A stretch of 64,000 nt of DNA. Source: Methanotrichaceae archaeon. GTDB taxonomy: Archaea; Halobacteriota; Methanosarcinia; Methanotrichales; Methanotrichaceae. Each line of letters begins with the position of its first letter. Positions within the stretch are counted from its first letter, which is position 1. Made by a program: the position numbers and the translations under genes. Under the pieces are notes generated by a model, which made no database searches, was not told the origin of the DNA, and saw only the letters and a list, made by a program, of their open reading frames with translations. This document shows positions 1-64,000 of this stretch, piece after piece. The stretch is taken from positions 124,001-188,000 of the forward strand of contig JABLXE010000002.1 in assembly GCA_013178225.1 (NCBI GenBank). The letters are read 5' to 3'.

Positions 1-474
1 CGGGTAAAGTCCGGCCAGCCGGCACAGGTCCACGCAGGCTTCGGTATGGCCGGTTCTCCTCAAGACGCCCCCCCTTTTGGCTCGCAGGGGAAATAGATGG
101 CCCGGAGTCATCAAATCATGCCGCGTTGTCTCAGGTTCGATCAGGGCTTTGACGGTTGCCGCACGGTCAAAGGCCGATATCCCGGTCGTGGTATTTCTCC
201 GGGCATCCACAGATACGGTAAAAGCCGTGCCCATCGATTCGGTATTGTTGGTGGTCATCAGCGGCAGATCCAGTTCATCGAGCCGGTCTGCAGTCATGGG
301 CATGCAGATCAGACCGCGGCCGTATTTCGCCAGGAAGTTTATGGACTCCGGCGTGACGTTTTCCGCGGCCATCATAAGATCGCCTTCGTTCTCGCGGTTC
401 TCGTCGTCAAGTATTATAATGAACCGGCCCTTCCGGACGTCTTCAATGGCCTCCTCTAAGCTGCAAAACGGCAT
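1..474 (-). CDS. ribB: 3,4-dihydroxy-2-butanone 4-phosphate synthase (partial, 3' end outside window)
   Basis: RibB converts ribulose 5-phosphate into formate and the four-carbon precursor of riboflavin, feeding FMN, FAD and the coenzyme F420 deazaflavin ring. The minus-strand frame opens at an ATG at 474 ([13 protein letters not shown]) and stays open to base 1, 158 codons. It carries the family's acidic metal/substrate loop [11 protein letters not shown], the segment [11 protein letters not shown] and the distal block [12 protein letters not shown]. Family members are about 200-230 residues, so the C-terminal quarter is missing because of the window edge, not truncation. It lies 40 bp downstream of the radical SAM gene on the same strand, so the two may be co-transcribed. 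Confidence 0.93.
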
Positions 475-514
475 GAACGATTTTATCGGCCTGTTTGCAG
501 ATAAAGATATAGGT

Positions 515-1564
515 CTAGCGCCATACTCCAGCAATCCGCGAACCGCATTTGGGGCATAGGCCGTCGGACACCGAATTTCTCATGACCCTGAATCCCAGGC
601 GCTCAATCAGGATCTCTCCACAGGACGGACACCTGGTGTTCTCATCCTCTCCGGGGATGTTTCCGGCATAGATATACTTCAAACCTGCCTGACGGCCGAT
701 TTCCACCCCTTTTCTCAGTTGCCCGGCACTTGTTGGGGGCGCGTCTCTGAGCTTGTAGGTAGGATAAAAAGCCGTCACATGCCAGGGTATGTTCGGGCTC
801 ACCTCTGCCAGGAAGGCAGCAATTTCTCGGAGAATCTCTTCAGAGTCATTGTAGCCGGGAATAATCAGGGTTGTGACCTCCACCCAAACCCCGCGATCCC
901 AGAAGAACTTGATGTTTTGCTTTACAGGTTCGAGCTTTGCTCCGCAGACTTTGCGGTAGAATTGGTCATCGCCTTTGAGGTCGATATTTATGGCATCAAG
1001 GACCGGAATTATCGATTCTGCGGCTTCCTGGCCCATGTATCCATTGCTTACGAAGACGTTCTTGAGTCCGTCCTCTTTCGCCAGAGCAGCTACGTCATGG
1101 GCGTATTCGAAGAAGATGGTGGGTTCGGTATAGGTGTAGGAGATGGACTGGCAGCGGTCTGCGATGGCCTCGGCTACCACCTCTTTGGGAGGGACGAAGC
1201 CTCCTGGAACCTGTCCCGTTTCTCTGGGAAGCTGCGAAATGTCGGCATTCTGGCAGTGAAGGCAGCGGAAGTTGCAGCCGGCGGTGGCGATAGAATAGGA
1301 GAGGCTTCCCGGCAGAAAGTGAAATAGCGGTTTCTTCTCGATCGGGTCTACGTTGGCTGCGATCAAATTTCCATACACCAATGTCATCAGGGTTCCGTCT
1401 CGGCTTTCCCTCACACCGCACAACCCTCGTTTGCCGGGTCTGATGCGGCACATCTGATTGCACAGCGTACACTGTACGTCGCCATCGAGCTTATGCCAGA
1501 ACTGGGCCTCACGAATGCTCTGGTTTGGGATAATATCACTCTCCATCCTAATATTATTATGCAA
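515..1564 (-). CDS. amrS: AmmeMemoRadiSam system radical SAM enzyme (AmrS / PflA-like)
   Basis: This 349-residue protein has the radical SAM cluster motif CNFRCLHC near residue 97. Ahead of it are two N-terminal Cys pairs (CTLCNQMC around 34, CGVRES) and at the C-terminus a rubredoxin-like set (CPSCGE, CPKCGS). That arrangement, with the segment [11 protein letters not shown], matches the pyruvate-formate-lyase-activase-like member of the AmmeMemoRadiSam set found in many archaea. The other members (AMMECR1 and Memo proteins) are not in this window. The chemistry of the system is not established as far as I know. A second ATG at 1546 (MESDIIPNQ) is an alternative start. The family call is solid; the role is inferred. 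Confidence 0.88.
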
Positions 1565-1690
1565 TTATGACTTATAACGCTTTTTAGTCCTGCGTTATGT
1601 GCCGGCAATATCGCCGCAATCGAATAAGACATCATTAAAAATATAAATATTATTATTAAATATAAAAATTTTGGGGGTGCAATATCCGAC

Positions 1691-2401
1691 CTAGCTTCTT
1701 CTGCCAAAGGTCATATATGCCACGGCCATTATGCCTGCCAGGGCCAGGACAATTTCGAATCCTGGAGCAGGTGTAGCGGCTTGCTGTGGGGGAACGGTCT
1801 CCTCTGCATGCCCTTCAGCTGGCTTCTCGATGCTGGCTTTGACCTCTTCTGCACCTGTCTTTAGGTCTTCCATGACGCTCTGCACTTCAGACATTGCCGG
1901 GGGCATCAGAACGGTATCGATTGCATGGATGACACCGTTACTGGCCATAACATCAGGCTGGATGACCTTCGCGCCGTCTATCATTACGCTTCCGTCGGTG
2001 ATGTTTACAGTGAGGTCCTGTCCTTCTACGGTCTGAAGCTTCATTCCGTTAGCCAGATCTGATGAAACGACCTCTCCAGGCACAACATGGTAGGTAAGCA
2101 CCGAAATTAGTGCAGCTCTATTGCCGATCAGAGCATCCAGTTGTTCCTTGGGGATCTTGGCAAAGGCTTCGTCCGTTGGGGCAAATACGGTGAATGGCCC
2201 CACACCGCTCAGCGTGTCGGCAAGGCCTGCAGCCTCAACTGCCTCAACCAGCGTGACGAAGTTCCCTGCAGCAATTGCTGTCTCGACGATATTCATCTGT
2301 GTCTCATTGGTTGAAGCTGCTGATGCGGCAGTCTCTGAGGCCAGGGCAGAAGAGGCCAGCAGCAAAAATATTGCCGCAATAGAGATTATTCCGATTTTCA
2401 T
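1691..2401 (-). CDS. Exported fasciclin-domain protein with PGF-CTERM anchor
   Basis: A 236-residue exported protein. Residues 1-22 form a signal peptide (MKIGIISIAAIFLLLASSALA). Residues about 37-168 are a fasciclin (FAS1) domain, recognisable from FTVFAPTDEAF, LTYHVVPG and the closing segment GVIHAIDTVLMP. A Glu/Ala/Pro-rich spacer follows and leads to a C-terminal PGF-CTERM tail (PGFEIVLALAGIMAVAY then FGRRS), the archaeosortase signal for cleavage and lipid attachment. FAS1 domains mediate adhesion in other organisms; here the protein is inferred to sit on the outer face of the membrane. It is the last of three consecutive minus-strand genes with the same tail, each separated by more than 150 bp. 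Confidence 0.9.
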   Translation of the reverse strand: MKIGIISIAAIFLLLASSALASETAASAASTNETQMNIVETAIAAGNFVTLVEAVEAAGLADTLSGVGPFTVFAPTDEAFAKIPKEQLDALIGNRAALISVLTYHVVPGEVVSSDLANGMKLQTVEGQDLTVNITDGSVMIDGAKVIQPDVMASNGVIHAIDTVLMPPAMSEVQSVMEDLKTGAEEVKASIEKPAEGHAEETVPPQQAATPAPGFEIVLALAGIMAVAYMTFGRRS

Positions 2402-2571
2402 TACAATCCTCCATGCTCCAATTTTGCTTAGAGTATGTACGGGAAGACAAATAAAACTATTGCTTACAGAAAAGGGCTATTTCTGCTTAAACATTGTTTG
2501 CTTAAATCACTTCAGGATTTAGATATATTAAATAACTTCAGAAATTTCAAAAATAAAGATGAGGAGAATCC

Positions 2572-2901
2572 TCAACCTCTTCTTCCAATAACCATGAATG
2601 CGACAGCCATCAGGCCAACAACGGCAAAGACGCCCTCAAATCCGGGTGCAGGTGTAGCAGCCTGTTCAGGGGCAGCGGTCTCCTCTGCGTGCCCTTCAGC
2701 AGGAGCGGACATTGCTGGGGCCTCTTCTTTTGCAGCCTCTTCGCTGTGGGCCGCATCAGAGGCGCTTTCGGAAGGCTCTTCAGCCATTTCCTCAATATCT
2801 TCAGATACATTTGCGGTCTCTTCGGTGGCATGCTCCGATGCAATCGTGCCTGCAGTCAGCAGCATGAGTGCAAGAAGCAAAATCGATGCAATCTTCCTCA
2901 A
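2572..2901 (-). CDS. Small exported acidic protein with PGF-CTERM tail
   Basis: A 109-residue protein with a signal peptide at residues 1-22 (MRKIASILLLALMLLTAGTIA). The middle is about 60 residues, dominated by Glu, Ala, Ser and Pro and without a recognisable fold. It ends in a PGF-CTERM tail (PGFEGVFAVVGLMAVAF then GRRG). The linker around AEGHAEETAAPEQAATPAPGFE is nearly the same as the linker in the fasciclin gene downstream, so the 3' ends of the two genes are related. It could be a surface spacer or a remnant left when the tail was duplicated. No function can be assigned. Confidence 0.75.
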   Translation of the reverse strand: MRKIASILLLALMLLTAGTIASEHATEETANVSEDIEEMAEEPSESASDAAHSEEAAKEEAPAMSAPAEGHAEETAAPEQAATPAPGFEGVFAVVGLMAVAFMVIGRRG

Positions 2902-3181
2902 ATAAGGTCCCTCCTTTGGTTTATGTGCATTTCTCTTGGCAGTTTTTGCGAATCTGTCCGATCATTTGCGATGGTAATTCGCAAAATACATCCTGGCCAG
3001 GAGTGTTACAGGGCACTTGATACACTATCGATAATAGCTTTTTGGTTAAGAAGCCAGACCGCTAGGCCCGATAGGATGTTGAGATTGAGCTATAGAATGT
3101 CGCTGAGATCGTGCTCAAAGATTGCGGGAAAAAGAGATAAGCTCTGGAGAGCGGTGCTGTTGCCCTCCAGGATGTTTTTAC

Positions 3182-5332
3182 TTACTGTCTCCTTCCGATG
3201 ACCAGATAGGCGACTGCCATCAGGCCAGCGATTGCGAAGATGCCCTCGAATCCAGGCTGCTCGGCGGGAGCAGCTTCTTCAGCGGGAGCCTCTTCTTCGG
3301 CGGGGGCAGCTTCTTCAGCAGGAGCTACCTCTTCAGCGGGAGCCTCTTCGACAGGGGCAGCCTCTTCAGCGGGGGCGACTTCCTCAGCGGGAGCAGCCTC
3401 AACGGGAGCGGCTACCTCAACGGGGGCGACCTCAGCGGCAGCGCCCTCGATGGTTGCGGTCTTGTAGATGTAGAACCTGAGCGGATTGTCAGCGTCGATT
3501 GTGTCCTGATCGGCGGTCTTGATACCGATGCCAGGCATCAGGGCGGTGTCCTTGTTCTTGCTCAGAGTGATGGAGTTGTCCTTGTTGTCCATGATGATGG
3601 TGTCAGCAGAGACGCTGGAGATCCTCATCTTTTCGTACTCGGTGTCGACCTCGACGTCGGATGCGGTATCAGATACCTGGAATATTCCGTCAACGGTGGC
3701 CAGGTTCTGGTCTGCGCCTCGGAAGGCATTCTTGAAGTGGACAGCAACTATGACGATGTCCTTGGTGTCTCCGATGGTCTTCTTGTAGTGGTAGGTCTTG
3801 TCGGCCATGGTCGCGGCGTCCTTGGACGGGGAAATGACCTTCTCGCTAACTACCTGACCATCCTTGCTCAGAGCCAGGAAGACTTTGTTTCCGTCGATAT
3901 CTATGGACTGGATGGCCAGCTCGTAGCCCTCCTCAAGCTTGAGGGGTGTGCCAGAAGTGACGGTCATCTCAGTATCGTCATCCATGAGCACCTTCAGGAG
4001 CTGCTCATCTACCAGCAGGTTCGTGTCTTCAGAGGCATCGTAGAGCCTGGGTGTAATGTCGTTGTACTCCTGATCGCTGTAGCCAGCGAAGTAGTTCTCG
4101 CCCTGGAAGCCTATGGAGTTGTAGTAGCCCCAATCCTCGAACTCGAAGTCGTTCAGCTGAGTTGAGGTAGTGTACTTGACGCCATTGGGCTCTTCCAGCT
4201 TGTTGCCGGTGATGGCCATCTCGATCTGTTCGTTGCCGAGATTGTCATCGATGTCGTAGTAGAATCCAGCGAAGGTCTCAGGAGTCCAGGCTACTGTAGC
4301 GCCGTCGACGACGCCCTGTACAGCGCCTCTTAGCTCATATGTGCCGGGCTCGGTGTACTCCTTGTAGATGTAGAACCTGAGCGGGTCCTCAGCGGTGATG
4401 GTGTCCTGATCGGCGGTCTTGATGGCGATGTCGGGCATCAAGGCGGTGTCCTTGTTCTTGCTCAGGGTGATGGAATTGTCCTTGTTGTCCATGGTGATGG
4501 AGTCGGCAGAGACGCTGGAGATCCTCATCTTTTCGTACTCGGTGTCGACCTCGACATCAGATGCGGTATCGGATACCTGGAATATTCCATCAACGGTGGC
4601 CAGGTTCGTGTCAGCGCCACGGAAGGCGTTCTTGAAGTGAGCGCCGATGATGACGATATCCTGGGTGTCTCCGATGTCCATCTTGTAGTAGTAGGTCTTG
4701 TCAGCCATGGTCGCTCCGTCCTTGGACGGGGAAATGACCTTGCTGTCAACAACAGAGCCGTCCTTGGACAGCTCGAGGTAGACCTTGTTTCCGTCGATGT
4801 CTATGGACTTGATGGCCAGCTCGTAGCCCTCTTTAAGCTTGAGGGGTGTGCCGGAGGTGACGGTCATCTCAGTGTCGTCATCCATGAGCACCTTCAGGAG
4901 CTGCTCATCTACCAGCAGGTTGGTGTCGGTAGATTCCACATAGAGCTGTGGGGCGATCTCCACACCGTTAACGGTGGGCTCCTGATCGCTATAGCCAGCG
5001 AAGTAATTCTCACCCATGAAGCCTATGGAGTTGTACCAGCCCCAATCCTCGAACTCGAAGTCGTTCAGCTGAGTTGAGCTGGTGTACTTGACGCCATTGG
5101 GCTCTTCCAGCTTGTTGTCGGTGATGGCCATCTCGATCTGTTCGTTGCCGAGATTGTCATCGATGTCATAGTAGAATCCAGCGAAGTTCTGGGGGTTCCA
5201 GCTTACGGTAGTGCCGTCAACGACGGTCTGGACCTCACCTCTCACTTGCACTGAATCGACTGCGCCGACCACCATCGCTGTTGCCAACAACAGCATCATC
5301 GATGTAAGCGTAATTGCAGCCAATTTCTTCAT
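3182..5332 (-). CDS. S-layer protein with two tandem S-layer domains and PGF-CTERM anchor
   Basis: A 716-residue exported protein. The signal peptide covers residues 1-24. Two copies of the methanogen S-layer-related domain follow, about residues 28-330 and 333-635. Each begins with a block containing GFYYDIDDNLGNEQIEM and NGVKYT and closes with LRFYIYK. The copies are more than 80 percent alike by eye. A low-complexity Pro/Ala/Glu linker (about 640-690) leads to a PGF-CTERM tail (PGFEGIFAIAGLMAVAY then GRRQ). The domain is the type seen in Methanosarcina S-layer proteins, where two related domains form the lattice unit. This is a strong candidate for a main surface-layer subunit. An 18-bp palindrome and a TATA-like box lie upstream on the same strand. 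Confidence 0.93.
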   Translation of the reverse strand: MKKLAAITLTSMMLLLATAMVVGAVDSVQVRGEVQTVVDGTTVSWNPQNFAGFYYDIDDNLGNEQIEMAITDNKLEEPNGVKYTSSTQLNDFEFEDWGWYNSIGFMGENYFAGYSDQEPTVNGVEIAPQLYVESTDTNLLVDEQLLKVLMDDDTEMTVTSGTPLKLKEGYELAIKSIDIDGNKVYLELSKDGSVVDSKVISPSKDGATMADKTYYYKMDIGDTQDIVIIGAHFKNAFRGADTNLATVDGIFQVSDTASDVEVDTEYEKMRISSVSADSITMDNKDNSITLSKNKDTALMPDIAIKTADQDTITAEDPLRFYIYKEYTEPGTYELRGAVQGVVDGATVAWTPETFAGFYYDIDDNLGNEQIEMAITGNKLEEPNGVKYTTSTQLNDFEFEDWGYYNSIGFQGENYFAGYSDQEYNDITPRLYDASEDTNLLVDEQLLKVLMDDDTEMTVTSGTPLKLEEGYELAIQSIDIDGNKVFLALSKDGQVVSEKVISPSKDAATMADKTYHYKKTIGDTKDIVIVAVHFKNAFRGADQNLATVDGIFQVSDTASDVEVDTEYEKMRISSVSADTIIMDNKDNSITLSKNKDTALMPGIGIKTADQDTIDADNPLRFYIYKTATIEGAAAEVAPVEVAAPVEAAPAEEVAPAEEAAPVEEAPAEEVAPAEEAAPAEEEAPAEEAAPAEQPGFEGIFAIAGLMAVAYLVIGRRQ

Positions 5333-5487
5333 CTTTTAACCTCCTAATTTCCCTTTCGGAATACTTTTTGCAGCATACAGTCTGATTATTCTTAAAACTA
5401 TTGCTTGGGGTAAAGTCCTCGATCGCCATGCTATTTCATTATGGTGCCCCTATCTAGCACGGCCACCACTGCCTGGCGGTTCTCAGA

Positions 5488-5502
5488 CATGTATATAGCT
5501 AC
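5488..5502 (-). promoter_or_regulatory. TATA-like box of the S-layer gene
   Basis: On the minus strand this reads GTAGCTATATACATG, an AT-rich TATA-like element about 155 bp before the S-layer start codon. It would give a leader of roughly 130 nt. The palindrome at 5513-5530 lies just upstream of it. The assignment rests on position and composition only. Confidence 0.35.
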
Positions 5503-5512
5503 ATCACCCTCC

Positions 5513-5530
5513 TAATCCCCTAGGGGATTA
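5513..5530. promoter_or_regulatory. 18-bp perfect palindrome, candidate operator
   Basis: The sequence TAATCCCCTAGGGGATTA is identical on both strands with no spacer. It sits directly upstream of the TATA-like box of the S-layer gene and more than 450 bp from the deacetylase gene on the other side. A site upstream of TATA and BRE in archaea usually suits an activator or a regulator of TBP/TFB recruitment. No cognate protein can be named. Confidence 0.5.
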
Positions 5531-5983
5531 TAGGGTAGTGATAGAGTATTTCCCTATTATATCTTTTTTGGTCCTTATTCGCAGCCTAAGACCGTGTTCG
5601 TTCAGCATCAGAGGTCGTCCTGGCCGAGAATTTTTTTGCAATTGAGAAAGAAACGGATTCTGCTATTACTGGGAAAACCGCTCACATTAGGCCGATCTTG
5701 CTGCATGGTGGCCTTTTGATCTGCCCGCTGCAGGCCTAAATAGCCAAGACCTGGGTCCAATCCCAGGCTCGCCAGAAAACGATTTGAAGCAATCGCTCTC
5801 CATAAAGAAATCATGGCCTGCGTTCGAATAATGCGGCTACCAATTATGCAGGGATCTATGACCATCTAATGATTATTTAATCGAAAATCGAGAGTCCAGA
5901 CTCCTTGATGTTAGATCGCCTGATGGCTGAGCACAATCTCAGGAAATAGCTTTTATTTAGTATGTTGTGATATTCAAGTCATC

Positions 5984-7030
5984 ATGACCAAAACAGGCGT
6001 CATCTACCATCCCATGTACCTAAAGCACGAAACAGGATTTCATCCTGAGAAGAAAGAGAGGCTAACGGCCATTCTGGAGGCCATAAATAACTCCGGCCTG
6101 GCCGTCGATTTTATTTCGCCTGAGCCGGCGACGGTCGAGCAGGTGGCGACGGTTCACGGACGAAGGTATATCGATCAGGTAAAGGTCGTCTGCGAGCATG
6201 GCGGAGGACATCTGGATGTGGACACCGTCCTGTCCAAGGACTCTTATGATGTCGCTCTGCTGGCTGCCGGTGGCACCATCGCTGCCGTTGATGCCGTCAT
6301 GGACGGCTACGACAACGCTTTTGCACTGGTTCGGCCTCCCGGCCACCATGCCATGCCCAACCGGGGAATGGGATTTTGCATCTTCAACAACGTGGCCATT
6401 GCCGCCAAACATGCGCAGGCACGGGGCCTCGGGAAAGTGCTGATCGTGGACTGGGACGTGCATCACGGCAACGGCACCAACGCCATGTTCTATTCCGATA
6501 GATCGGTTATGTACTTCTCTACTCACCAGTTTCCACACTACCCGGGAACGGGCCGCATGACCGATGTGGGCGAAGAAGGAGCGGAGGGCACGAAGTTCAA
6601 CGTCCCGCTCCCCTCCGGCACCGGAGATGAGGGCTACGCCATGGTATACAGAGAGCTGCTCTACCCGGCGGCCCGCGAGTTCGACCCGGACATAATATTA
6701 GTGTCAGCAGGACAGGACCCCCATAACAAGGACCCACTGGGAGGAATGAGCCTTAATGCAGATGGTTTTGCCTTCATGGCCGCCGTGGTGCAAAAGATAG
6801 CTTTGGAGTGCTGCGAGGGAAGGGTGGCCGCCACGCTGGAGGGCGGCTACAATCTGGAGGCCCAAGCCGGGGCGGTGGTGGCCGTGCTCAGGTCCTGGCA
6901 GGGGGGCGCACTGCAGATCAAGGGCGTGGATCTGAAAGTGGCGGATCGAATAAAGGAAGTGAAACGGGTCCAGAAACCTTATTGGAAATGCTTCAGCGAC
7001 AGCTCAACACATCCGGAGCCGGGCCTTTAG
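5984..7030 (+). CDS. Histone deacetylase family protein (class II HDAC / acetylpolyamine amidohydrolase-like)
   Basis: A 348-residue zinc amidohydrolase of the arginase/deacetylase fold. Recognisable blocks in order are RPPGHHA (about residue 111, tandem active-site His), GFCIFNNVAIAA, the zinc-binding DWDVHHGNG (about 157), GTG, SAGQDPHNKDPLGGM (third zinc ligand Asp) and EGGYN. All metal ligands are present; the usual Phe after SAG is Gln here. Family members remove acetyl groups from lysines or polyamines; the archaeal substrate is unknown. It stands alone on the plus strand. Its 3' end overlaps the convergent cca gene by 27 bp. The start is supported by the AT-rich promoter about 25 bp upstream. 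Confidence 0.92.
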   Translation: MTKTGVIYHPMYLKHETGFHPEKKERLTAILEAINNSGLAVDFISPEPATVEQVATVHGRRYIDQVKVVCEHGGGHLDVDTVLSKDSYDVALLAAGGTIAAVDAVMDGYDNAFALVRPPGHHAMPNRGMGFCIFNNVAIAAKHAQARGLGKVLIVDWDVHHGNGTNAMFYSDRSVMYFSTHQFPHYPGTGRMTDVGEEGAEGTKFNVPLPSGTGDEGYAMVYRELLYPAAREFDPDIILVSAGQDPHNKDPLGGMSLNADGFAFMAAVVQKIALECCEGRVAATLEGGYNLEAQAGAVVAVLRSWQGGALQIKGVDLKVADRIKEVKRVQKPYWKCFSDSSTHPEPGL

Positions 7031-8350
7031 ATAGCGGGTGAGGAAGAGCCGCAGTTCGTGGCCCGGGAGGGCTGCCAGCTCTGTCCCCGCATATATTTTG
7101 TATCCCGATCTTACCGCTGGAGCGAGGTGTTTTCCCAACGAAAGCCGGGGAAGCTCCTCTGCCAGAAGGTCGCTGGCTCTCGTCCACTTGCGAGAAAGCT
7201 CAACTACCGCCCGTCCATCCTCGATGTAGGGCCCTGATATCGGATCCGGATGGGCCGCCAGGAACCTTGCCATATGGGCCTCTTCCCAGACTGGAGGGCC
7301 CCAACGCTTGCTGACACTGGAAAGCTCCCAGGATTCCAGCTCAAAGAGCATCAGAGCACGCCTGCCAATGGCATCCACATCGCTACGCAGAAGTGAAAAG
7401 CCGTTTCGCTCCAAGAGCGCCTTTGCTGCCCCCTCCGCCTTTCGCAGCTGGGGAAAGAGAACGTCTTCCACCACCTCCGGTGCTTCGAACTCCACCAGCA
7501 CGATCTGGCTTCCCCTCTCATCGATGGCCTGCAGCAGCTCCCGGTCCGAGAGCAGATCAGGGTTCTTCGGAAAGAAATACTCCAGATGAGGATTCTTCAG
7601 GAAACAGCGGGCTGCGGCTACGAATTGAAACATCTTATCCAAAGTCAGAGCTGCGGCCACATTTCGTCCCGGATCAACAGGATCGATCACTATTAGCGGC
7701 TCCCGGACGGGGACTTTTCCCCTGCCTTCCAGATCAATGGTCTCTGCCGGCTTCCAGCTGCAGGCAGCCTCCAGAGTGCCCGGGAAGGAGCGGTAGCGTA
7801 GGATCAATAGCTCAGTAAGGTAGCCGGAAAAGCCTCCCACCTTCAGCTCCGACCCATAAACGCCTACCCCTTTCATGAACTGCTTGAGCAGGAGGACTTC
7901 GTCTTCCAGGCCGGAGATCCGGGCGGCTATATATTTAGTGTGAAAGGGGGTCCGGTCCACGGCTGATTTGAGGCAGGAAGCGTCTGGCAGCTGGTAGCAG
8001 GGGACCAGGTCCACATCAAATCCATCTATCCTGGCATGGACATAAGGGTGCTCAGCATATTTCTCTTCATAGTCCTTGCCCACCCGGCGGGCAATCTTCA
8101 TGGCCTTTTCCAGATCTCCGCTCTCCGGCACAGCCAGGAAGATATCCAGGTCGTAGTCTCCTGCCAGCCAGGTGTTGCGGGCGGCCGAGCCTACCAGTAT
8201 GCCCTTCACTTCCTGGTTGCTATCTTTTGCCAAGAGGTCGATCTTGGAGATGATGGATGCGGCCGCCTCTTTCAGCGCATCCCGGTCCGCTGGCGACGGC
8301 TTGACCCGTTTTTGTACCTCACTTAAAATCTCGCAGAGGGTACTCTTCAA
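7004..8350 (-). CDS. cca: CCA-adding tRNA nucleotidyltransferase (archaeal class I)
   Basis: Adds or repairs the CCA end of tRNAs using CTP and ATP without a nucleic acid template. The 448-residue length is typical for archaeal enzymes. The catalytic nucleotidyltransferase signature GSAARNTWLAGDYDLDIF lies at about residues 53-70, with two of the metal-binding Asp residues in DYDLD and the third in DGFDVDLVP near 110. This is consistent with the tRNA genes in the window, none of which encodes CCA. It is the last gene of an ilvD-thpR-cca run: its start overlaps the end of thpR by 32 bp, indicating translational coupling. Confidence 0.96.
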   Translation of the reverse strand: MKSTLCEILSEVQKRVKPSPADRDALKEAAASIISKIDLLAKDSNQEVKGILVGSAARNTWLAGDYDLDIFLAVPESGDLEKAMKIARRVGKDYEEKYAEHPYVHARIDGFDVDLVPCYQLPDASCLKSAVDRTPFHTKYIAARISGLEDEVLLLKQFMKGVGVYGSELKVGGFSGYLTELLILRYRSFPGTLEAACSWKPAETIDLEGRGKVPVREPLIVIDPVDPGRNVAAALTLDKMFQFVAAARCFLKNPHLEYFFPKNPDLLSDRELLQAIDERGSQIVLVEFEAPEVVEDVLFPQLRKAEGAAKALLERNGFSLLRSDVDAIGRRALMLFELESWELSSVSKRWGPPVWEEAHMARFLAAHPDPISGPYIEDGRAVVELSRKWTRASDLLAEELPRLSLGKHLAPAVRSGYKIYAGTELAALPGHELRLFLTRYLKARLRMC

Positions 8351-8876
8351 GATTGTCGTAGATCGGCCCTCCTCGAGTGAGGGTGCTCTTCTTCAGGAAA
8401 AATCTGTTCACCGTGAACCGGCCCAGATCCAGGTCTGCGAACTGCTCAATCTTCGGAGCCAGCTGCCTGCTGATCGTCCCGTCCGGGCGGCCCACCCTGC
8501 CGATGGTCACGTGAGGAGAAAAGCCCCTCTCCTCGCGTTTAAATCCCAGCGGCCCCAGCGCCTCTTCGACCTTCTGGTAGAGTCCCTGAAAGTCTCCCTC
8601 CAGCCCCAGCCAGACCACGCGGATAGACCTTCCGGGAAAAGCGCCCATACCTTTGACCCCTGCCTGAAAGGATGAAGCCTCAATCTCCCTCAGGGCCTGG
8701 GCGATCTTCTGCACCCGGCTCTCGGGAACCTCGCCCAGGAACTTGAGGGTCACATGAACCAGCTCCGGCCGCACCAGCCGCAGCCCGGGAAGGGCGAGTT
8801 CCCTCTGAACCCGCCCGATATCCTCGCGCATGGACTCTGGCAGGTCTACGGCCACGAAGCACCGGATATCGCTCAT
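8319..8876 (-). CDS. thpR: RNA 2',3'-cyclic phosphodiesterase (2H family)
   Basis: A 185-residue 2H phosphoesterase with both signature motifs, HVTLKFLG (about residue 41) and HVTIGRV (about 126). Each supplies a catalytic His and Thr. Enzymes of this family open 2',3'-cyclic phosphates at RNA ends to 2'-phosphates, or ligate tRNA halves in reverse in vitro. Its ATG overlaps the ilvD stop in ATGA and its 3' end runs 32 bp into cca. The pairing of thpR with cca points to tRNA 3'-end or splicing-intermediate handling; its grouping with ilvD is probably only positional. Confidence 0.94.
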
Positions 8877-10519
8877 CGCAGCACACTGCCACGGCTGGCT
8901 GAGGTGACCGATCTCCGGTAGCGGTCCAGAATGCCGCTCTTGATCCGGGACTCCGGGGGCCGCCAGGATCTCTTCCGCCGCTCCAGCACCTCGGCCTTCA
9001 CCAGCAGGTTGAGCTTCCTTTCAGGAATATCGATCTCGATTATGTCACCGTTCTCAATCAGGGCGATGGGTCCTCCAGCCGCTGCTTCGGGCGAGACGTG
9101 TCCGATGCAGGGCCCGCGCGTTCCTCCGGAGAACCGGCCGTCGGTGATGAGGGCGACCGACTCGCTCAGTCCTGCCCCGGCGATGGCCGACGTGGGCGCG
9201 AGAGTCTCCCTCATGCCCGGCCCGCCCTTCGGCCCTTCGTATCTTATCACCACTACGTCGCCTGCCTTCACTTCTCCGCTGAGGATTCCAGCCATGGACT
9301 CCTCCTCCGAGTCGTAAACCACAGCCGGGCCAGTGTGCTTGAGCATGGACTTGGACACTGCAATCTGTTTTACCACCGATCCGTCAGGTGCCAGGCTTCC
9401 GCGCAAGATCGCAATCCCTCCTTCGGGATGTACCGGAGACTCCAGAGTGGCGATTACACGTGCGTAAGTCTCAGGGTTGAGGGGTTTGAAATGGTCGAGG
9501 TTCTCCCCTAGCGTGCCGCCGCTGACCGTCAGGACATCCAGGTTGAGCAGGGACTTGAGGCGGCTCATAACTCCTTGTATTCCACCAGCGTGATCCAGGT
9601 CTAGCATGTGATACGGACCGCCGGGCCGGAGGTTCACCAGGTGAGGCGTCTCCCGGCTGAGCTGGTCGAAGCGGTCCAGGTTCAGGTCGATTCCGAACTC
9701 AGCGGCGACGGCCGGTATGTGCAGGACGGTGTTGGTGGAGCCGCCAATGGCCATATCCACGCGAATGGCGTTATCAATGGCCTCTTTGGTAACGATCTGG
9801 CGGGCGGATGTGCCAGACTCTACCAGCTCCATGATCTTCATTCCCGTATGCTTGGCAATTCTCACCTTGCGGGCATCAACGGCGTGAGCAGTGGCGCATC
9901 CCGGCAGGCTGAGTCCCATGGCCTCGGTAAGGCAGGCCATGGTGTTGGCAGTGAACAGCCCGGCACATGACCCGGCCCCTGGACAGGCCATATCTTCCAG
10001 GACCGAGAGGGTCTCGCCTCCGGCCTGCCAGCCCTCAAAGACGTTTATCAGGTCCAGATTCTTGTCGCAGCCGTAGCCAGGCATCATCGGGCCGCCGGTC
10101 ACAACGATTGTCGGAAGGTCAAGCCTTCCCGCGGCCATGAGATGCCCGGGAACGATCTTGTCGCAGGAGGGGATCATGACCAGGCCGTCCAGCTGATGGG
10201 CCTCGGCCATGATCTCGATTGAGTCCTCGATCAGCTCGCGACTGGGCAGGGAATATCTCATGCCGGCGTGGCCCATAGCGATCCCGTCACAGACGCCTAT
10301 AGTATGAAACTCGAAGGGAACGCCACCTGCAGATCGAATGCCGGCCTTGACCGCCTGGGCGAGCTTGTCCAGGTGAATGTGTCCGGGGATGAACTCGTTC
10401 CAGGAATTGACGACGCCTATGAAGGGGCGCGCGATCTCTTCATCGGTCAGCCCTGTGGCCTTTAAGAGCGCCCTGTGAGGCGCGCGCTCCTTGCCCGTTT
10501 TAGTTATGCTGCTCCTCAT
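8873..10519 (-). CDS. ilvD: Dihydroxy-acid dehydratase
   Basis: IlvD dehydrates 2,3-dihydroxy-isovalerate and its isoleucine counterpart to the 2-keto acids of branched-chain amino acid synthesis, using an oxygen-sensitive Fe-S cluster. The 548-residue protein has the family hallmarks [13 protein letters not shown] (about residue 118), [15 protein letters not shown] (about 186-200, cluster Cys) and the C-terminal [11 protein letters not shown] (about 460). The minus-strand start is preceded by GAGGTTGTCAG, a plausible ribosome-binding site. It is first in the ilvD-thpR-cca run and is divergent from the symporter gene with 95 bp between them. Confidence 0.97.
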
Positions 10520-10614
10520 CTGACAACCTCGAATGAGGCTAGGGTTCTTGCACTTAAGTAGTTGCTGTCCTACACGTTAAATATCAGCAGATCGTTTCCC
10601 CGTCCGGTGGTCCA

Positions 10615-12510
10615 ATGGATGCCTATCACCTATTCCTGACACTATTGGTAATATACATCGCAGCACTGGCCGCGGTCGGCCTGGTATCTTCACGCCGCCA
10701 GAAGTCCGTCACCGATTTCTGGCTGGCCGGAAGAGAGCTTTCCGCAATCACGGTAGGATTTTCGGCCGCATCCTCCTGGATTACGGCCAGCGCTCTGCTG
10801 CTGGCCACCGGGCTGTTTCTATTGATCGGCATAGGATCTATCTGGTTGTGGGTCTTTCCCAATATCGCAGCCCTGATCATCCTGGCCGGCATCGCGGGCA
10901 GGATCAAGAACATCCCTGCTCTCACCCAGCCGGAGCTCATGGAGATCCGCTACGATCCCATCATCCGGGCGCCGGTGGCCGTGGCCGTCGCGATGATGAT
11001 GGTGCTCTTCTCCGTAGTTGATTTCATAGGATTCAAGCTGGTCCTGGGAACTTTCTTCGGAGTCCCCGCTCTGAATGCAATTCTCATCATGGCCGTATCT
11101 GTGGCGCTTTACGTCAGCATCGGTGGCTTTCGGGCTGTGGTCAGGACCGACATCATTCAGTATCTGCTTCTCGCAGGCCTTGCGGTCTTCGTCACCTCCC
11201 TGGTCCTCACGCGCTCTGCGGGGGAAGGATTTACGCTCATGGAGGCCGCGGCTCTGCGCGGCTCTGAATGGTGGGATCCGCTGGTAATGGGAGGCCTCCT
11301 GGGAGTACTGGTTTTTCAGATGGCGCTCCTTCCAGGCTGGGTCGCGGAACAGGACCCCTGGCAGAAGGTCTGGGCGGCGCGCGACGAGCGTTCTGCAAAA
11401 CGAGGCCTCATCCTGGGTGGCCTGCTGTTGGCGGCGGTTTATACCTGCTGTCTTCTGACCGCCCTTGGACTGAGCGTCATTTATCCGCCGCCTGCTGGTG
11501 AGGTTGAGGCTGAGATGCTGTACTTGCGCGTGATCAGCGAGAGCGTCTCGCCGCTGGTCCTGGCAGTTATCACCATAGGCTTTGCGGCTGCATCCATGTC
11601 CTGTGCGGACACCTTCGCCACCTCTGGCGCTTCCTGTATCTCGCGCGATCTGGTGCAGAGGCATCTGCTGCCCACCGCCACCATGAAGCAGATGATGATT
11701 GTCAACCGGATTCTGGTCGTGCTAATGATCGCGATCGCGGCCTTCATCGCCCTGAACGTGGAGAGCATCATGGATGCGGTGATCATAGCCACTGTTATCG
11801 GCACCACTTCCTACTTCTTCCCGATAATCGGCGGGCTCTACTGGAAGAGGGCCACTAAGTGGGGCGCGCTGGCCGCTCTGATCGTTGGAGGCGGAACGCA
11901 GATCCTGCTCATCGCTTACGAGCAGTTCTGGCTCAAGCAGTCCCTGGATACGATCTCGCCTTACCTGACCGAGCACGGGGTTCTGGTGGGCCTCACATTG
12001 AGCGCATTGTTCTTTGTGGGCGTGTCGCTGGCCACGCCGCGAACCGACAACCTTCGGCTGGCTCCGTTCTTTCCCGATATCGCGGCAAAGATCTTTTCCG
12101 GAGAGGTCCCGATCGTGAACAGGAACAGTTCGCGATATCACGCCATACTCAAGAGGATCGAAGGAAAGGTCACCGGAGAGCGGGCTCATCTCGACCTCAC
12201 GATCGATCTGCGGCCGGTTCGCGCCGATGGGGCTTCTATGCCCGAGCATCTGCCCTGGGACCAGTTCGTCGAGAAGATCAAGGGCCTGCACAATCTGTGG
12301 TACACGCCCACCGGAAGCCACATCGTCTACCGGCTTTCGCAGGCGGATATGCTGGCCTGCGTCAAGATGGTGCGCGGGGACGAAAGGCAGATCTGGCTCT
12401 CGGCCGAGCCCCGGCGGGAGCAGATGGAGCGCCAAAAAGACGAGCTGTACCTGGCCTTTGAAGAGATCGAAGGAGCGCTTCTGGATTTCGGGATGACGGC
12501 CCGCCTATGA
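10615..12510 (+). CDS. Sodium:solute symporter family protein with long C-terminal cytosolic extension
   Basis: A 631-residue integral membrane protein of the SSS (PutP/ActP) family. It has about 13 hydrophobic segments between residues 5 and 475, the early family motif DFWLAGRELSAITVGFSAASSWI near residue 34, and the mid-protein segment GFAAASMSCADTFATSGAS near 322 that corresponds to the sodium-site helix. About 150 residues after the last membrane segment (FFPDIAAKIF onward) are soluble; I do not recognise a domain in them. The substrate cannot be read from sequence; monocarboxylates such as acetate, proline or other solutes are all possible. The stop overlaps the start of the reductase gene in ATGA. 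Confidence 0.9.
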   Translation: MDAYHLFLTLLVIYIAALAAVGLVSSRRQKSVTDFWLAGRELSAITVGFSAASSWITASALLLATGLFLLIGIGSIWLWVFPNIAALIILAGIAGRIKNIPALTQPELMEIRYDPIIRAPVAVAVAMMMVLFSVVDFIGFKLVLGTFFGVPALNAILIMAVSVALYVSIGGFRAVVRTDIIQYLLLAGLAVFVTSLVLTRSAGEGFTLMEAAALRGSEWWDPLVMGGLLGVLVFQMALLPGWVAEQDPWQKVWAARDERSAKRGLILGGLLLAAVYTCCLLTALGLSVIYPPPAGEVEAEMLYLRVISESVSPLVLAVITIGFAAASMSCADTFATSGASCISRDLVQRHLLPTATMKQMMIVNRILVVLMIAIAAFIALNVESIMDAVIIATVIGTTSYFFPIIGGLYWKRATKWGALAALIVGGGTQILLIAYEQFWLKQSLDTISPYLTEHGVLVGLTLSALFFVGVSLATPRTDNLRLAPFFPDIAAKIFSGEVPIVNRNSSRYHAILKRIEGKVTGERAHLDLTIDLRPVRADGASMPEHLPWDQFVEKIKGLHNLWYTPTGSHIVYRLSQADMLACVKMVRGDERQIWLSAEPRREQMERQKDELYLAFEEIEGALLDFGMTARL

Positions 12511-13673
12511 GTGACAAGATCCAGGTGGCGGTGGTGGGCGCTGGGCCGGCCGGCTCCACGGCCGCGGAGGTGGCGGCACGATTGGGCGCAGAAGTGATGC
12601 TGATCGATGCAAAGGCCGAGATAGGCACGCCGGTGCAGTGCGGCGGCTTTCTTCCCGAGGCGCATGAGCTGAGGGCGCTCTTGCCTAAGGCAATGCTGCC
12701 TGCTGCATTGGCCGACGTTCCCGCGCGGTACGTTTTGCACAGAACAAAGATTCAGCGCCTCTATTCTCCTTCCGGCAGCTGCAAGGAGTTTGCCGTAGAC
12801 GGCCGGGTGATCGATCGCAGGGCCTTTGACCGGCATCTGGCTCATTTGGCGGCGCGTGCAGGGGCCAGAATCTGCCCCGCCACGCGAGCCCGGGCCGGGC
12901 TGGAATCAATCGAGCTTTCCGGGCATCTCAGGGGAGCGATCCGGCCGGAGGTGATAATCGCCGCAGACGGGCCTCATTCGGGATTTTCCCGCCTGATGGG
13001 TAACTCCGTTGGAGAGCGGGGGATCTGCCTGGAATACGAGATGGTCGATGTGGATATCGATTCTTCCGCGGCGGAGATGTATTTCGGCACCAGATATGCT
13101 CCCGGTGGCTATGCCTGGATCATTCCTCTGGGTCCGGACTCCGCCAATGTTGGAATAGGCGTGAGGGCTTCGTACCTGGGGCGGGAAAAGCTTCCTCAGA
13201 TCCTGGACCGCTTCATTTGGGACCATCCCATTGCGGGCGAGAAGTTGAAGCGAGGTGAGGTCCTGGCGGTGATGCGCGGGACTGTCCCGGCAGGCGGCAT
13301 GCCCGAGTCGATTCGTCAGGGAAACGTGCTTTTAGCAGGCGACTCTGCCGGGCAGGTCCTGGCCACCAGCGGGGGCGGCATCCCGCTGGCGATGGTTGCT
13401 GGAAGAGTTGCCGGAGAGACCGCGGCCGGGTTCCTGCAGGGCCGGGCATCTCTTGAAGAATATGAATTGAACATTGAACGCGAGTTTGGAGAAGAGCTGG
13501 GCCGCTCTGTGCATATTCGAAAGCTGGTCGACCTGGCCATGAAAAGCGACCGGATGATGGATGCCATATTCGCGGCCCTTCTGCCCGAGCACATGAAGAT
13601 GATAATGCGGGCGCAGCTTCCCGACGCTTTATGCCGAGTCCGTGACCTGATGCAGGGGTCACGGCTGCGCTAA
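12507..13673 (+). CDS. Geranylgeranyl reductase family flavoprotein (archaeal lipid saturation)
   Basis: A 388-residue FAD-dependent oxidoreductase. An N-terminal dinucleotide-binding motif (VGAGPAGSTAAEVAARLG, residues 10-27) is followed by the substrate-side Cys motif PVQCGGFLP and the FAD-binding block GNVLLAGDSAGQVLATSGGGI (about 272-292). Relatives saturate the isoprenoid chains of archaeal ether lipids or of quinone/chlorophyll side chains. The 4-bp overlap with the symporter gene indicates co-translation. Why a transporter and a lipid reductase are coupled is not evident. Other paralogues of this family are common in methanogens, so the exact substrate is uncertain. Confidence 0.9.
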   Translation: MSDKIQVAVVGAGPAGSTAAEVAARLGAEVMLIDAKAEIGTPVQCGGFLPEAHELRALLPKAMLPAALADVPARYVLHRTKIQRLYSPSGSCKEFAVDGRVIDRRAFDRHLAHLAARAGARICPATRARAGLESIELSGHLRGAIRPEVIIAADGPHSGFSRLMGNSVGERGICLEYEMVDVDIDSSAAEMYFGTRYAPGGYAWIIPLGPDSANVGIGVRASYLGREKLPQILDRFIWDHPIAGEKLKRGEVLAVMRGTVPAGGMPESIRQGNVLLAGDSAGQVLATSGGGIPLAMVAGRVAGETAAGFLQGRASLEEYELNIEREFGEELGRSVHIRKLVDLAMKSDRMMDAIFAALLPEHMKMIMRAQLPDALCRVRDLMQGSRLR

Positions 13674-13731
13674 CTTAGGGCCTGATAAAAATAGGGTCTG
13701 TTTGATGCGCGCCTAAGGCCTGCGGCATCCC

Positions 13732-14136
13732 TTACTTTTTCTTCTTCTCTTCCTTGGGTGCGCCGCCCAAGAGCTCTTCCAGAGGCTTGGATCCGGCTTC
13801 GACAACTTTAACGTTGATCTGTCCTACATCTGCCGAAACCTCGCGACCGTGAATGCTCTTGCGCTTCCTCCTGCCCTCTGCAGTGGGGTTATAGCCTGTG
13901 CCACCCGAAACAAGAATCGTTCTGCGTCTGGTTCCCGGAAGATCTGCACGCATGGGGAAGCCTTCGCGATCGCTCCCACCGGTGATTTGAACTGAGTATC
14001 CAGGAAGTCCCAGCACGTCCCCGTCTACTTTATCGCCTATGCGCCTTCCCAGGAATTTGGAAGCTCCCGGGTCCTTAAGCTCGGCCTGATATGCTTTTCC
14101 GCTACTGGGATCTGAGATGACCACTCTAAAATCCAT
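13732..14136 (-). CDS. rps6e: 30S ribosomal protein S6e
   Basis: A 134-residue archaeal ribosomal protein matching S6e: it opens with the beta-rich MDFRVVISDPSSGKAYQAE. The middle contains GRRIGDKVDGDVLGLPGYSVQITGGSD and GFPMRADLPGTRRR, and the C-terminus is a short basic KEEKKKK tail. It belongs to the small subunit. The minus-strand start has GAGGAAAGAAG in front of it, and an AT-rich element GGTTTTATAGG at about 14187-14197 is a likely TATA box. It is monocistronic here, convergent with the reductase gene and just downstream of the NrpR-like gene. Confidence 0.97.
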   Translation of the reverse strand: MDFRVVISDPSSGKAYQAELKDPGASKFLGRRIGDKVDGDVLGLPGYSVQITGGSDREGFPMRADLPGTRRRTILVSGGTGYNPTAEGRRKRKSIHGREVSADVGQINVKVVEAGSKPLEELLGGAPKEEKKKK

Positions 14137-14197
14137 CTTCTTTCCTCATTTATATGAACGCGATTCCTTTCTCTACAGAACATCGCCCTATAAAACC

Positions 14198-15196
14198 TTA
14201 TCCTGGTTGCAGCTCATCCATGACGCTGTAGTCCATGAGGGCGGATATGGGCAGGTTCTTGACCCTGATTCCCTGCTCTTCTGCGGCTACTGCTGCATTT
14301 ATGCCTGCGTAGAACGCGAGGGCGATCTTTCCTGAGCTTACCGGACAGCCCAGGAGCGGCTCGCCGGGCCCGCTAATCCCAATCAAGCCACCTAGCTCAG
14401 CCTCGCGTGCAAGTTTTAGGAGTTCGATTGCCCGGTCTCCGGCGGCCGTCGGTATCTCTCTCACGTTGGCCAGAACTCTTCCCCGGCCGGTTATTACGGC
14501 ATCGAAGGCGCGGGTCATTCTTCGCGCCATAAATACTTTCATGGGATCCAGAGAGGAGCCGCTGTAGGCGATCAGATCGGTGAACTCCTGAGGAGCACGG
14601 TCGCGGATTTCAACTATCCCCGCATAGCTGGTGTTCACAGGAATGCCCCTTTTCATGAGCATGCCATCGATGGTGATGCTGCATATGGTGACTATTCCCA
14701 GGCATCCGTTCGGGATCTGAAAGGATGAAATCTCAGAACCCTCGTCAAAGATACGCACCCTCTTGCTAACGGTATAGCCCGCGTCAAAGACCGAAGATAG
14801 TATCCGCGAGACTTTTTCGAAGTCTGCTTTGTGAATGATGCTGGCATTGACCACTACTTCGCCGGCGCGGCGCTCGAGGTCGAGGCCGGTCCTATACATG
14901 TATTCCTCTATCCTGGTGTTCACAAATCCGATCCTGTCGTCCACCAGGGCATCGCTCAGCTCCCGCATCCCCAGCGTTGTCAGAACCCGCCCGCTGTAGC
15001 CCTCCTTTCGGGTGAAGCCCAGCTCGTCCAGGATCTTGAGGTTATATCGCACTGCCCGCTCGCCAAGCTCGTATCCGCGATTGCACAGGCAGTCAGATAT
15101 GGCCCGGGCTCCTACCGGCTTGTCGGACTCCTCGATCACTCGCAAGATCTCAACCAGCCTGCGCTGACTTGTGTGGGTCTTGGTGAGAAGCTTCAT
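14198..15196 (-). CDS. nrpR: NrpR-like transcriptional regulator (winged helix plus DUF128)
   Basis: A 332-residue regulator. Residues about 8-75 form a winged-helix domain (LVEILRVIEESDKPVGARAI, ELGERAVRYNLKILDELGF). The remainder is one DUF128 effector domain (NASIIHKADFEKVSRIL; GIPVNTSYAGIVEI). NrpR proteins repress nitrogen-assimilation genes in methanogens and release DNA when 2-oxoglutarate binds. A helix-turn-helix with a single DUF128 copy resembles the NrpRI partner of two-protein systems. I chose the ATG at 15196 because GGAGGGGGAAAGGAG lies directly before it; an ATG at 15223 would add nine residues without such a site. No nitrogen-fixation genes are nearby, so its target is inferred. 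Confidence 0.88.
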   Translation of the reverse strand: MKLLTKTHTSQRRLVEILRVIEESDKPVGARAISDCLCNRGYELGERAVRYNLKILDELGFTRKEGYSGRVLTTLGMRELSDALVDDRIGFVNTRIEEYMYRTGLDLERRAGEVVVNASIIHKADFEKVSRILSSVFDAGYTVSKRVRIFDEGSEISSFQIPNGCLGIVTICSITIDGMLMKRGIPVNTSYAGIVEIRDRAPQEFTDLIAYSGSSLDPMKVFMARRMTRAFDAVITGRGRVLANVREIPTAAGDRAIELLKLAREAELGGLIGISGPGEPLLGCPVSSGKIALAFYAGINAAVAAEEQGIRVKNLPISALMDYSVMDELQPG

Positions 15197-15277
15197 CTCC
15201 TTTCCCCCTCCGAAAAAGGCCATATATATCTTATGCGGATACCATGCCCCTTGGGATTTTCATCCCTGGAAGGTCAC

Positions 15278-15350
15278 AGTCCCGTGGGGTAGTGGTCAAT
15301 CCTGAAGGCCTTTGGAGCCTGCGACGGTGGTTCGAATCCGCCCGGGACTA
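15278..15350 (+). tRNA. tRNA-Gln (anticodon TTG)
   Basis: 73 nt folding as a cloverleaf. The acceptor AGTCCCG pairs with CGGGACT and the discriminator is A. The anticodon loop is CTTTGGA, giving TTG. The T arm is built on GGTTCGAATCC. The first pair A1-U72 is the identity feature by which archaeal GatDE picks tRNA-Gln for amidation, which supports Gln rather than Glu. There is one A-G mismatch at the top of the anticodon stem. CCA is not encoded. Confidence 0.93.
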
Positions 15351-15505
15351 TTCGTCCTCTTCCCAGAGGAAATGTACATATATACGATCAGGCGTTATGC
15401 AGAGGGCGCGGAGGATGGAAGATGCCTCCGCCGGTCCATCATCGAGGTGATGCGGGGGCCCTTGCGAATGGTTTCGCAGATTTGATGAAAAGACCCCAAT
15501 AAAAT

Positions 15506-15580
15506 GCTCCGGTAGTGTAGTCCGGTCAATCATTCCGGCCTTTCGAGCCGAAGACCCGGGTTCAAATCCCGGCCGGAGCA
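15506..15580 (+). tRNA. tRNA-Glu (anticodon TTC)
   Basis: 75 nt cloverleaf. The acceptor GCTCCGG pairs with CCGGAGC and the discriminator is A. The anticodon loop CTTTCGA gives TTC. The T arm is CCCGGGTTCAAATCCCGG with a strong stem. G1-C72 separates it from the neighbouring tRNA-Gln. CCA is not encoded. The 155 bp between the two tRNA genes has no recognisable gene. Confidence 0.95.
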
Positions 15581-15846
15581 TCAAAATCCTTAAGCAGTTT
15601 TCGCGATTTAATCCAGAGTTCACCGCTGCTATGGGGATGAAATTAGATCCTAATGCATTCAAAATAATATTCTGCAGTCATGCTAACGCTATTTTAGGGC
15701 TTGTGCAACCATCGGTTGATCAAGGATATTTTGGGAAACTCGGGGGCTCAGATCCCTCTGCTTGAAGCGCGATCACGGCTCATACTCCTTATCCTTTAAA
15801 GGATTGTGGCGCTCCGAAATATCCGTTTTTGCCCAGGATTGCTCGA
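15581..15846. other. Intergenic segment before the sheath-like cluster
   Basis: About 265 bp between tRNA-Glu and the promoter of the first sheath-like gene. It contains no open frame with a ribosome-binding site. A short inverted pair around 15791-15805 (CCTTATCCTTTAAAGGATTG) could act as a terminator or operator. I see nothing else that can be named. Confidence 0.4.
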
Positions 15847-16106
15847 TAAATTTATATTCCAGCAAGCTTTAGCTTCACGTTGTGCCTGAGCAAAAAACTC
15901 AAATATCAGCCGATAATCATGAGATCAGGTACCTCACACTGATGAGGGACAAATCGGCAATTCATCCGGTCGCTATGCCTGTCTGGCAGCGGCGTCCGTT
16001 GATTTTGCGATCCTCAGAGTGTGGAGCTACATGGGATCGAAAAGGCGCAGATTTATGCGGCTCACGATCCCGGAACTGAGGGTAATAATTAGGAGGTGGG
16101 AACGAA
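15847..16106 (+). promoter_or_regulatory. Promoter and long structured 5' leader of sheath-like gene 1
   Basis: The TATA box TAAATTTATATT lies at 15847-15858. Thirty-one bases after its TTTATAT core the sequence GTGCCTGAG (15882) begins a segment also found before gene 2 at the same spacing. The leader is about 225 nt. Its first 60 nt can fold as a CCTGA/TCAGG stem enclosing a GAG-7nt-CTC hairpin. It ends in a strong ribosome-binding site, TTAGGAGGTGGG, before the ATG at 16107. Confidence 0.55.
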
Positions 16107-16847
16107 ATGCGAAAGGAAATAGCTGTTTTGGTTATCATCGCCATGGCCCTGATAGGCATGGCCGGCGCAGCCAACTACATGTATGAGAAGGCGTCGGTTA
16201 AGGGCGTTGGATACAAGAACGTAGAGATGATCATTTCGACCCAGTACGGCTTCTCTGGAGCCAAGCTGGTGGAGAAGGAGTCCGGATCCGGTAACGTGAT
16301 CACCGAGAGGACCGAGCTCGAGGCCGAGAGGCAGGTCAACCACGAAATGACCGACTGCCTCTATAACGGAACATGCGACTGGCCGACTGGCACCTGCTGC
16401 ATGGACTACATCAACTTCACCAAGGAAGCTGAGTTCGAGTACATGCCCGTCTCTTACCAGACCGGCACCTACGACCAGAAGTGGGTTGAGAAGCTGTGCG
16501 TGCAGAACTACAAGATCGGCGCCGTGTTGACCGAGATGTACACTCACGCTGAGCACCTGCAGAAGACCACCGAGGTCAAGACCAGGCTCTACGCAGATGA
16601 TGATTGCTACGCCGCTTGCTGTACCGGTGTTCTCGAAGCCAACCTGAACAGCAACGTGATCGGTGTCGCTCACATCGGCTGGCTCTCCAGGGATCCCCTG
16701 GCCGAGAAGAACCTGAAGGGACGCCACGCTGAGTACGGCAGATCCGTCGAGGACCTGACCGGTGTCTTCTCCATCGAGAAGTTCATCCAGCTGTGGGGCA
16801 ACTCCACCTGTGGCGCTATCAGCGTTGACTGGCTGCCCTGTATTTAA
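16107..16847 (+). CDS. Exported sheath-like surface protein, copy 1
   Basis: A 246-residue exported protein. Residues 1-21 are a signal peptide (hydrophobic VLVIIAMALIGMAGA, cleavage after GAA or nearby). The mature part is beta-rich by composition, with eleven Cys residues, several in pairs (CCMDY, CCTGV). It has a Gly-x-Gly pattern near the start (KGVGYKNVEM, SGSGNVI) and a closing block with GRHAEYGRSVEDLTGVFSIEKF. There is no membrane anchor or sorting tail. It is nearly identical to copy 2 and clearly related to the gene at 20537. A strong ribosome-binding site and long leader suggest high expression. Methanothrix filaments are encased in a protein sheath; this family is a plausible component, but I infer that from context. 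Confidence 0.85.
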   Translation: MRKEIAVLVIIAMALIGMAGAANYMYEKASVKGVGYKNVEMIISTQYGFSGAKLVEKESGSGNVITERTELEAERQVNHEMTDCLYNGTCDWPTGTCCMDYINFTKEAEFEYMPVSYQTGTYDQKWVEKLCVQNYKIGAVLTEMYTHAEHLQKTTEVKTRLYADDDCYAACCTGVLEANLNSNVIGVAHIGWLSRDPLAEKNLKGRHAEYGRSVEDLTGVFSIEKFIQLWGNSTCGAISVDWLPCI

Positions 16848-16858
16848 ATTGAGCAAAT

Positions 16859-16918
16859 AGTAGATATAAACCGGTAAAGCTCCAGGCTCATGTCTGGGGC
16901 TGATATCTATCTTTTTTC
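16859..16918 (+). terminator. Terminator hairpin after sheath-like gene 1
   Basis: Nested inverted repeats TAGATAT/ATATCTA and AGCTCCAG/CTGGGGCT are followed by TCTTTTTT. It begins 12 bp after the stop codon, so gene 1 is probably transcribed on its own. Confidence 0.7.
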
Positions 16919-17130
16919 GCGAGTTTAAAAAATTTAAAGCTGGCATTCCGCCAAACGCATAACCGGGTCATTTTCGTTTAAAAATAACTCTTGTATTAAT
17001 ATTATGGTAATTATGTAAAAAAATGGCACCGGGAAGTCAAATACATCCAAAAAGCTTATAAACTGTGGATGTGCATAGCTAAAACTCATATGCGTTCACA
17101 AAAGAGCACCAACCGGCATTATGCATACTC
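16919..17130. other. AT-rich spacer between sheath-like genes 1 and 2
   Basis: About 210 bp of low-GC sequence (for example TTAATATTATGGTAATTATG) with no open frame supported by a ribosome-binding site. It separates the terminator of gene 1 from the promoter of gene 2. The gene 1 and 2 coding regions are near identical but this spacer shows no repeat of flanking sequence. Confidence 0.4.
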
Positions 17131-17133
17131 GAT

Positions 17134-17421
17134 AGATTTATATGTCATTAATCCAATGGAGATGGATGTGCCTGAGAGACATGCTCAAATATCTGATGCA
17201 AACCACATCATCAGGCGCCTCACACCGGAGAGGGTGGCATACGATCTTTTCGGCTGTCGCAGTCAAGCGCGGCCGAGCCTAGCAGTTTCATCTTTTCTGG
17301 TGGAACGCGCCCAGGCCTTCAGCCTGGGATGCAGCTATCCGGCCGGGGTGATGTACTAAGGATCATAAATGCCGCATAAAGTGGCTTTTCAGATCCTAGA
17401 GTATGAGGAGGTGGGAACGAA
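17134..17421 (+). promoter_or_regulatory. Promoter and long structured 5' leader of sheath-like gene 2
   Basis: The TATA core GATTTATATG lies at 17135-17144, and GTGCCTGAG starts at 17168, exactly 31 bases after the TTTATAT core as in gene 1. The first 60 nt preserve the CCTGA/TCAGG stem, a GAG-7nt-CTC hairpin with a different loop, and CCTCACAC. The downstream part of the leader differs from gene 1 and contains the hairpin CCAGGCCTTCAGCCTGG (about 17309-17326). It ends in GAGGAGGTGGG before the ATG at 17422. Confidence 0.55.
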
Positions 17422-18162
17422 ATGAGAAAGGAACTGACTGTTTTGGTAATTATTGCCATGGCCCTGATAGGCATGGCCGGCGCAGCCAACTACATGTACG
17501 AGAAGGCGTCGGTCAAGGGCGTTGGATACAAGAACGTAGAGATGATCATTTCGACCCAGTACGGCTTCTCTGGAGCCAAGCTGGTGGAGAAGGAGTCCGG
17601 ATCCGGTAACGTGATCACCGAGAGGACCGAGCTCGAGGCCGAGAGGCAGGTCAACCACGAAATGACCGACTGCCTCTATAACGGAACATGCGACTGGCCG
17701 ACTGGCACCTGCTGCATGGACTACATCAACTTCACCAAGGAAGCTGAGTTCGAGTACATGCCCGTCTCTTACCAGACCGGCACCTACGACCAGAAGTGGG
17801 TTGAGAAGCTGTGCGTGCAGAACTACAAGATCGGCGCCGTGTTGACCGAGATGTACACTCACGCTGAGCACCTGCAGAAGACCACCGAGGTCAAGACCAG
17901 GCTCTACGCAGATGATGATTGCTACGCCGCTTGCTGTACCGGTGTTCTCGAAGCCAACCTGAACAGCAACGTGATCGGTGTCGCTCACATCGGCTGGCTC
18001 TCCAGGGATCCCCTGGCCGAGAAGAACCTGAAGGGACGCCACGCTGAGTACGGCAGATCCGTCGAGGACCTGACCGGTGTCTTCTCCATCGAGAAGTTCA
18101 TCCAGCTGTGGGGCAACTCCACCTGTGGCGCTATCAGCGTTGACTGGCTGCCCTGTATTTAA
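17422..18162 (+). CDS. Exported sheath-like surface protein, copy 2
   Basis: 246 residues, differing from copy 1 only at residues 5-6 of the signal peptide (MRKELTVLV instead of MRKEIAVLV). From about base 17518 to the stop codon the DNA appears identical to copy 1. Identity stops at the stop codon, while the ribosome-binding site AGGAGGTGGGAACGAA is shared. That pattern fits recent duplication or gene conversion of the coding region. The mature protein, Cys pairs and C-terminal block are as in copy 1. It may be the first gene of a run with the two related exported proteins that follow, although a hairpin separates them. Confidence 0.85.
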   Translation: MRKELTVLVIIAMALIGMAGAANYMYEKASVKGVGYKNVEMIISTQYGFSGAKLVEKESGSGNVITERTELEAERQVNHEMTDCLYNGTCDWPTGTCCMDYINFTKEAEFEYMPVSYQTGTYDQKWVEKLCVQNYKIGAVLTEMYTHAEHLQKTTEVKTRLYADDDCYAACCTGVLEANLNSNVIGVAHIGWLSRDPLAEKNLKGRHAEYGRSVEDLTGVFSIEKFIQLWGNSTCGAISVDWLPCI

Positions 18163-18170
18163 ATAAAGAA

Positions 18171-18230
18171 CTTGAAAGGCTCGGAGTTTTTCCGAAGCCT
18201 TTTATCCACCTTTTTGGTGGGAAGGGATAA
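18171..18230 (+). terminator. Hairpins between sheath-like gene 2 and the next exported protein
   Basis: AAAGGCTCGGA with TCCGAAGCCTTTT forms a hairpin ending in a T-run, followed closely by a second stem TCCACC/GGTGGGA. The first resembles a terminator; since no clear TATA box follows, partial read-through into the next gene is possible. Confidence 0.5.
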
Positions 18231-18273
18231 TTTCACAATTGTAGTAGCATGAAAATAGGGGGTGAATAGAACT

Positions 18274-19074
18274 ATGAAGGGAGTAGCACTAGCAGCGATA
18301 TTGTTAGTTGCTTTTATGCTCGGATGCTGCGGAATCGTTGTGGCGAATCCACCGATTGTGCCGCCCGTGCAATATGAACAGTTCTGCGAAGCACAGAAGA
18401 TATCCGGAACCGGAGTAATCGATGTCAGCACATCGATCGTTGACAAGAAGATTGCGCTTGAGTATTACAACGTAATGTCAGGTGACGGTGATATCGAGCT
18501 GGATCAGGAGAATGCATACTCGCAGAATGCAGACAAGCTCAAGAGGAACGTAACCGGTGTAAATGGCAGTGACAAGGTCGGCTTGAATCTGTTCGAGAGC
18601 ACCAAGCTCACTTATTCCGGAGCGACGCCCTTGGTTGGCGGAAAATACCTGCATTCCAAGGAGTTCTACGGCGGCATCGGAGCAGAGATCCAGGAGATGT
18701 TCGCGGTAAATGAGATGGAGAAGGAGCAGACCTCGTTCTTCACATCAACCACGCCGTTCGAGCAGATCTACGGCATTGCGCCCGAGGATCTCGGAAAGGC
18801 CCTGAATTGTGCCGGCCGGAACACCGATATGGTTGACGGGCTTATGAGGACCAGCGAGGGAGTCTATATTCCGACACACGTGATCGGGCTGGACACCAAG
18901 AACTCCTTCAACGGAACCTGGGGAACCGACGCGACCTGGCACAAGATATTCTACAAGGACATCAAGGCCCACGAGATGTTCACTGGAAAATTCGAGGCAG
19001 AGAAGCTCTTGAAGTTCCACGAATATCCCGTACCCGAGAAAGAGCGGCAACCGTGTGAAGGCATAGACTGCTAG
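18274..19074 (+). CDS. Exported sheath-family protein, divergent member
   Basis: About 266 residues with an N-terminal signal segment (GVALAAILLVAFMLGCCGIVVA) that includes a Cys pair at the cleavage region. The mature protein shows the same order of blocks as the 246-residue family. It has ISGTGVIDVSTS and SGDGDIELDQE near the start, YGGIGAEIQEMFAV in the middle, and NSFNGTW followed by KAHEMFTGKFEAEKLLKF at the end. Overall identity is low, so this reads as shared fold rather than close homology. I prefer the ATG at 18274, with GGGGGTGA eight bases before it, over the GTG at 18262. There is no anchor or sorting tail. Likely a minor component of the same surface structure. Confidence 0.75.
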   Translation: MKGVALAAILLVAFMLGCCGIVVANPPIVPPVQYEQFCEAQKISGTGVIDVSTSIVDKKIALEYYNVMSGDGDIELDQENAYSQNADKLKRNVTGVNGSDKVGLNLFESTKLTYSGATPLVGGKYLHSKEFYGGIGAEIQEMFAVNEMEKEQTSFFTSTTPFEQIYGIAPEDLGKALNCAGRNTDMVDGLMRTSEGVYIPTHVIGLDTKNSFNGTWGTDATWHKIFYKDIKAHEMFTGKFEAEKLLKFHEYPVPEKERQPCEGIDC

Positions 19075-19112
19075 GGACCACAAAGTCCCCAGCAACCTAT
19101 TTTCTTTTTTTT
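19074..19112 (+). terminator. Terminator hairpin with T-run
   Basis: GGGAC-CACAAA-GTCCC directly after the stop codon, then ATTTTCTTTTTTTT. The next gene starts 18 bp further on, so this may act as an attenuator between the two. Confidence 0.65.
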
Positions 19113-19129
19113 ATATGGGGGGTTGAATC

Positions 19130-20287
19130 GTGAAAGAAGCAATATTTGTGTTAATTCTGCTGGTATCCTGTGCCACAGCCACGGTGGAAGATCCGGGAGG
19201 CGGATCGAGCACAACTGCCTCCAGCGTGTGGAGCGCACAATCAATTCCCGCTCTGCCAAGTGCTTCTGCCATCACCTGTCCTTCAGCATCAGGATTTCTC
19301 AAAGTGGATATTGGGCTGTCCGGACCCAGCTCCGAGGCAGACAAAGAATACGTAACTCAAGGAAAGACGCTGGAGTTCATCGTCACCGTTAAGAACCTAG
19401 GGCAGTCGGATGCGGATGTGGAGCTGGGGGTCTCTACGGACAACTTCTCGCCGGCATGGCTGAGCTGGACCTCCGAGAGCATGACCATTCCGGCAGGTTC
19501 CACCCGTACCTGTACCTTACAAGTAAATCCCGATATCGACGCGTCTCCTGGAGAGTACAATTTCAACGTGGACGCATCCGCTAAATGCTATCGATCGGGG
19601 TCCGCTGGGGCATCCTTCGTGGTTCAGGATTTCGACTATGCGTCAGAGACCGTTGTGAGCGGAACCGGCCAGTTCCAGATCAACAAGAATGTGCGTTCCA
19701 TGAACTCCGGCATCAAGTCCACCAAAGATGTGTTCTTCAGTGGAAGCGTTGATGCCCTGGTGAAAAACGAGTACCTGGTCGATCAATCCAGGGGGAGAAA
19801 TCCCAACTTCGAAGAGCAGGACGCAGTCGACAATTACCAGGCATTGAGTGCGGGAGATGCCCTGACCGGAACTGAGGAGTTCAGAAGTTCTCGGGTCTTT
19901 GGAGGAGTCGGGGCCAAATTCCTGGAGAGCTACAACGTTCAGCAGGTGGAGTTCAAGAACCAGAATCTAAATCTGCATCAGACCGGCTCCCTGAGCAAGT
20001 CTGCCGAGTTCAACACGGCGAACAACTTCACTGGCTACTACCTGATAGACGCCAAGCAGACGATTCCCGGACAGAAGAACTTGAAAGAGCGCGAGGAGTA
20101 CCTAGGGTCCTTTGAGGTAAACCGCAGGATTCTCTTCCGAGATACACCTGAACCTCAGACCTTCTGTTTTGATGGCGATTGCAGCAAGAAGGCCGCTTTA
20201 CCCAAGACTCTATTTACCAGCCCGTGTGTGAGCAGCTCCTGCAGCAACTTCGTGAATAACCTGAACGCCTTCTCCAGTTCGGTCTAA
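19130..20287 (+). CDS. Exported protein with CARDB-like domain fused to a sheath-family domain
   Basis: 385 residues starting at GTG, with GGGGGTTGA in front. A signal peptide (about residues 1-18) and a Ser-rich stretch lead to an Ig-like domain at about 60-160 (FIVTVKNLGQSDADVEL, TIPAGSTRTCTLQV), of the CARDB/surface-adhesion type. From about 170 the protein follows the sheath-family block order: VSGTGQFQINKNV, FSGSVDALVKNEY, FGGVGAKFLESYNVQQVEF, FNTANNFTGYYL and LKEREEYLGSFEVNRRILF. It ends with a Cys-containing, Ser-rich tail and no anchor. It may connect the sheath-like subunits to another layer; that is inference from the added domain. Confidence 0.75.
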   Translation: MKEAIFVLILLVSCATATVEDPGGGSSTTASSVWSAQSIPALPSASAITCPSASGFLKVDIGLSGPSSEADKEYVTQGKTLEFIVTVKNLGQSDADVELGVSTDNFSPAWLSWTSESMTIPAGSTRTCTLQVNPDIDASPGEYNFNVDASAKCYRSGSAGASFVVQDFDYASETVVSGTGQFQINKNVRSMNSGIKSTKDVFFSGSVDALVKNEYLVDQSRGRNPNFEEQDAVDNYQALSAGDALTGTEEFRSSRVFGGVGAKFLESYNVQQVEFKNQNLNLHQTGSLSKSAEFNTANNFTGYYLIDAKQTIPGQKNLKEREEYLGSFEVNRRILFRDTPEPQTFCFDGDCSKKAALPKTLFTSPCVSSSCSNFVNNLNAFSSSV

Positions 20288-20312
20288 ACTCTTTTTAATT
20301 TTTTTTGTTTTC
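20285..20312 (+). terminator. T-rich terminator
   Basis: CTAAACTCTTTTTAATTTTTTTTGTTTT immediately after the stop codon of the CARDB-containing gene. Archaeal RNA polymerase can terminate at T-runs without a hairpin. Confidence 0.55.
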
Positions 20313-20343
20313 ATCTGCAATTTTAAAAAGATTTAGACCTCTC

Positions 20344-20536
20344 TTGCATATAAATAGCCTCCAAAACCTTGAAATAGCATCCACCCAACCAGGTACCTCG
20401 GGTGTTAGGGTTTAAAGGAGAGAAGGTTCAGCCTGGTCCTCTAGCGGTCAAGTCGAGGAATGTCTCGAACTGCGATCGATCGCTTGAAGGAATTCGCCCT
20501 GAAACGGCGTGTCAGGCTACAAGGAGGTAGTGTGGA
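20344..20536 (+). promoter_or_regulatory. Promoter and structured, partly tRNA-like 5' leader of sheath-like gene 3
   Basis: The TATA box CATATAAATAG lies at 20347-20357. The leader of about 155 nt contains CAGGTACCTC, as in gene 1. From 20430 to 20518 AGCCTGG pairs with TCAGGCT (one G-T pair). Inside is a tRNA D-arm-like CTCTAGCGGTCAAGTCGAG, and CGCC-7nt-GGCG follows near the 3' side. The anticodon region does not fit a functional tRNA. The ribosome-binding site AAGGAGG is at 20521-20527. Confidence 0.5.
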
Positions 20537-21277
20537 TTGAATCGAAATTTGATCGTCCTTGGAATTCTCGTGGTTCTACTGGTGGGTGTAGCCGGTGCTG
20601 CCAATTACATGTACGAGAAGTCCTCGGTCAAAGGAGTCGGCTACAGGAACCTGGAGATGGTGGTCTCCACCCAGTACGGCTATTCCGGAGCTAAGCTCGT
20701 GGAAAAGCAGTCCGGTTCCGGTAACGTGATATCGTCGAGGATCGAACTCGAGGCCGAGAGGCAGCTATCGCACGATATGAGCGGATGTCTCTATCCGGAT
20801 TGCTCAGCGGCCTACCCGACCGGTGGGTACTGCATGGACTACATCAACTTCACGTCCGAACAAGAGCTGGAGTACATGCCCGTATCGTATCAGACCGGCA
20901 CCTACGACCAGAAGTGGGTTGACAAGCTGTGCGTGCAGAACTACAGGATCGGCGCTGTGCTGACCGAGATGTACACTCATGCCGAGCACCTGCAGAAGAC
21001 CACCGAGGTCAAGACCAGGTTATACGGTACTGAAACTGAAACCCCATGCTGTACAGGTGTGCTGGAGGCCAACCTGAACGCCAATGTGATCGGTGTCGCT
21101 CACATCGGCTGGCTGTCCAGGGACCCGGTTGGGGAATCCAATTTGAAGGGCCGGCACGCTGAGTACGGCAGGTCTATCGAGGACCTGACTGGAGTCTTCT
21201 CCATTGAGAAGTTCATCCAGCTGTGGGGCAATTCCACCTGCGGCTCAGTGAGCGTTGACTGGCTGCCGTGCCTCTAA
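20537..21277 (+). CDS. Exported sheath-like surface protein, copy 3
   Basis: 246 residues starting at TTG, ten bases after a strong AAGGAGG. Over most of its length it is about 80 percent identical to copies 1 and 2. Differences cluster in the signal peptide, in the loop YPDCSAAYPTGGYC, and at TETETPC, where copies 1 and 2 have DDDCYAAC. The pair CCTGV, the segment VSYQTGTYDQKWV and the closing GRHAEYGRSIEDLTGVFSIEKF are unchanged. Silent substitutions are numerous here but absent between copies 1 and 2. The TTG start and different leader suggest separate regulation. Confidence 0.84.
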   Translation: MNRNLIVLGILVVLLVGVAGAANYMYEKSSVKGVGYRNLEMVVSTQYGYSGAKLVEKQSGSGNVISSRIELEAERQLSHDMSGCLYPDCSAAYPTGGYCMDYINFTSEQELEYMPVSYQTGTYDQKWVDKLCVQNYRIGAVLTEMYTHAEHLQKTTEVKTRLYGTETETPCCTGVLEANLNANVIGVAHIGWLSRDPVGESNLKGRHAEYGRSIEDLTGVFSIEKFIQLWGNSTCGSVSVDWLPCL

Positions 21278-21298
21278 ATAAAAAGGTCTAATCCATCA

Positions 21299-21333
21299 TA
21301 GATCAAGCGCCAATGCTTGATCTACTCTTTTTA
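21299..21333 (+). terminator. Terminator hairpin after sheath-like gene 3
   Basis: A perfect 10-bp stem TAGATCAAGC / GCTTGATCTA with a 6-nt loop, followed by CTCTTTTTA. It closes the surface-protein cluster. Confidence 0.8.
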
Positions 21334-21472
21334 TCGAAAGCGTCAAGCCGCGAGCGGCCAGTGCTGCTGATCTGATCTTCTGTTGCTAAAATCATATCTC
21401 TCTCTAAAAATTAGACCGGAACCTAGAAGTACCTTGATCGTACAATTATAATGATTGATGAGGTGAAAGGTC

Positions 21473-21703
21473 GTGCAGGCCAAGATCTTGAGGAAGGGAG
21501 AGGGCATAACGGGAAGATACAGGAACATGGAGCTGGGCCAGAGCAAGAAGTTCTTCCGGGTATGGATAGACGATCAGGAGATCTACCTTCCCAAGTCGGT
21601 GGGAGACTCGCTCCTGAAGAGCCATCAGAAGGGAAACGATGTATTCACCATTCTACGCACTGAGGACGTCTACGAGATCAAGCCGGTTATGGAGGCGAGA
21701 TAG
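21473..21703 (+). CDS. Small conserved-looking protein of unknown function
   Basis: 76 residues from a GTG with GAGGTGAAAGG in front. The sequence is charged and soluble: it opens with a basic MQAKILRKGEGITGRYR, has FFRVWIDDQEIYLPKSVG in the middle and ends with EDVYEIKPV. The composition and alternating hydrophobic pattern fit a small beta-barrel, but I do not recognise the family. It is transcribed alone, 195 bp after the last sheath-like gene. Coding is supported by the ribosome-binding site and normal codon use; function is unknown. Confidence 0.6.
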   Translation: MQAKILRKGEGITGRYRNMELGQSKKFFRVWIDDQEIYLPKSVGDSLLKSHQKGNDVFTILRTEDVYEIKPVMEAR

Positions 21704-21983
21704 CCAGAGAAGAATCCTCTCGCTATCTATCCCGTCACCTGGTCTGCCATTTTTTGCGCAATCTTTAAAATCGGATTTAGCCGCCCCAATTAGCTGAAAG
21801 CTCCGAAGAAAGGGCGAAAGGGCCTGACACTGATCTCGGCATTGATCCGGCATCGACCTGTCAGGAGGTTCATCCGGGCATTCATCTCAGCAATGGACCA
21901 AGGCCGGCGGTCAACTGATCTTGCAGCCTGCCCTGCCCGCGCAAGGTCCTAATCTCTTCCGTTCCCGCGATTGCTTTCGGTTT
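21704..21983. other. Intergenic segment without recognisable genes
   Basis: 280 bp between two convergent genes. No open frame has a ribosome-binding site, and I see no tRNA, repeat or clear terminator. Confidence 0.4.
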
Positions 21984-22532
21984 TTAGAGGGCTCGTCCCG
22001 CAGATCGCGCCTTTTCCAGGAGGTCTTTTCTCTCCAACACGGCGTTTGGCGCACCGCCACTTGCCATGCGAACGATCTCGGTGACCTCGAATCCCAGGAA
22101 CTTGAGTATTTCGGCAAACTCATTGGCAGCTCTCTCAAACATTGGAAGATCGGGATTCCCCTGGCTGGTGACGATTACAGCCTTCTTTCCGGGCGGCAGA
22201 CGGGACTTGAATCCCGTATCGATCAGCGAGTACATCCTGTCCATCATGAGGTCAAACTGCCCGGTGAAGCGGTGGAAGTATATCGGCGATCCAAATACGA
22301 CCGCATCGGCCTCTGCGATATCTTTCAGCAGATTTGTGACGTCATCTTCCAGCCGGCAGCTCTCATGGCTCTTGCAGTAGCCGCAGGCCTGGCAGCCCTG
22401 GTACTTCATCTCGTTGAGATAGTACTTCTTGGTCTGATAGCCTGCCTCTTTTGCCCCGTCCAGTACGGCTTGAACCAGAGTATCTACATTGCCGTTCTTT
22501 CTCGGACTTCCCACGATTCCTATTGCTTTCAT
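21984..22532 (-). CDS. isf: Iron-sulfur flavoprotein (NADPH-dependent FMN reductase fold)
   Basis: 182 residues of the flavodoxin-like fold. The N-terminus GIVGSPRKNGNVDTLV binds the FMN phosphate. The compact Cys motif CQACGYCKSHESC (about residues 47-59; spacing C-x2-C-x2-C-x5-C) is the 4Fe-4S site that defines methanogen iron-sulfur flavoproteins. FGSPIYFHRFTGQ follows as the flavin-contact loop. Isf proteins accept electrons from ferredoxin and reduce oxygen or peroxide, so a role in oxidative-stress defence is likely. It is monocistronic, next to tRNA-Ser on the same strand. Confidence 0.93.
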   Translation of the reverse strand: MKAIGIVGSPRKNGNVDTLVQAVLDGAKEAGYQTKKYYLNEMKYQGCQACGYCKSHESCRLEDDVTNLLKDIAEADAVVFGSPIYFHRFTGQFDLMMDRMYSLIDTGFKSRLPPGKKAVIVTSQGNPDLPMFERAANEFAEILKFLGFEVTEIVRMASGGAPNAVLERKDLLEKARSAGRAL

Positions 22533-22674
22533 GGCTGTTCACGCCTTTAATGGACATGATGCAGTTGGTCTCATTTGAGGATTTCGAGCGGCACAAGCGA
22601 AGCCCTAGGACCCTTAAGTTTCCGGCAGAAAGAACCCTTAAGGTTAGAATTGAGTGCAGTTGAACGCAAGAAAG

Positions 22675-22759
22675 CGCCGAGGGTGGGATTCGAACCCACG
22701 AGTCCCGAGGGGACACAGGTTTAGCAAACCTGCGCCTTACCAGGCTAGGCTACCTCGAC
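22675..22759 (-). tRNA. tRNA-Ser (anticodon GCT)
   Basis: 85 nt class II tRNA on the minus strand. The acceptor GTCGAGG pairs with CCTCGGC (one T-G pair) and the discriminator is G. The anticodon stem-loop is CAGGTTTGCTAAACCTG, with GCT in a seven-base loop. It has a long variable arm (TCCCCTCGGGA) and the T arm GTGGGTTCGAATCCCAC. The long variable arm and G73 are serine identity features. CCA is not encoded. Confidence 0.96.
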
Positions 22760-22819
22760 ATCAGCTCATAGGGCTTGATTTTTCGATATTTAAACTCTGC
22801 GGCAAAAAGATCTCTGTCA

Positions 22820-23200
22820 TCACTCGACACATTGTAGCAGATCCTTGCTGGTGACGATTCCCACCAGCATTCCGTTTTCCATCACCGGAAGCCTTCTGAT
22901 CTTGTGCTTAATCATCAGCCCTGCAGCCTCTTTGGTGGAGGCATTGAGGCCGATGGTGATCAGCGGTGCTGGCGTCATTATATCGACAACGCTCAGGCGG
23001 GAGGGGTCTTTGCCCTCGGCAAACACCCGGGAGAAGATCTGGCTCATTGTCAGTATGCCCTTACACTCCTTGAGCAGGCCGTCTGTGGCCACCAGCACGC
23101 AGCCCTTTTTTCCCCGCGCCATCAGCCTTATGGCCTCAAGCACCGTGGTTTCAGGCGGCACTGTAGCTATGGGATAGCTCATCACGTCCCTGACCTTCAT
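22820..23200 (-). CDS. CBS-domain pair protein
   Basis: 126 residues consisting of two CBS motifs and nothing else: MKVRDVMSYPIATVPPETTV opens the first, VVDIMTPAPLITIGLNAST the second, and it closes with RRLPVMENGMLVGIVTSKDLL. Such modules bind adenine nucleotides or S-adenosylmethionine and regulate partners. The ATG at 23200 is chosen because it begins the first CBS repeat; the frame extends 58 codons further upstream but that part does not look like protein. The partner is unknown; the adjacent gene upstream is pheT on the same strand, about 180 bp away. Confidence 0.9.
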   Translation of the reverse strand: MKVRDVMSYPIATVPPETTVLEAIRLMARGKKGCVLVATDGLLKECKGILTMSQIFSRVFAEGKDPSRLSVVDIMTPAPLITIGLNASTKEAAGLMIKHKIRRLPVMENGMLVGIVTSKDLLQCVE

Positions 23201-23380
23201 GAGTACTACTAGCAGACTTCTTGACGTATTACACTTTGGATCTTTTCTCCCAAAAAAAGGGTGCTCATAGGGGGTTAATTGGGCGTGCAAATTGGGTGGT
23301 GAAGAGGCGGCGCAAAATAGCGAAGGTCCTGGGAGATGGAGATCCCGGCCCCTTCGCGGATTCGCGGGCGCCATGTCAAA

Positions 23381-25006
23381 TTAGAGCTGTCCCCACTGGA
23401 TCTCCAGGGCTACCGCCGGCTGCTCCAGCCCAAAGCTCCTCAGGACCAGAGGATGAAGCTCCCCAAAGCAGCCCTTCTTCTGCCCGTTCTCAAGTATGTC
23501 CGCGCCCCTTCCCGGCAGGAAGGCTCCGTCTTCTGAGGGCACGATCTTTATCTCCTCCTGCCAGCCCATCTCCTGCAAGACTACGTCTGCCAGCGACCTG
23601 ATCAGAGAGAAGCCGGCCGCGCTGTGAATGGAGGCCGCAGCCAGGTTCATGTGCGTTCTTCCCTTCTGCACCACATCTCCCACCGAGAAGATCCTCTGCG
23701 GAAGCGGGTGATGCTGGTTGAGGGAGAATATCTCCAGAAGGCTTGAGAGAAGCGAGGTTCGGAGGATGGTGTGAAGCTCGCTTATGGGGTGCAGAACCCT
23801 CGTTGACGCCTCGGGCTTTCGCCTCATGTTGTGGAAATGAGCCGTCTCGTTGGTGAGGGTGAAGGGCATGGTCTCCAGGTATCCGAGCCCTGCCATCAGC
23901 TCGCGAATCTCGGCCTTTTTGACCTCGGAGGGATGGGACTTTCCGACCGTCACCGTCTTCGGAAGCTCTTCTTGCAGGTTTTCGTATCCGTATCCCTTGG
24001 CGGCATCCTCGAAGATGTCCCAGGAATGCATGATGTCCGCCCGGAAGGCCGGAACCAGGACCTCGACCCGGTCCCCGCCGGCCGGCCGGGCACCAAATCG
24101 CATCCGCTCCAGGCATTGCGCTAGGCCCTCAGCATCCAGATCAAAGCCGATCAGGTCGTTGGCCTCTTTTGCAGCGATGGTCCAGCGAGCAGGCTCCAGG
24201 TTGGGTGTGGCCAGGTCGCCCTCGCTTCTCTTCACCAGCACCGACTCGATCCGGCCGCCGCGCTCGGCAAGTGACGTGACCACGATGTTCAGGGCCTTGA
24301 AGACCGCTGGGTCCGTTCCCGTGACATCGATGAACAGGTCGCTGGAATCCTCCTCGACGCGGGTCAGCTCACCGTTGATGATCGGCGGAAAAGACAGCAC
24401 CCGGTCCTGGGAATCTACGATTAGCGGATACCGGTCGCAGCCCTGCAGGATATGGCCGTAATCCTTTCCCTTGGGGTGCTTTTTCAGCATCTCGGCCATG
24501 GTCATCTCCTCGGAAAAGTCCAGGGGGACGAACGAGCAGCCGGGGTCCGCTCCGAAGTAGCGGAACGGAGGCGTCACCCGCGATATGTCGTGAACGCCTA
24601 TCGCCACCTTCCGCCGGTTCCGGCCCAGTCCCCAGTGCAGGTCCTCCTGCAGTCCCATCAGCGACTCGATGGACTCGCTGGAGAACTCTAGCCCCCGCAC
24701 CACCGCACAGCCGATCAGCGGCCGCACAGCCTTCACCGACTCATCAACCTGCAGGACGATCGGGCCCTGCTCGACGGTGTACTGCGGCAACCCCGGCTTG
24801 ATGTCCAGAAAGCCCCGCAGCGCTCTGGCCACTCCCTCCGGGCTGTAGAGATCCGGCCGGTCGGGGAAGAACTCCACGTCCACGTGGTCCTCCTCCGCCC
24901 TCTTTCCGATGTCGGCACCCATCATGGCCAGGCGGCTCATGATCGTGTCCCGGGAGGCTCCTACCATCTCCTCCATATCCTGGTAATAAAGTCTGACAAC
25001 AGGCAT
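23381..25006 (-). CDS. pheT: Phenylalanyl-tRNA synthetase beta subunit
   Basis: 541 residues, the usual length for archaeal PheT. It opens with MPVVRLYYQDMEEMVG, contains the B3/4 editing region and B5 domain (VGKSHPSEVKKAEIRELMAG near the B5/catalytic-like junction), and ends in the catalytic-like domain with LNQHHPLPQRIFSVGDVV. The start at 25006 lies five bases after the pheS stop codon; a longer frame to 25048 would overlap pheS. The two subunits form the alpha2-beta2 enzyme that charges tRNA-Phe and hydrolyses misacylated Tyr-tRNA. The tight spacing shows an operon. Confidence 0.96.
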   Translation of the reverse strand: MPVVRLYYQDMEEMVGASRDTIMSRLAMMGADIGKRAEEDHVDVEFFPDRPDLYSPEGVARALRGFLDIKPGLPQYTVEQGPIVLQVDESVKAVRPLIGCAVVRGLEFSSESIESLMGLQEDLHWGLGRNRRKVAIGVHDISRVTPPFRYFGADPGCSFVPLDFSEEMTMAEMLKKHPKGKDYGHILQGCDRYPLIVDSQDRVLSFPPIINGELTRVEEDSSDLFIDVTGTDPAVFKALNIVVTSLAERGGRIESVLVKRSEGDLATPNLEPARWTIAAKEANDLIGFDLDAEGLAQCLERMRFGARPAGGDRVEVLVPAFRADIMHSWDIFEDAAKGYGYENLQEELPKTVTVGKSHPSEVKKAEIRELMAGLGYLETMPFTLTNETAHFHNMRRKPEASTRVLHPISELHTILRTSLLSSLLEIFSLNQHHPLPQRIFSVGDVVQKGRTHMNLAAASIHSAAGFSLIRSLADVVLQEMGWQEEIKIVPSEDGAFLPGRGADILENGQKKGCFGELHPLVLRSFGLEQPAVALEIQWGQL

Positions 25007-25011
25007 GTAAC

Positions 25012-26481
25012 TCACATCCTCAAGGAGACCGGCGTCTCTCTCAGCCACTGGATGTCCGACTGATACAGGTCTCTTAAGTCCTTTAGCCCCAGCTTCAGCA
25101 TGGCCACGCGGGAGACTCCCAGACCCCAGGCCAGCACCGGGTGCTCTATTCCGAAGGGGGCGGTGACCTCCTTACGGAATACGCCCGCTCCTCCAAGCTC
25201 CACCCAGCCCAGGCCGTCTATGAATACCTCTGGCTCGACCGAGGGCTCGGTGTAGGGGAAGTAGCCGGGGCGGAAGCGCACCTCCTCAAAGCCCATCTTG
25301 GCGTAGAACTCCCGGAGCACCCCCAGCAGATGGCGGAAGGTGACATCTTTGTCCATGATGATCCCCTCCAGCTGCTCGAACTCCGGAGTGTGCGTCGCAT
25401 CTATCGCCTCCCGCCGGTAGACCCGGTCAATGCCGAAGGCCTTCACCGGCGGCTCGGGATGATCGGCCAGATACTTGATGGTCACCGAGGTGGTGTGAGT
25501 CCTCAGGACCTCCTGTCTTGCCACCTCCGGGCTCCAGATGCCTCCCCAGCCGGTGGAGCCGACATCTCCGCCGCACTCGTGCATCTCTTTTACCCGGCTG
25601 TATTCCGGGATCTCGGCCTGGCTTTCCAGGTAGAAGGTGTCCTGCATCTCCCGGGCCGGGTGATCCTGGGGCTGGAAGAGGGCATCGAAGTTCCAGAAGC
25701 TGGACTGGACGATCTGGCCCTTGATCTCCGTGAAGCCCATCTCCAGCATGATCTGGCGCATGTGGTCGATCAGCCGCTGGTAGGGATGCCTCTTGCCGGG
25801 GTAGATGCGGTCGGCGGGAAGAGTCACGTCATAAGACCTGACCTGATACAGCTTGCCTTCAAAGCGGACTTGAGCCCCATCCCATTCTCCCCATTTGATC
25901 ATGGCTGAACTGGGCGAGGATATGGTCTCGGCAGCGGTCCCTGCAATCTGCGATGAGGCGGCTCTTCCTTCGGACGTGACCTGGTATCTCCAGGACTTGG
26001 CCGCATTTGATGTGATCAGGCTGCGGCCCCTGAGCTGGGCCAGAGCGTCGCGGTTGAGGTCAGCTGCGCTGGCAGAGCCCTTCAAAAGAATTTCCAGCAG
26101 CTCCTCGTCGGGTCCACGCTCAGCCGGGCCGCTGGGCTTGAGCACGCCTTTCTCAATGCTGGCCCAGCCTTTCTTTTTGAGCCAGCCCAGGGCGATCTTG
26201 GCTCCGGGATCTTTGAGATCGGACATGGAAAGTCCCTCTCCGATGGACTGCAGGAGCTTTCTCTCGGGAAGGCCCTCCTGTGCATACTTTCTTCCCTCTT
26301 CAGTCAGCGAAACTGTCTCCTCCACTGACTTGGCAACCTCCACCAGGCCCTGCTCGCCTAAAGCGTCGGCTGAGGCTCTCACCGCCTCGATCTTCATGCT
26401 CAGACTGTCGGCGATGGACTGTGGGTCTGTTTGCCCATCAGATATCGCTTTTAACACCCTTGAATCGTTTTCTGAAAGCAT
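25012..26481 (-). CDS. pheS: Phenylalanyl-tRNA synthetase alpha subunit
   Basis: 489 residues. The N-terminal third contains winged-helix-like tRNA-binding segments (VLKAISDGQTDPQSIADSL). The catalytic class II domain holds motif 1 around HPYQRLIDHMRQIMLEMGF, motif 2 around KAFGIDRVYRREAIDATHTPEF and motif 3 around LAWGLGVSRVAML. The ATG at 26481 is preferred: GAGGATGATATT precedes it and it begins the known N-terminal helix, whereas the frame to 26553 lacks a site. It is first in the pheST operon. Confidence 0.97.
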   Translation of the reverse strand: MLSENDSRVLKAISDGQTDPQSIADSLSMKIEAVRASADALGEQGLVEVAKSVEETVSLTEEGRKYAQEGLPERKLLQSIGEGLSMSDLKDPGAKIALGWLKKKGWASIEKGVLKPSGPAERGPDEELLEILLKGSASAADLNRDALAQLRGRSLITSNAAKSWRYQVTSEGRAASSQIAGTAAETISSPSSAMIKWGEWDGAQVRFEGKLYQVRSYDVTLPADRIYPGKRHPYQRLIDHMRQIMLEMGFTEIKGQIVQSSFWNFDALFQPQDHPAREMQDTFYLESQAEIPEYSRVKEMHECGGDVGSTGWGGIWSPEVARQEVLRTHTTSVTIKYLADHPEPPVKAFGIDRVYRREAIDATHTPEFEQLEGIIMDKDVTFRHLLGVLREFYAKMGFEEVRFRPGYFPYTEPSVEPEVFIDGLGWVELGGAGVFRKEVTAPFGIEHPVLAWGLGVSRVAMLKLGLKDLRDLYQSDIQWLRETPVSLRM

Positions 26482-26741
26482 AATATCATCCTCGGGAGCA
26501 ATTTTGGGGCTAATTCCTGGCAGTCTCCAGAATTTAGCTGCCCTGACGCTCATTTTATTAAAACAGACAAAAGAGAACCTGACACATATGGCCGAAAGTG
26601 CTAAAAACCAGCTTCTTGGGAAGGAGACGCCTGCTCTTTTTGCTGGTAACTATAACGCCGGCAGGAATCTCAATCACGGTCCTCTCCCTTGGACTGATGG
26701 CATATAAATTTATCGAAAAAGGAAGCGCATGAGGGCGCAAG
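26482..26741. other. Intergenic segment upstream of pheST
   Basis: About 260 bp separating pheST from the TPR gene on the same strand. An AT-rich stretch on the minus strand near 26700-26712 (TTTATATGCC) could be a TATA box, but it is more than 200 bp from the pheS start. No gene is seen. Confidence 0.35.
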
Positions 26742-27545
26742 TTAAGATCCGGGAGGACTCTGCTGAAGGGTGCCTTTCCCTGCCCTGGCAAAGGCCTCCA
26801 TGGCTTCCTGTCCCCGTCCCAGGGCGTTTAAGGCCTGGGCCTTGTGGTCCCAGAACTGTTTGTTGGACGGTTCGATCTCTGTGGCCCTCTCAAAGCATTG
26901 CAGTGCCTGCTCCTGATCGCCCTGGCTTGCATAGACCAGTCCAAGCTCGTCCCAGGCGGAGGCGTAATCCGGCTTGATCTCGGTGGCAGCGTTGAAGGAC
27001 TCAATTGCCTCCTCGCCTCTCCCCAGAGCTGCCAGGTCCCGGCCCTGGTGGTACCAGGCGGAGGCCAGAGATGAATCCAGCATCGTTGCCCGCTCCAGCG
27101 ACTCAAGCGATGCCTCGTAGTCTCCCATGCTCTCCTGCACCAGCCCCCGGTTGTACCAGATGCCAGCGTCCTGAGGATCGATCTTCAGAGCGCGATCAAA
27201 GCTTGACAGAGCATCTTCATAATCCTTCAAGCCTCCGGCCAGGATCAGGGCACGGTCGTTCCAGACCTGAGCCCGGCTGTCGTCCAGGCTCAAGGCCTGA
27301 TCGTAGCTCTCCACAGCGTCTCTATATCTCTTGAGCTTGACCTCGATCTCGGCCTTGAACAGCCATCCGTGCACATCGGTTGCGTTCATATCGAGATACT
27401 CCTCGATATCCTGCAGAGCCAGGGAATAGGAACCGTTTAAATAATCGCTTGCTGCCTGTCTTGCCCAGTAGGTTTCGTCCTGGCTGCAGGCGTTCATTGC
27501 GCCAGCTCCGATCATGGCCAGGATAACGAGCGCCATGTACTTCAT
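26742..27545 (-). CDS. Exported or lipid-anchored tetratricopeptide-repeat protein
   Basis: 267 residues. A signal segment (residues 1-20) ends in GAMNACSQDE, which may be a lipobox Cys. Six or so TPR units of 34 residues follow between about 28 and 260, with repeated motifs such as AWDELGLVYASQGDQEQALQCFERA, WYNRGLVQESMGDYEASLESLERA and AWYHQGRDLAALGRGEEAIESFNAA. TPR arrays are protein-binding scaffolds; the partner is unknown. It stands alone between the aldolase gene and pheST. Similar proteins are abundant in Methanosarcinales and Methanothrix. Confidence 0.9.
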   Translation of the reverse strand: MKYMALVILAMIGAGAMNACSQDETYWARQAASDYLNGSYSLALQDIEEYLDMNATDVHGWLFKAEIEVKLKRYRDAVESYDQALSLDDSRAQVWNDRALILAGGLKDYEDALSSFDRALKIDPQDAGIWYNRGLVQESMGDYEASLESLERATMLDSSLASAWYHQGRDLAALGRGEEAIESFNAATEIKPDYASAWDELGLVYASQGDQEQALQCFERATEIEPSNKQFWDHKAQALNALGRGQEAMEAFARAGKGTLQQSPPGS

Positions 27546-27725
27546 GCTTCCTAATATAATGGGTGAAGTGGATATACTTTGCGGTGGATCTTTTTAGGGA
27601 TATATGCCGCTAATTGCCGCGAATTTGCCTGGAGAGTGACGGGTTCGAGGATCACGATCCGAAGATCAAAAGAATATAGAAAATGAATGTTTTGAGGGAG
27701 TTTTTTTTGTCTTCCCTCTGGTGGC

Positions 27726-28523
27726 CTAAAGCTCTAGCTTCTCTGCCTCTTCCGGCGTGAAATCCTTGTGAACGATTGCGCACAGCTTCTTCACCAGAAG
27801 CGTGGGGTTGTCTGCCTGGAAGATGTTTCGGCCGATGGCCACACCTGCTGCTCCCACGTTCACCGCATCGTAGACCATCTGCAAGAGGTCCAGCTCTGTG
27901 TCCATCTTGGGCCCGCCGGCAATCACCACCGGAACGTTGCAGCCCTGGACCACTTCGCGGAAGGTGTCTGGCGAACCGGTGTAATTGGTCTTGACGATGT
28001 CGGCTCCAAGCTCGGACCCCACCCGGGCGGCCAGCTTGACGTACTCCACGCCGTGCTCGGACTTGACCTTGGTCCCCCGGGGATACATCATGGCTACCAG
28101 GGGCACTCCCCACAGATCACAGGTCCTGGCAACCCGCCCCAGGTCGTGAAGCATCTCCGCCTCATCCTCCGCACCCACGTTGACGTGAATGCTGACCGCA
28201 TCGGCCCCGATTCTGATGGCATCTTCCACTCTGGTGACCAGGACTTTGTGGTTTGGGTCCGGACCAAGAGATGTGGATGCGGAGAGGTGTATGATCAGAC
28301 CCACATCCCTTCCGTAGCCCCGGTGCCCGTGCAGAGGAAGTCCCATGTGCCCCAAGACGGCATTGGCTCCTCCCTCTGCAACTTTGTCCACTGTGGCCGG
28401 CAGATCTATCACGCCCGGTATGGGGCCGACAGTGATCCCGTGGTCCATGGGAACTATTACCGCTCTGCGTGTTCTGCGATCCAGGATGCGCTCCAGCCGG
28501 ATCGCCTTTCCGATCTTGCTCAT
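27726..28523 (-). CDS. 2-amino-3,7-dideoxy-D-threo-hept-6-ulosonate synthase / class I fructose-bisphosphate aldolase homologue
   Basis: 265 residues of the archaeal DhnA-type class I aldolase family. Landmarks are [12 protein letters not shown] near residue 25, [10 protein letters not shown] near 115, VAMMYPRG near 144 and [10 protein letters not shown] near 178, where the Lys is the Schiff-base residue. In methanogens this family makes the first intermediate of the alternative shikimate route from L-aspartate semialdehyde and a deoxy-ketohexose phosphate. The MYPRG segment and general look favour that enzyme, but an aldolase role cannot be excluded. The start [13 protein letters not shown] at 28523 matches the family; an ATG at 28535 adds four residues. 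Confidence 0.87.
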
Positions 28524-28698
28524 GGGCGAAAGCATGAAAAAAGATGGAATTAAAGGTGATGGTCGTTCCATCTGTCGCCAAATCATCTGACCGTGGGTGG
28601 TTGCCCCCCAAATGATCTCGAAAGGCTTAAAAGCCGCTGCACCGAAACCACTGGGTGTAAGTGATTAACTTACAAGAGTTAACTGGGGGACAGATTGT

Positions 28699-30009
28699 AT
28701 GTTATTTAACGCAAAATACACCTCGGTCATCCTCTTTCTACTCCTGTTGGTAATAGCACCGGCAAACGGAATCCGGCTATCTATCTCTTCGGGAAATGAT
28801 GGCTCTGATGCCGTTTCCCTGGGCAAGGATCTGAAATTGGACGATTCGACCTCATTTTCGGGAAATACACTTCTGGCTGAAGGTGCCGTTCTGGACACCT
28901 GGTCGGCCAGCGGCAATAGCCGCAATGCCATTGACAGCAGGCTTTCCTCGGGCGACAATGCCGTGGACATCTCGCTTATCAGCACCGGTCCTATGAGCAC
29001 TTCGTCATCCGGCATAGCCTCTGCAGGTGTTGTGGCCTCCGGCCTGAACAGCCAAGCAGACGGCGATTCGGCACAGCTGCAGTTGTGCACCGAGTCCGCT
29101 GGCAACAACCAGTATGTAACGGCGGGATATGAGGGCGGAGATATTCACGGTGATGCTCTCAACGCTCGCGTCAATATGGCTGCCGCAGGCAGCTCGTCGA
29201 TCTCCGGAGACCTCCAGGTCATGGGGGTAAACGGTCTTGAGGGCGGCTTATATGGCAATATGGCCATGGTGCTGGACGGCCTGTATGCCAAGCCGGACGG
29301 AGATCTGGGGACCTTCGGAGTGGCCGCGATGAACGTAAATAAGGGACGCGGAAGCGATGTCTCTTCTGCCACCGTCAATCCGGGAACGTACAACAACTAC
29401 AACGATCCCAATGCCTACGTGCTCGCGGGATGGAAGTGGGACAAGGATCCGAAGATCCAGTTCTACGTGCGCTCTGACAGTTACCTCAAGGGCGAGAAGC
29501 TGACCGCAACTCAGGTGGCCAGCGTCGTATCCTCTGCTGCTGAAGCCTGGGACGGAGCGACCTCACAGGAGCTTTTCAACGACAAAGTCCTGGTCTCCTC
29601 TGCCAGAGCCGCGGACAAGCTGGACGGCTACAACGTCCACGCCTTCAAGTACATCTCCTCCGGAGCCCTGGCCTATTCCCGTACCTACTATTTCACCAGC
29701 AAATACGTGGACGGCTATCACCAGGCTGCGGAGTCCGATGTGGTCTACAACACCAAGTACAGCTGGACAACCGACATCTCGAACTCCAAGCTGTATCCTG
29801 TAACCAACACCTTCAACCTGCAGACTGTTGCCGAGCATGAGCTTGGACATACCTGTGGTCTTGGCGACACTTACCTCGACTCGATTTACAAGTACGATCT
29901 GGCTCAGATCATGGGCTACTACAACGACGCCAACGACCTGGACAACAACAAAGGTGTGGATCTGGGTGCAGGTGACATAGCAGGAATTCAAAAACTCTAC
30001 GGAGAATAG
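28699..30009 (+). CDS. Secreted metzincin-type zinc metalloprotease
   Basis: 436 residues with a signal peptide (residues 1-25). The N-terminal half is Ser/Gly/Asn-rich and beta-like (about 26-235). The C-terminal catalytic domain begins around YVLAGWKWDKDPKIQFYV and carries the zinc motif HELGHTCGLGD (HExxHxxGxxD, about residue 382) followed 24 residues later by the Met-turn IMGYY. This matches matrixin-like metzincins, which cleave proteins outside the cell. It could process surface or sheath proteins or degrade external protein; the substrate is unknown. A strong hydrophobic signal start and no anchor suggest release. It is monocistronic. Confidence 0.88.
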   Translation: MLFNAKYTSVILFLLLLVIAPANGIRLSISSGNDGSDAVSLGKDLKLDDSTSFSGNTLLAEGAVLDTWSASGNSRNAIDSRLSSGDNAVDISLISTGPMSTSSSGIASAGVVASGLNSQADGDSAQLQLCTESAGNNQYVTAGYEGGDIHGDALNARVNMAAAGSSSISGDLQVMGVNGLEGGLYGNMAMVLDGLYAKPDGDLGTFGVAAMNVNKGRGSDVSSATVNPGTYNNYNDPNAYVLAGWKWDKDPKIQFYVRSDSYLKGEKLTATQVASVVSSAAEAWDGATSQELFNDKVLVSSARAADKLDGYNVHAFKYISSGALAYSRTYYFTSKYVDGYHQAAESDVVYNTKYSWTTDISNSKLYPVTNTFNLQTVAEHELGHTCGLGDTYLDSIYKYDLAQIMGYYNDANDLDNNKGVDLGAGDIAGIQKLYGE

Positions 30010-30049
30010 GGAGATCCCTGATTCAAGGATCTTCCTTCATCCCTCTTTT

Positions 30050-30814
30050 TTATTCAGATTTAGGTTGCTCCGTCGCTGCCCTTACGGGCTTGCGGTCAAG
30101 ATACAGAAGCGTGCCCAGGGCATAGATGTAGGGCGTCGAGAGCAGGCTTAAGAACGGCCCGATGGCCGGTATCACTGCCAGCGCCAGGCCGATAGCCATA
30201 GAGATCACGATTATCACCACCGAGTCTTCCGGGTTGGCCCTGAAGAAGCGGTAGCTGGTAAAAAGAGATTCGATGACTCCCTTTCCGTCTATCATCACCG
30301 CCTGGGCTACGAAGTACAGGATCGCGGTCAGGATCAATCCCGGTACGACCAGCAGCAAGTAGCCTAAGGCGATCAGGATACCCGAAAGGATGGAGGCGGC
30401 GACGAGAGTCACGATTTTGCTTTTCGCGTTCTGCCATCCGGAGCTTAAAGTGACTTCTTGTCCCCTCCAGGCATCTTGAATCATCACGATTGTCACTCCC
30501 TGGGCGATCATGAACAGCACCACCAATACGATCAGAAACAGCATCATCCAGCCCATAATCGACGTGGCTGTCAGGAGCGAAACCTCCCCGAAGGCGGCCC
30601 ATCCGGCAAAACCGGCCAGCAGCAAGGTCATGCCGGCGATGGCCCATAATATGGGAAATAGAGACGGGACCACGATCACCGGATGGGTCTTGTATATCTC
30701 CCAGGATCTGGAGAAGATCTCGCCCACGGTCATCTTCTGCTCAGGCTCTTGCTTTCCGGGAATGGCCCTGGCAGAATCGGGCCCTGATCCTGGAAGGTCA
30801 GATGAGTTGGTCAT
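30050..30814 (-). CDS. Multi-pass membrane protein of unknown function
   Basis: 254 residues. The soluble N-terminus (about 35 residues, Pro/Ser/Glu-rich) is followed by MTVGEIFSRSWEIYKTHPVIVVPSLF and about five hydrophobic segments between 45 and 240. The segment GYLLLVVPGLILTAILYFVAQAVM with a conserved Pro-Gly resembles the glycerophosphodiester-phosphodiesterase-type membrane domain and related DUF families common in archaea. No catalytic motif is visible. It converges with the protease gene, 40 bp apart. A possible TATA box lies upstream around 30842-30872, in an AT-rich spacer. Confidence 0.78.
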   Translation of the reverse strand: MTNSSDLPGSGPDSARAIPGKQEPEQKMTVGEIFSRSWEIYKTHPVIVVPSLFPILWAIAGMTLLLAGFAGWAAFGEVSLLTATSIMGWMMLFLIVLVVLFMIAQGVTIVMIQDAWRGQEVTLSSGWQNAKSKIVTLVAASILSGILIALGYLLLVVPGLILTAILYFVAQAVMIDGKGVIESLFTSYRFFRANPEDSVVIIVISMAIGLALAVIPAIGPFLSLLSTPYIYALGTLLYLDRKPVRAATEQPKSE

Positions 30815-30967
30815 GACATGTTACACCCTTAATATTTTACTCAATTTGTTCTATTATTTTTTCGTTTATATTTAAAATTTAGCGTCAGAAGGCGGCTCAA
30901 TGAACGGCTTTATCTCCGACCGCCTACTTTAATAATAAAAAAGTTCACCATCCTTCAGGGGAAACGG

Positions 30968-31696
30968 ATGAACAATATGCAGGTCATATGGGGATTGATG
31001 TTGCTGGCCTTCCTCTCGTCAACAGCTGCAGGGCAGCAAACGGGAATGGAGGGAGGAACTCTAACGGTGTTTGGAGAGGGAAGGGTGATGGTACCAGCAG
31101 ATTCGGTGAGCATCGCGGTGAGCGCGAAGAGCAGCAACGCCGACCTAGCCCTGGCGGAGGCCGAAGCCCAGAATGCACTCAATCTGACCATCGAAGCTCT
31201 GCTGGCAGCCGGAGTGCCAAGAGATCAGATCATTTCCAGCCAGTCCAGCGGCAGATCCACATTTCAATCCCAGAGCAGGGTATGCAGAACGGTGAACAAC
31301 ACCACTATTTGCGAGAACACCAGCTACGATACAACCACATTTCAGAAAGCGGCGCTGGTACGTCTTCAGACCGTAGATGAAGGCCGGATCAACGAGGTCC
31401 TGAGGGCTGCCAGATCCCAGGGAGCGGAGGCCTCGATAATGGGATACGGACTCTCAGATGCGGCATACGCTTCTGCGGCAGCAGACGCCCGAAAGAAGGC
31501 CGTACAGAACGCTCGTGCAAGTGCGGAAAGCACGGCTGATGCAGCTATAGCCAGGTTGGGCAATTTGCTGGAAATATCCGATTACGCCTACCCGGATGTG
31601 AGTTCGACAGCCGCATTCGGCTATGAATCTCCCCAGTCCGGTGTGGTCGATGTGACTGTGATCGTAATGGTAACCTACGAGCTCATTGCTTTATGA
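30968..31696 (+). CDS. SIMPL-domain (DUF541) exported protein, paralogue 1
   Basis: 242 residues with a signal peptide (residues 1-19, cleaved near STAAG). The rest is one SIMPL/DUF541 domain: LTVFGEGRVMVPADSVSIAVS at the start, LAGVPRDQI-like stretches in the middle, and ARKKAVQNARASAESTADAAI followed by LGNLLEISDY at the end. SIMPL proteins form secreted rings in bacteria, with roles that are poorly defined. An insertion with two Cys (VCRTVNNTTICEN) sits at about residues 101-113 and is absent from the next gene. The ribosome-binding site AGGGGAAACGG precedes the ATG. Confidence 0.92.
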   Translation: MNNMQVIWGLMLLAFLSSTAAGQQTGMEGGTLTVFGEGRVMVPADSVSIAVSAKSSNADLALAEAEAQNALNLTIEALLAAGVPRDQIISSQSSGRSTFQSQSRVCRTVNNTTICENTSYDTTTFQKAALVRLQTVDEGRINEVLRAARSQGAEASIMGYGLSDAAYASAAADARKKAVQNARASAESTADAAIARLGNLLEISDYAYPDVSSTAAFGYESPQSGVVDVTVIVMVTYELIAL

Positions 31697-31777
31697 GCCC
31701 GCGGTTCCTAATTTTCTAGGGGCTCGATGAAGCCAAAGTCTTTAAACCAGTTCGGTTAATTGTATCATGGGGATTTT

Positions 31778-32491
31778 ATGAAAAGCGCTCAAATCGTTCT
31801 TCTCAGCCTGGCGGTCCTGATTGCTTCAACGCTTCCAGCAGGGGCCGCAGGCGACGAGAATGCGTCAAAGATCATCGTCAATGGAGAAGGCAAGGTCATC
31901 GTCGTTCCCGATATGGCCGTGGTGGTCTTGGGTGTAGAGACCAGAAACGCCAGCGCCGAGAAGGCCGCACGGGAGAACGCCGAGCTGATGAACGAGACCA
32001 TCAGCGCTCTATTGACGGCAGGAATTGCGGAAAAGGACATTCAGACCAGCCAGTTCAGCTTGACCACCAACCGGGATCAGAGCCCCTATTCCACATCCGA
32101 GGGAAAAGAGCCTCTGCCCTTGGAGTTCATCGCCACCAATCGCGTCTCGGTTCGCCTGAACGATACCCAGGGGATCGGGATGGTTCTGGATGCGGCCGTC
32201 TCTGCAGGCTCCAATAGCATTCAGAGCATCAACTTCGACCTGCAGGATTCTCAACCTCAGGAAGACCTGGCCCTGTCGCGAGCTGTGGACGACGCACAGC
32301 GAAAGGCTCAGATCGTGGCCGATGCCGCCGGTGTCCAGCTGGGAAGGATCCTGGAGATCTCGGAGGGCTACGGGTACACCTCATCGCGGAACGAAGTGGC
32401 CTTCGCGTACGCTGCAGCGCCAACCACCCCCATTTCGCCCGGCGAGCTGGAGATCACGGCTAGCGTGACCGCTACCTACGAAATAAGCTGA
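31778..32491 (+). CDS. SIMPL-domain (DUF541) exported protein, paralogue 2
   Basis: 237 residues, again a signal peptide (residues 1-24) plus one SIMPL domain (IIVNGEGKVIVVPDMAVVVLG, AVDDAQRKAQIVADAAGVQLG, ILEISEGYGY). It is clearly paralogous to the gene 80 bp upstream. The start at 31778 has GGGGATTTT in front; an upstream in-frame codon at 31760 would add six residues. An AT-rich TTTAAACC element at 31740-31748 suggests it has its own promoter. The pair probably arose by tandem duplication. Confidence 0.92.
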   Translation: MKSAQIVLLSLAVLIASTLPAGAAGDENASKIIVNGEGKVIVVPDMAVVVLGVETRNASAEKAARENAELMNETISALLTAGIAEKDIQTSQFSLTTNRDQSPYSTSEGKEPLPLEFIATNRVSVRLNDTQGIGMVLDAAVSAGSNSIQSINFDLQDSQPQEDLALSRAVDDAQRKAQIVADAAGVQLGRILEISEGYGYTSSRNEVAFAYAAAPTTPISPGELEITASVTATYEIS

Positions 32492-32598
32492 AAATCGCCT
32501 CTCTTCTCCGCCCCTGCCCCGCCGTTGTGCGGTGGCAGGCATTTTTTCCAGTTAGCCGGCAGCTATTAAATGCCTGCCTGTCCAACCTTTCGAAGGCT

Positions 32599-33540
32599 AT
32601 GGACATCACGGATCGGTTCAAAGGCTGCCTGCTCGGTCTGGCGGCAGGAGACGCCCTGGGAATGCCGGTGGAGGGATTTACTGCCGCAGAGATCGCCTCC
32701 AGGTTCGGGCTGGTAAAAGAGATGATGGGTGCACCTGATGGCCATTTTCACACCGGCCTGTCAGCCGGACAGTATACGGATGACACTGAAGAGACCCTGA
32801 TCCTGGCCGAGTCCATGATAGAGGCCTGTGGCTTTTCAGGCGATCGATTCGCTGACCGGCTTATGGACTGGGGGAGCCTCTGGACGCTGGATAAGAGCCT
32901 GGACCGGGGAGTGGGCTTTACCACCAAGTCGGCGATTGAGAACCTGCTGGCCGGAATTTCCTGGAAGGAGTCCGGCCTTCCGGTTCCTACCTGCGGCTCA
33001 GCCATGCGTGCAGCCCCCATAGGCCTGTTCTATCACCGGGACCTGAACCTGGTGGCCAGGTACGCCGAGCTTTCGTCAATTCCCACCCATACGGCCCCTG
33101 CGGCGCGCGCCGGGTCAATTGCCATCGCCGCTGGCGTGGCCCTGGGACTGATGGGTTTCTCCAAAAAGATGATCCTGGAAAATGCGGCCGCTCTCTCTTC
33201 TCGCGTCGACCCGGCCTTTTCCCGTAAGCTGCTGGGCGTCGGATCGATGCTGGATACGGACCCCTCTGCAGCGCTGTCCCTGATCGGGACGTCACCGGAG
33301 GTATCCGAATCAGTCCCGGCTGCCTTCTACTGCTACCTCCGGTTTGAGCCTGCTGATGCTCTGGTGACTGCCGCCTCTTCGGGAGGGGACACCGACTCCG
33401 TAGCCTCCATGGCCGGGGCCCTCCTGGGAGCCTGTCACGGCACTTCCTGGATCCCTGAAGGGTGGCTGGACCTCTTGGAGGATCGCAGCAGAATCGAACA
33501 GCTGGCAGCGGACCTGGCCGATCTGAGCCTGGCGGTATAG
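32599..33540 (+). CDS. ADP-ribosylglycohydrolase family protein
   Basis: 313 residues with the full set of DraG/ARH motifs: FKGCLLGLAAGDALGMPVEGF at residues 8-28, QYTDDTEETLILAES (metal-binding Thr-Asp-Asp-Thr) near 60, TCGSAMRAAPIGLF near 133, and SGGDTDSVASMAGALLGA near 262. Enzymes of the family remove ADP-ribose from proteins, DNA or small molecules; in nitrogen fixers DraG reactivates nitrogenase reductase. No nif genes or DraT are in the window, so the substrate is open. The frame extends upstream to 32527 but the family N-terminus begins at the ATG at 32599. Confidence 0.92.
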   Translation: MDITDRFKGCLLGLAAGDALGMPVEGFTAAEIASRFGLVKEMMGAPDGHFHTGLSAGQYTDDTEETLILAESMIEACGFSGDRFADRLMDWGSLWTLDKSLDRGVGFTTKSAIENLLAGISWKESGLPVPTCGSAMRAAPIGLFYHRDLNLVARYAELSSIPTHTAPAARAGSIAIAAGVALGLMGFSKKMILENAAALSSRVDPAFSRKLLGVGSMLDTDPSAALSLIGTSPEVSESVPAAFYCYLRFEPADALVTAASSGGDTDSVASMAGALLGACHGTSWIPEGWLDLLEDRSRIEQLAADLADLSLAV

Positions 33541-33559
33541 CCCCCAAAGGCCCGCGGCG

Positions 33560-33572
33560 AATTTATATCATC
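33560..33572 (+). promoter_or_regulatory. TATA box of the argC operon
   Basis: AATTTATATCATC about 25-30 bp upstream of the argC start codon, implying a very short leader. The downstream genes are closely packed. Confidence 0.55.
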
Positions 33573-33592
33573 AGCTCTCTCTCTGGCGGCAT

Positions 33593-34618
33593 ATGATAGA
33601 TATAGGAATAGTCGGTGGATCAGGTTACACCGGCGGGGAGCTGTTGCGCCTCCTCGCGAACCATCCTGAAGCAAAAGTCGTTGCCGTTACCTCCAGAAAA
33701 CTGGCCGGAAAGCCGGTCTCTTCAGTCCATCCTCATTTGCAGTCGGTTTGCGACCTGAACTTCGAGGCCCCATCCGCCAGGGAGATCGCAGAGCGCTGTG
33801 ATGTAGTGTTCACCGCCGTCCCCCACGGAACGGCCATGGACTGGGTGCCCGAGCTGCTGGATGCCGGCGCCAAGGTGATCGATCTCAGCTCCGATTACCG
33901 CCTGCCGGTGGAGGTCTTCGAGGCGACCTACAAGACCCGGCACCGCGCTCCCCGCGATTCCGTATTCGGAATGACTGAGCTTCACCCCGAGGTGGCTTCC
34001 GCTAAGCTGGTCGGAAACCCCGGCTGCTACCCCACCGGCGCCACCCTGGCCGTGGCTCCCCTGGCGAGTGCCGGGCTGGTCGAGAGGGTGGTCTACGACT
34101 CCAAGTCAGGAATATCGGGCGCTGGCGTCGAGCCGACTGAGACCAGCCACTATCCCAACATGGCCGAGAACGTAATTCCCTACAAGCTCACCACTCACCG
34201 CCACGTCCCCGAGATCAAACAGGAGCTGGGCCGGCTCTCGCCGGGAGTCAAGGTCTGCTTCACCCCGCACGTGTTTCCGGGAATTCGGGGAATTCTCACC
34301 ACTGCCCATGTGTTCGTCCGGGAAGAGGCTGTAGACACCATCCAGGACCGGGACGCGGTGATGCGGATATACCGGGAGTTCTACAAGAAGGCCCATTTCG
34401 TGCGCATGCCGGCAGCGGTCCCCAAGCTTAGTTCGGTTCGCGGCTCCAACTTCTGTGACATAAGCTTCGAGGCGGAGAAGGGAAGCGACAGGCTGGTGGT
34501 AATATCGGCTATTGACAACCTGGTCAAGGGAGCTTCAGGCCAGGCCATCCAGAACATGAACCTCATGGCCGGCCTGGATGAGAGAACCGGCCTGTGGTTC
34601 CCGGGAATGGCTCCCTGA
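33593..34618 (+). CDS. argC: N-acetyl-gamma-glutamyl-phosphate reductase
   Basis: 341 residues. ArgC reduces N-acetylglutamyl phosphate with NADPH in arginine synthesis. The N-terminal Rossmann motif IVGGSGYTGGELLRLL (residues 5-20) and the catalytic Cys block LVGNPGCYPTGATLAVAPL (about residue 142) are intact, as is HRHVPEIKQEL with its catalytic His. It begins the run argC-CBS-argJ-argH: the next ATG is 12 bp beyond its stop. argB and argD are not in the window. Confidence 0.97.
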   Translation: MIDIGIVGGSGYTGGELLRLLANHPEAKVVAVTSRKLAGKPVSSVHPHLQSVCDLNFEAPSAREIAERCDVVFTAVPHGTAMDWVPELLDAGAKVIDLSSDYRLPVEVFEATYKTRHRAPRDSVFGMTELHPEVASAKLVGNPGCYPTGATLAVAPLASAGLVERVVYDSKSGISGAGVEPTETSHYPNMAENVIPYKLTTHRHVPEIKQELGRLSPGVKVCFTPHVFPGIRGILTTAHVFVREEAVDTIQDRDAVMRIYREFYKKAHFVRMPAAVPKLSSVRGSNFCDISFEAEKGSDRLVVISAIDNLVKGASGQAIQNMNLMAGLDERTGLWFPGMAP

Positions 34619-34630
34619 AGGAGATGAAAA

Positions 34631-35110
34631 ATGAAAGTCAGAGAGGTCATGAATAGTTCGCCTATAACCTGTCAGGCGGACGACACGGTTGCCGATGCCG
34701 CTCGCATCCTGAGAGAGAACAAGATCAGCGGCGTGCCGGTACTGGACGGAGAAAAGCTGGTGGGCGTGGTCTCGGAGTCGGACCTTCTAAAGCTGCTCTC
34801 TCAGGAGGAGGATGGTGGCAGCCTGTGGCTTCCCAGCCCCTTCGAGGTCTTTGAGGTTCCTTTCCGGGATCTGATCCGCTGGGAGCGGCTTCACGCCAGC
34901 ATGCCGGACATCTCCCAAAAGAAGGTCTCCGAGGTGATGAGCCGCGAGATTTTCCAGATGGGTCCGGACGATTCCGTTGAGGTGGCCGCAGCAATCATGA
35001 CCCGGCACCATATCAACCGTCTGCCGGTGGTAGAGGACGGAAGGCTGGTGGGAATTATCACCCGCGGAGACATAATAACCGGATTGGGGGAAAAGAGTGC
35101 AGAGAATTGA
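34631..35110 (+). CDS. CBS-domain pair protein in the arginine operon
   Basis: 159 residues with two CBS motifs: KVREVMNSSPITCQADDTV with ISGVPVLDGEKLVGVVSESDLL, and KVSEVMSREIFQMGPDDSVE with INRLPVVEDGRLVGIITRGDII. A 40-residue linker between them (WLPSPFEVFEVPFRDLI) is typical of archaeal versions. Its 3' end overlaps argJ by 14 bp, so translation of the two is linked. CBS pairs sense adenylates, which would be a sensible input for arginine synthesis; the regulatory target is not known. Confidence 0.92.
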   Translation: MKVREVMNSSPITCQADDTVADAARILRENKISGVPVLDGEKLVGVVSESDLLKLLSQEEDGGSLWLPSPFEVFEVPFRDLIRWERLHASMPDISQKKVSEVMSREIFQMGPDDSVEVAAAIMTRHHINRLPVVEDGRLVGIITRGDIITGLGEKSAEN

Positions 35111-36260
35111 TGGCGGCATCTGTGCGGTTCCCGGCGTGAAGGCCGCAGGAGCAAGGGAAGGCAAGTACGGCGTAGCGGTGATCATCGCCCGCGGCCAGGC
35201 TGCAGGGATGTACACCACCAACCGGGTAAAGGCCGCTCCGCTGGAGGTGACGGCCAGGCATCTAGAAGGAGGACTGCTGGAGGGAATTGTCGCCAACAGC
35301 GGATGCGCCAACGCCTACACCGGAGCCCGGGGCGAAGAGGACGCTCAGGCTATGGCCGGCCTGCTGGCCGGATTCCTGGGCTCCGGGCCTGAGCGGATTG
35401 CTGTAGCCTCGACCGGAGTCATAGGGCGGTACCTGGACATGGCGCTCATTAAGCGGCTGTTCGATGAAGCTACATCCCGGCTGCGCAGCGACCCGGAGGC
35501 CAGCAGCGAGGCTGCACGGGCCATCATGACCACGGACACCAGGGTGAAAGAGATAGCCGTAGAGCACCGGGGTGTTCGGGTAGGGGGAATCGTCAAGGGC
35601 TCGGGAATGATTGAGCCTCACCTGGCCACCATGTTCGGGTTCATCTTCACTGATGCCGATTTTGAGGCCCCGGTTCTAAATGAGTGCCTGAAGGATGCCG
35701 TCCGGGACAGCTTCAATATGCTCACCGTTGACGGGGACACCAGCACCAACGACATTGTCCTCCTGACCGCCACCGGAGCCCGGAAGTGCGAGCTTTCCGA
35801 TTTTTCGCAGGCCCTGCGATACGTGTGCACCGAGCTTGCCAGGATGATGGCCCGCGACGGGGAAGGTGCCAGCAAGTACTTCGAGACGGTCATCCGCGGC
35901 GCTAGGACCGAGGAAGACGCCCGCCTGGCGGCACGATCTGTGGCCAGGAGCAGCCTGGTCAAGACCGCAGTCTACGGAGCCGATCCCAACTGGGGCCGGA
36001 TCATTGCTGCAGTGGGATACTCGGGCGCAGACGTGGACCCGAAGAAGATCACCCTGGCTCTGGAGGGCAGCGGCCGCAAAGCCACGCTGGTCGAGCGCGG
36101 GAAGATCGTTGACGGCGTGCTGGAAGAGGCCCAACGAATCATGAAAGAGGAGAGCATCACAATCGATGTCGACCTGGGGCTGGGAACGGGAGCTGCCAGG
36201 GCCTTTGGTTGCGATCTCACTCACGGATACGTAGATATAAACGCCAACTATACCACCTGA
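35097..36260 (+). CDS. argJ: Bifunctional ornithine acetyltransferase / N-acetylglutamate synthase
   Basis: 387 residues from a GTG start inside the preceding gene. ArgJ recycles the acetyl group from N-acetylornithine to glutamate. The precursor self-cleaves before the nucleophilic Thr in the block IEPHLATMFGFIFTDAD (about residue 180), which is present. VNSGCANAYTG-like ANSGCANAYTG near 66 and DPNWGRIIAAVGYSGAD near 300 are further family marks. The cyclic pathway implied by argJ fits the neighbouring argC and argH. Confidence 0.96.
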   Translation: MQRIDGGICAVPGVKAAGAREGKYGVAVIIARGQAAGMYTTNRVKAAPLEVTARHLEGGLLEGIVANSGCANAYTGARGEEDAQAMAGLLAGFLGSGPERIAVASTGVIGRYLDMALIKRLFDEATSRLRSDPEASSEAARAIMTTDTRVKEIAVEHRGVRVGGIVKGSGMIEPHLATMFGFIFTDADFEAPVLNECLKDAVRDSFNMLTVDGDTSTNDIVLLTATGARKCELSDFSQALRYVCTELARMMARDGEGASKYFETVIRGARTEEDARLAARSVARSSLVKTAVYGADPNWGRIIAAVGYSGADVDPKKITLALEGSGRKATLVERGKIVDGVLEEAQRIMKEESITIDVDLGLGTGAARAFGCDLTHGYVDINANYTT

Positions 36261-36261
36261 T

Positions 36262-37701
36262 ATGCTGCTACGCGACAGCCGCCTGGGCGAGATCTCCAGA
36301 GACGTTCTGGATTACATATCATCGAGGACCGCTGACCACAGGATCTTTTCTGCCGATCTGCTGGTGGACCGGGCCCATCTGGTCATGCTCCGGGAGCAGA
36401 ACCTGATCTCGTTGCAGGTCTTCGAAAGCATCATTCAGGCCATCGACCGGATTCAGGAATCGGAGCTGGGAGACGGTGAGGACGTGCACGAGGCCATAGA
36501 AGCCCAGGTTCTCTCGCTGGTGGGCCCTGAAGGAGGTCGCATGCACACCGGCCGCTCCCGCAATGATGAGGTGGCGACCTGCATCAGGATCGCCCTCCGC
36601 GAGGAGATGCTGGCCTTAATGAACGAGCTTCTCTCTCTCTTCGAGACCTGTATCACGCTTGCCGAAAGCCATACTGAAACCCTGATTCCGGGCTTTACCC
36701 ACACCCAGCATGCGCAGCCGACAACTCTGGCTCATCACCTTCTGGCCCACGCCGACGCCTTTCTGCGAGATTTTTCCCGGCTGGAAGACGCCTATTCGCG
36801 GGTAAATCTGAGCCCTCTGGGGGCAGCAGCCTTTGCCTCCACCGGCTTTGCCATCGATCGAGAGACGACCTGCAGACTGCTGGGCTTTGACGGCCTGGTG
36901 GAAAACAGCATGGATGCCGTGTCCAGCAGGGACTTTCTGCTGGAGGTGCTCTCCGATCTCGCCATCCTCATGACCGGACTCTCCCGTCTGGCCGAGGAGC
37001 TGATATTGTGGTCGACCCAGGAGTTCGGCTACCTGGAGCTGGACAGCCTCTATGCCTCCACCAGCTCGATTATGCCCCAGAAGAAGAATCCGGACACCGC
37101 CGAGCTGGCCAGGGCCAAGGCCGGGTCGGTCGTGGGCGCACTGGTCTCAGCTCTGGCCATCTGCAAGGCGCTTCCCATGAGCTACAATCGCGATCTGCAG
37201 GAGGTGACCCCGCACCTGTGGAGGGGTCTGGACTGGACCCGCAGCACGGTGCGAATACTGGACGGCTGTCTCTTATCCGCCAAATTCAATGTCGATGCCC
37301 TTGAAGCCAGTGCAGGAGCGGGATTTTCCACCGCCACCGAGCTTGCCGATTCGCTGGTGAGAATCACTGGCATGCCCTTTAGGACAGCTCACCGCATTGT
37401 GGGAAAGATAGCCGCCGCCGGCAGCCATCCCACCATGCAGGAGCTGGATTCGGTCTCCTGGGAGATAGCAGAGATCCGGCCTAGCGAGAAAGGCTTTACT
37501 TTTGGCGATTTAGAGACGGCCCTTGACCCCAGGTCAAACGTGAACCGCAGGGCTGCGGTCGGGGGGCCTGCCGCTGCAGAAACCACGAGAATGCTCGCAG
37601 CCAGGAGGGTCAGGCTGGCCGGGGCCAGGCAGAGTCTGGAAATAAAGCGCTCCTGTGTAGAAAAGGCTCAGGAGGAGCTGCTCAACTACCACAAAAAATA
37701 A
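36262..37701 (+). CDS. argH: Argininosuccinate lyase
   Basis: 479 residues of the fumarase/aspartase superfamily. ArgH splits argininosuccinate into arginine and fumarate. The motifs HTGRSRNDEVAT (about 94-105) and the signature loop SSIMPQKKNPD (about 271) are intact, with the catalytic Ser in the latter. The start codon follows the argJ stop by one base (TGATATG). Last large gene of the arginine run. The C-terminal 50 residues are rich in Ala/Arg and may be somewhat longer than average. Confidence 0.97.
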   Translation: MLLRDSRLGEISRDVLDYISSRTADHRIFSADLLVDRAHLVMLREQNLISLQVFESIIQAIDRIQESELGDGEDVHEAIEAQVLSLVGPEGGRMHTGRSRNDEVATCIRIALREEMLALMNELLSLFETCITLAESHTETLIPGFTHTQHAQPTTLAHHLLAHADAFLRDFSRLEDAYSRVNLSPLGAAAFASTGFAIDRETTCRLLGFDGLVENSMDAVSSRDFLLEVLSDLAILMTGLSRLAEELILWSTQEFGYLELDSLYASTSSIMPQKKNPDTAELARAKAGSVVGALVSALAICKALPMSYNRDLQEVTPHLWRGLDWTRSTVRILDGCLLSAKFNVDALEASAGAGFSTATELADSLVRITGMPFRTAHRIVGKIAAAGSHPTMQELDSVSWEIAEIRPSEKGFTFGDLETALDPRSNVNRRAAVGGPAAAETTRMLAARRVRLAGARQSLEIKRSCVEKAQEELLNYHKK

Positions 37702-37778
37702 ATCATAAGACCGGACTAATATTATCATCAGCGAGGCTGCCGTCTCCGCCTCTGGATCAAGTTTTGTGGGGTTGAAAT

Positions 37779-37919
37779 ATGTTCTGGTTCATGCTGAAAA
37801 TACTGACTCTGCTGATCATGGTTCCGCTCAAGTTCGTGAAGACGCTTGTCAGATTCGGCGTCTTTCTGGTAGTGCCCATACTGGCCATGAAAGCCGTCAA
37901 GCTGATGCTGCGCAGATGA
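37779..37919 (+). CDS. Small hydrophobic, basic membrane peptide (46 aa)
   Basis: The frame MFWFMLKILTLLIMVPLKF continues to a C-terminal KLMLRR. Nearly the whole peptide is two hydrophobic stretches separated by a basic FVKTLVRF segment, suggesting a membrane hairpin or an amphipathic membrane-bound peptide with positive inside charges. GGGGTTGA lies nine bases before the ATG, and the stop is followed by the convergent agmatinase gene. I do not recognise a family. Real coding is supported by the ribosome-binding site and composition; function unknown. Confidence 0.55.
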   Translation: MFWFMLKILTLLIMVPLKFVKTLVRFGVFLVVPILAMKAVKLMLRR

Positions 37920-37951
37920 GCGGATTTCTATTATCGAGCTGCTCAGCCGTC

Positions 37952-38806
37952 TTATTTCGAATGAACGGCTATGAACTCCCGGGCAAGCTTAGCAGCCATT
38001 AGCGCGGTCTCCCCTCTGTCGTAGGCCGGCGCGACTTCGGTTATGTCCAGGGCCACTATTCTTTTGCCCAGCCGTTCCAGAATGCGCCTGTACACCCAGG
38101 GGGTCATGCCGAACGGCTCCGGGTTTCCAACCGCCGGGGCGTAGGTTGGGTCCAGGAAGTCCATGTCCAGGCTCAGGTAGATCCGCTCGCACTTCAGTTC
38201 TTCTGAAACCAGATCCAGCACGTAGTCTATGCCCTTGTTCCTGACCACTTCGGCCGTGAAGTAGCTCAGATCCATCTCCCGGGCGTAAGCGAACTCCTCC
38301 CGGGAGCCGCTGCGAATGCCGATGCTCGAATAGCCGCACAGATGGGGAACCTCCAGAATCCTGCGGCTGGTGCAGGCATGGCTGAACCTGGTAAATCCGT
38401 ACTCCTCCCGTAAGTCCAGGTGTGCGTCCAGGACCAGGACGCTCAGCGGGCCTGATTTTGCCTGGTGCTCCACCAGGGGCGGTGTGATGGAATGCTCTCC
38501 GCCAAGTGCGATCAGCAACTGGTCATCGCCTACGGCCGACAATCCCTCTCTGATGCTCTCCCTGGCGTACAGCGGGTCTGAGCCCAGCTCCATGTTGCCT
38601 AGATCGCATATCCTGAGGTCGGAGAGGTCCACATCATAATAACAGTCGTAGCTCTCGAAGTTGTAGGACGCCAGACGTATGGCGTCAGGCCCATCCCGCG
38701 AGCCTGACCTAAAAGAAGTGGTTGAATCGAAGGGAAGCCCCAGCACCACGAAGTCTGCTTCCTCGATCTCTGAGCAAGCATCCGCAAAGCCGGACTTCTG
38801 AAACAT
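37952..38806 (-). CDS. speB: Agmatinase / ureohydrolase family protein
   Basis: 284 residues of the arginase fold. Manganese-binding motifs are GGEHSITPPLVE (about residue 105), VLDAHLDLREE with SHAC (about 130-145) and SLDMDFLDPTYAPAVGNPEPFG (about 213). Agmatinase splits agmatine into putrescine and urea. The ATG at 38806 follows the eIF5A stop by one base (TAGGATG), so the two are co-transcribed; the longer frame would overlap eIF5A. The link makes sense because polyamine made from agmatine supplies the hypusine side chain of eIF5A. Confidence 0.93.
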   Translation of the reverse strand: MFQKSGFADACSEIEEADFVVLGLPFDSTTSFRSGSRDGPDAIRLASYNFESYDCYYDVDLSDLRICDLGNMELGSDPLYARESIREGLSAVGDDQLLIALGGEHSITPPLVEHQAKSGPLSVLVLDAHLDLREEYGFTRFSHACTSRRILEVPHLCGYSSIGIRSGSREEFAYAREMDLSYFTAEVVRNKGIDYVLDLVSEELKCERIYLSLDMDFLDPTYAPAVGNPEPFGMTPWVYRRILERLGKRIVALDITEVAPAYDRGETALMAAKLAREFIAVHSK

Positions 38807-38807
38807 C

Positions 38808-39191
38808 CTAACGAAGGTCCAGCTTGGTCCGGCCCATGACCGACAGATAAGGAACTTCCTTGCCCTCTTCCAGTTTCGGCTTCTGGTCTTCGGTGATGGG
38901 GACATCGATTGTCGCGTAGCTGTCCATGTCCATTAGCTGAACAGACGTCTCGCCGATGGACAGCACCTGGCCGGTCTTTCTCTCGACCGTCGGCACATAA
39001 ACCTTGGCTGTAACCGGAGATACCGTGGACCTCTTCTGGTTATCAAAGATGCCGATGGCATCCACCCTGGCCTTGGCGGAGCCGTGCTTCCCCGGCTTGG
39101 AATGAGATATGCCCTTGATTATGCAGGGTTCATCATCGATAATTACGTACCTTCCTTCTTTCAACTCTCTTACTTCAACCTGCTCTTTCAT
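38808..39191 (-). CDS. eif5A: Translation factor aIF5A (hypusine-containing)
   Basis: 127 residues, typical for the archaeal factor. The N-terminal SH3-like domain contains the modification loop SHSKPGKHGSAKA, whose Lys in GKHG is the site that becomes hypusine or deoxyhypusine. The C-terminal OB-fold domain follows (TVERKTGQVLSIGETSVQLMD). The factor helps ribosomes through difficult peptide sequences. The ATG at 39191 is chosen because GGAGTTGATGAG precedes it and MKEQVEVRELKEG fits the family start. Agmatinase is immediately downstream. Confidence 0.97.
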   Translation of the reverse strand: MKEQVEVRELKEGRYVIIDDEPCIIKGISHSKPGKHGSAKARVDAIGIFDNQKRSTVSPVTAKVYVPTVERKTGQVLSIGETSVQLMDMDSYATIDVPITEDQKPKLEEGKEVPYLSVMGRTKLDLR

Positions 39192-39227
39192 CTCATCAAC
39201 TCCTAGCGACGATTGCAACTTTACTAT

Positions 39228-40334
39228 TTAAAGGATACCTCTCATGCGCTCCAAGGCCTCTATTATTTTCTCTCTGGAGACTGCATAAGAGATGCGTATG
39301 AAGTCTCTTCCTGAAGGACCGAACGCCGAGCCGGGAACGACGATTACTCCGGCCTCTGCCAGCCGGGCTGCCGCCCGCTCTCCGTCGCCGACTCTGGGAA
39401 AGACGTAGAAAGCCCCTTTGGGCTCGGAGAACTCGACATCCATCTCCCGCAGTCCGTTCAAGAGAAGATCTCTGCGGGTCCTGAACTCGTCCCTCATGGC
39501 CCTAACACAGTCCTGGGGACCGGTAATTGCCGCCAGCGCGGCCCTCTGGGAGATGGAGCAGGCGCAGGCCTGGGCGTACTGCTGCACTTTTATGAACTGA
39601 TCTTCCACGGCCTCGCCCTTGACTGCCAGATAGCCCACCCTCCAGCCGGTCATGGCGTAGGTCTTGGAGACGGCGTTCACCGTAATTACATGATCTGAGA
39701 ACCTGGCCGGGCTCACATGCTTTCCCTCATAGATGAAGTGCTCGTAGACCTCGTCCGAGATCAGCATGATGCCGTGGTCCTCAGCCAGCTGGGCCATCTC
39801 GCGCAGCTCCCTCTCGCTCTGGACAGCTCCGGTGGGATTGCCGGGTGAGTTCACCACGATTGCCCGGGTGTGGGGCGTTATCCGCTCAGAGATGGCTTCT
39901 GCGGTCAGGTTCAGATCCTCATTGAGCGGGACTCTTACCGGCCGGCCTCCGAACAGCTTGATCAACTGCGGATAGGAGAGAAAGCTGGGATCGCCGATCA
40001 GAATTTCTTCGCCTTTATTGATAATTCCGGCAAAGACCAGGAAGAGGGCCTGGCTGGCACCGCTGGTGACCAGGATCTCCTGCGGGGCGTACTCAACCCC
40101 GTTTTCGGTCAGAAACTTCCTGGCTAAGGCTTCCCTCAGCTCGGGCATTCCGCAGTTGGGGGTATAGGTCGTGAATCCCTCTTCGATAGCCTCTACTGCT
40201 GCGTTTTTAATGTGATCGGGGGTGTCGAAATCCGGCTGCCCTATTCCCATGTTGATGACGTCGGACATGGTCCCGTCAAACGATCTTCTGATCCCCGAGT
40301 GCTGCAAATCCTGAATGTGCTGGGAGTATCTCAT
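39228..40334 (-). CDS. Pyridoxal-phosphate aminotransferase, class I/II fold
   Basis: 368 residues of fold-type I aminotransferase. The cofactor Lys sits in VSKTYAMTGWRVGYLA (about residue 219), with the Asn motif VVNSPGNPTGA near 160 and the C-terminal Arg in FIRISYAVS (about 348). The sequence most resembles archaeal aspartate or broad aromatic aminotransferases (MGIGQPDFDTPDHI near the start). The substrate cannot be fixed from motifs. It lies 36 bp upstream of eIF5A on the same strand and may share its transcript. Confidence 0.92.
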   Translation of the reverse strand: MRYSQHIQDLQHSGIRRSFDGTMSDVINMGIGQPDFDTPDHIKNAAVEAIEEGFTTYTPNCGMPELREALARKFLTENGVEYAPQEILVTSGASQALFLVFAGIINKGEEILIGDPSFLSYPQLIKLFGGRPVRVPLNEDLNLTAEAISERITPHTRAIVVNSPGNPTGAVQSERELREMAQLAEDHGIMLISDEVYEHFIYEGKHVSPARFSDHVITVNAVSKTYAMTGWRVGYLAVKGEAVEDQFIKVQQYAQACACSISQRAALAAITGPQDCVRAMRDEFRTRRDLLLNGLREMDVEFSEPKGAFYVFPRVGDGERAAARLAEAGVIVVPGSAFGPSGRDFIRISYAVSREKIIEALERMRGIL

Positions 40335-40344
40335 GTCTCCTCCT

Positions 40345-40839
40345 TCATGCCGGCGGTTCCCCGGCCAGGTCTTCTTTGTAAGTGATATTCAAACGGCTGA
40401 AGCAGTTGAGCCGGTTCAGCTCTTCGGCGACGATGTTCATCAGGACCCGGCCTCCGCTCCAGTAAAGGGTGATCTTTACGTCCTCGCGCTCCGTATCCAT
40501 GCAGACCGACTCTATGAAGCGGTCCAGAGCACGAGGATTGGAGAACGGCACCACGAATATGGCCCGGTACTTGTCGTCTCTTCGAGCATAGGTGGTGAGA
40601 ATATAGCCGTTGTTCTCAAACTCGCTGATCTCCTCGAAGTTGCAGACGACCTCCTTCTCATGTTCGGTCTTGGAGTCCACCTTGGATATTATTATTAGTA
40701 TTTTGGCCAGAAGAGACTTGTCTATATTCCTTCCAAACCAGACGTTTATAGTGCCCTGGGTGAGAAGCAGAGAGACCGTGGGCCCGCTAATCTCTACGGA
40801 CACGGGCTCGGCGGGACGCGAGCCTGGTTGGAAGGGCAT
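40345..40839 (-). CDS. Hypothetical protein, 10 bp upstream of the aminotransferase
   Basis: 164 residues, soluble, mixed alpha/beta by pattern (ILIIISKVDSKTEHEKEVVCNFEE, YRAIFVVPFSNPRALDRFIESV). It has three Cys residues and no known motif. It is only ten bases before the aminotransferase start codon on the same strand, so the two are likely co-transcribed. I do not recognise the family. Confidence 0.7.
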   Translation of the reverse strand: MPFQPGSRPAEPVSVEISGPTVSLLLTQGTINVWFGRNIDKSLLAKILIIISKVDSKTEHEKEVVCNFEEISEFENNGYILTTYARRDDKYRAIFVVPFSNPRALDRFIESVCMDTEREDVKITLYWSGGRVLMNIVAEELNRLNCFSRLNITYKEDLAGEPPA

Positions 40840-40906
40840 AGCCTCTAAGTCATGAAGATAGAAATATAACCGTTTCGAAGAGACGTAAATTTGGATGGTG
40901 TTTTGA

Positions 40907-41323
40907 TTGGACGAGGTGCTGGAGACTCTGGCAAAGCGGTTTCGAGAAGAGCCTTATGCCAGGTTGCTGGGAATGGAGCTGGTAAAGCTGCAGGCGGGCC
41001 GCGCCGCGGTGAGGCTTGAGATCGGAGAGGGCATGAACAACCTATTCGGCACGGCTCATGGAGGTGCCCTCTTCTCCGCAATCGACGGGGTCTTTGAGCT
41101 GGCCGCCAATTCATACGGAACTGTGGCGGTGGCCCTGAGCATGAACGTGAACTTCCTGGCACCGGCACCAAGCGGCATGACCGTCACTGCCGAGGCCCGG
41201 GAGGTGAGCAGGTCAAACCGGATCTCCACCTATCAGATTGAGCTTCGGAGCGAAGAGGGGTGGCTGATCGCCAGCTGCCAGGCCATGGCTTACCGCAAGA
41301 GGGATAAGCTGCCCTTCCTGTGA
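40907..41323 (+). CDS. PaaI-family hotdog-fold thioesterase
   Basis: 138 residues from a TTG start with GGATGGTG upstream. The hotdog-fold motif NNLFGTAHGGALFSAIDGVFELAAN (about 45-69), with the conserved Gly-Gly-Ala, and GMTVTAEAREVSRSNRISTYQIEL mark the PaaI/acyl-CoA thioesterase group. These enzymes hydrolyse acyl- or aryl-CoA esters. It is the first plus-strand gene before the YcaO cluster, 40 bp away, and could belong to the same transcript. Confidence 0.9.
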   Translation: MDEVLETLAKRFREEPYARLLGMELVKLQAGRAAVRLEIGEGMNNLFGTAHGGALFSAIDGVFELAANSYGTVAVALSMNVNFLAPAPSGMTVTAEAREVSRSNRISTYQIELRSEEGWLIASCQAMAYRKRDKLPFL

Positions 41324-41363
41324 GCCCAGAATTTATATGCAATCGTCATAAAGCGGTGTAGTG

Positions 41364-42578
41364 ATGAGACTCAGGTCGTGTGTTAAGAGATACAAGAAAG
41401 ACACTCACCGGGCCCTCTCTCCGGAAGAGACCCTCTCCCGGGTGGAGTCGCTGCTTCCTGCTGCGGGGATTACTCGCGTTGCCGACATCACCAACCTGGA
41501 CCGGATCGGCATCCCGGTATTCTCCTCCATCCGGCCCATGGCTGCTCGCGGCGCCATCTCGGTCTACAACGGCAAGGGGGCAACGGCTACCGAGGCGCGG
41601 GTCTCGGCCATAATGGAGGGGCTGGAACGCTATTCCTCAGAGGTGCTGGACCGCGAGCTTCGCATCAGCCGCTACCGGGATCTGCAGGAGAAAGAGAACG
41701 CCCTTTCGCCCACCGAGCTGATACTGCCGCCCCAGGCTGAGGTCGAGGCTGAGATTCCATGGGTGGCGGGCTGGGATTTGATGGCCGACGAGGAGATCTG
41801 GGTTCCTGCGAGTGCCGTGTTTCATCCTTTGCCGCACGAGTACCGGTCGCTCTTCCGGACCAACACCAGCGGTCTGGCCTCCGGAAATGAGCTGGAGGAA
41901 GCCATATTTCACGGCCTGGCCGAGGTGATAGAGCGGGATGCCTGGGCGCTGGTCGAGGCCGCGCGCAACACCGGCCCGCTGATCGAGGGGCTGGGAGACG
42001 GACTGGCCGGCGATCTCCTGCAGAAGTTTCAGCAGGCAGAGGTGGATGTCTATCTGCGGGACATCACCAGCGACATCGGCGTTCCGACCTGCGCGGCGGT
42101 CTCAGACGACGTCAAGCTGAAAGACCCGACGCTCCTGACGACCGGCATGGGAACGCACACCAGCGCCGGAGTGGCGGTGCTTCGGGCCCTCACCGAAGTG
42201 GCCCAGAGCCGTCTCACCCAGATCCACGGGGCACGCGAGGACGCGACCTCGGCCGATTTCCGGAAACAGATCGGCTATGAGAGGACCAAGCGGCTAAACA
42301 AGCACTGGTTTGAGACTTCGTCCAGCGAGGAGTTCAGCCACCTGAAATCGAATGACAGCGACGATTTCCTGGAGGACGTGAGGTTCATGCTGACGCAGCT
42401 TGAGAGAGCGGGCCTGGAGAAGGCGATCGTAGTCAACCTCACCCGGGAGGAGATCGGCGTGCCGGTGGTAAGGGTGATCGTGCCCGGCCTGGAGATGGCG
42501 GGGGTAGATCCGGAGAGAGTAGGCAAGCGGTGCAGGGATGTCAGGCATCGTCGTGTTCCTCGGCCCAAGCCTTCCTGA
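41364..42578 (+). CDS. ycaO: YcaO family protein for Mcr thioamidation (methanogenesis marker 1)
   Basis: 404 residues. YcaO enzymes use ATP to activate a peptide-bond oxygen as phosphate. With TfuA, this archaeal type installs thioglycine in the alpha subunit of methyl-coenzyme M reductase. Recognised segments are RIGIPVFSSIRPMAARGAISVYNGKG with EARVSAIMEGLERYSSE (the ATP-binding helix), LASGNELEEAIFHGLAEVIERDAW, and VGTHTSAGVAVLRALTEVAQSR-like THTSAGVAVLRALTEVAQSRL. Preferred start ATG 41364, after GGTGTAGTG. Its last 41 bases overlap tfuA in another frame. Confidence 0.94.
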   Translation: MRLRSCVKRYKKDTHRALSPEETLSRVESLLPAAGITRVADITNLDRIGIPVFSSIRPMAARGAISVYNGKGATATEARVSAIMEGLERYSSEVLDRELRISRYRDLQEKENALSPTELILPPQAEVEAEIPWVAGWDLMADEEIWVPASAVFHPLPHEYRSLFRTNTSGLASGNELEEAIFHGLAEVIERDAWALVEAARNTGPLIEGLGDGLAGDLLQKFQQAEVDVYLRDITSDIGVPTCAAVSDDVKLKDPTLLTTGMGTHTSAGVAVLRALTEVAQSRLTQIHGAREDATSADFRKQIGYERTKRLNKHWFETSSSEEFSHLKSNDSDDFLEDVRFMLTQLERAGLEKAIVVNLTREEIGVPVVRVIVPGLEMAGVDPERVGKRCRDVRHRRVPRPKPS

Positions 42579-43188
42579 AGCCCGGGCCCGAAAGATTCTG
42601 GCAGCCGACTTCAGGCCTCCGGCCAAGCGCGGCGACATTTGCCGGGCGGCGCGGGAGGGTGCAAAGGTAATATGTCTCATCGACGGGGTATTCTTTCAGG
42701 ACTGCTCCGTGGCCCACAAGGAGGTGCTCTACGCCCTGAAGGGAGGTGCGAAGGTGATCGGTGCCTCCAGCATGGGCGCGCTGCGGGCAGCTGAGCTGGA
42801 TGTCTACGGCATGGAAGGGGTAGGTGATATCTACCGGGCCTACCGGAGCGGCGATCTGGTCTCTGACGATGAGGTTGCGCTGATATTTGACCCGCTCACC
42901 TTTGAGCCGCTCTCGGAGCCGATGGTGAACATCCGTCACAACCTGGCCCTGGCCGAGGCTGAGGGCGTAATTGACCGGCCGGTCAGGGATATTCTGCTGG
43001 AGGCTGCAGCATCCATGTATTTTCCCCAGAGGACCTATGAGCGGATGGCCAAGGCCTGTGAGGGCCGGGTTCCGGACGAGACCTTGCAGAGCCTCCTGAG
43101 GTTCATTCGAGAAAAGCGAAGAGATCTGAAGATGGAAGACGCGGAAAAAGCGCTGGAGCGGGCAAAGGTGCTGGCAAATGTTGGTTAG
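42538..43188 (+). CDS. tfuA: TfuA-like partner of YcaO
   Basis: 216 residues of the TfuA core family (VFLGPSLPEARARKIL at the start, DGVFFQDCSVAHKEVLYALKGG, IGASSMGALRAAELD and GDIYRAYRSGDLVSDDEVALI). TfuA is needed with YcaO for thioglycine formation in Mcr and probably delivers or positions the sulfur. The start lies 41 bp inside ycaO and the end runs 11 bp into the MoaD-like gene, so all three are translated as a unit. A Cys at CSVAHKE is a candidate sulfur-handling residue. Confidence 0.93.
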   Translation: MSGIVVFLGPSLPEARARKILAADFRPPAKRGDICRAAREGAKVICLIDGVFFQDCSVAHKEVLYALKGGAKVIGASSMGALRAAELDVYGMEGVGDIYRAYRSGDLVSDDEVALIFDPLTFEPLSEPMVNIRHNLALAEAEGVIDRPVRDILLEAAASMYFPQRTYERMAKACEGRVPDETLQSLLRFIREKRRDLKMEDAEKALERAKVLANVG

Positions 43189-43453
43189 ATTAAAGGCCTT
43201 TGCCGGATTCAGGCATATCCTGGGAAAAGAGAGGGCTGCTGAGCTGGCGGAAGGGTCAAGGGTCAGCGATCTGCTGCAGAGGCTGTGTGAGGAGCATCCG
43301 GAACTGCGGCCCTTGCTGTACGATGGTTCAACGCTCAAGCCCGAGGTGAACATCCTGGTGAAGGGCGTAAACATCGAAGGCCTGCAGGGTCCGGACACGG
43401 TGCTGGCAGAGGGAGATGAGGTGGCCGTATTTCCTGCGGCCATAGGCGGATAG
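43178..43453 (+). CDS. MoaD/ThiS-like sulfur carrier (ubiquitin fold) linked to ycaO-tfuA
   Basis: 91 residues ending in the diglycine tail AAIGG needed for adenylation and thiocarboxylation. The beta-grasp pattern is clear: VRLKAFAGFRHILGKE at the start, RVSDLLQRLCEEHPELRPLL, VNILVKGVNIEGLQG and LAEGDEVAVFPAAIGG. It has the same length and layout as the MoaD at 60969. Because it starts inside tfuA, it is likely part of the same module and may bring activated sulfur for the thioamide reaction. That role is inferred; molybdopterin or another sulfur product is the alternative. Confidence 0.9.
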   Translation: MLVRLKAFAGFRHILGKERAAELAEGSRVSDLLQRLCEEHPELRPLLYDGSTLKPEVNILVKGVNIEGLQGPDTVLAEGDEVAVFPAAIGG

Positions 43454-43561
43454 CTAAAATACAGTTTAATGGAAGTTGCTCTATTTAGATTGCTTATTGA
43501 ATAGCTTCAAATAATAGCATCAAAAAGGGCTTGCCAATCTGCGAACAACTGTTGGATTGTC

Positions 43562-44452
43562 ATGTTGGAGGAGATACTAGCACTTAAACGGGAGCGCAAC
43601 GCTGCCATCCTGGCCCATAACTACCAGGTTCCCGAAGTTCAGGATGCCGCCGATCTGGTTGGCGACTCCCTGGAGCTTTCGCGGGCAGCGGCACGCCTGG
43701 ATGCGGATGTCATTATATTTTGCGGCGTGGACTTCATGGCCGAGACGGCGGCCATTCTGTCGCCCGATAAGCGGGTGGTGCTGCCGGCAAAGGGGGCCTT
43801 CTGTCCCATGGCCCACCTGGTGAATGCAGAGCAGCTGCGAGAGATGAAGGCGCAACATCCGGACGCTGCAGTGGTGGCCTATGTCAACTCCTCTGCAGAT
43901 GTGAAGGCCGAAAGCGACATATGCTGCACCTCGGCCAACGGGGTTCAGGTGGTCAAATCGCTCTCTGAGGACGAGGTCATTTTCGTTCCCGATCGCAACC
44001 TGGGAGCTTACGTGCAGCGCTTCACCGACAAGAAGGTCCTGACCGCAAACGGCTACTGTTACGTGCACGATCGCTTAACCCCTCTGGAGGTGGAGGCGGC
44101 ACGGAGATCTCACCCGCAGGCCGAGGTTCTGGTGCACCCCGAATGCCGGCCGGAGGTGATCGACGTTGCCGATTTTGTGTACAGCACCTCCGGCATGAGC
44201 CGCCATGCCCAGAAAAGCGAGGCCCAGGAGTTCATCATCGGCACTGAGGTGGGAATGCTCTACCGGCTGAAGAAGGACAATCCAGACAAGGAGTTCTATC
44301 CCCTGAGCGAAGCGGCGATTTGCGACAACATGAAGAAGACCAGCCTTGATCTGGTTCTAATAGCCCTGCAGACTCTGGAGCCCCAGGTGGTCGTGCCGGA
44401 AAATATAGCGGCACGAGCAAGAAAAGCCATCGAGAGGATGCTGGCCATCTAA
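43562..44452 (+). CDS. nadA: Quinolinate synthase
   Basis: 296 residues. NadA condenses iminoaspartate with dihydroxyacetone phosphate to quinolinate in NAD synthesis, using a 4Fe-4S cluster held by three Cys. Candidate cluster residues lie in IIFCGVDFMAETAAI (about residue 60), DICCTSANG (about 121) and VLVHPECRPEV (about 198). LAHNYQVPEVQDAADLVGDSLELSR near the start is a family hallmark. No nadB/nadX or nadC is adjacent. It is separated from the MoaD-like gene by 108 bp of AT-rich sequence and probably has its own promoter. Confidence 0.96.
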   Translation: MLEEILALKRERNAAILAHNYQVPEVQDAADLVGDSLELSRAAARLDADVIIFCGVDFMAETAAILSPDKRVVLPAKGAFCPMAHLVNAEQLREMKAQHPDAAVVAYVNSSADVKAESDICCTSANGVQVVKSLSEDEVIFVPDRNLGAYVQRFTDKKVLTANGYCYVHDRLTPLEVEAARRSHPQAEVLVHPECRPEVIDVADFVYSTSGMSRHAQKSEAQEFIIGTEVGMLYRLKKDNPDKEFYPLSEAAICDNMKKTSLDLVLIALQTLEPQVVVPENIAARARKAIERMLAI

Positions 44453-44500
44453 TCTAAAAGCATCATTTTTTTCGAATTTCGTTTTAGCTCTCTCGCTGCC

Positions 44501-45685
44501 TCAGGCCAGCCGGGCAATGCTCTCCAGGGTCTGCAGCAGCAGGTCGATCTCCTCCTCGGTGTTGTAGAGGTAGACGGAGGCCCGGACGGTGCCGTGATCA
44601 AGGCCCAGGTGTCTCATGAGCGGCATGCAGCAGTGATGGCCGGAGCGAACCGCTATGCTCTTTGCCTGGTCCAGCATCAGCGCCACCTCGTGCGGCAAAA
44701 GTCCCCGGATGTTGAACGAGACCACGCCGCTTCTATCCCTGAGGTCAGCGGGTCCGTAAATCTCCAGGCCTTCGATCTCCTGCAGCCCCATAAGCAGCCT
44801 TTGGGTGAGCATCATCTCGTGATTGTGCACCTCGGCCAGGCCGACCTTTTGCAGGTAGTCGGCTGCAGCACCAAGTCCTATTCCGCCGCCCACGTCCGGC
44901 GTTCCGGCCTCGAACCCCTCGTAGCCCTTCTTTATCGAGAAACTCTCCTCGAAGACCTGGTCCACCATGCCTCCGCCGGAGAGAAGCGGCTGGACTGGGG
45001 ACTCATCTTTCATCCACAGCACTCCCGTGCCGGTTGGCCCCAGCATCTTGTGGCCGGAAAAGCACAGGAAGTCGCACCCCAGAATATCGACCTTCAGCGG
45101 CAGATGAGGAGCTGACTGAGCCGCATCCAGGAGGTACATTGCTCCGTTTTCCCGGCACAGGTCGGAGATCTCCCGCACCGGAAGCACTGTTCCCAGGACG
45201 TTGGAGACGTGAGTTGTCGCTACAAGGCGGACGTCGTCGTTTATGGCCCGCTCAAATTCGGCGGTATCGATTCTTCCCTCACGGTCGGGCTTGATTATCT
45301 CGAGCTCCACTCCCTGAGATTTCAGCTTCATCCAGGGCAGGAGGTTGGAGTGATGCTCCAGAAGCGTGGTCACCACCCGGTCGCCCCGTTTCCAGCTCAG
45401 CCCCTGGGCGACCAGGTTGATGGATTCGGTGGCGTTGCGGGTAAAGACCGTGGTCCCTCCAGAAGCGGCCACGAACTCCGCCAGCTTGTTATGGGCCAGG
45501 CGGTAGCGCTGGTCGGCCAGCTGAGCCTGGCGGTAAACCCCCCGGCCCACGTTGGCCCGAAAATGGCGGTAGTAGTCCTCCACGGATTTAAGAACCGGCT
45601 CGGGGGTGAGGCTGGTGGCAGCGCTGTCCAGGTAAATGACATCGCTCAAGACGGCGAAGTCTTCTCTTAGCCGCGAGACGTTCAT
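44501..45685 (-). CDS. sufS: SufS-type cysteine desulfurase
   Basis: 394 residues of the type II (SufS/CsdA) group. The cofactor Lys is in FSGHKMLGPTGTGVLW (about residue 223) and the persulfide Cys in AVRSGHHCCMPLMRHLG (about 357). Here two Cys are adjacent, so either may take the sulfur. It releases sulfur from cysteine for Fe-S clusters or sulfur carriers. The start codon overlaps the larE stop (ATGA), so LarE and SufS form one transcript, which suggests direct sulfur supply to a shared product. Many methanogens lack classical desulfurases, so its presence is informative. Confidence 0.95.
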   Translation of the reverse strand: MNVSRLREDFAVLSDVIYLDSAATSLTPEPVLKSVEDYYRHFRANVGRGVYRQAQLADQRYRLAHNKLAEFVAASGGTTVFTRNATESINLVAQGLSWKRGDRVVTTLLEHHSNLLPWMKLKSQGVELEIIKPDREGRIDTAEFERAINDDVRLVATTHVSNVLGTVLPVREISDLCRENGAMYLLDAAQSAPHLPLKVDILGCDFLCFSGHKMLGPTGTGVLWMKDESPVQPLLSGGGMVDQVFEESFSIKKGYEGFEAGTPDVGGGIGLGAAADYLQKVGLAEVHNHEMMLTQRLLMGLQEIEGLEIYGPADLRDRSGVVSFNIRGLLPHEVALMLDQAKSIAVRSGHHCCMPLMRHLGLDHGTVRASVYLYNTEEEIDLLLQTLESIARLA

Positions 45686-46491
45686 AAGGCCTCGTTCATG
45701 CTCCCGCTTCGATAGCCATCCAGGTCCAGGACCACGTACCGGAAGCCCAGGCCCTTGAGCCTATAGACAATCATCTCCCGCAAAGCCAGAACTCCGGACA
45801 TGTCCCCGGCGCAGGTCTCAATCCTTGCCATGTCGCCATGCGACCTCACCCTCATCGGGCCTGTACCAAGACCCAGTCCGCGCAGAAATTCCTCGGCCTC
45901 CTCGATTCGAGCAAGCTTCTGCTGGCTGATTTCCTCTCCGTAGGGAATCCGGGAAGCGAGGCAGGCTGATGGAGGCCGGTTCCAGAAGGGCAGGCCCATT
46001 TCTCTGGATATGGCCCGGATGTCCTCCTTGGTCATCTCTGCCTCCATCAGGGGATGCCAGATGCTCTCTTCCTCGCAGGCTTTCAATCCCGGCCGGAAGT
46101 CCTGCAGGTCTGACAGGTTGGCCCCGTCGGCCACCCAGGCTATGTTCTCGTTGGAGGCGACCTCCTTTAGGCGGCGGCAGAACTCCTTCTTGCAGTGATA
46201 GCAGCGATCGGGAGGATTTTCGAAGACCTGCGGGCGTTTCAGCAGAGAGGCTTTAACCGTCAGGCATCTGAGGCCTAAAGACCTGGCCAGCTCTTGGGCG
46301 TATTGCAGTTCGCTACGGGGAAGCCCCTCATGGTCCAGGATCAGGCATAAGGCGGAATCTCCCAGAACATCGCCGGCCACCTTGGCCAGGAAGCTGCTGT
46401 CCAGGCCGCCGGAATAGGCCACTAGGAGCGAGCCCTTCTCGGCAATGGCCTTCTTGAGTTTTTCCAATTTTAAAATCTGGTCTTCTATCAT
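45682..46491 (-). CDS. larE: LarE-type ATP-dependent sulfur transferase
   Basis: 269 residues of the PP-loop pyrophosphatase fold: LVAYSGGLDSSFLAKVAGD (residues 22-40) binds ATP. A Cys cluster DRCYHCKKEFC near 93 and the sacrificial-site region SACLASRIPYGEEIS near 175 match LarE, which thiolates pyridinium carboxylates in the nickel-pincer cofactor pathway. LarB and LarC are not in the window. Coupling to sufS suggests that the Cys is refilled by the desulfurase, or that an Fe-S cluster is used. The substrate in this organism is uncertain. Confidence 0.92.
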   Translation of the reverse strand: MIEDQILKLEKLKKAIAEKGSLLVAYSGGLDSSFLAKVAGDVLGDSALCLILDHEGLPRSELQYAQELARSLGLRCLTVKASLLKRPQVFENPPDRCYHCKKEFCRRLKEVASNENIAWVADGANLSDLQDFRPGLKACEEESIWHPLMEAEMTKEDIRAISREMGLPFWNRPPSACLASRIPYGEEISQQKLARIEEAEEFLRGLGLGTGPMRVRSHGDMARIETCAGDMSGVLALREMIVYRLKGLGFRYVVLDLDGYRSGSMNEAL

Positions 46492-46562
46492 AGAACCAAA
46501 AAATCAATAGATGAATCCGGATCTTACCGGCTGGCCAGGGTCTTCCTGAAAGGCTTCTCGCC

Positions 46563-46907
46563 TCAGGGGACCTTGTGGGAGGGGGTCACCTGGCACTTGG
46601 CGGATACGCATCCGGTGTCGTCCTCTCTTACGCTCTTGCAGATATCGCAGATGCGGTCGGTGAGGTTTTCCACCCGGCCTTGAATCAGGTCTTCGGCGAG
46701 CCTCTCAATAGACTTCTTGTGCTCTTCGGCAAACTGGATGTTGTATCCTCTCTTCTTGGAAACGTACTGAGACACTGCGGGGGGTGTGATTCCCAGAAGC
46801 TGAGAAACCTCTTTTTGGGACAGACCCCTTTTCACCAGCTCGTCCGCTATAGCTGCCCTGATGCTTGGAAGAACATCCCAGACTATTGCTTCACACGGCG
46901 ATTTCAT
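46563..46907 (-). CDS. HTH transcriptional regulator with C-terminal Cys cluster
   Basis: 114 residues. Residues about 22-50 form a Cro/CI-type helix-turn-helix (LVKRGLSQKEVSQLLGITPPAVSQYVSKKRG). The C-terminal region carries CDICKSVREDDTGCVSAKC (C-x2-C-x9-C-x4-C), suitable for an Fe-S cluster or zinc. The frame extends upstream to 47108, but the ATG at 46907, preceded by GGTAGGAATG, begins the recognisable domain. It precedes larE-sufS on the same strand and might control them; this is inferred from position and the redox-type cluster. Confidence 0.85.
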   Translation of the reverse strand: MKSPCEAIVWDVLPSIRAAIADELVKRGLSQKEVSQLLGITPPAVSQYVSKKRGYNIQFAEEHKKSIERLAEDLIQGRVENLTDRICDICKSVREDDTGCVSAKCQVTPSHKVP

Positions 46908-47190
46908 TTCATTCCTACCTTTTCTCCGCAGCAATCCAGATGCCTTTATCACGATTGTTATAGAGGCTTCGCGCTTATAATCTTGCAGGGAGCATATTAA
47001 TGTTGCTCTCACGAACAGGTGGACCCGGCCGGGACAGAATTCTCTGAGAAGAGGCGGTTGTCTTTTTAGAAGGATTGGGACCCTAATACATAGATCATTA
47101 GCAACCAAGGCTGTCTAACAGATGAACCGGATTGGACGTGGAGGGCGGCAAAGATCCTTAAACCTTCCGGGACAATAACTGGGATGAGGA
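46908..47190. other. Divergent intergenic region, about 280 bp
   Basis: It lies between the HTH gene on the minus strand and a small plus-strand gene. On the minus strand an AT-rich stretch near 46975-46985 is the only candidate TATA box. No open frame with a ribosome-binding site and no RNA gene is seen. Confidence 0.35.
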
Positions 47191-47331
47191 ATGAATTTGA
47201 CGAAAAGATCCGAGAGGCGAAGAAGCGACCCTGAGGCGGTCAGAAGGAGGCTGGAAAACAGCTTGCCCTGGAGCCTGTCGCGCTGGATTTCAAACCTCAC
47301 TCGCGGGAAACGGGCCTGCAAGAGGCGGTGA
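47191..47331 (+). CDS. Very small Arg-rich protein (46 aa), possible
   Basis: The frame MNLTKRSERRRSDPEAVRRR continues to a C-terminus rich in Arg and Lys (RACKRR). Trp-Ser-Leu and Trp-Ile-Ser pairs could support an amphipathic helix. GGGATGAGGA directly before the ATG is a good ribosome-binding site, and the stop is about 20 bases upstream of the next gene, suggesting co-translation. The high charge suggests nucleic acid binding. I do not recognise it; a chance frame cannot be excluded. Confidence 0.45.
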   Translation: MNLTKRSERRRSDPEAVRRRLENSLPWSLSRWISNLTRGKRACKRR

Positions 47332-47352
47332 ACGGATAATCTGGTGATAGCA

Positions 47353-47679
47353 GTGAAGAACCTCAACCAGAAGGACATCGAGATTCTGAAGAAGCTGGCA
47401 CCTCAGTTGCGCGAGCCGGAGGCCTCCGGCGGCCTGCTGGCCACCATGTCCGGCTATTACATAACCGATAGGGAGGACTTCCGGGCCCGGCTGGAAAGCC
47501 TGCCCGATGAGGACCTGAAGTATCTGGCAGAGAGGGCCATGGACGGCTCGGAGTGCCTGCTGTGTATTGCTCCCCGGTGTGCAGAGACCTTTTTGGATGC
47601 CGTGGACAGAAGGCTTTCGCCGGAGACCGCGGGTCGTCTGCGGGAGATATTCGAGAGCATTACGGGATACGAAGAATGA
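47353..47679 (+). CDS. Small helical protein of unknown function, paralogue A
   Basis: About 108 residues. It aligns along its length with the protein at 61980: both open with (M)xxLxxxDxxILxKLxPxL and share DFxxRLxxLxDEDxxYLAxxxxxGxE, a Cys-containing turn and RLxxxxAxRLREIxE. The fold looks all-helical. Start: GTG at 47353, with GGTGA six bases before; GTG at 47344 would add three residues. The paralogue lies in the MoaE/CutA region. Both genes sit near sulfur or cofactor genes. Function unknown. Confidence 0.72.
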   Translation: MKNLNQKDIEILKKLAPQLREPEASGGLLATMSGYYITDREDFRARLESLPDEDLKYLAERAMDGSECLLCIAPRCAETFLDAVDRRLSPETAGRLREIFESITGYEE

Positions 47680-48124
47680 TTTAAGTCAAAGTGATTTCGA
47701 ATTACGCCCACTTTTTAAGTGGCCTTCGCCGCAATTTGACTTTGTTAATCTTGGCCAAAGTGCCCACATTTGGAAGCTATTTCAAATGAATAAAAATATA
47801 ATATCGTGGTGCTTAATACGATACGCCCAAGCAATCCAAAGCCATAATTGATCGAATCCATATACGTAACTTCTTGATACAAGGATAGTCTCTCCTAAGG
47901 ATGTTGCGTTGAGGCTTATATTTGTTTCAAAGGTTGGCTTTTAAGCAACATATTCATGTTTCTTGTATTAATAATAAATATGAAATGTTTAAGGGAAAAA
48001 CTTATATCTGCTTAGGCCATTTCATTACGGTCCTATAATATATGTGAAAAATTGGTTTCACATTGGACAAAATAATTGGAGTCTGGTCTATTCTTACTAG
48101 GCCAGACTACTAAAGGAGAACATA
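47680..48124. other. AT-rich intergenic region with promoter and leader hairpin
   Basis: About 445 bp that is clearly richer in A and T than the surrounding genes. A TATA-like CCTATAATATATG lies at 48033-48045. A 9-bp hairpin AGTCTGGTC/GGCCAGACT is at 48080-48108, immediately before the ribosome-binding site AAAGGAG of the next gene. No coding frame is convincing in the remainder. Confidence 0.5.
48080..48108 (+). promoter_or_regulatory. Leader hairpin before the small gene at 48125
   Basis: AGTCTGGTC (48080-48088) pairs with GGCCAGACT (48100-48108) around an 11-base loop; one T-G pair is included. It ends a few bases before AAAGGAG. It could limit access of ribosomes or stabilise the transcript; it has no T-run, so it is not a clear terminator. 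Confidence 0.45.
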
Positions 48125-48445
48125 ATGAGAACAGCTAAACACCCTCAATGGGATTTAAATCCTACGGTCAAGAGTATGACTAACATAGACAAGCAAACAA
48201 TTACTGCGACAGCAGGCGAATTATTGAAGCTGATTTCAGGCAGCGGAGATATGGAACTAAAGCTCATAGGCAATCTCTCCTCAAGTGGATCGGATTGCTT
48301 AGAGGTTCTTGATTACTCCGGAGAATTATTAAATCTTGATGATGCCATTCGCTATTTGGATAATTCAGAAATCATCGAGCTAAAGGAGTGGAAGTACCTC
48401 ACGCAAGATTATATATTTCTCGTGTATGGTCTTCCGGCCGATTGA
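48125..48445 (+). CDS. Hypothetical protein, low-GC neighbourhood
   Basis: 106 residues with no recognised domain. The N-terminus is polar (MRTAKHPQWDLNPTVK). The middle and C-terminus have the mixed pattern of a small alpha/beta protein (LLKLISGSGDMELKLIG, EIIELKEWKYLTQDYIFLVYG). AAAGGAG precedes the ATG by six bases. Codon use is more AT-rich than in neighbouring genes, fitting the AT-rich surroundings; lateral acquisition or weaker selection are possible. Confidence 0.6.
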   Translation: MRTAKHPQWDLNPTVKSMTNIDKQTITATAGELLKLISGSGDMELKLIGNLSSSGSDCLEVLDYSGELLNLDDAIRYLDNSEIIELKEWKYLTQDYIFLVYGLPAD

Positions 48446-48488
48446 TCGAGACGATAGAAAATGGCGCGCGAATGCGCTCAAATTTTTT

Positions 48489-48569
48489 CTAATCAGACTC
48501 AGCAGTCAATTGCATCTTTCTATAATATTTAGCCTTGAGCGCTATATTATAGAAGCAACTGCTAATTAG
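48489..48569. repeat. Interrupted inverted repeat, about 80 bp
   Basis: The left arm reads CTAATCAG...CAGCAGT...TTGC...TTTCTATAATAT and the right arm ATATTATAGAAGCAACTGCTAATTAG. The arms pair with small internal loops around a central TAGCCTTGAGCG. It lies between two small genes. It could be a terminator-like RNA hairpin, a small non-autonomous mobile element or an RNA-level regulator. No target-site duplication was obvious. Confidence 0.6.
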
Positions 48570-48659
48570 AAGATGGATAACTAGCTCGCCAGTGCCCCCA
48601 TCCCAAAAAGTTTTTCACATTAGAGCCAGCTATTAAAATATTCAAGGAGGTTTTTCCTG

Positions 48660-49088
48660 ATGCAAGAACTCATGCCCGGAATTCGCTTTCAGATCGGGAA
48701 TGGGCCGCTGGCAATCATCGCCGACGAGCTATGCGAGCGAAAGGAGGGAACTGACCGCAGTCAATGCGAGATTTACCTGTCCGGATTTCAGATCGCCACC
48801 CTGGACGAAAAGGGAGACGCAATCGCCGGAAATACGCTGTCCTTCCAGGATGAGAGCGCCCCCAGGATTGCCCGCCTGCTGGCACTGGTAATGTGGGATA
48901 TCGCCAAGGGAACCATCGGCCTTCCGGTCGAGCTTGACGAGTACTCGATCACTGTCGATGCAATGGAGGAAAAGGCCATCCGCATATCTCGAAACAGCGA
49001 AGTGGTAATCGTTCCGCTTGAGAATGTGACGGAGCTTGGCGGAAAGCTCGCAGTGGTGGTGGGCTCAACGCCCTATCGAAAGGCATAG
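48660..49088 (+). CDS. Hypothetical protein with strong ribosome-binding site
   Basis: 142 residues starting at an ATG placed after CAAGGAGG. Predominantly beta-strand pattern: FQIGNGPLAIIADEL, CEIYLSGFQIATLDEKGD, YSITVDAMEEKAIRISRN and KLAVVVGSTPYRKA. One helical segment APRIARLLALVMWDIAK is amphipathic. I do not recognise the family. GC content and codon use are normal again, unlike the AT-rich patch just upstream. Confidence 0.7.
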   Translation: MQELMPGIRFQIGNGPLAIIADELCERKEGTDRSQCEIYLSGFQIATLDEKGDAIAGNTLSFQDESAPRIARLLALVMWDIAKGTIGLPVELDEYSITVDAMEEKAIRISRNSEVVIVPLENVTELGGKLAVVVGSTPYRKA

Positions 49089-49207
49089 AATAGCCGGTTT
49101 TCAATCGAACCGGAGGTTTGGAGTGCCAGAGCCCTGACGGGTTGAGCGGATGAAGAGAGGTCAGTCGATTGAAGGATTCTGTGAGGCGGCGTGCAACGGA
49201 AGGGTCT

Positions 49208-49999
49208 TTAGACGGTTGTCGCCTGCACCTCCTTCAGAGGCGTGCCTTCGATTCCATTGCCGCCCAGATCCGAATACAGGTCGGATACGGCCCGCAGGGC
49301 TTTGAATCCTTTTTCGGTTATCATGTAATCTCCTCTTTCGTGTCTTTGCAGGATCATCCCGCCGTCGAGAAGCTTTTGCAGGTGGAAGAGGAGATTTCCG
49401 CCTCGCAGGCCGGTGAGGGCGGAAAGGGCCGAAAAGGTTCTGGTCTCGGTTGAAAGCGCCTTTAGCATCTGCAGTCGTTGCTTGTTGCTCAGAGGCTCCA
49501 GGATCTGGGTCACCGCCAGGTCTTCGGGCAGGTCTTTAATCGATCCCCTTGTTGTATCACCATCTCGATACACCCGCAGAGAGCGCATGAGGTCGATCTG
49601 CCTGTCGAAGAGGCGCGCCGCCTCGGAAAAGCAGTTCTTGCATTGGGGATAGGGTGCCTTCTCTCTCATCTGCTTCATCCTTGTCCTGGCAGCTTCAACG
49701 GCTTCCTCCGATATCCTTCCCTCTCTGATCTGGCCCAGGTTGCCCTTCAAAAGGTCGGAGAAAAGCGACTTGCAGGCGGCCTTCATGTGACAATCCTTCA
49801 CCATCCGGCTCTCAAGGCCGCTATCGATCTCTTCCGTCGCGTAGCCCAGTACCACACCTGAGAAATCGCTCCGGCAGTCGTTGAGGATCGACGTCAAGTG
49901 CTGCTGGTTCGACCTCTCCATGAACCTCTTCATATCCGCGTGCATATCGTCCAGCTTCGACTTGATGGCTTCAACTTCGCCTTGAAGATCCGATTCCAT
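49208..49999 (-). CDS. Winged-helix transcriptional regulator with N-terminal Cys-containing domain
   Basis: 263 residues. Residues 1-30 are coiled-coil-like (GEVEAIKSKLDDMHADMKRFM). The middle contains several Cys (LNDCRSDFSG, KDCHMKAACKSLF, QCKNCFSEAARL) that could bind metal or a cluster. An ArsR-type winged helix occupies about 170-240 (PLSNKQRLQMLKALSTETRTFSALSALTGL, LLFHLQKLLDGGMI, YMITEKGFKAL). It probably represses or activates genes in response to metal or redox state; the effector is unknown. It is monocistronic. Confidence 0.83.
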   Translation of the reverse strand: MESDLQGEVEAIKSKLDDMHADMKRFMERSNQQHLTSILNDCRSDFSGVVLGYATEEIDSGLESRMVKDCHMKAACKSLFSDLLKGNLGQIREGRISEEAVEAARTRMKQMREKAPYPQCKNCFSEAARLFDRQIDLMRSLRVYRDGDTTRGSIKDLPEDLAVTQILEPLSNKQRLQMLKALSTETRTFSALSALTGLRGGNLLFHLQKLLDGGMILQRHERGDYMITEKGFKALRAVSDLYSDLGGNGIEGTPLKEVQATTV

Positions 50000-50098
50000 A
50001 ACAGCTTCAAGAGCCGCTAAATGCTAAAAAGGTTTCCATCCAGTACTTAGGGGTTAGTGTAGTATAGAGAACTGTAGCTTGTATATTTTCATGACGCT

Positions 50099-50113
50099 TA
50101 AGTATATATTGTT
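50099..50113 (+). promoter_or_regulatory. TATA box of the MTH865-like gene
   Basis: TAAGTATATATTGTT lies about 35-45 bp before the ATG at 50145. The ribosome-binding site GGTGA at 50132-50136 leaves a very short leader. Confidence 0.55.
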
Positions 50114-50144
50114 AACCGGAGATAATAGATTGGTGAATACCAAA

Positions 50145-50384
50145 ATGAGCGTAAAAGACGAGATACATGCCCAGATTGTTGGAGCGCTGAAGAATGCCAA
50201 GTTCCCCCTAAACACCCCTGGAGATCTCCTGGCAGCCATGCCCCAGGGAGCCGACACCAAGTGCAAGGCTGGAGGAATTGAGCTGACCGCCGGAGATGCC
50301 GGGCGCGTCCTGAAGGCCAGCGACTTTCCCTTCAAGAGCGCCGAGCAGGTCGCCGACGTGATCGTGGAGAGAGCGGGGCTTTAA
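50145..50384 (+). CDS. MTH865-like small protein
   Basis: 79 residues matching the small helical MTH865 family known from methanogens, which resembles EF-hand-like helical bundles. Marks are VKDEIHAQIVGALKNAKFPL, TPGDLLAAMPQG, CKAGGIELTAGDAGRVL and FPFKSAEQVADVI. Function is unknown. The true start is the ATG at 50145, eight bases after GGTGA. The frame continues upstream only by chance. Confidence 0.87.
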   Translation: MSVKDEIHAQIVGALKNAKFPLNTPGDLLAAMPQGADTKCKAGGIELTAGDAGRVLKASDFPFKSAEQVADVIVERAGL

Positions 50385-50659
50385 AGCGCTGTCTCAATCT
50401 TTATTTATCTGCAGTAAATATAAATGGGCGGGGATCCTCGGGATAGAGCCGCTGTAAGAGATCCACCCTGAATCTGTGGGTAGGCCGGAAGGCGGAGATC
50501 TTCTTTGATGCCAATCCCGATTTCCGGCTCAACCCGAGCTTTTTTATGCGTTTTCGATTTTGTGACCTCGTTTTCTTGATCTTCACCGTGAGATTTTTGT
50601 GCGTTGGCCAAACGCAAAAAGCGAGGGGCATTGATACACTGAATTCTCCTTTTCTCACC
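50385..50659. other. Intergenic region with a bidirectional stem
   Basis: 275 bp between the MTH865-like gene and the 3' end of the giant surface protein gene. It contains the inverted repeat at 50594-50620 described separately. A minus-strand frame of 85 codons (50401-50658) overlaps this hairpin and is Lys/Arg-rich; I do not call it. Confidence 0.4.
50594..50620 (-). terminator. Terminator hairpin of the giant surface protein gene
   Basis: On the minus strand: TTTTTGCGTT-TGGCC-AACGCACAAAAA, a stem with flanking T and A runs, 40 bases after the stop codon. The same stem could serve the opposite strand. Confidence 0.6.
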
Positions 50660-53600
50660 TCACGATCCGAACTGGCTGATTCTCACGCAGGTTTGGTTGC
50701 TGACCAGGCAGACGCTAGCATTGTGCTCGGGGTCGAAGACCACTTCTCCACAGGCTATGGCGAAGTTGCACACCTTGCAGGTGCAGTTGTTGCAGTCGAT
50801 ACAACCGTGGCTTCTCTCAATTATATAGCTGCGGCTCTGACCGGCATTGAGAGTTATGCCGGGCCACTGTATAACCCCCAGCAGGGAGTCATTGATGGTA
50901 ATGTTCTCGACTCGTTGCAGTCCGGTGCTGTTTACCTCAATGGTTATATTATACTCCAGCATCTCGCCTGCCTTTGCATCGCTTTCGTTTACCGTTTTGC
51001 TGAGTTCCATATATGGTTGGTTGCAGCTGAAGACCGAGAGCTGGCGATAGCTCTCCACCAGTGCAGACTGCCTCCTTATCAAATCTTCCAGGCTGGCCAG
51101 GAATTTTTTCCAGGCTGTGATTTCAGATTCCTGCAGATCCTGCTGGCTGTAAACCCAATGTGTGAACCTGGTCAATAACGTCTTCTCATAGCCGATACGG
51201 GACTCGAAGTGCTCTAGGAACAGGTCACGATCCTCTTCATCCAGCTGGCAGAACCCGCGTTTGAGCAGATCTTCGTTGCTTGCAAGAATTGCAGCCTGCC
51301 GCCGCAGAAGGTCCTCAAAGCTGTCGGTGAGCAGAACCTTCTCGGTCTGGTTCAGATCCCGCCAGTTGCAAACCACCACATCATCAAAGCCTTCTAAAGC
51401 CTCCTGCTGGCGGGTGGCCAGATCGTCGAAGCTGGCCAGAAACTCCTCACTTTCCTCATCATTCAGAGTGCTATTCTTGAGAAGACTCTCGAAGCTGGAT
51501 ATGAGGTCTGTCTGTCCCCGCAGCAGGTCCTCCAGGCTTTTCAGGTGGAAGAACGCAATTGTCAGAGCCCGGGCCCGTGCGCTATCGTTAGTATAAATGC
51601 ATCCGGTATCGCATATTCCTTCAACAGTTACCTCGTTTGTATGTTCGAAGCCGCAGATGTCCGTTGCTTCGGCGGTCACTTGCGCGGACCAGGTTCCCTC
51701 TCCTGGGGGTACAACCTGGCTGCTCCAGTTGATGGTGGTCCATCCGGGATGCGGCTGGTCGTGAGTGATAGTGCCGTTGCTAGAGGCGACATCTGTGAAG
51801 CCATCTCCCAGCACATCGACTACGCTTACATTCTGTGCCGATTCATCGCCGCTATTGTCCATGTAGATATTCCAGCTGACACTTCCCAAATACTGCACTT
51901 CAGGCTCCTTTCGCACGCTCAGAACCGCTCTCCTGGGAGTAACCGAAATGCTGGTTGATTCCGAATAGATGCTGCCGCAGGAATCCTCAAAGTAAACCGT
52001 CACGGTATTGTCGCTGGTATGGGCTTCATCGCAGCAATTGGGGCAGTTTATGACCTGGAAGGTTATTGTGATCTGTTCACCGCTGTAGATCTTGTCTACG
52101 CTGCTCGCGTTCCAGATCAGAGTCCTGTTTATGGAGCTGTAGTCCTCAGGCTCGGGATTGAAAGTGCGCCCCGGTTGGGTGCTGGTAATGACAGCAGAGT
52201 TCTTCTCATAGACGAAGCCCTGTGGAATCACCTCCGTGATATTGGCCATGGTTGCATTAGCGCCGTCATTTCGGATGCGAATAGTTATCGTGCCCCCGCA
52301 GGTGTTGAGGTTGGCCAGTACCGTCGCATCAATAGACGGACCCACATCCGGGCGGGTTACCAGATAAGACCTGGAGGTGGCGCTCTGTGGGCAGCAAGCC
52401 CAGCTCACGGTGGCATTGTTATGCTGTACCGGTTTGCACTCGGCAACTGTTGCGTTCAGCTTTACCGTCTTCTTCGACCCTACTGCCATATCCCCCAGAT
52501 TCCAGACCAGCGGATCGAGAGCTGTACCGGTCCCACTGCTGTTTGCGGGAAAATCGGAGTGCCAGAACACATTTTCAGGAAGTACATCGTAAAGCGTTAC
52601 ATTTTTGGCAATATAGTCTCCAACGCTGTTTATGCTGATGGTCCACAAAACGATTTCTCCTACATCAGCGTAGATTGTGGACGGCGTCTTGGAAATGGTT
52701 AATCTGGGCTGGAACTTAGATACCGGAACGGTCTTGACCAGCTGCGGGCCGAACCAGCCGCAGGGCTCGGTATAGTTAATGGTAACCGCGGCTACACCGC
52801 CAGCAAAATCGCATGGCCCGGTTACACTGGCATTGAACTTTATGAGGATCTTTGTGCCTGGTTTCAGCCCTTCTGACTGATTGAACCTCCAGATGAGCGG
52901 ATTTCCACCGTAGTCGGAGCTCGTCAGCGTTGCACCGCTTACAATGGGTGTATCGTTGAGCTTAATCCCTGCTGGAAGAAGCTCTCGGACAGTCATGTTA
53001 TACGCGCTAACCAGCCCCCCATTTCTGATCTCAATCAAAAATGGTGCGTTAGAGCCGCAATCGTCTATTCGTCCTGCTTCATGCTTGGCCGCGAAAATCT
53101 GGGAGGATACCAGCTCCACGCGTGAAGAGTCGCTTACATTCTGGCAAACTGCTCCTCCGCAGCCGATGGTGGAATAAACCTCGTTGTCCCGGTTCTCGCA
53201 GCCGCATAAGGTAGCATTTAGCTCAATTAGCATCTGCTGCTTGGGACTTAGATTTCCGAGCCCCCATATCACTCGGTCCGGGCCGCAAGGGTCCGAGCTG
53301 CTGACATCAATGGTGTAAATTCCCGGAACTGATGGGCAGTTTCGCAGACATGTTACGTTAGAGTCAGAGTAGTTCAGGTCGCTGTCCAGGCGGTCCACCA
53401 CGGTCACATTGTAGGCCGTTCCAGAGCCGGTGTTGGCGACATAGATCTTCCAGCTAGCATTTCTGTCCAGAGCGTAGATTACTTCTGGATTCTTTTGGAT
53501 GGTTATATTTCCAAAAGCAAGCAGGGAAGGAGCAGCTGTGGCTGTTCTGACCACTTGTTCTCCGCAGTTGTCGCTGTAATTCAACCGGGCTGTCGCATCT

Positions 53601-56113
53601 ATGTTTGTGGGACAGCGTTTTTCGACAGGGAAGGTAATGGTTCCCCCGCGAGTCACATTCTGGCCCAGGAACCAGCTGAGGTTATTTCCTGATCGGGTGG
53701 GCTCAAAGCCGGTCATAGTCCCGGACTCATTGACGAGGTCCAGGAATTGTGACGGTCCGATGTATCGATAGTTGCTGTCGTTGTAGAGCAAAGACATATT
53801 GTGGGCTATCCAGCGGGGATCGTCGTTAGGGCTGTTCTTATCTATATTCAGCGTGAGATGGAAGGATTTGCATGGAGCCATGATTGAATCAATGCCGCTA
53901 ATGCTCAACGAATAGTCGGCCCGATTTACTGTCACCTCCCCCCCTTCCTGAAAACAGCCTACCCCGGCGCAGTCGGAATCATAGCCAGCCACACATAGCT
54001 GAGACCAATCTATGAAGGACCCCGCTTCAGGCTGGCTTAGGTTGTAAGTTACGTTAAGCACATCTCCGTCTTGCAGAGGTCCGCAGGCCGTCTCCAGAAA
54101 TCCCAGGTTTTTGGAAACTCCCAGCGTAATTGAGGATTGATTGAGGCAAGTGCCGTTGATCACAAAAGTGGCGTTGCCGGTGGGGGAGCCTCCCGGAAAG
54201 ATCTGGCCGTTGCCACCAGCTTCGATGAAGCTGATATCTGACCAGCTTATTCCGGTGGTATTGTTAAAAATATACGTTGTAGTATAATTTATTTCCCGGC
54301 AATTTTCCTGCGGCAAGGGCAGGGCTATTTTATCCGAACTCTTGAGCACGGTATGATTGAAGCACTCCACTACAATAGGCAGGGTGGCGCTGGAGTTGAG
54401 CGGGCAGCCGCAGCAATCCTGGGTGGCGTTAACCTCAAACAGGTTGTTCACCACCAGGCCGCAGTTGCAGACCGATGAGTTAGTGGTAGCCTTCAGGAGA
54501 ACTGTTTTAGACCAGGCTGATGTGTCGTTAAGATCCTGATCGGTCCAGGTAATGCTGTGGTTGGCATGGTCTATGCTGCCTCCATTCGGGTCCACCACCT
54601 CAAAGCTTTGGGGGTAGATGTCCGTTATGGTATTCTCGGGCAGAGAATGCAGATCGCAGTTGCCGGAGTCGTAGGCCACGACAAGATCGTATGATCCTGT
54701 TTGTCCCAGGTATAGGCTCTGATCGCCGCTCTTGCTGGCCGATATGGCGGGCACGGTGTTTGGGTCCATGGAATAGGATACCTGTGATAGGGGAGGATAC
54801 CATTTGTTTCCGCAGTCATCGTAGTAAGTAAGCTGAACGCTAAAGGTTCCCTGATCGTTGACGGCTTCGCAGTCTCCGGTAAGCATCCCGAAATCAAAGC
54901 TGAACTCCTTTTCTTCTCCGCCGGGTATGGTGTCGCCTGGAGGAACATCGCCCAGGTAGAAGGAATTGTTGTTGGGACAGAAGATCGCGCCTACTACATT
55001 GCTGATATGGTAGCGCGTATTAAGGTCGGAAAGATGCATGCAGATCCATGTAGCGTTGCCCAGGCCGACGTTGGTCAAGGTCACCGTAACTGTAGTATTA
55101 TTGCAGTAAGGAACTTCAATAGGTGAGGGATCAAAGACGTAATTCACATCCGGATCTTTGGGCACGAACTTGACGCTGCTCCTGGCATAGGTCTCTTGAC
55201 AGATCTCTGTACATCCCCAGCTTGCATTCACCTCATTGATCAGGTTTTTGCAGCCTATCACCCTGAAGACCGCAGTCTCTGACTCAGTCTCGCCAGGATC
55301 AATCTTGGAATAGGACCAGTTGAGAGAGCCTGACGTTATGGATATAAGCTGCAGGCCCAGGGAGGGAGAATCATTGACTGTTACGTTACAGGCTGGACCG
55401 GTTCCCTGATTTTCTACATTTATGGTCCAGGAAACTACGTCCCACTTTCCTGCCTCCACGACATTCGGCTCCTTGGTCACTTTGAGCAGACCCTGGTTTA
55501 CAAGAATCGAGGCAGACTGGTAATTCAGCGGCTCCTCATTGGAGACGATTTCAGCCACCAGTCGGTTTCCGGAGGGAGTTCCGCATCCAGCGGTGAGGTT
55601 GAACTCGATCTTCAAGTTTTCATCGTCGTCAAGTATCCAGTTGGAGTTGGTCCAGTTGAGGAATGAGCCTGCTGCGACCGGCTCTTGCGAATAGCTTCCG
55701 AGTGGGGAAGTGACCTCGGAGCTTTGCAGGTCATAACTAAAGCCTTCAGGCATGGTCAGGTTCACGGATATATTGCTGGCTGAGGATCCGCTATTGTTAA
55801 TATAGAGTGCATATCGTTCCGAACCACAAATATCCGACTCTGCTGGCACAAGAGAGCTGATCTGCAATGAGGCCGATGCCGCCGGCATGAATATCAGGGA
55901 AAATGTCAAAACCATTAAAAGGCAAATTGCTGAATTTGCTGCCGCAAACCTTCGCTTAACTAATTCATTAATCCTATTCTGATTTTGGCGATGACCGTCC
56001 TTGGAAACCGCTGAGTTCTTCGCGAATATTCGCCGAATAGACTGGATAGTGCCCAGAGCGCATAGTTTTCTAGACCTTCGGTTGCAGATGTCCCTCATGG
56101 CTACTCCCTTCAA
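50660..56113 (-). CDS. Giant exported surface protein: DUF11-like repeats plus SFEDLLRRQ helical domain
   Basis: 1,817 residues. A basic N-terminus is followed by a hydrophobic export segment at about 60-80 (ICLLMVLTFSLIFMPAASA). The region to about 1520 is a chain of Ig-like DUF11-type units of roughly 120 residues, recognisable by repeats such as WTINVENQGTGPACNVTVND, WKIYVANTGSGTAYNVTVVD and WNIYMDNSGDESAQNVSVVD. It is rich in Cys and N-glycosylation sequons. Residues about 1522-1697 hold five helical units built on SFEDLLRRQ. A final DUF11 unit ends in CIDCNNCTCKVCNFAIACGEVV. There is no anchor tail. An inner start at MRDICN is possible. Likely a fibre or sheath-linking protein; the role is inferred. 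Confidence 0.88.
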   Translation of the reverse strand: MKGVAMRDICNRRSRKLCALGTIQSIRRIFAKNSAVSKDGHRQNQNRINELVKRRFAAANSAICLLMVLTFSLIFMPAASASLQISSLVPAESDICGSERYALYINNSGSSASNISVNLTMPEGFSYDLQSSEVTSPLGSYSQEPVAAGSFLNWTNSNWILDDDENLKIEFNLTAGCGTPSGNRLVAEIVSNEEPLNYQSASILVNQGLLKVTKEPNVVEAGKWDVVSWTINVENQGTGPACNVTVNDSPSLGLQLISITSGSLNWSYSKIDPGETESETAVFRVIGCKNLINEVNASWGCTEICQETYARSSVKFVPKDPDVNYVFDPSPIEVPYCNNTTVTVTLTNVGLGNATWICMHLSDLNTRYHISNVVGAIFCPNNNSFYLGDVPPGDTIPGGEEKEFSFDFGMLTGDCEAVNDQGTFSVQLTYYDDCGNKWYPPLSQVSYSMDPNTVPAISASKSGDQSLYLGQTGSYDLVVAYDSGNCDLHSLPENTITDIYPQSFEVVDPNGGSIDHANHSITWTDQDLNDTSAWSKTVLLKATTNSSVCNCGLVVNNLFEVNATQDCCGCPLNSSATLPIVVECFNHTVLKSSDKIALPLPQENCREINYTTTYIFNNTTGISWSDISFIEAGGNGQIFPGGSPTGNATFVINGTCLNQSSITLGVSKNLGFLETACGPLQDGDVLNVTYNLSQPEAGSFIDWSQLCVAGYDSDCAGVGCFQEGGEVTVNRADYSLSISGIDSIMAPCKSFHLTLNIDKNSPNDDPRWIAHNMSLLYNDSNYRYIGPSQFLDLVNESGTMTGFEPTRSGNNLSWFLGQNVTRGGTITFPVEKRCPTNIDATARLNYSDNCGEQVVRTATAAPSLLAFGNITIQKNPEVIYALDRNASWKIYVANTGSGTAYNVTVVDRLDSDLNYSDSNVTCLRNCPSVPGIYTIDVSSSDPCGPDRVIWGLGNLSPKQQMLIELNATLCGCENRDNEVYSTIGCGGAVCQNVSDSSRVELVSSQIFAAKHEAGRIDDCGSNAPFLIEIRNGGLVSAYNMTVRELLPAGIKLNDTPIVSGATLTSSDYGGNPLIWRFNQSEGLKPGTKILIKFNASVTGPCDFAGGVAAVTINYTEPCGWFGPQLVKTVPVSKFQPRLTISKTPSTIYADVGEIVLWTISINSVGDYIAKNVTLYDVLPENVFWHSDFPANSSGTGTALDPLVWNLGDMAVGSKKTVKLNATVAECKPVQHNNATVSWACCPQSATSRSYLVTRPDVGPSIDATVLANLNTCGGTITIRIRNDGANATMANITEVIPQGFVYEKNSAVITSTQPGRTFNPEPEDYSSINRTLIWNASSVDKIYSGEQITITFQVINCPNCCDEAHTSDNTVTVYFEDSCGSIYSESTSISVTPRRAVLSVRKEPEVQYLGSVSWNIYMDNSGDESAQNVSVVDVLGDGFTDVASSNGTITHDQPHPGWTTINWSSQVVPPGEGTWSAQVTAEATDICGFEHTNEVTVEGICDTGCIYTNDSARARALTIAFFHLKSLEDLLRGQTDLISSFESLLKNSTLNDEESEEFLASFDDLATRQQEALEGFDDVVVCNWRDLNQTEKVLLTDSFEDLLRRQAAILASNEDLLKRGFCQLDEEDRDLFLEHFESRIGYEKTLLTRFTHWVYSQQDLQESEITAWKKFLASLEDLIRRQSALVESYRQLSVFSCNQPYMELSKTVNESDAKAGEMLEYNITIEVNSTGLQRVENITINDSLLGVIQWPGITLNAGQSRSYIIERSHGCIDCNNCTCKVCNFAIACGEVVFDPEHNASVCLVSNQTCVRISQFGS
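51023..51550 (-). repeat. Five SFEDLLRRQ units inside the giant surface protein
   Basis: Protein-level repeats of 36-39 residues at residues about 1522-1697. Each unit has the pattern (S/A)xF/LEDLLRRQxxLLxSFExLL, then a loop, then a second hydrophobic helix ending FL. Units 1-5 begin at LEDLLRGQ, FDDLATRQ, FEDLLRRQ, FESRIGYE and LEDLIRRQ. The same array appears in the next two genes. Confidence 0.8.
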
Positions 56114-56266
56114 ATATTTAATCCCTGATGAAATAAATGCATGTAACTATAAATAGTTTTTTACTGTTATGTATTTTAGTGGGTCGAGCAATAAGATGGG
56201 CAAAAAAGGGGAAAATAGATGGACGATGGCCTATTCGGCCATCCTCCAATGTTGGCTGCAATAATC
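56114..56266. other. Spacer between the two minus-strand surface genes
   Basis: 153 bp. On the minus strand an AT-rich run near 56138-56165 (CATAACAGTAAAAAACTATTTATAG) is a candidate TATA region for the giant gene. No open frame. Confidence 0.4.
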
Positions 56267-57394
56267 TTATTTCTTGATACAGTTGGGGCATGAGGCTGTG
56301 CTCACACTATCCTGCACAGCAGTCTCTGCCGCAACTTCCGGATCGGCGCTCTGCTCTGCGGTTACCTCGGCTACAACCTCCTCAGGCACCTCAATTCCCG
56401 GATAAATGTCTTCCAGACCTATATCTCCATCCTCTATTACTGCGCACTGCTGATCGCTGACCACGCAGACTGTGAAGTTGCCGTTTGGAGTTACTACTTC
56501 TCCACAGGCGGTGGCGAAGTTGCATACCCTGCACGTGCAATTGTCACAATCGGCACACGATAGGGTCTGAATTATTTCATAGGGAGTACTGGAAGTTCCT
56601 GCTGGCAGGTAATCAATTTCTCCGATGTCGCCCAGTATCGAGTCAGTGATGGTGATATCTTGCACATCGTTTGTGCCGGCGGTGACTGTGAAGCTGTAGG
56701 TCACATCGTTACCCTCTTGGCCGGTTATCTCCTTGGTGAGCTCAAGATAGGTGGTGTCGCATCGGATCTTCATCAGCATTTCAAAGCTATCCAAGAGGTT
56801 TGCCTGCCTTCGGATGAGGTCTTCGAAGCTTGCTAAGAACTCCATCCAGGTCTCGTATTCGGCTCCTTCATCATCGGTCTCTATCATTTGCTGGAAGTGC
56901 AGCCAGTCTTCGAACTTCTCGTAAAGAATTACCTCGTATTTCAGCCGGGCTTCAAAGCGATCCAAGAGTTCTTTCTTCTGATCCTGGTCTTGGAGTGTGC
57001 AGAAGGACCTCTTCAAGAGATCTTCATTGCTTTCCAGGATTATAGCTTCTCTTCGAATCAGATCCTCATAGCTGCGAGTCAGATTTATTCTCTGCTGAGT
57101 ATCGAGGTCCGTCCAGTTGAAGCTCACCACGTCTTCGAAACTGTACAGGCCGCGCTGCTGTCTGTCTGCCAGATCATCAAAGCTGTCCAGGAACTGGTAG
57201 CTCATGCTATCGTTTAGAGTGGTATTCTTCAGCAGATTCTCGAAGCTGCCGATCAGCACGGTCTGGCTTCTCAGCAGATCTTCATAGCTGGCCATGGAGT
57301 CGTATTCGGCCGCACAGACAAGCCCTCCCATTCCGCTTGTCAGGATCATGAGGGCGACAAAGGCGGCACCTTTGAACGAATTCCGGTATCTCAA
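56267..57394 (-). CDS. Exported SFEDLLRRQ-repeat protein with DUF11 unit and Cys-rich tail
   Basis: 375 residues, essentially a short version of the giant protein's C-terminus. Residues 1-29 are a signal peptide (FVALMILTSGMGGLVCAA). Five helical units (about 33-212) repeat the pattern SYEDLLRSQTVLIGSFENLL, SFDDLADRQQ, SYEDLIRREA, FEARLKYEV and SFEDLIRRQA. One DUF11-like unit follows (LELTKEITGQEGNDVTYSFTV) and ends in CADCDNCTCRVCNFATACGEVV. An acidic tail of about 60 residues ends with CPNCIKK. The ribosome-binding site is GGAGGAAGAGC. No membrane anchor. It probably binds the same partner as the giant protein. Confidence 0.88.
   Translation of the reverse strand: MRYRNSFKGAAFVALMILTSGMGGLVCAAEYDSMASYEDLLRSQTVLIGSFENLLKNTTLNDSMSYQFLDSFDDLADRQQRGLYSFEDVVSFNWTDLDTQQRINLTRSYEDLIRREAIILESNEDLLKRSFCTLQDQDQKKELLDRFEARLKYEVILYEKFEDWLHFQQMIETDDEGAEYETWMEFLASFEDLIRRQANLLDSFEMLMKIRCDTTYLELTKEITGQEGNDVTYSFTVTAGTNDVQDITITDSILGDIGEIDYLPAGTSSTPYEIIQTLSCADCDNCTCRVCNFATACGEVVTPNGNFTVCVVSDQQCAVIEDGDIGLEDIYPGIEVPEEVVAEVTAEQSADPEVAAETAVQDSVSTASCPNCIKK
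56759..57298 (-). repeat. Five SFEDLLRRQ units in the 375-residue protein
   Basis: Residues about 33-212. Unit lengths are 36-43 residues. Positions of Cys in unit 3 (KRSFCTL) and after unit 5 (KIRC) match those of the giant protein (KRGFCQL, VFSC), so the arrays are collinear rather than independently expanded. Confidence 0.8.
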
Positions 57395-57951
57395 AGCTCT
57401 TCCTCCAAATATTTACTCTGTGATCTAACTAATCATATTCTATATATATAAATTTTGTCTTTAATCCTGGGCAACTGCTTGAGAAAATAAACTGCAAGAC
57501 GGTCGAAATCGTTTATGCCTCATATTGGATTTGAAAAGAGATAGTGGATTAACAATCGGAATTTTATAAATATGCATGCGGCTGACTTTGGCTATTGCGG
57601 TTCCTGGAATTAACATGCCGGATGGGTGTTGACCCGGGTCTGAGGAGCGGCAGTTGGGACCTGAAATTATTCTTCCTCTCTTGGTATGGCCTAAATTTGG
57701 GAAAAACATAACAATGTTATGGCTAAAAAAGATTGCAATATTGCTACTTCCTGGGATATTCGAGCCTTGACGAAATTGAATTGCCTGGTATCGCGAGGTC
57801 TTGGGCCGTCTCTTCAGGAAAAAACAATGCCACTCATCGGTTAAATTATGGAAGATTTTTGGGTTGAATAAAATACATATTGTCCCCATGAAACATTTAA
57901 ATCTAAGAAAGTTATTGAAGATATTCGGTAAATAGAATAGGAGCCTGAGAG
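57395..57951. other. Divergent intergenic region, about 560 bp, with promoters at both ends
   Basis: AT-rich. On the minus strand AAAATTTATATATATAGAA at about 57436-57455 is a clear TATA box about 45 bp before the 375-residue gene. On the plus strand ACATTTAAATC at 57893-57903 is a TATA candidate about 50 bp before the next gene. A minus-strand frame of 142 codons lies between (57461-57889). It begins near the opposite promoter and has no ribosome-binding site, so I do not call it. Confidence 0.5.
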
Positions 57952-59187
57952 ATGATGGGCCTGAAACTGATGCTGAGATGGGAATTATGTGCGGCTATCA
58001 TATTGATAGTATTGCCTCTTTCAGCCTTATGTAATGAAGAACCATGCTGTAATATCGGTGCCCGTGACTTCATGAATCTTTCATGGACTCCTGCCGCAAC
58101 AGCTCAAAATGAATCCTTTGATATATTCGCGCTGGGTGAAGAGATAGACCGGCAATGTATGCAGCTTGAGAATAAAGACATCTGCGATGTAACCGATCCT
58201 AATTCGTTGCCACGCTGCATCAGGTTCCTGGACGACTATGAAACGCAGCTCCGGGATCAAGCATTGCTGTTCGATAGCTTTGAAGAGCTGATATTTGAAC
58301 AATGGCCCAGCCTGAGCGAAGAAGAGCGCATCGAATTGACTGCCAGCCTGGAGGATCTGCTGAGAAGGCAAAGCAATTTGCTTTTCCGCTTCCAGCTCTA
58401 CATGAAGAGGCTGTGGTGCCTCCTTGATGCCAAGGATAAGAAAAAATTCATAAATAGTTACGAGGACCTTTTAAAAAGACAGTCGGGTTTGCTTTTAGGA
58501 TTTGAAGACCTGCTGCATTGGCAACAGCAGATAAGAGATTCTAAAATGTTCGATTTCCTGAGCAGCTTTGAAGATCTCATCCGCAGGCAGGCCATATTGC
58601 TGGATACGTTCAGCGATTTCTTAAGCGTCAACTGTCATGCTTTAAAGATCAGCAAAACCATTCAGCCATCCTGTGCCTGCGTCCGCCCCGGCCAGCAAGT
58701 TACTTACTATTATACTATCTCTAATACCGAGAATTATACTGTGAAATGCATCAAAATCATAGATGACCGCCTGGGCTTGATAGCGGAGGGCATAACCCTT
58801 GGTCCTTATGAGAGCCGATCGTTCTCCAAGCAGATAGTAATCGACGAGCCGGTGGGGACTGTCATCTGCAACCAGGCCAGAGTCTACGGAATAGATCCAG
58901 AAGGATTTGCTATCTCTGCCCAAAGCAAGCGGATATGCATACGGGTAATGAGCGCCGCCGCAAATATCGATTCGATCACTACTGGACGGCAGAGGTCGCT
59001 AGCCTTTTCTACAGATCCAGCATCGGCCAGCAATTCTATAGAGATTAAGAAAAACCAAAAAAGAAATTGTTTGTCGAATCTTGATTCTGCAAGCCGGGAG
59101 ATGATTAAAATCGCGGATCAGTCTGCAGCAGCATTCAATAACGCTAAAGCCTCAAACAGCATTAAGATGATGTCTGACCATAATTAA
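57952..59187 (+). CDS. Exported SFEDLLRRQ-repeat protein, divergent orientation
   Basis: 411 residues. A signal peptide (LCAAIILIVLPLSALC) is followed by a Cys-containing segment (EEPCCNIG). Four helical units occupy about 91-228 (YETQLRDQALLFDSFEEL, LEDLLRRQSNLLFRFQ, YEDLLKRQSGLLLGFEDLL, FEDLIRRQAILLDTFSDFL). A DUF11-like unit (about 229-320, QVTYYYTISNTENYTVKCIKI) comes next, ending in CNQARVYGIDPEG. The last 90 residues are a polar, low-complexity tail. The Cys-rich tail motif of the other two is replaced here. It is transcribed divergently from the 375-residue gene, so the set may be co-regulated. Confidence 0.88.
   Translation: MMGLKLMLRWELCAAIILIVLPLSALCNEEPCCNIGARDFMNLSWTPAATAQNESFDIFALGEEIDRQCMQLENKDICDVTDPNSLPRCIRFLDDYETQLRDQALLFDSFEELIFEQWPSLSEEERIELTASLEDLLRRQSNLLFRFQLYMKRLWCLLDAKDKKKFINSYEDLLKRQSGLLLGFEDLLHWQQQIRDSKMFDFLSSFEDLIRRQAILLDTFSDFLSVNCHALKISKTIQPSCACVRPGQQVTYYYTISNTENYTVKCIKIIDDRLGLIAEGITLGPYESRSFSKQIVIDEPVGTVICNQARVYGIDPEGFAISAQSKRICIRVMSAAANIDSITTGRQRSLAFSTDPASASNSIEIKKNQKRNCLSNLDSASREMIKIADQSAAAFNNAKASNSIKMMSDHN
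58222..58635 (+). repeat. Four SFEDLLRRQ units in the 411-residue protein
   Basis: Residues about 91-228. The first unit is degenerate (YETQLRDQ), and one unit present in the other two proteins is missing. KRLWCLLD aligns with KRGFCQLD of the giant protein, keeping the internal Cys. Confidence 0.78.
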
Positions 59188-59382
59188 GTGGTGAGGCTAT
59201 AAGCGATGAGTCTCATGTAATCGTTGGCCGCAAGCTCTAGTCCACGAGGGGCAATGCAGTCTATTACGCCTTCACTTCCTTGTATTTTCCTAAAGTCAGA
59301 CCTTGCGATTCCACAAGATAAAACATCTCAAATTCACTTATAGGCACTCATTTTAAATCGTTCGCGGATAACACTTCCATAG

Positions 59383-60108
59383 ATGCTAACCGACGCAGAG
59401 CTCGAGCGCTACTCCCGCCAGATCATGCTCTTCGGCCGATCTGGCCAGGAGCGGCTCCGGGAGACGACGGCCTTCATAGCCGGAGCAGGCGGTTTGGGCT
59501 CAGTTGTGGCCATTTATATGGCGGCAGCGGGCTTCGGCTGCATTCGCATTGCGGACTGCGACACGGTGGATGTAAGCAACCTGAACCGCCAGGTGCTGCA
59601 CCGGACGATTGACGTCGGCCGGGATAAGACGGAATCGGCCCTTCAAACCCTGAAAGACCTCAATCCCACAATCGACATCCAGCCGGTGCAGGAGAGGCTT
59701 GACGAGCACAGCATCGAGGGCTTGCTGCGGGATTCCGACCTGATCATGGACGCCATGGACAACTTCGAGACCCGCTATCTCCTCAACCGGGCCGCGCTCC
59801 GTCACAACATCCCCCTCTTTCACGGTGCCATCAGCGGCTTTCACGGCCAGGCCACCACAGTTCTGCCGGGAAGATCGGCCTGTCTGCGCTGTCTTTTTCC
59901 CCGCGCTTTACCGCCCTCGACCTTTCCGGCTCTGGGCCCCACCTGCGGGGTGATCGGCTCGATTCAGGTCAATGAAGCCCTGAAGTTCGTGCTGGGCAAG
60001 GGAGAGCTACTGACCAACCGCCTGCTGCTGTGGGACGGTCTCGCCTCCAGCATGGACGAGCTGGCTTGCGAACGCAGACCGGCCTGCGAACATTGTCGCG
60101 ATTATTAA
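59383..60108 (+). CDS. E1-like adenylyltransferase (HesA/MoeB/ThiF family)
   Basis: 241 residues. ThiF/MoeB enzymes adenylate the C-terminal glycine of MoaD/ThiS-type sulfur carriers. The ATP-binding GAGGLGSVVAIYMAAAGFG (residues 31-49), DCDTVDVSNLNRQVLH with its Arg finger, and RDKTESALQTLKDLNP are present. A zinc site is suggested by CLRCLFP near 166 and by CERRPACEHC at the end. It is the likely activator of one or both carriers in the window (43178 and 60969). About 50 bp downstream begins DUF1890. A TATA-like TTTTAAATCG lies at 59351-59360. Confidence 0.93.
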   Translation: MLTDAELERYSRQIMLFGRSGQERLRETTAFIAGAGGLGSVVAIYMAAAGFGCIRIADCDTVDVSNLNRQVLHRTIDVGRDKTESALQTLKDLNPTIDIQPVQERLDEHSIEGLLRDSDLIMDAMDNFETRYLLNRAALRHNIPLFHGAISGFHGQATTVLPGRSACLRCLFPRALPPSTFPALGPTCGVIGSIQVNEALKFVLGKGELLTNRLLLWDGLASSMDELACERRPACEHCRDY

Positions 60109-60155
60109 TAGTATTCGAGCATACCTGGTGATGAATCAATCCTAGAGATGATCAT

Positions 60156-60608
60156 ATGACTGAAGAGAAGGGCAAGGCGCTGCTGGTGATGGGCTGTCCG
60201 GAGGTTCCCGTGCAGACGGGAATCGTCATTTACCTGGCGGATAAGCTGCAGAAGGCCGGCTATCAGGTGACGGTGGCCGGAACCAATGCCGCGCAAAAGC
60301 TCATTCGGGTCTCGGACCCGGAAGAACACTACATCAAGGACCTGGCTGATCTGGATAGCTGCATCGCCGACCTGGCGGAGAAGAGGCGCGATTTCGACCT
60401 GTGCTTTGTGTTCATGCACAACGATTCCGGCATGACCTACGGGGCCACCTTCAGCGTTTTATCCAGGGCCCGGCTCTATGCCCTGGTCTTCGGCAAAAAT
60501 GCGGAAGCTCTGGCCGAGACCATCGAGTATCCGGCAGAGAAGATCGTGGCCAAGGCGGTGCACAATCCCATGCCGCTCAAGAACAAGATCGACCGGGTGA
60601 TCCTATGA
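60156..60608 (+). CDS. DUF1890-family methanogen protein
   Basis: 150 residues with an N-terminal KALLVMGCPEVPVQTGIVIYLADKL segment and an alpha/beta pattern resembling a Rossmann-like sheet (YQVTVAGTNAAQKLI; LCFVFMHNDSGMTYGATFSVL). This matches the DUF1890 group, which I know as restricted to methanogens and without a defined role. The stop overlaps the start of DUF1894 in ATGA, so the two act as a unit. Their place between E1-like and MoaD genes is suggestive of cofactor or sulfur work. Confidence 0.8.
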   Translation: MTEEKGKALLVMGCPEVPVQTGIVIYLADKLQKAGYQVTVAGTNAAQKLIRVSDPEEHYIKDLADLDSCIADLAEKRRDFDLCFVFMHNDSGMTYGATFSVLSRARLYALVFGKNAEALAETIEYPAEKIVAKAVHNPMPLKNKIDRVIL

Positions 60609-60961
60609 GCTGTATTGAGCAGCTGAAATACAAGCTGATCTTGGAGCGGACCTCCTTCAAAGAGGCCCGCGAGTATGTGGAGAAAAATGCGGACGAGGTG
60701 TACTACGTCGATCCCGGCTACAAGATCTTCAAGGAATACTATATCATCGGCGTGCCGCCGGTGGCTCTGGGTGTCAAGGGCCGCGAGCTGCTCTTTCCTT
60801 ACGTTAAGCCCTGCCACGGCACCTTCCTGATGGCTGTGGAGTCAGAAGAGGAGATCGAGAGGCTGCGCAAGAGCAAGAAGTCCCGGCCTTCCGAGAAAAA
60901 GAAGACCTCCCCGTCCCCAGATGCCGCTCCGGCCAGCTTTCAGGATATGTGGAAGAGATGA
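60605..60961 (+). CDS. DUF1894-family methanogen protein
   Basis: 118 residues. It starts MSCIEQLKYKLILERTSFKE, contains EYYIIGVPPVALGVKGREL and LFPYVKPCHGTFLMAVESEEE, and ends in a polar, Lys/Ser/Pro-rich tail. This matches the DUF1894 group found next to DUF1890 in methanogens. Cys residues at 3 and in KPCHG are candidates for metal or sulfur chemistry. Its start overlaps the DUF1890 stop (ATGA); MoaD begins eight bases after its stop. Confidence 0.8.
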   Translation: MSCIEQLKYKLILERTSFKEAREYVEKNADEVYYVDPGYKIFKEYYIIGVPPVALGVKGRELLFPYVKPCHGTFLMAVESEEEIERLRKSKKSRPSEKKKTSPSPDAAPASFQDMWKR

Positions 60962-60968
60962 TGCTTCG

Positions 60969-61244
60969 ATGAAGATCAAGGTCCGGGCCTTTGCCAGCTT
61001 CCGGGAGATGCTGGGGTCAGAACTGGAGCTGGATCTCCCGGATGAGTCCTCGGTCCAAGAACTTTTGGATGCCCTGGCCTCTCTTAACCCTCGTTTCTGC
61101 TCCGAGGCCTTTGACCGCTCAGGGCTTCTCAAGGACTATGTCCTGTTGATGAAAAACCGGAAGCGTCTGGACCGGGACAGCATGAATCAGGCGCTGGAAG
61201 ATGGAGACGAGGTCGCCGTCTTTCCGCCCGTGTCCGGGGGCTGA
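60969..61244 (+). CDS. moaD: MoaD-type sulfur carrier
   Basis: 91 residues ending in the diglycine PPVSGG. The ubiquitin-like pattern is clear: KVRAFASFREMLGSELELDL, SSVQELLDALASLNPRF and ALEDGDEVAVFPPVSGG. It forms molybdopterin synthase with MoaE and carries the sulfur. The ATG at 60969 begins the domain; the longer frame overlaps DUF1894. MoaE starts five bases after its stop. Molybdopterin or its tungsten form is needed for formylmethanofuran dehydrogenase. Confidence 0.93.
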   Translation: MKIKVRAFASFREMLGSELELDLPDESSVQELLDALASLNPRFCSEAFDRSGLLKDYVLLMKNRKRLDRDSMNQALEDGDEVAVFPPVSGG

Positions 61245-61248
61245 GACA

Positions 61249-61641
61249 TTGATTGAGATCACCGAAGACGACTTTTGCCCGCAAGAGATAATCGAGCGGG
61301 CCAAGAGCACCGCGGCAGGTGCAGTGGTTACGTTTCTTGGGACCGTCAGGGATGACGGCCTCCGGGAGATGGTGGTGGAGGCCTATCCTGAGGCGGCTTT
61401 GGCCGAGCTGGACAAAATATGCAACGAGGCTGCCGATCGCTTCGGACTGACTTCCGTTTACATCATTCACCGCCTGGGCCGCCTGGCAGTGGGCGACAAC
61501 ATAGTGCTGATCGTGGTCTCGGCCGCTCACCGCAGGGAAGCTTTCGGGGGGTGCAGTTTCATCCTGGAGGAGCTGAAAAGCCGGGTGCCGATCTGGAAGA
61601 AGGAGATCTTCGATGGGGGAGAACGGTGGGTGGGCACATGA
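61249..61641 (+). CDS. moaE: Molybdopterin synthase catalytic subunit
   Basis: 130 residues from a TTG start just after moaD. MoaE inserts two sulfurs into precursor Z. The family blocks are complete: GAVVTFLGTVRDD (about 24-36), VYIIHRLGRLAVGDNIVLIVV and AHRREAFGGCSFILEELKSRVPIWKKE with the catalytic Lys. The longer upstream frame would overlap moaD. The stop overlaps the cutA start (ATGA). Confidence 0.94.
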   Translation: MIEITEDDFCPQEIIERAKSTAAGAVVTFLGTVRDDGLREMVVEAYPEAALAELDKICNEAADRFGLTSVYIIHRLGRLAVGDNIVLIVVSAAHRREAFGGCSFILEELKSRVPIWKKEIFDGGERWVGT

Positions 61642-61949
61642 GCCGGTTGGTTTTAGTGCTGTGCACTGCGCCTCCGGGCGGCTCCGAGAATATTGCGAAA
61701 GCGGTGGTAGAAGAGCGGCTGGCGGCTTGCGTGAACGTCTGTCCGGTCAGATCCTATTACACCTGGCAGGAGACGCTTTGCAGGGATGCCGAGGAGCTGA
61801 TGATCATCAAGACCGAAGAGCGCATGGTCGAGCAGCTCAGCAGGCGAATAAAGGAACTGCACAGCTATGAGCTGCCGGAGATCGTGATTCTGCCCGTTGT
61901 CGGAGGTGATCCCGGCTATCTGCAGTGGCTGAGCCGGTCAGTAGGTTAA
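61638..61949 (+). CDS. cutA: CutA divalent-cation tolerance protein
   Basis: 103 residues, the typical length for the trimeric CutA fold. LVLVLCTAPPGGSENIAKAVVEERLAACVNV opens the protein; YYTWQETLCRDAEELMIIKT and HSYELPEIVILPVVGGDPGYLQWL close it. CutA binds copper in vitro, but its biological role is debated. The overlap with moaE suggests a role linked to metal or molybdopterin metabolism. Confidence 0.95.
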   Translation: MSRLVLVLCTAPPGGSENIAKAVVEERLAACVNVCPVRSYYTWQETLCRDAEELMIIKTEERMVEQLSRRIKELHSYELPEIVILPVVGGDPGYLQWLSRSVG

Positions 61950-61979
61950 TGATATATCTTCACAAATCCTCTATAAAAT

Positions 61980-62327
61980 ATGGCCCGAGAGCTGAGCGAC
62001 AGAGACCGGCAGATCTTGATGAAGCTGGTGCCGGAGCTGGAAGAGCTGATCTCCAAGGGTATCGAGCTGGAATACCGCAATATTCTCCCTCCGGTTGCCA
62101 ACCATCACTCCCGAGATGAGAACGACTTCGAACGTCGTCTTTCCGCCCTGTCGGACGAAGATATGAGGTACCTGGCCGATCTGGTGCTGGAAGGAACGGA
62201 GAGCACCGGCTGTCTTTACCCTGAGTTCGCAGAGGTGTTCTTTGCGCTGGCAGCAACGCGCCTCTCATCCGATGTTGCCGATAGGCTGCGCGAGGCCTAC
62301 GAATCGGGCCTGGGGTGCGAAGTATAA
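61980..62327 (+). CDS. Small helical protein of unknown function, paralogue B
   Basis: 115 residues, all-helical by pattern: LSDRDRQILMKLVPELEELI, DFERRLSALSDEDMRYLADLVLEG and RLSSDVADRLREAYE. It shares this layout with the protein at 47353. The Cys in TGCLYPEF matches CLLCIAP of the other in place. TATA-like TATAAAATA lies directly before the ATG, so a leaderless transcript is possible. It follows cutA by 30 bp. Function unknown. Confidence 0.75.
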   Translation: MARELSDRDRQILMKLVPELEELISKGIELEYRNILPPVANHHSRDENDFERRLSALSDEDMRYLADLVLEGTESTGCLYPEFAEVFFALAATRLSSDVADRLREAYESGLGCEV

Positions 62328-62404
62328 GGATCGCCCCCGTCCGGACTCTTCGCTCCTGGATCTTCCGGCAGATATCAGACCTGGGTTATTGCCAGAGGCA
62401 TCAA

Positions 62405-63220
62405 ATGACCGTTACACGCATTCCGGGATGCAAACGCTCCCCAGAGCTCTGCATCGATGACGGCGGGAAAAATCGCCTTCCTGTCGTCTTCGTCCATTCT
62501 CTGGGAGGAACGTTCTCTCAGTGGTCGGCGCAGCTGGCGGAGCTGAGAAAAAGCAGACGGGCCCTGGCCCTGGATCTGCGCGGGCACGGCTGCTCAGGGA
62601 TCCCCGAGGACGGAGATTTCTCAATTACCTCCCTCTCCGAAGATGTAGGCTCTGCAGTCGATCATCTGAATATTGACCGCTACATATTGGTGGGGCACAG
62701 CCTGGGCGGGAGCGTGGCCCTGGCGAACGCCGGCTCTCATCCCAATCGAGTGGCCGGGCTGCTGCTGGTCGATCCCTCCGGAGATGCCCGGCAGGTTCCA
62801 AAAGAGCAGATGAGACCATTTCTGGCCGCTCTGGAGTCTGATTCCTATCGTCCGGTATTGGAGGAGTATTACCGCGGAATTCTGGAGAATTCGCAGCCTG
62901 CCGTGAGACAGAAGGTCCTGGCCGACCTTTTTGCCACGCCTCCTCAGGCAGTGATCGCAGCCTTCAGGGCGCTCACGCTGTTTGATCCGCTTCCGCCGCT
63001 GCAGAGCTTTTCCGGACCGAAGCTGTCGGTGCTGACCCCCTACAACGATGCGCCCTTCAGCCTTCATAAGATATATCCGGAGCTTCCTTTCGTCCTGGTG
63101 ACCGGCACCAGCCACTGGCTGCACATGGACCGTCCCCAGGAGTTCAACCGCATACTTGACGATTTCCTGAAGGATGTCGAGCGGAGCCAAGGCTCGAAGG
63201 TCGAAGGGCCGATCAGGTGA
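62405..63220 (+). CDS. Alpha/beta hydrolase
   Basis: 271 residues of the alpha/beta hydrolase fold. The oxyanion strand is PVVFVHSLGGTFSQW near residue 27, the nucleophile elbow is VGHSLGGSVALANAG (about 97-111, Ser nucleophile), the Asp is near LTPYNDAPFS and the His is in GTSHWLHMDRP (about 241). The real start is probably MTVTRIPG at 62405; the frame extends 30 codons upstream into the preceding gene. The substrate cannot be inferred. Confidence 0.88.
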   Translation: MTVTRIPGCKRSPELCIDDGGKNRLPVVFVHSLGGTFSQWSAQLAELRKSRRALALDLRGHGCSGIPEDGDFSITSLSEDVGSAVDHLNIDRYILVGHSLGGSVALANAGSHPNRVAGLLLVDPSGDARQVPKEQMRPFLAALESDSYRPVLEEYYRGILENSQPAVRQKVLADLFATPPQAVIAAFRALTLFDPLPPLQSFSGPKLSVLTPYNDAPFSLHKIYPELPFVLVTGTSHWLHMDRPQEFNRILDDFLKDVERSQGSKVEGPIR

Positions 63221-63226
63221 AGGAGC

Positions 63227-63670
63227 ATGGACGAGAATCCCGAAAGCTGCATATTCTGCCAGATCGTGGCCGGTCGGGCCGGCGCTCACATAGTGCAGGA
63301 GGACCAGCATTCTCTGGCCATATTGGACATTCAGCCCCTGGCACAAGGGCACTGTCTGGTTATACCAAAAAGGCATGTACCCTGGTGGCACGACCTATCC
63401 GAGGAAGAGACGGATAGCCTGTTTCGGGTGGCGAGGAAGACTGCAGGAATGATCATGAAGGCTTTCTCCCCGGACTTCGTGTGCATGTATGCCCGCGGAA
63501 GGAGGGTCCCTCACACTCACATCTTTTTGGTCCCGACCACCAAGGGCGATCCCCTGGACAGATACTTCAATGCCCTGGAGGGCTTTCAGGAGGCAGCTCT
63601 GCCGCTGATGGCGCTGCGGGACGGGGTTGTGATGAAAGAGACGGAAAAGAAGCTTCGGGAGACGAAATGA
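63227..63670 (+). CDS. HIT-family nucleotide-binding protein
   Basis: 147 residues. The N-terminal zinc-type CIFCQIVAGRAGAHIV is followed by the HIT core with QGHCLVIPKRHV and the motif RVPHTHIFLVP. In the usual His-x-His-x-His signature the third His is Phe here; the middle, catalytic His remains. HIT proteins hydrolyse or transfer nucleotides. AAGGAG lies just before the ATG. Its stop overlaps the next start (ATGA). Confidence 0.9.
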   Translation: MDENPESCIFCQIVAGRAGAHIVQEDQHSLAILDIQPLAQGHCLVIPKRHVPWWHDLSEEETDSLFRVARKTAGMIMKAFSPDFVCMYARGRRVPHTHIFLVPTTKGDPLDRYFNALEGFQEAALPLMALRDGVVMKETEKKLRETK

Positions 63671-64000
63671 CCTCATTCGGCTTCATCGGCACCGGGCACC
63701 TGGGCAGCATGCTGGTGAGAAAGTTCGTACAGATGGAAGCCGTGGACTCTGGGGACATTCTGGCCAGCAACCGGACGCCGGAGAAGGCTGACCGGTTGGC
63801 TCAGGTGACAAACATCCGCATCTCGACGAACCGGACGGTGGCGGAGCTTTCCGACGTCATTTTCATCTGCGTCCGGCCGCTGGAGGTCGCAGATGTCCTA
63901 AAAGAGCTGGAATTTTTGCTCACACCTGAAAAGCTGCTGATCTCGGTTGCGGGCGACGTCTCTTTGAAGGCGCTGCGAGAGCTGTGCAGTTCCCGCGTGG
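63667..64000 (+). CDS. Pyrroline-5-carboxylate reductase-like dehydrogenase (partial, 3' end outside window)
   Basis: 111 codons visible. The N-terminal dinucleotide-binding motif SFGFIGTGHLGSMLVRKFV is followed by SDVIFICVRPLEVADVL and KLLISVAGDVSLKALREL, as in ProC and related NADP-binding proteins. The usual role is the last step of proline synthesis, but related oxidoreductases share this N-terminal part. The start overlaps the HIT stop by four bases. The catalytic C-terminus lies outside the window. Confidence 0.8.
   Translation, partial: MTSFGFIGTGHLGSMLVRKFVQMEAVDSGDILASNRTPEKADRLAQVTNIRISTNRTVAELSDVIFICVRPLEVADVLKELEFLLTPEKLLISVAGDVSLKALRELCSSRV

Follow-up and report, generated by a model that had tools for sequence, protein, structure and literature searches.

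Why would a methanogen keep, side by side, two genes for nearly the same, probably exported protein behind leaders that are only partly alike? The genes concerned lie in the window analyzed here, a stretch of 64,000 nucleotides from a Methanotrichaceae archaeon, where five open reading frames follow one another on the forward strand: A1 (positions 16107..16847; 246 amino acids), A2 (17422..18162; 246 amino acids), B (18274..19074; 266 amino acids counted from ATG), C (19130..20287; 385 amino acids, GTG start) and A3 (20537..21277; 246 amino acids, TTG start). The ORF list and the translations confirmed all five where they had been placed, together with the motifs that the original prediction quoted from them. 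They form three families, A with three copies, B, and C, in which an Ig/CARDB-like domain precedes the SH core. The A1 and A2 proteins are 99% identical and A3 is 77 to 78% identical to them; hydrophobic N-termini were seen by eye in all five translations. Terminator-like stem-loops lie downstream of A2 (18181..18195, forward strand) and A3 (21299..21324, forward strand), and a shuffle comparison found such stem-loops no commoner here than in shuffled sequence.

Few archaeal cell walls are as resistant as the sheath, and the cluster had been read as a sheath gene cluster. Orthology and synteny with the locus of Mthe_0668 and Mthe_0667 in M. thermoacetophila PT support this reading. In genome G016, the orthologs of A, B, and C stand in line (82%, 59%, and 54% identity), the ninth protein gene past A encodes an S-layer duplication protein (TIGR01567, E 4e-110), and the flanking S6e and geranylgeranyl-reductase-type genes are common to both loci. 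Mthe_0677 is listed as an S-layer duplication protein (PMC10470525); the synteny, the identity, and the nine-gene count to Mthe_0677 therefore equate A with Mthe_0668 and B with Mthe_0667, and by adjacency C is probably Mthe_0666. The SH protein family was described in 2024 from Methanotrichales, Methanomicrobiales, and ANME-1, and the accessible part of that survey ranks Mthe_0668 and Mthe_0667 first among the sheath (SH) proteins of PT by transcription and does not name Mthe_0666 as an SH protein (Medvedeva et al. 2024, PMC11576556). That ranking of the PT orthologs supports reading the cluster as sheath genes, yet the reading is not new: for the orthologs of A and B it is already published in that text.

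SH proteins are recognized by a length of 150 to 350 residues without Ig domains, or a greater length with them, and by clustered near-identical neighbors. The proteins of 246, 246, 266, and 246 amino acids, the 385-residue protein with its Ig-like domain, and the arrangement of the genes all agree with this description. Family A occurs in 25 of 25 genomes of the Methanotrichaceae family and in 0 of 16 outside it, and C in 40 of 50 family genomes at an E of ≤1e-40; a pattern scan of viral contigs, limited to relatives in which the patterns are conserved, found neither B nor C. We infer that the products of these five genes are very probably components of the sheath of Methanothrix filaments.

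For PT, mass spectrometry of sheaths is reported to have identified one protein only, MspA (Mthe_1069, 60.9 kDa), and a comparison with this major sheath protein had been suggested. By BLASTP, MspA is unrelated to A and C (best E 0.27 against A1 and 0.54 against C, both single comparisons). A homolog is present in 2 of 50 family genomes and absent from this one, which rules MspA out as the sheath protein of this genome.

Do the three families share one core? The original prediction had all five proteins following a common block order, and at the sequence level this stood for B compared with the second half of C, which are homologous by sequence: hhalign gave them a probability of 98% (E 1.6e-13), and 0 of 200 block-shuffled nulls reached their score in our home-made profile test. 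It did not stand for A against B or C. There, hhalign probabilities were 3 to 9% with the first alignments and 3% and 0.4% with deeper ones; in the profile test, the A-B local score was matched by 13 of 200 shuffles and the A-C score by 85 of 200, and global scores did not exceed those of shuffles. With nothing significant from hhalign, shallow or deep, or from the profile test, we abandoned a proof from sequence that A belongs with B and C. The proposed pairing of HAEY in A with HEMFTGKF in B was also off register: HAEY lies about ten residues upstream of G-V-F, and hhalign aligns VEDLTGVF with the B motif instead.

What links A to B and C is the predicted fold. Compared by order along the chain, the AlphaFold models of A (pLDDT 80.5, pTM 0.77) and C (pLDDT 83.3, pTM 0.70) show one and the same succession of six long strand segments, with the G-x-G blocks at equivalent places. 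The structural comparison that had been proposed as a check brought, for these two models, no conflict with one shared core. The SH monomer of Methanospirillum hungatei is described, in the accessible text, as six beta-arches with 12 strands in two sheets (PMC10593813), and the six predicted segments of A and C are consistent with the six arches of that SH core. The N-terminal domain of C (mature residues ~38 to 151) resembles Ig-like domains of the CARDB/NEW3 type, and a structure search matched it to solved CARDB/Ig domains (Z about 11). For the window protein, its Pfam scores fall short of the curated cutoffs, with 14.4 bits against 22.7 for CARDB and 16.5 against 24.4 for NPCBM_assoc; among 37 members of family C, 18 match NPCBM_assoc at an E of ≤0.01. 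The structure-library matches of C are due to this Ig-like domain, so that they barely probe its SH core. The A model had no match among viral models at an E of ≤0.001 and no good match among solved structures (best Z 6.0, rmsd 9.2), and sequence searches of solved structures with A1 and with the A and B profiles returned nothing significant.

Each A gene is preceded by a long leader. Upstream of A1 we find a TATA-like box (15851..15857) and a class I leader of the position-1 type (15882..16106; 61 bits with our covariance model R1), with the arms GTGCCTGA...TCAGGTAC at its 5' end and the Shine-Dalgarno sequence GGAGGTGGG ahead of the ATG; upstream of A2 lie another TATA-like box (17137..17143) and a position-2 class I leader (17168..17421; 53.5 bits), all on the forward strand. 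Class I leaders were found in 34 of 50 family genomes, the other 16 having no match, and a TATA-like box sits 22 to 24 nucleotides upstream of the leader start in all 18 examined. A 196-genome sample of the phylum gave a single R1 match outside the family (G213), which spans the start of an unrelated gene and was taken as chance; none of 16 viral loci with copies of A carries an R1 leader. A3 has a class II leader, which contains the conserved motif GGGTGYTAGGGT...GGAGAG (20400..20422, forward strand) and, after it, AGCCTG/CAGGCT arms and a Shine-Dalgarno sequence (20423..20536, forward strand). The motif occurs once per genome in 17 of 50 family genomes (0 for the reversed-pattern control), ahead of an A gene in 17 of 17. 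No leader matches an Rfam family; between positions 13000 and 23500, only tRNAs reach their gathering score.

The leaders and the coding sequences tell different histories. The coding DNA of A1 and A2 is 98.8% identical, whereas their leaders are only 56% alike; beginning at nucleotide 94 of the reading frame and through the stop, A2 does not differ from A1, and the identity ends sharply close to the start and at the stop codon. In a tree of leaders from four genomes, the sequences group by position (support 98/98; 42, a low value, for the position-1 leaders taken alone, with the position-2 leader of G001 on a long branch), and grouping by genome is rejected (AU P values of 8e-8, 1e-6, and 7e-44). 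The A coding sequences group by genome (support 99 to 100), and grouping by position is rejected (P = 1e-7). At fourfold sites, position-1 and position-2 copies differ by 0 to 9% within a genome and by 27 to 46% between the four genomes. A second genus replicates the conflict (P = 2e-5): in three genomes, the first-copy upstream regions look alike and the coding sequences pair within genomes. Leaders that follow position and coding sequences that follow genome point to an old tandem duplication whose copies have undergone gene conversion repeatedly, and not to a recent duplication. In G015, the leaders of positions 2 and 3 are 96% alike, as after a recent duplication. A search of open-licence PMC papers found no report of leaders or conversion in sheath genes, and the term "gene conversion" is absent from the accessible part of PMC11576556; the repeated homogenization of neighboring copies, each with its own long conserved start region, looks new here.

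Could the neighbors nevertheless be young? Near-identity within genomes, such as that of A1 and A2, invites this explanation, and the accessible text of the 2024 survey reads the near-identity of SH clusters in this way (PMC11576556). A recent duplication would also have copied or replaced the leaders, and these would then be expected to sort by genome; in the four genomes they follow position instead, with grouping by genome rejected, the second genus repeats the pattern, and the identity of A1 and A2 breaks off close to both ends of the reading frame. We therefore consider recent duplicates very unlikely. Nor do we favor the idea that the proteins serve elsewhere on the cell surface, as S-layer proteins or adhesins. 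The sheath protein identified by mass spectrometry in PT is a different one, and C, with its Ig/CARDB-like domain, is weakly similar to a putative S-layer model; however, orthology to the most transcribed SH genes, a separate TIGR01567-type S-layer gene nearby in PT, the restriction of A to the family, and a strand pattern that fits the published SH core make this very unlikely.

What the leaders do is a matter of more balanced evidence. Their conserved starts could be DNA signals, either regulator sites or promoter elements, and not functional RNA structures. The arms of the class I stem are almost invariant and show no covariation beyond shuffles, for which reason the stem may be such a signal, and an inverted repeat directly after the inferred start could serve as an operator. 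Against this, the A1 and A2 leaders fold better than dinucleotide shuffles (z of −3.0 and −4.2), one class I leader, a single case, carries a compensatory change, and the class II arms change together weakly, matched arms having a slight advantage in pairing over mismatched arms (P about 0.02). The minimum-energy folds of class II leaders often contain other pairings, and that of A3 folds no better than shuffles (z 0.3). Base pairing in the leaders is plausible, with weak covariation, and DNA signals are a real possibility that we hold somewhat short of probable. More tentatively, and with considerable doubt, we suggest that the leaders represent new cis-regulatory RNAs that act in sheath growth, so that the need for sheath would be sensed on the mRNA itself. 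If so, one subunit could be placed under separate signals, such as steady wall growth, hoop insertion at division, and repair. As regards this suggestion, the leaders have fixed promoters, stand almost only before sheath subunit genes, and have been distinct by position since the genera arose, while the proteins under their control are held identical by gene conversion.

Taken as a whole, it is highly likely that this is the main sheath locus, encoding exported SH proteins with a six-arch core, in which an old duplication of A has been homogenized by conversion and its copies are separately controlled. A1, A2, A3, B, and C would be exported SH proteins of the Methanotrichaceae sheath, each core having six long kinked strand segments that we read as the six beta-arches of the Methanospirillum SH monomer, and the G-x-G blocks would correspond to the glycine kinks in arches one and two. 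By analogy with Methanospirillum, monomers may assemble side by side into rings and the rings stack into hoops, with cysteines in variable loops locking the layers. A probably serves as the main subunit, with B presumably as its partner, and the extra Ig/CARDB-like domain of C would face outward. The A genes would descend from an old tandem duplication in which gene conversion keeps the coding sequences nearly identical, each position retaining its own promoter and a leader of 150 to 280 nucleotides; most likely, one identical polymer subunit is made from separately controlled genes. The conflict between leaders and coding sequences argues against the published idea of young neighboring SH copies; it suggests that selection keeps the polymer subunits identical although their control regions differ. 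The cluster also provides an exact gene list for proteomics and structural work, and the two leader types offer a concrete, testable way into the regulation of sheath genes.

How does the locus compare with known sheath systems? It shares with the SH proteins of the 2024 survey clustered genes, near-identical neighbors, variable cap regions, and an Ig-bearing member (C); the accessible text of that survey makes no mention of leaders or gene conversion, reads the duplications as recent, and leaves the third gene (C) unnamed (PMC11576556). The SH protein (MspA) of Methanospirillum hungatei (WP_011449234.1) differs from the proteins described here, by its description, in its 377 amino acids, its helical cap, and a gene reported outside any operon. 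It would resemble them, as described in the accessible parts of its reports (PMC10593813 and PMC6242892), in being exported, in its six beta-arches, and in its cross-linkable cysteines.

The five exported-looking protein genes that the original prediction placed at 16107-21277 are all present as open reading frames on the + strand. Three of them, A1, A2 and A3, encode family A proteins of 246 residues each, and the neighbouring genes B and C encode proteins of 266 and 385 residues. A1 and A2 differ at nine nucleotides in 741, every one within the first 93, and A3 has a TTG start and 77-78% identity to A1/A2. Of the ten cysteines in A1, seven fall within the two variable loops delimited by the family A alignment. 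Two tRNA genes lie upstream of the cluster, and regulator-like, ribosomal S6e and geranylgeranyl-reductase-type genes adjoin it at 12507-15223, with the same neighbours in the relative genome G016. The prediction was correct in substance and is already accounted for by published work on sheath (SH) proteins; what we add is the evidence on the leaders and on gene conversion.

The conserved regions upstream of A1 and A2 (class I leaders) have counterparts in relatives, and in 18/18 cases the leader starts with GTGCCTGA, 22-24 nt past a TTTATAT box, the distance expected of an archaeal transcript start. We used 17 sequences to build a covariance model (R1) covering the leader's first 56 nt; it gave 44 matches across 34 of 50 family genomes, two of them in the window's own genome. 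Where flanks were fetched (30 of the 44 matches), a family A gene follows in 27 and the contig ends in three. A phylum sample yielded matches in 10/196 genomes, nine of the same family plus one apparent chance match, and the other fetched A genes of the own genome (L150-L157) had none. Both class I leaders in the window fold better than shuffled sequences (z -3.0 and -4.2); covariation in the 8-pair stem was not above shuffles (29 distinct rows). Class II leaders lie ahead of the A gene that comes after C. Their motif appears in 17 of 50 family genomes, as a single copy in each (reversed control pattern, 0), and in all 17 the mature start of an A gene follows 142-203 nt downstream; the arms adjoining the Shine-Dalgarno site are weakly co-changing (p about 0.02). 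Neither class matched Rfam. In genus g10 the first A copy is preceded by a third conserved upstream type, which R1 does not match (G009, G014 and G023; L079:7459-7658, L080:12279-12478 and L083:6008-6207).

How did A1 and A2 become nearly identical? The 2024 survey of SH proteins reads near-identity of SH neighbours as recent duplication (PMC11576556). We compared the window with G015, G011 and G001; in all four, B is preceded by one A gene at position 1 and by one or two of position-2 type. Coding sequences cluster within each genome (support 99-100), and forcing the position-2 copies together was rejected (p 1e-7). Fourfold-site differences within a genome are 0-2% in the window, G011 and G015 copies 1 and 2, and 9% for G001 and for G015 copy 3, compared with 27-46% among the four genomes. 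The leaders, however, tell a different history: position-2 leaders form one clade (98/98) separate from position-1 leaders, and forced grouping was rejected for the window pair, the G011 pair and the G015 trio (AU p 8e-8, 1e-6 and 7e-44, respectively). The identity of A1 and A2 starts 16 nt before the start codon, is interrupted at nine scattered sites as far as nucleotide 93, and stops at the stop codon. In the second genus, g10, first-copy upstream regions look alike by eye across the three genomes; within-genome pairing of coding sequences is strongly supported in two and unsupported in the third, and grouping by position was rejected (p 2e-5). An assembly artefact is an unlikely cause of the leader/coding conflict, because G014 and G015 consist of two contigs each. 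The simplest account is an old duplication whose copies have been kept uniform by conversion.

Whole-genome searches found family A in 25/25 genomes of the window's family and 0/16 others, and B and C in 19/19 and 0/12, with just weak core matches to C in three of the 19 (G001, G006 and G008). At E<=1e-40 the C profile detected 40/50 family genomes, and in a phylum sample of 344 genomes the A profile detected 18 (12 from the window's family, six from two other families). Of the 20 loci fetched from relatives (L071-L090), 18 have C after B on the same strand, and one of these (L081) has an additional B-like gene in between; in L075 the contig stops after B, and L089 carries A alone. Twelve of the 20 have A upstream of B, and in five of the others a contig edge is close to B. 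Two g5 genomes (L085 and L090) lack A over several kilobases upstream of B-C. An additional A follows C in the window, L072, L076, L077 and L078. The order in G002 is B C B C A (L077:297-6271); B and C can thus be duplicated together as one unit. Three ANME-1 (Methanophagales) contigs carry a C relative and, 125-230 nt on, an A relative, in the order of the window (L131:3584-5281, L132:9868-11676 and L133:10453-12232). The C gene of G014 is split into two overlapping frames, a possible frameshift (L080:8069-9185). In the own genome, an open frame of 1136 codons (L158:4502-7909) has B/C-like core similarity and may encode a sheath adhesin like those described in 2024.

In G016, a single contig of 1,879,471 bases, the orthologs of A, B and C lie side by side, and the ninth protein gene beyond A encodes a TIGR01567 S-layer protein. 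In Methanothrix thermoacetophila, Mthe_0677 is listed as an S-layer duplication protein and the sheath protein MspA is Mthe_1069 (PMC10470525); counting back nine genes, A is therefore Mthe_0668, B Mthe_0667 and C probably Mthe_0666. An exported-looking protein of 575 residues and 60.9 kDa (1,154,521-1,156,248) is consistent with MspA, for which a mass of 60.9 kDa has been reported (PMC6242892). MspA is present in 2/50 family genomes, and a search of the own genome did not find it.

Family A also occurs in 16 viral contigs (L134-L149; 63-77% identity, near full length in 15), as expected since viruses of sheathed archaea are reported to carry SH-like proteins (PMC11576556). B, C and the R1 leader were looked for there and not found, a small addition to the published picture.

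The shared block order proposed for the five proteins held in part. B is homologous to the second half of C by profile comparison, and in the A and C models alike the G-x-G blocks sit in the first two strand segments, 7-8 residues from their starts, but A has no relatedness to B or C detectable by sequence. A short motif opens the fourth segment (IGAVLTEMY in A, IGAEIQEMF in B, VGAKFLESY in C). At its N-terminus C carries an Ig/CARDB-like domain (Z about 11, rmsd about 2-3 across some 100 residues). The A and C models each show six long strand segments: mature residues 3-23 (short break), 31-53, 78-113 (broken), 118-141, 153-178 and 186-209 in A (pLDDT 80.5, pTM 0.77), and 153-173, 178-199, 210-236 (broken), 245-266, 274-293 and 301-320 in the C core, with a short strand (140-149) ahead of the first. 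The SH monomer of M. hungatei is described as six beta-arches over two sheets, assembled into rings of ~450 subunits, with cysteines linking ring to ring (PMC10593813), and we infer that the six predicted segments of A and C may correspond to these six arches.

Follow-up and report, generated by a model that had tools for sequence, protein, structure and literature searches.

Methanothrix-type archaea account for much of the world's biological methane and inhabit resistant protein tubes in anaerobic granules. How exported proteins that carry no anchor could be held at such a sheath is the question raised by three neighbouring genes of a Methanotrichaceae archaeon (GCA_013178225.1), and no additional protein could be tied to sheath or plug formation (PMC11576556). 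The genes lie in a window of 64,000 nt, the whole stretch of DNA analysed (contig JABLXE010000002.1, positions 124,001-188,000, forward strand). An earlier note on this DNA had described proteins of 1,817, 375 and 411 residues sharing an array of four or five units of about 36-43 residues; open reading frames and a unit HMM bear this out, with five, five and four units whose starts are spaced by 35-43 residues. The interval it gave, 51023-58635, starts with the first gene's array and stops with that of the third, whereas the genes themselves span 50660-59187:

50660..56113, minus strand: protein A, 1817 aa (ORF, Pfam, unit HMM and hydropathy)
50840..51019, minus strand: DUF7507 match of A, residues 1699-1758, after the array (Pfam)
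51023..51553, minus strand: array of five helical units in A, about residues 1521-1697, with Cys1622 and Cys1697 (unit HMM and alignment)
56267..57394, minus strand: protein B, 375 aa (ORF, alignment and AlphaFold2)
56435..56746, minus strand: predicted beta-sandwich of B, residues 217-320, with a sub-threshold DUF7507 match (AlphaFold2 and Pfam)
56759..57298, minus strand: array of B, residues 33-212, with Cys132 and Cys212 (unit HMM and AlphaFold2)
57952..59187, plus strand: protein C, 411 aa, in divergent orientation to B (ORF, Pfam and unit HMM)
58225..58638, plus strand: array of C, residues 92-229, four units, with Cys156 and Cys228 (unit HMM)
58969..59184, plus strand: C-terminal tail of C, two units G-x-Q-x-A...N-x-I-x-I-x-K-x-Q (sequence comparison)

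Protein A comprises a signal-like N-terminus, seven DUF11-type repeats, the five-unit array near its C-terminus, a DUF7507-like domain and a Cys-rich tail; its start codon is uncertain, as the signal-like segment starts near residue 55. Protein B consists of a signal peptide, a five-unit array, a beta-sandwich, a Cys-rich segment (CADCDNCTCRVCNFATAC) and a C-terminal CPxC motif, while C is built from a signal peptide, a four-unit array, a DUF7507-like domain and a GxQ...N...Q tail. As had been proposed, all three appear to be exported without an anchor: hydropathy gives each a single hydrophobic segment, which is N-terminal, and no later membrane span, and Pfam detects no PGF-CTERM anchor in A, B or C. 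A DUF11-type domain had also been attributed to all three, and this part stands for A only, where DUF11 (PF01345) scores above cut-off (155 bits, E 1e-45, seven stretches); B and C give only sub-threshold DUF7507 matches, although B models as a beta-sandwich.

At window positions 56267-56560, B orthologues end with a conserved C-P-x-C, and the pattern CxDCxNCTCxVCNFAxACG is common to B and A; this region of B is probably a disulfide or metal-binding element. The CxxCxxCxCxxCx5C pattern conserved in A and B, together with the terminal CPxC of B orthologues, could mark A and B as redox or metal-binding surface proteins, for example in electron uptake. We regard this as very improbable, because these cysteines are not part of the array and neither C nor most family members have them, haem motifs and known metal motifs are lacking, and the documented role of sheath cysteines is disulfide cross-linking.

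The shared unit is about 37 residues long, and over 115 units its consensus reads F-L-x-S-F-E-D-L-L-R-R-Q-A-x-L-L-x-S-F-E-x-L-L-K. The unit HMM, seeded by hand-picked units and then iterated, recovers five units in B (i-E 1e-9 to 6e-14), four in C (1e-9 to 5e-12) and four in A plus a weak one (unit 4, visible in the alignment). In whole-array searches within the window's own genome, B matches A at E 1e-78 (50% identity) and C at E 4e-26 (38% identity), and no array locus other than A, B and C was found. The similarity of the three arrays is far beyond chance, and the unit order and the internal Cys motif, R-x-[FYW]-C-x-L, are conserved, as the earlier note had stated. Hydrophobicity across the 115 units is maximal at 102.9 degrees, the heptad period, and heptad sequences may look alike through composition. 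Convergent coiled-coil composition in place of homology is nevertheless contradicted by the sequence evidence, and we practically dismiss it: the A-B match at E 1e-78 is accompanied by conserved unit order, a matching Cys pair, and an adjacent DUF7507-like domain and Cys-rich tail common to A and B. The array genes are under purifying selection, with dN/dS about 0.1-0.3 where dS is not saturated, synonymous change thus exceeding non-synonymous change.

Each unit had been taken for two helices separated by a loop. AlphaFold2 gives one long helix per unit in two models instead: what had been read as a second helix is the latter half of this one plus the beginning of the next, and the F-L belongs to the first turn of that next helix. 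In B, helices are modelled at residues 31-56, 62-92, 99-131, 137-167 and 178-209, followed by the beta-sandwich (shallow alignment of 12 rows, mean pLDDT 72, about 70-88 over the array, pTM 0.61); a four-unit relative is modelled as four helices and a sandwich (shallow alignment of 17 rows, pTM 0.38). Each unit is accordingly predicted, on these models, to form a single helix of 26-35 residues.

The cysteines indicate how these helices may be arranged. Of 26 arrays, 19 have a Cys at +28 of unit n-2 together with a Cys at +27 of unit n, and six have neither; the one other array has the first in place and the second at +30 (Fisher p 3e-5). The co-occurrence holds when each 60%-identity cluster contributes a single array (16 clusters, p 9e-4); clustering at 50% leaves only eight clusters, and the test loses its power (p 0.14). 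One of the paired positions ends helix n-2 and the other lies just past helix n. In an up-down bundle, helices n-2 and n point the same way, and their ends lie at one pole; a disulfide there would be natural, and this speaks against the extended rod that had been envisaged and for neighbouring helices in a bundle. We infer a disulfide linking the end of helix n-2 to that of helix n, for which Cys1622 and Cys1697 are the putative pair in A. The array would then be a self-contained extracellular bundle of four or five antiparallel helices, one per unit, stapled by this disulfide.

Conservation within the unit is uneven. S4, E6, D7, R10 and R11 rank with the best-conserved positions (0.8-2.3 bits of entropy), and positions 14, 17 and 21 of the second heptad are less conserved (3.3-3.8 bits). 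Burial of these polar residues is not required by a bundle, so their conservation suggests an interface.

No Pfam or NCBIfam model scores above its curated cut-off over any array. The best matches in a PDB profile search are designed antiparallel helical proteins (8qad, E 3e-6; 2lse, E 8e-3), and among the Foldseek matches listed, none that spans the array reaches a query TM-score of 0.5. Homology of B to STAT, its best Foldseek match by E-value, was rejected at a TM-score of 0.19. The string 'SFEDLL' was not found in the literature searched. The array is an undescribed domain family, without a match to a solved natural protein family or fold, as had been suspected: the known repeat family that would have spoken against this did not appear in the Pfam, NCBIfam, PDB-profile or Foldseek searches. 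The type of system, namely modular archaeal surface and sheath proteins, is already known.

Of 50 Methanotrichaceae genomes, 11 encode array proteins, about 26 in all, and six of 11 genera are represented. Beyond the family, searches of 238 genomes of the class and of a sample of 393 from the phylum gave none. A scan of genome collections returned seven loci, all in Methanothrix/Methanotrichaceae-type MAGs; it used strict peptide patterns from a 4-row subset, the 19-row alignment being too diverse, so distant relatives may escape it. A viral or plasmid origin was rejected, there being no relatives in IMG/VR, phages or plasmids. The array is absent from three isolate genomes, M. thermoacetophila PT, M. 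soehngenii GP6 and M. harundinacea (which we take to be G046, G015 and G010, respectively), and this would account for the family being unstudied. The A-B-C block is found again in G030 and G036 and, in part, in G024 and G027, with CorA and Lrp-type genes alongside; the window's block has other flanks, and it is shared with another genus. In contig 100 of G025 (L042:1-15000), six array genes are clustered around a DUF11 protein of 1843 aa, with at least three architectures: DUF11 then array, array-DUF7507-tail, and array-DUF7507-SH core.

The array appears to be an optional part of the giant stalk. Residues 65-1514 of A align at 41% identity with a 2086-aa protein of G003, and the alignment ends just before the array, whose first unit begins at residue 1523; the G003 protein lacks an array and carries further DUF11-like repeats instead. 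Adjoining the G003 stalk gene, L044:14016-14696 encodes a secreted protein of 226 aa that is array only. That array and stalk are fused in one genome and adjacent in another suggests that they work together. Related stalks without arrays also occur in G008, G010 and G011. In G002, a single in-frame stop (L043, about 5759-5913) separates the stalk and array parts, through an assembly error or in reality. Another secreted DUF11-like type found in array clusters (L044:13073-13885 and L042:3882-4778) ends in one or two degenerate array-like helices (YEGIIKNQSYRLQTFEDLLHQAW; YEEMIRIQANRL).

An array of this kind could be no more than a rigid spacer, or a building block linked by disulfides, that lacks any specific partner, as its low-complexity, coiled-coil-like pattern and its best matches to designed antiparallel helical proteins might suggest. 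A spacer would hardly be expected to keep its unit order, unit-specific signatures and conserved surface motif, to exist as a stand-alone secreted form, or to sit in a conserved three-gene block, and we consider this reading unlikely.

The last 72 or so residues of C and its relatives form two GxQxA...NxIxIxKxQ units. A profile of this tail matches an undescribed group of small secreted proteins (about 140-180 aa), many of them encoded in tandem; 39 of the 50 Methanotrichaceae genomes have a match, and no Pfam or NCBIfam family covers these proteins. These small proteins contain Cys and two G-N/R-x-x-A...N-N-x-x-I-x-x-N-Q units, and are found at L119, L120, L121 (for example, L121:2350-2814), L122, L124, L125 and L126. 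The tail was also considered as a piece of the SH fold, and this was rejected because hhalign shows no similarity.

The link to the sheath comes from three relatives in which the array is fused to an SH core (L042:6166-7632, L047:1637-3103 and L038:12099-13811), in the order array, DUF7507-like domain and a C-terminal domain of about 215 aa. The C-terminal domain, or SH core, is found in all 50 Methanotrichaceae genomes, mostly in multiple copies. In SH proteins the core has two six-stranded beta-sheets; the AlphaFold2 model of an array-fused relative renders the domain as strand-rich, at low confidence (pLDDT about 35). The fused core is 48% identical over 246 columns to L100:8891-9706 of G046 (271 aa). 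We identified the latter by gene order: Mthe_0677 is an S-layer duplication protein (PMC10470525), as is L105:2049-4211 (PF07752, E 3e-177), and counting genes back from it (HDAC, CCA, thpR, ilvD, symporter, geranylgeranyl reductase, S6e and a regulator, names read from the ORFs) would make L100:9904-10635 Mthe_0668 and L100:8891-9706 Mthe_0667, although an RNA or a missed small gene could shift the count by one. Mthe_0667 and Mthe_0668 are adjacent, are the two most transcribed SH proteins, and their ring has been modelled (PMC11576556). SH caps point outward and serve as platforms for surface functions (PMC11576556), and in M. hungatei neighbouring hoops are joined via caps (PMC10593813). 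Fusion to a core homologous to the presumptive Mthe_0667 places the array, as judged from sequence, as the cap domain of the three SH-fused relatives.

The window contains sheath genes of its own, among them the following feature:

18262..19074, plus strand: SH protein homologue, 56% identical to the presumptive Mthe_0667; its core is the array's fusion partner in the three relatives

It belongs to a sheath-protein gene cluster at 16107-21277, which also holds three near-copies of a 246-aa protein like the presumptive Mthe_0668 (16107-16847, 17422-18162 and 20537-21277) and an Ig-plus-SH protein (19130-20287); a regulator gene adjoins the cluster, as in M. thermoacetophila PT. The cluster lies about 29 kb from the array genes, and this proximity is not counted as evidence. 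Elsewhere, L103:3658-5409 joins an SH core to a domain that by eye resembles von Willebrand A, apparently another unlisted cap type. The SH core has no match in A, B or C, and no SH protein of the window's own genome carries an array; A, B and C are not covalently sheath proteins, and their location at the sheath, with no array-capped SH partner in their own genome, is presumed. The module is missing from 39 of the 50 family genomes and from the three cultured species, and so is not needed for the sheath. Taken together, the earlier note was right about a real, undescribed, all-helical repeat domain in exported Methanothrix-type proteins and about a sheath link, and wrong about the two-helix unit and the rod; it was silent on the SH fusions, the optional array on the giant stalk and the window's sheath gene cluster.

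We propose that, on the Methanotrichaceae cell surface, the SFEDLL array acts as a movable module, which would form a cap when fused to an SH core, the end of a stalk when placed on a giant DUF11 protein, and a soluble partner when alone or joined to a small beta-domain. The array may dock or cluster sheath-associated surface proteins, possibly by direct contact of arrays along their conserved polar face, E-D-x-x-R-R, and such docking would hold unanchored exported proteins in or on the sheath. A sheath-related role in surface assembly is somewhat probable, and a movable bundle module that docks or clusters sheath-associated surface proteins is the best explanation at hand, with an even chance of being correct. 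Homotypic docking of arrays is a more tentative suggestion, rather doubtful as it stands. Just as speculative is its fuller form, in which arrays interlock via E-D-x-x-R-R and so bind giant DUF11 stalks, array-only adaptors and small curlin-like proteins to array-capped SH proteins, a docking code reinforced by disulfides.

Adhesion to other cells is the main rival. Here the array would be a binding head for syntrophic bacteria, neighbouring filaments or polysaccharide, with DUF11 as the stalk and the SH fusion as display. A DUF11 stalk is a typical adhesin feature, caps with Ig-like domains have been put forward as sheath adhesins (PMC11576556), and the distribution of arrays is patchy, multi-copy and fast-diverging. 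An adhesive surface would normally be expected to vary, yet in the unit the polar face shows strong conservation between paralogues, and the stand-alone array protein (L044:14016-14696) has neither stalk nor anchor; we judge the adhesin reading to be improbable. On the preferred reading, the movable docking module would help to explain how anchorless surface proteins are held at the sheath, and it supplies named candidates, a domain boundary, a predicted disulfide and a natural SH-subunit fusion for the question of sheath membership.

Several known systems bear comparison. SH proteins (Mthe_0667/0668 and the M. hungatei SH protein, Mhun_2271) and the array fusions are both exported, modular and Cys-containing, and the M. 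hungatei SH cap is partly helical too; SH proteins have the SH core, whereas A, B and C of the window do not. The Methanothrix caps listed in PMC11576556 comprise none, a single helix, beta sheets, Ig-like and carbohydrate-binding domains, in contrast to a repeated domain of four or five helices. Among giant surface proteins and adhesins with DUF11 (PF01345), A has a DUF11 stalk shared with its orthologues in G003, G010, G008 and G011, but the array lies outside DUF11, and the array-less G003 stalk goes on with DUF11 repeats. Like B, the STAT-type core has long helices followed by a beta-sandwich (a helical bundle and an Ig-like barrel), but with a TM-score of 0.19, an rmsd of about 21 A and 8-11% identity, this is an architectural echo only. 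The de novo bundles and barrels 8qad and 2lse follow the same heptad logic of antiparallel helices and, being artificial, cannot share ancestry with the array. The tail of C resembles curlin (CsgA) in its short repeats, spaced G, Q and N, alternating hydrophobic residues and occurrence in small tandem secreted proteins, a likeness by eye only, with no Pfam curlin match for C or the small tail proteins. If real, the array docking code would be loosely like a cohesin-dockerin scaffold, decorating the sheath non-covalently.
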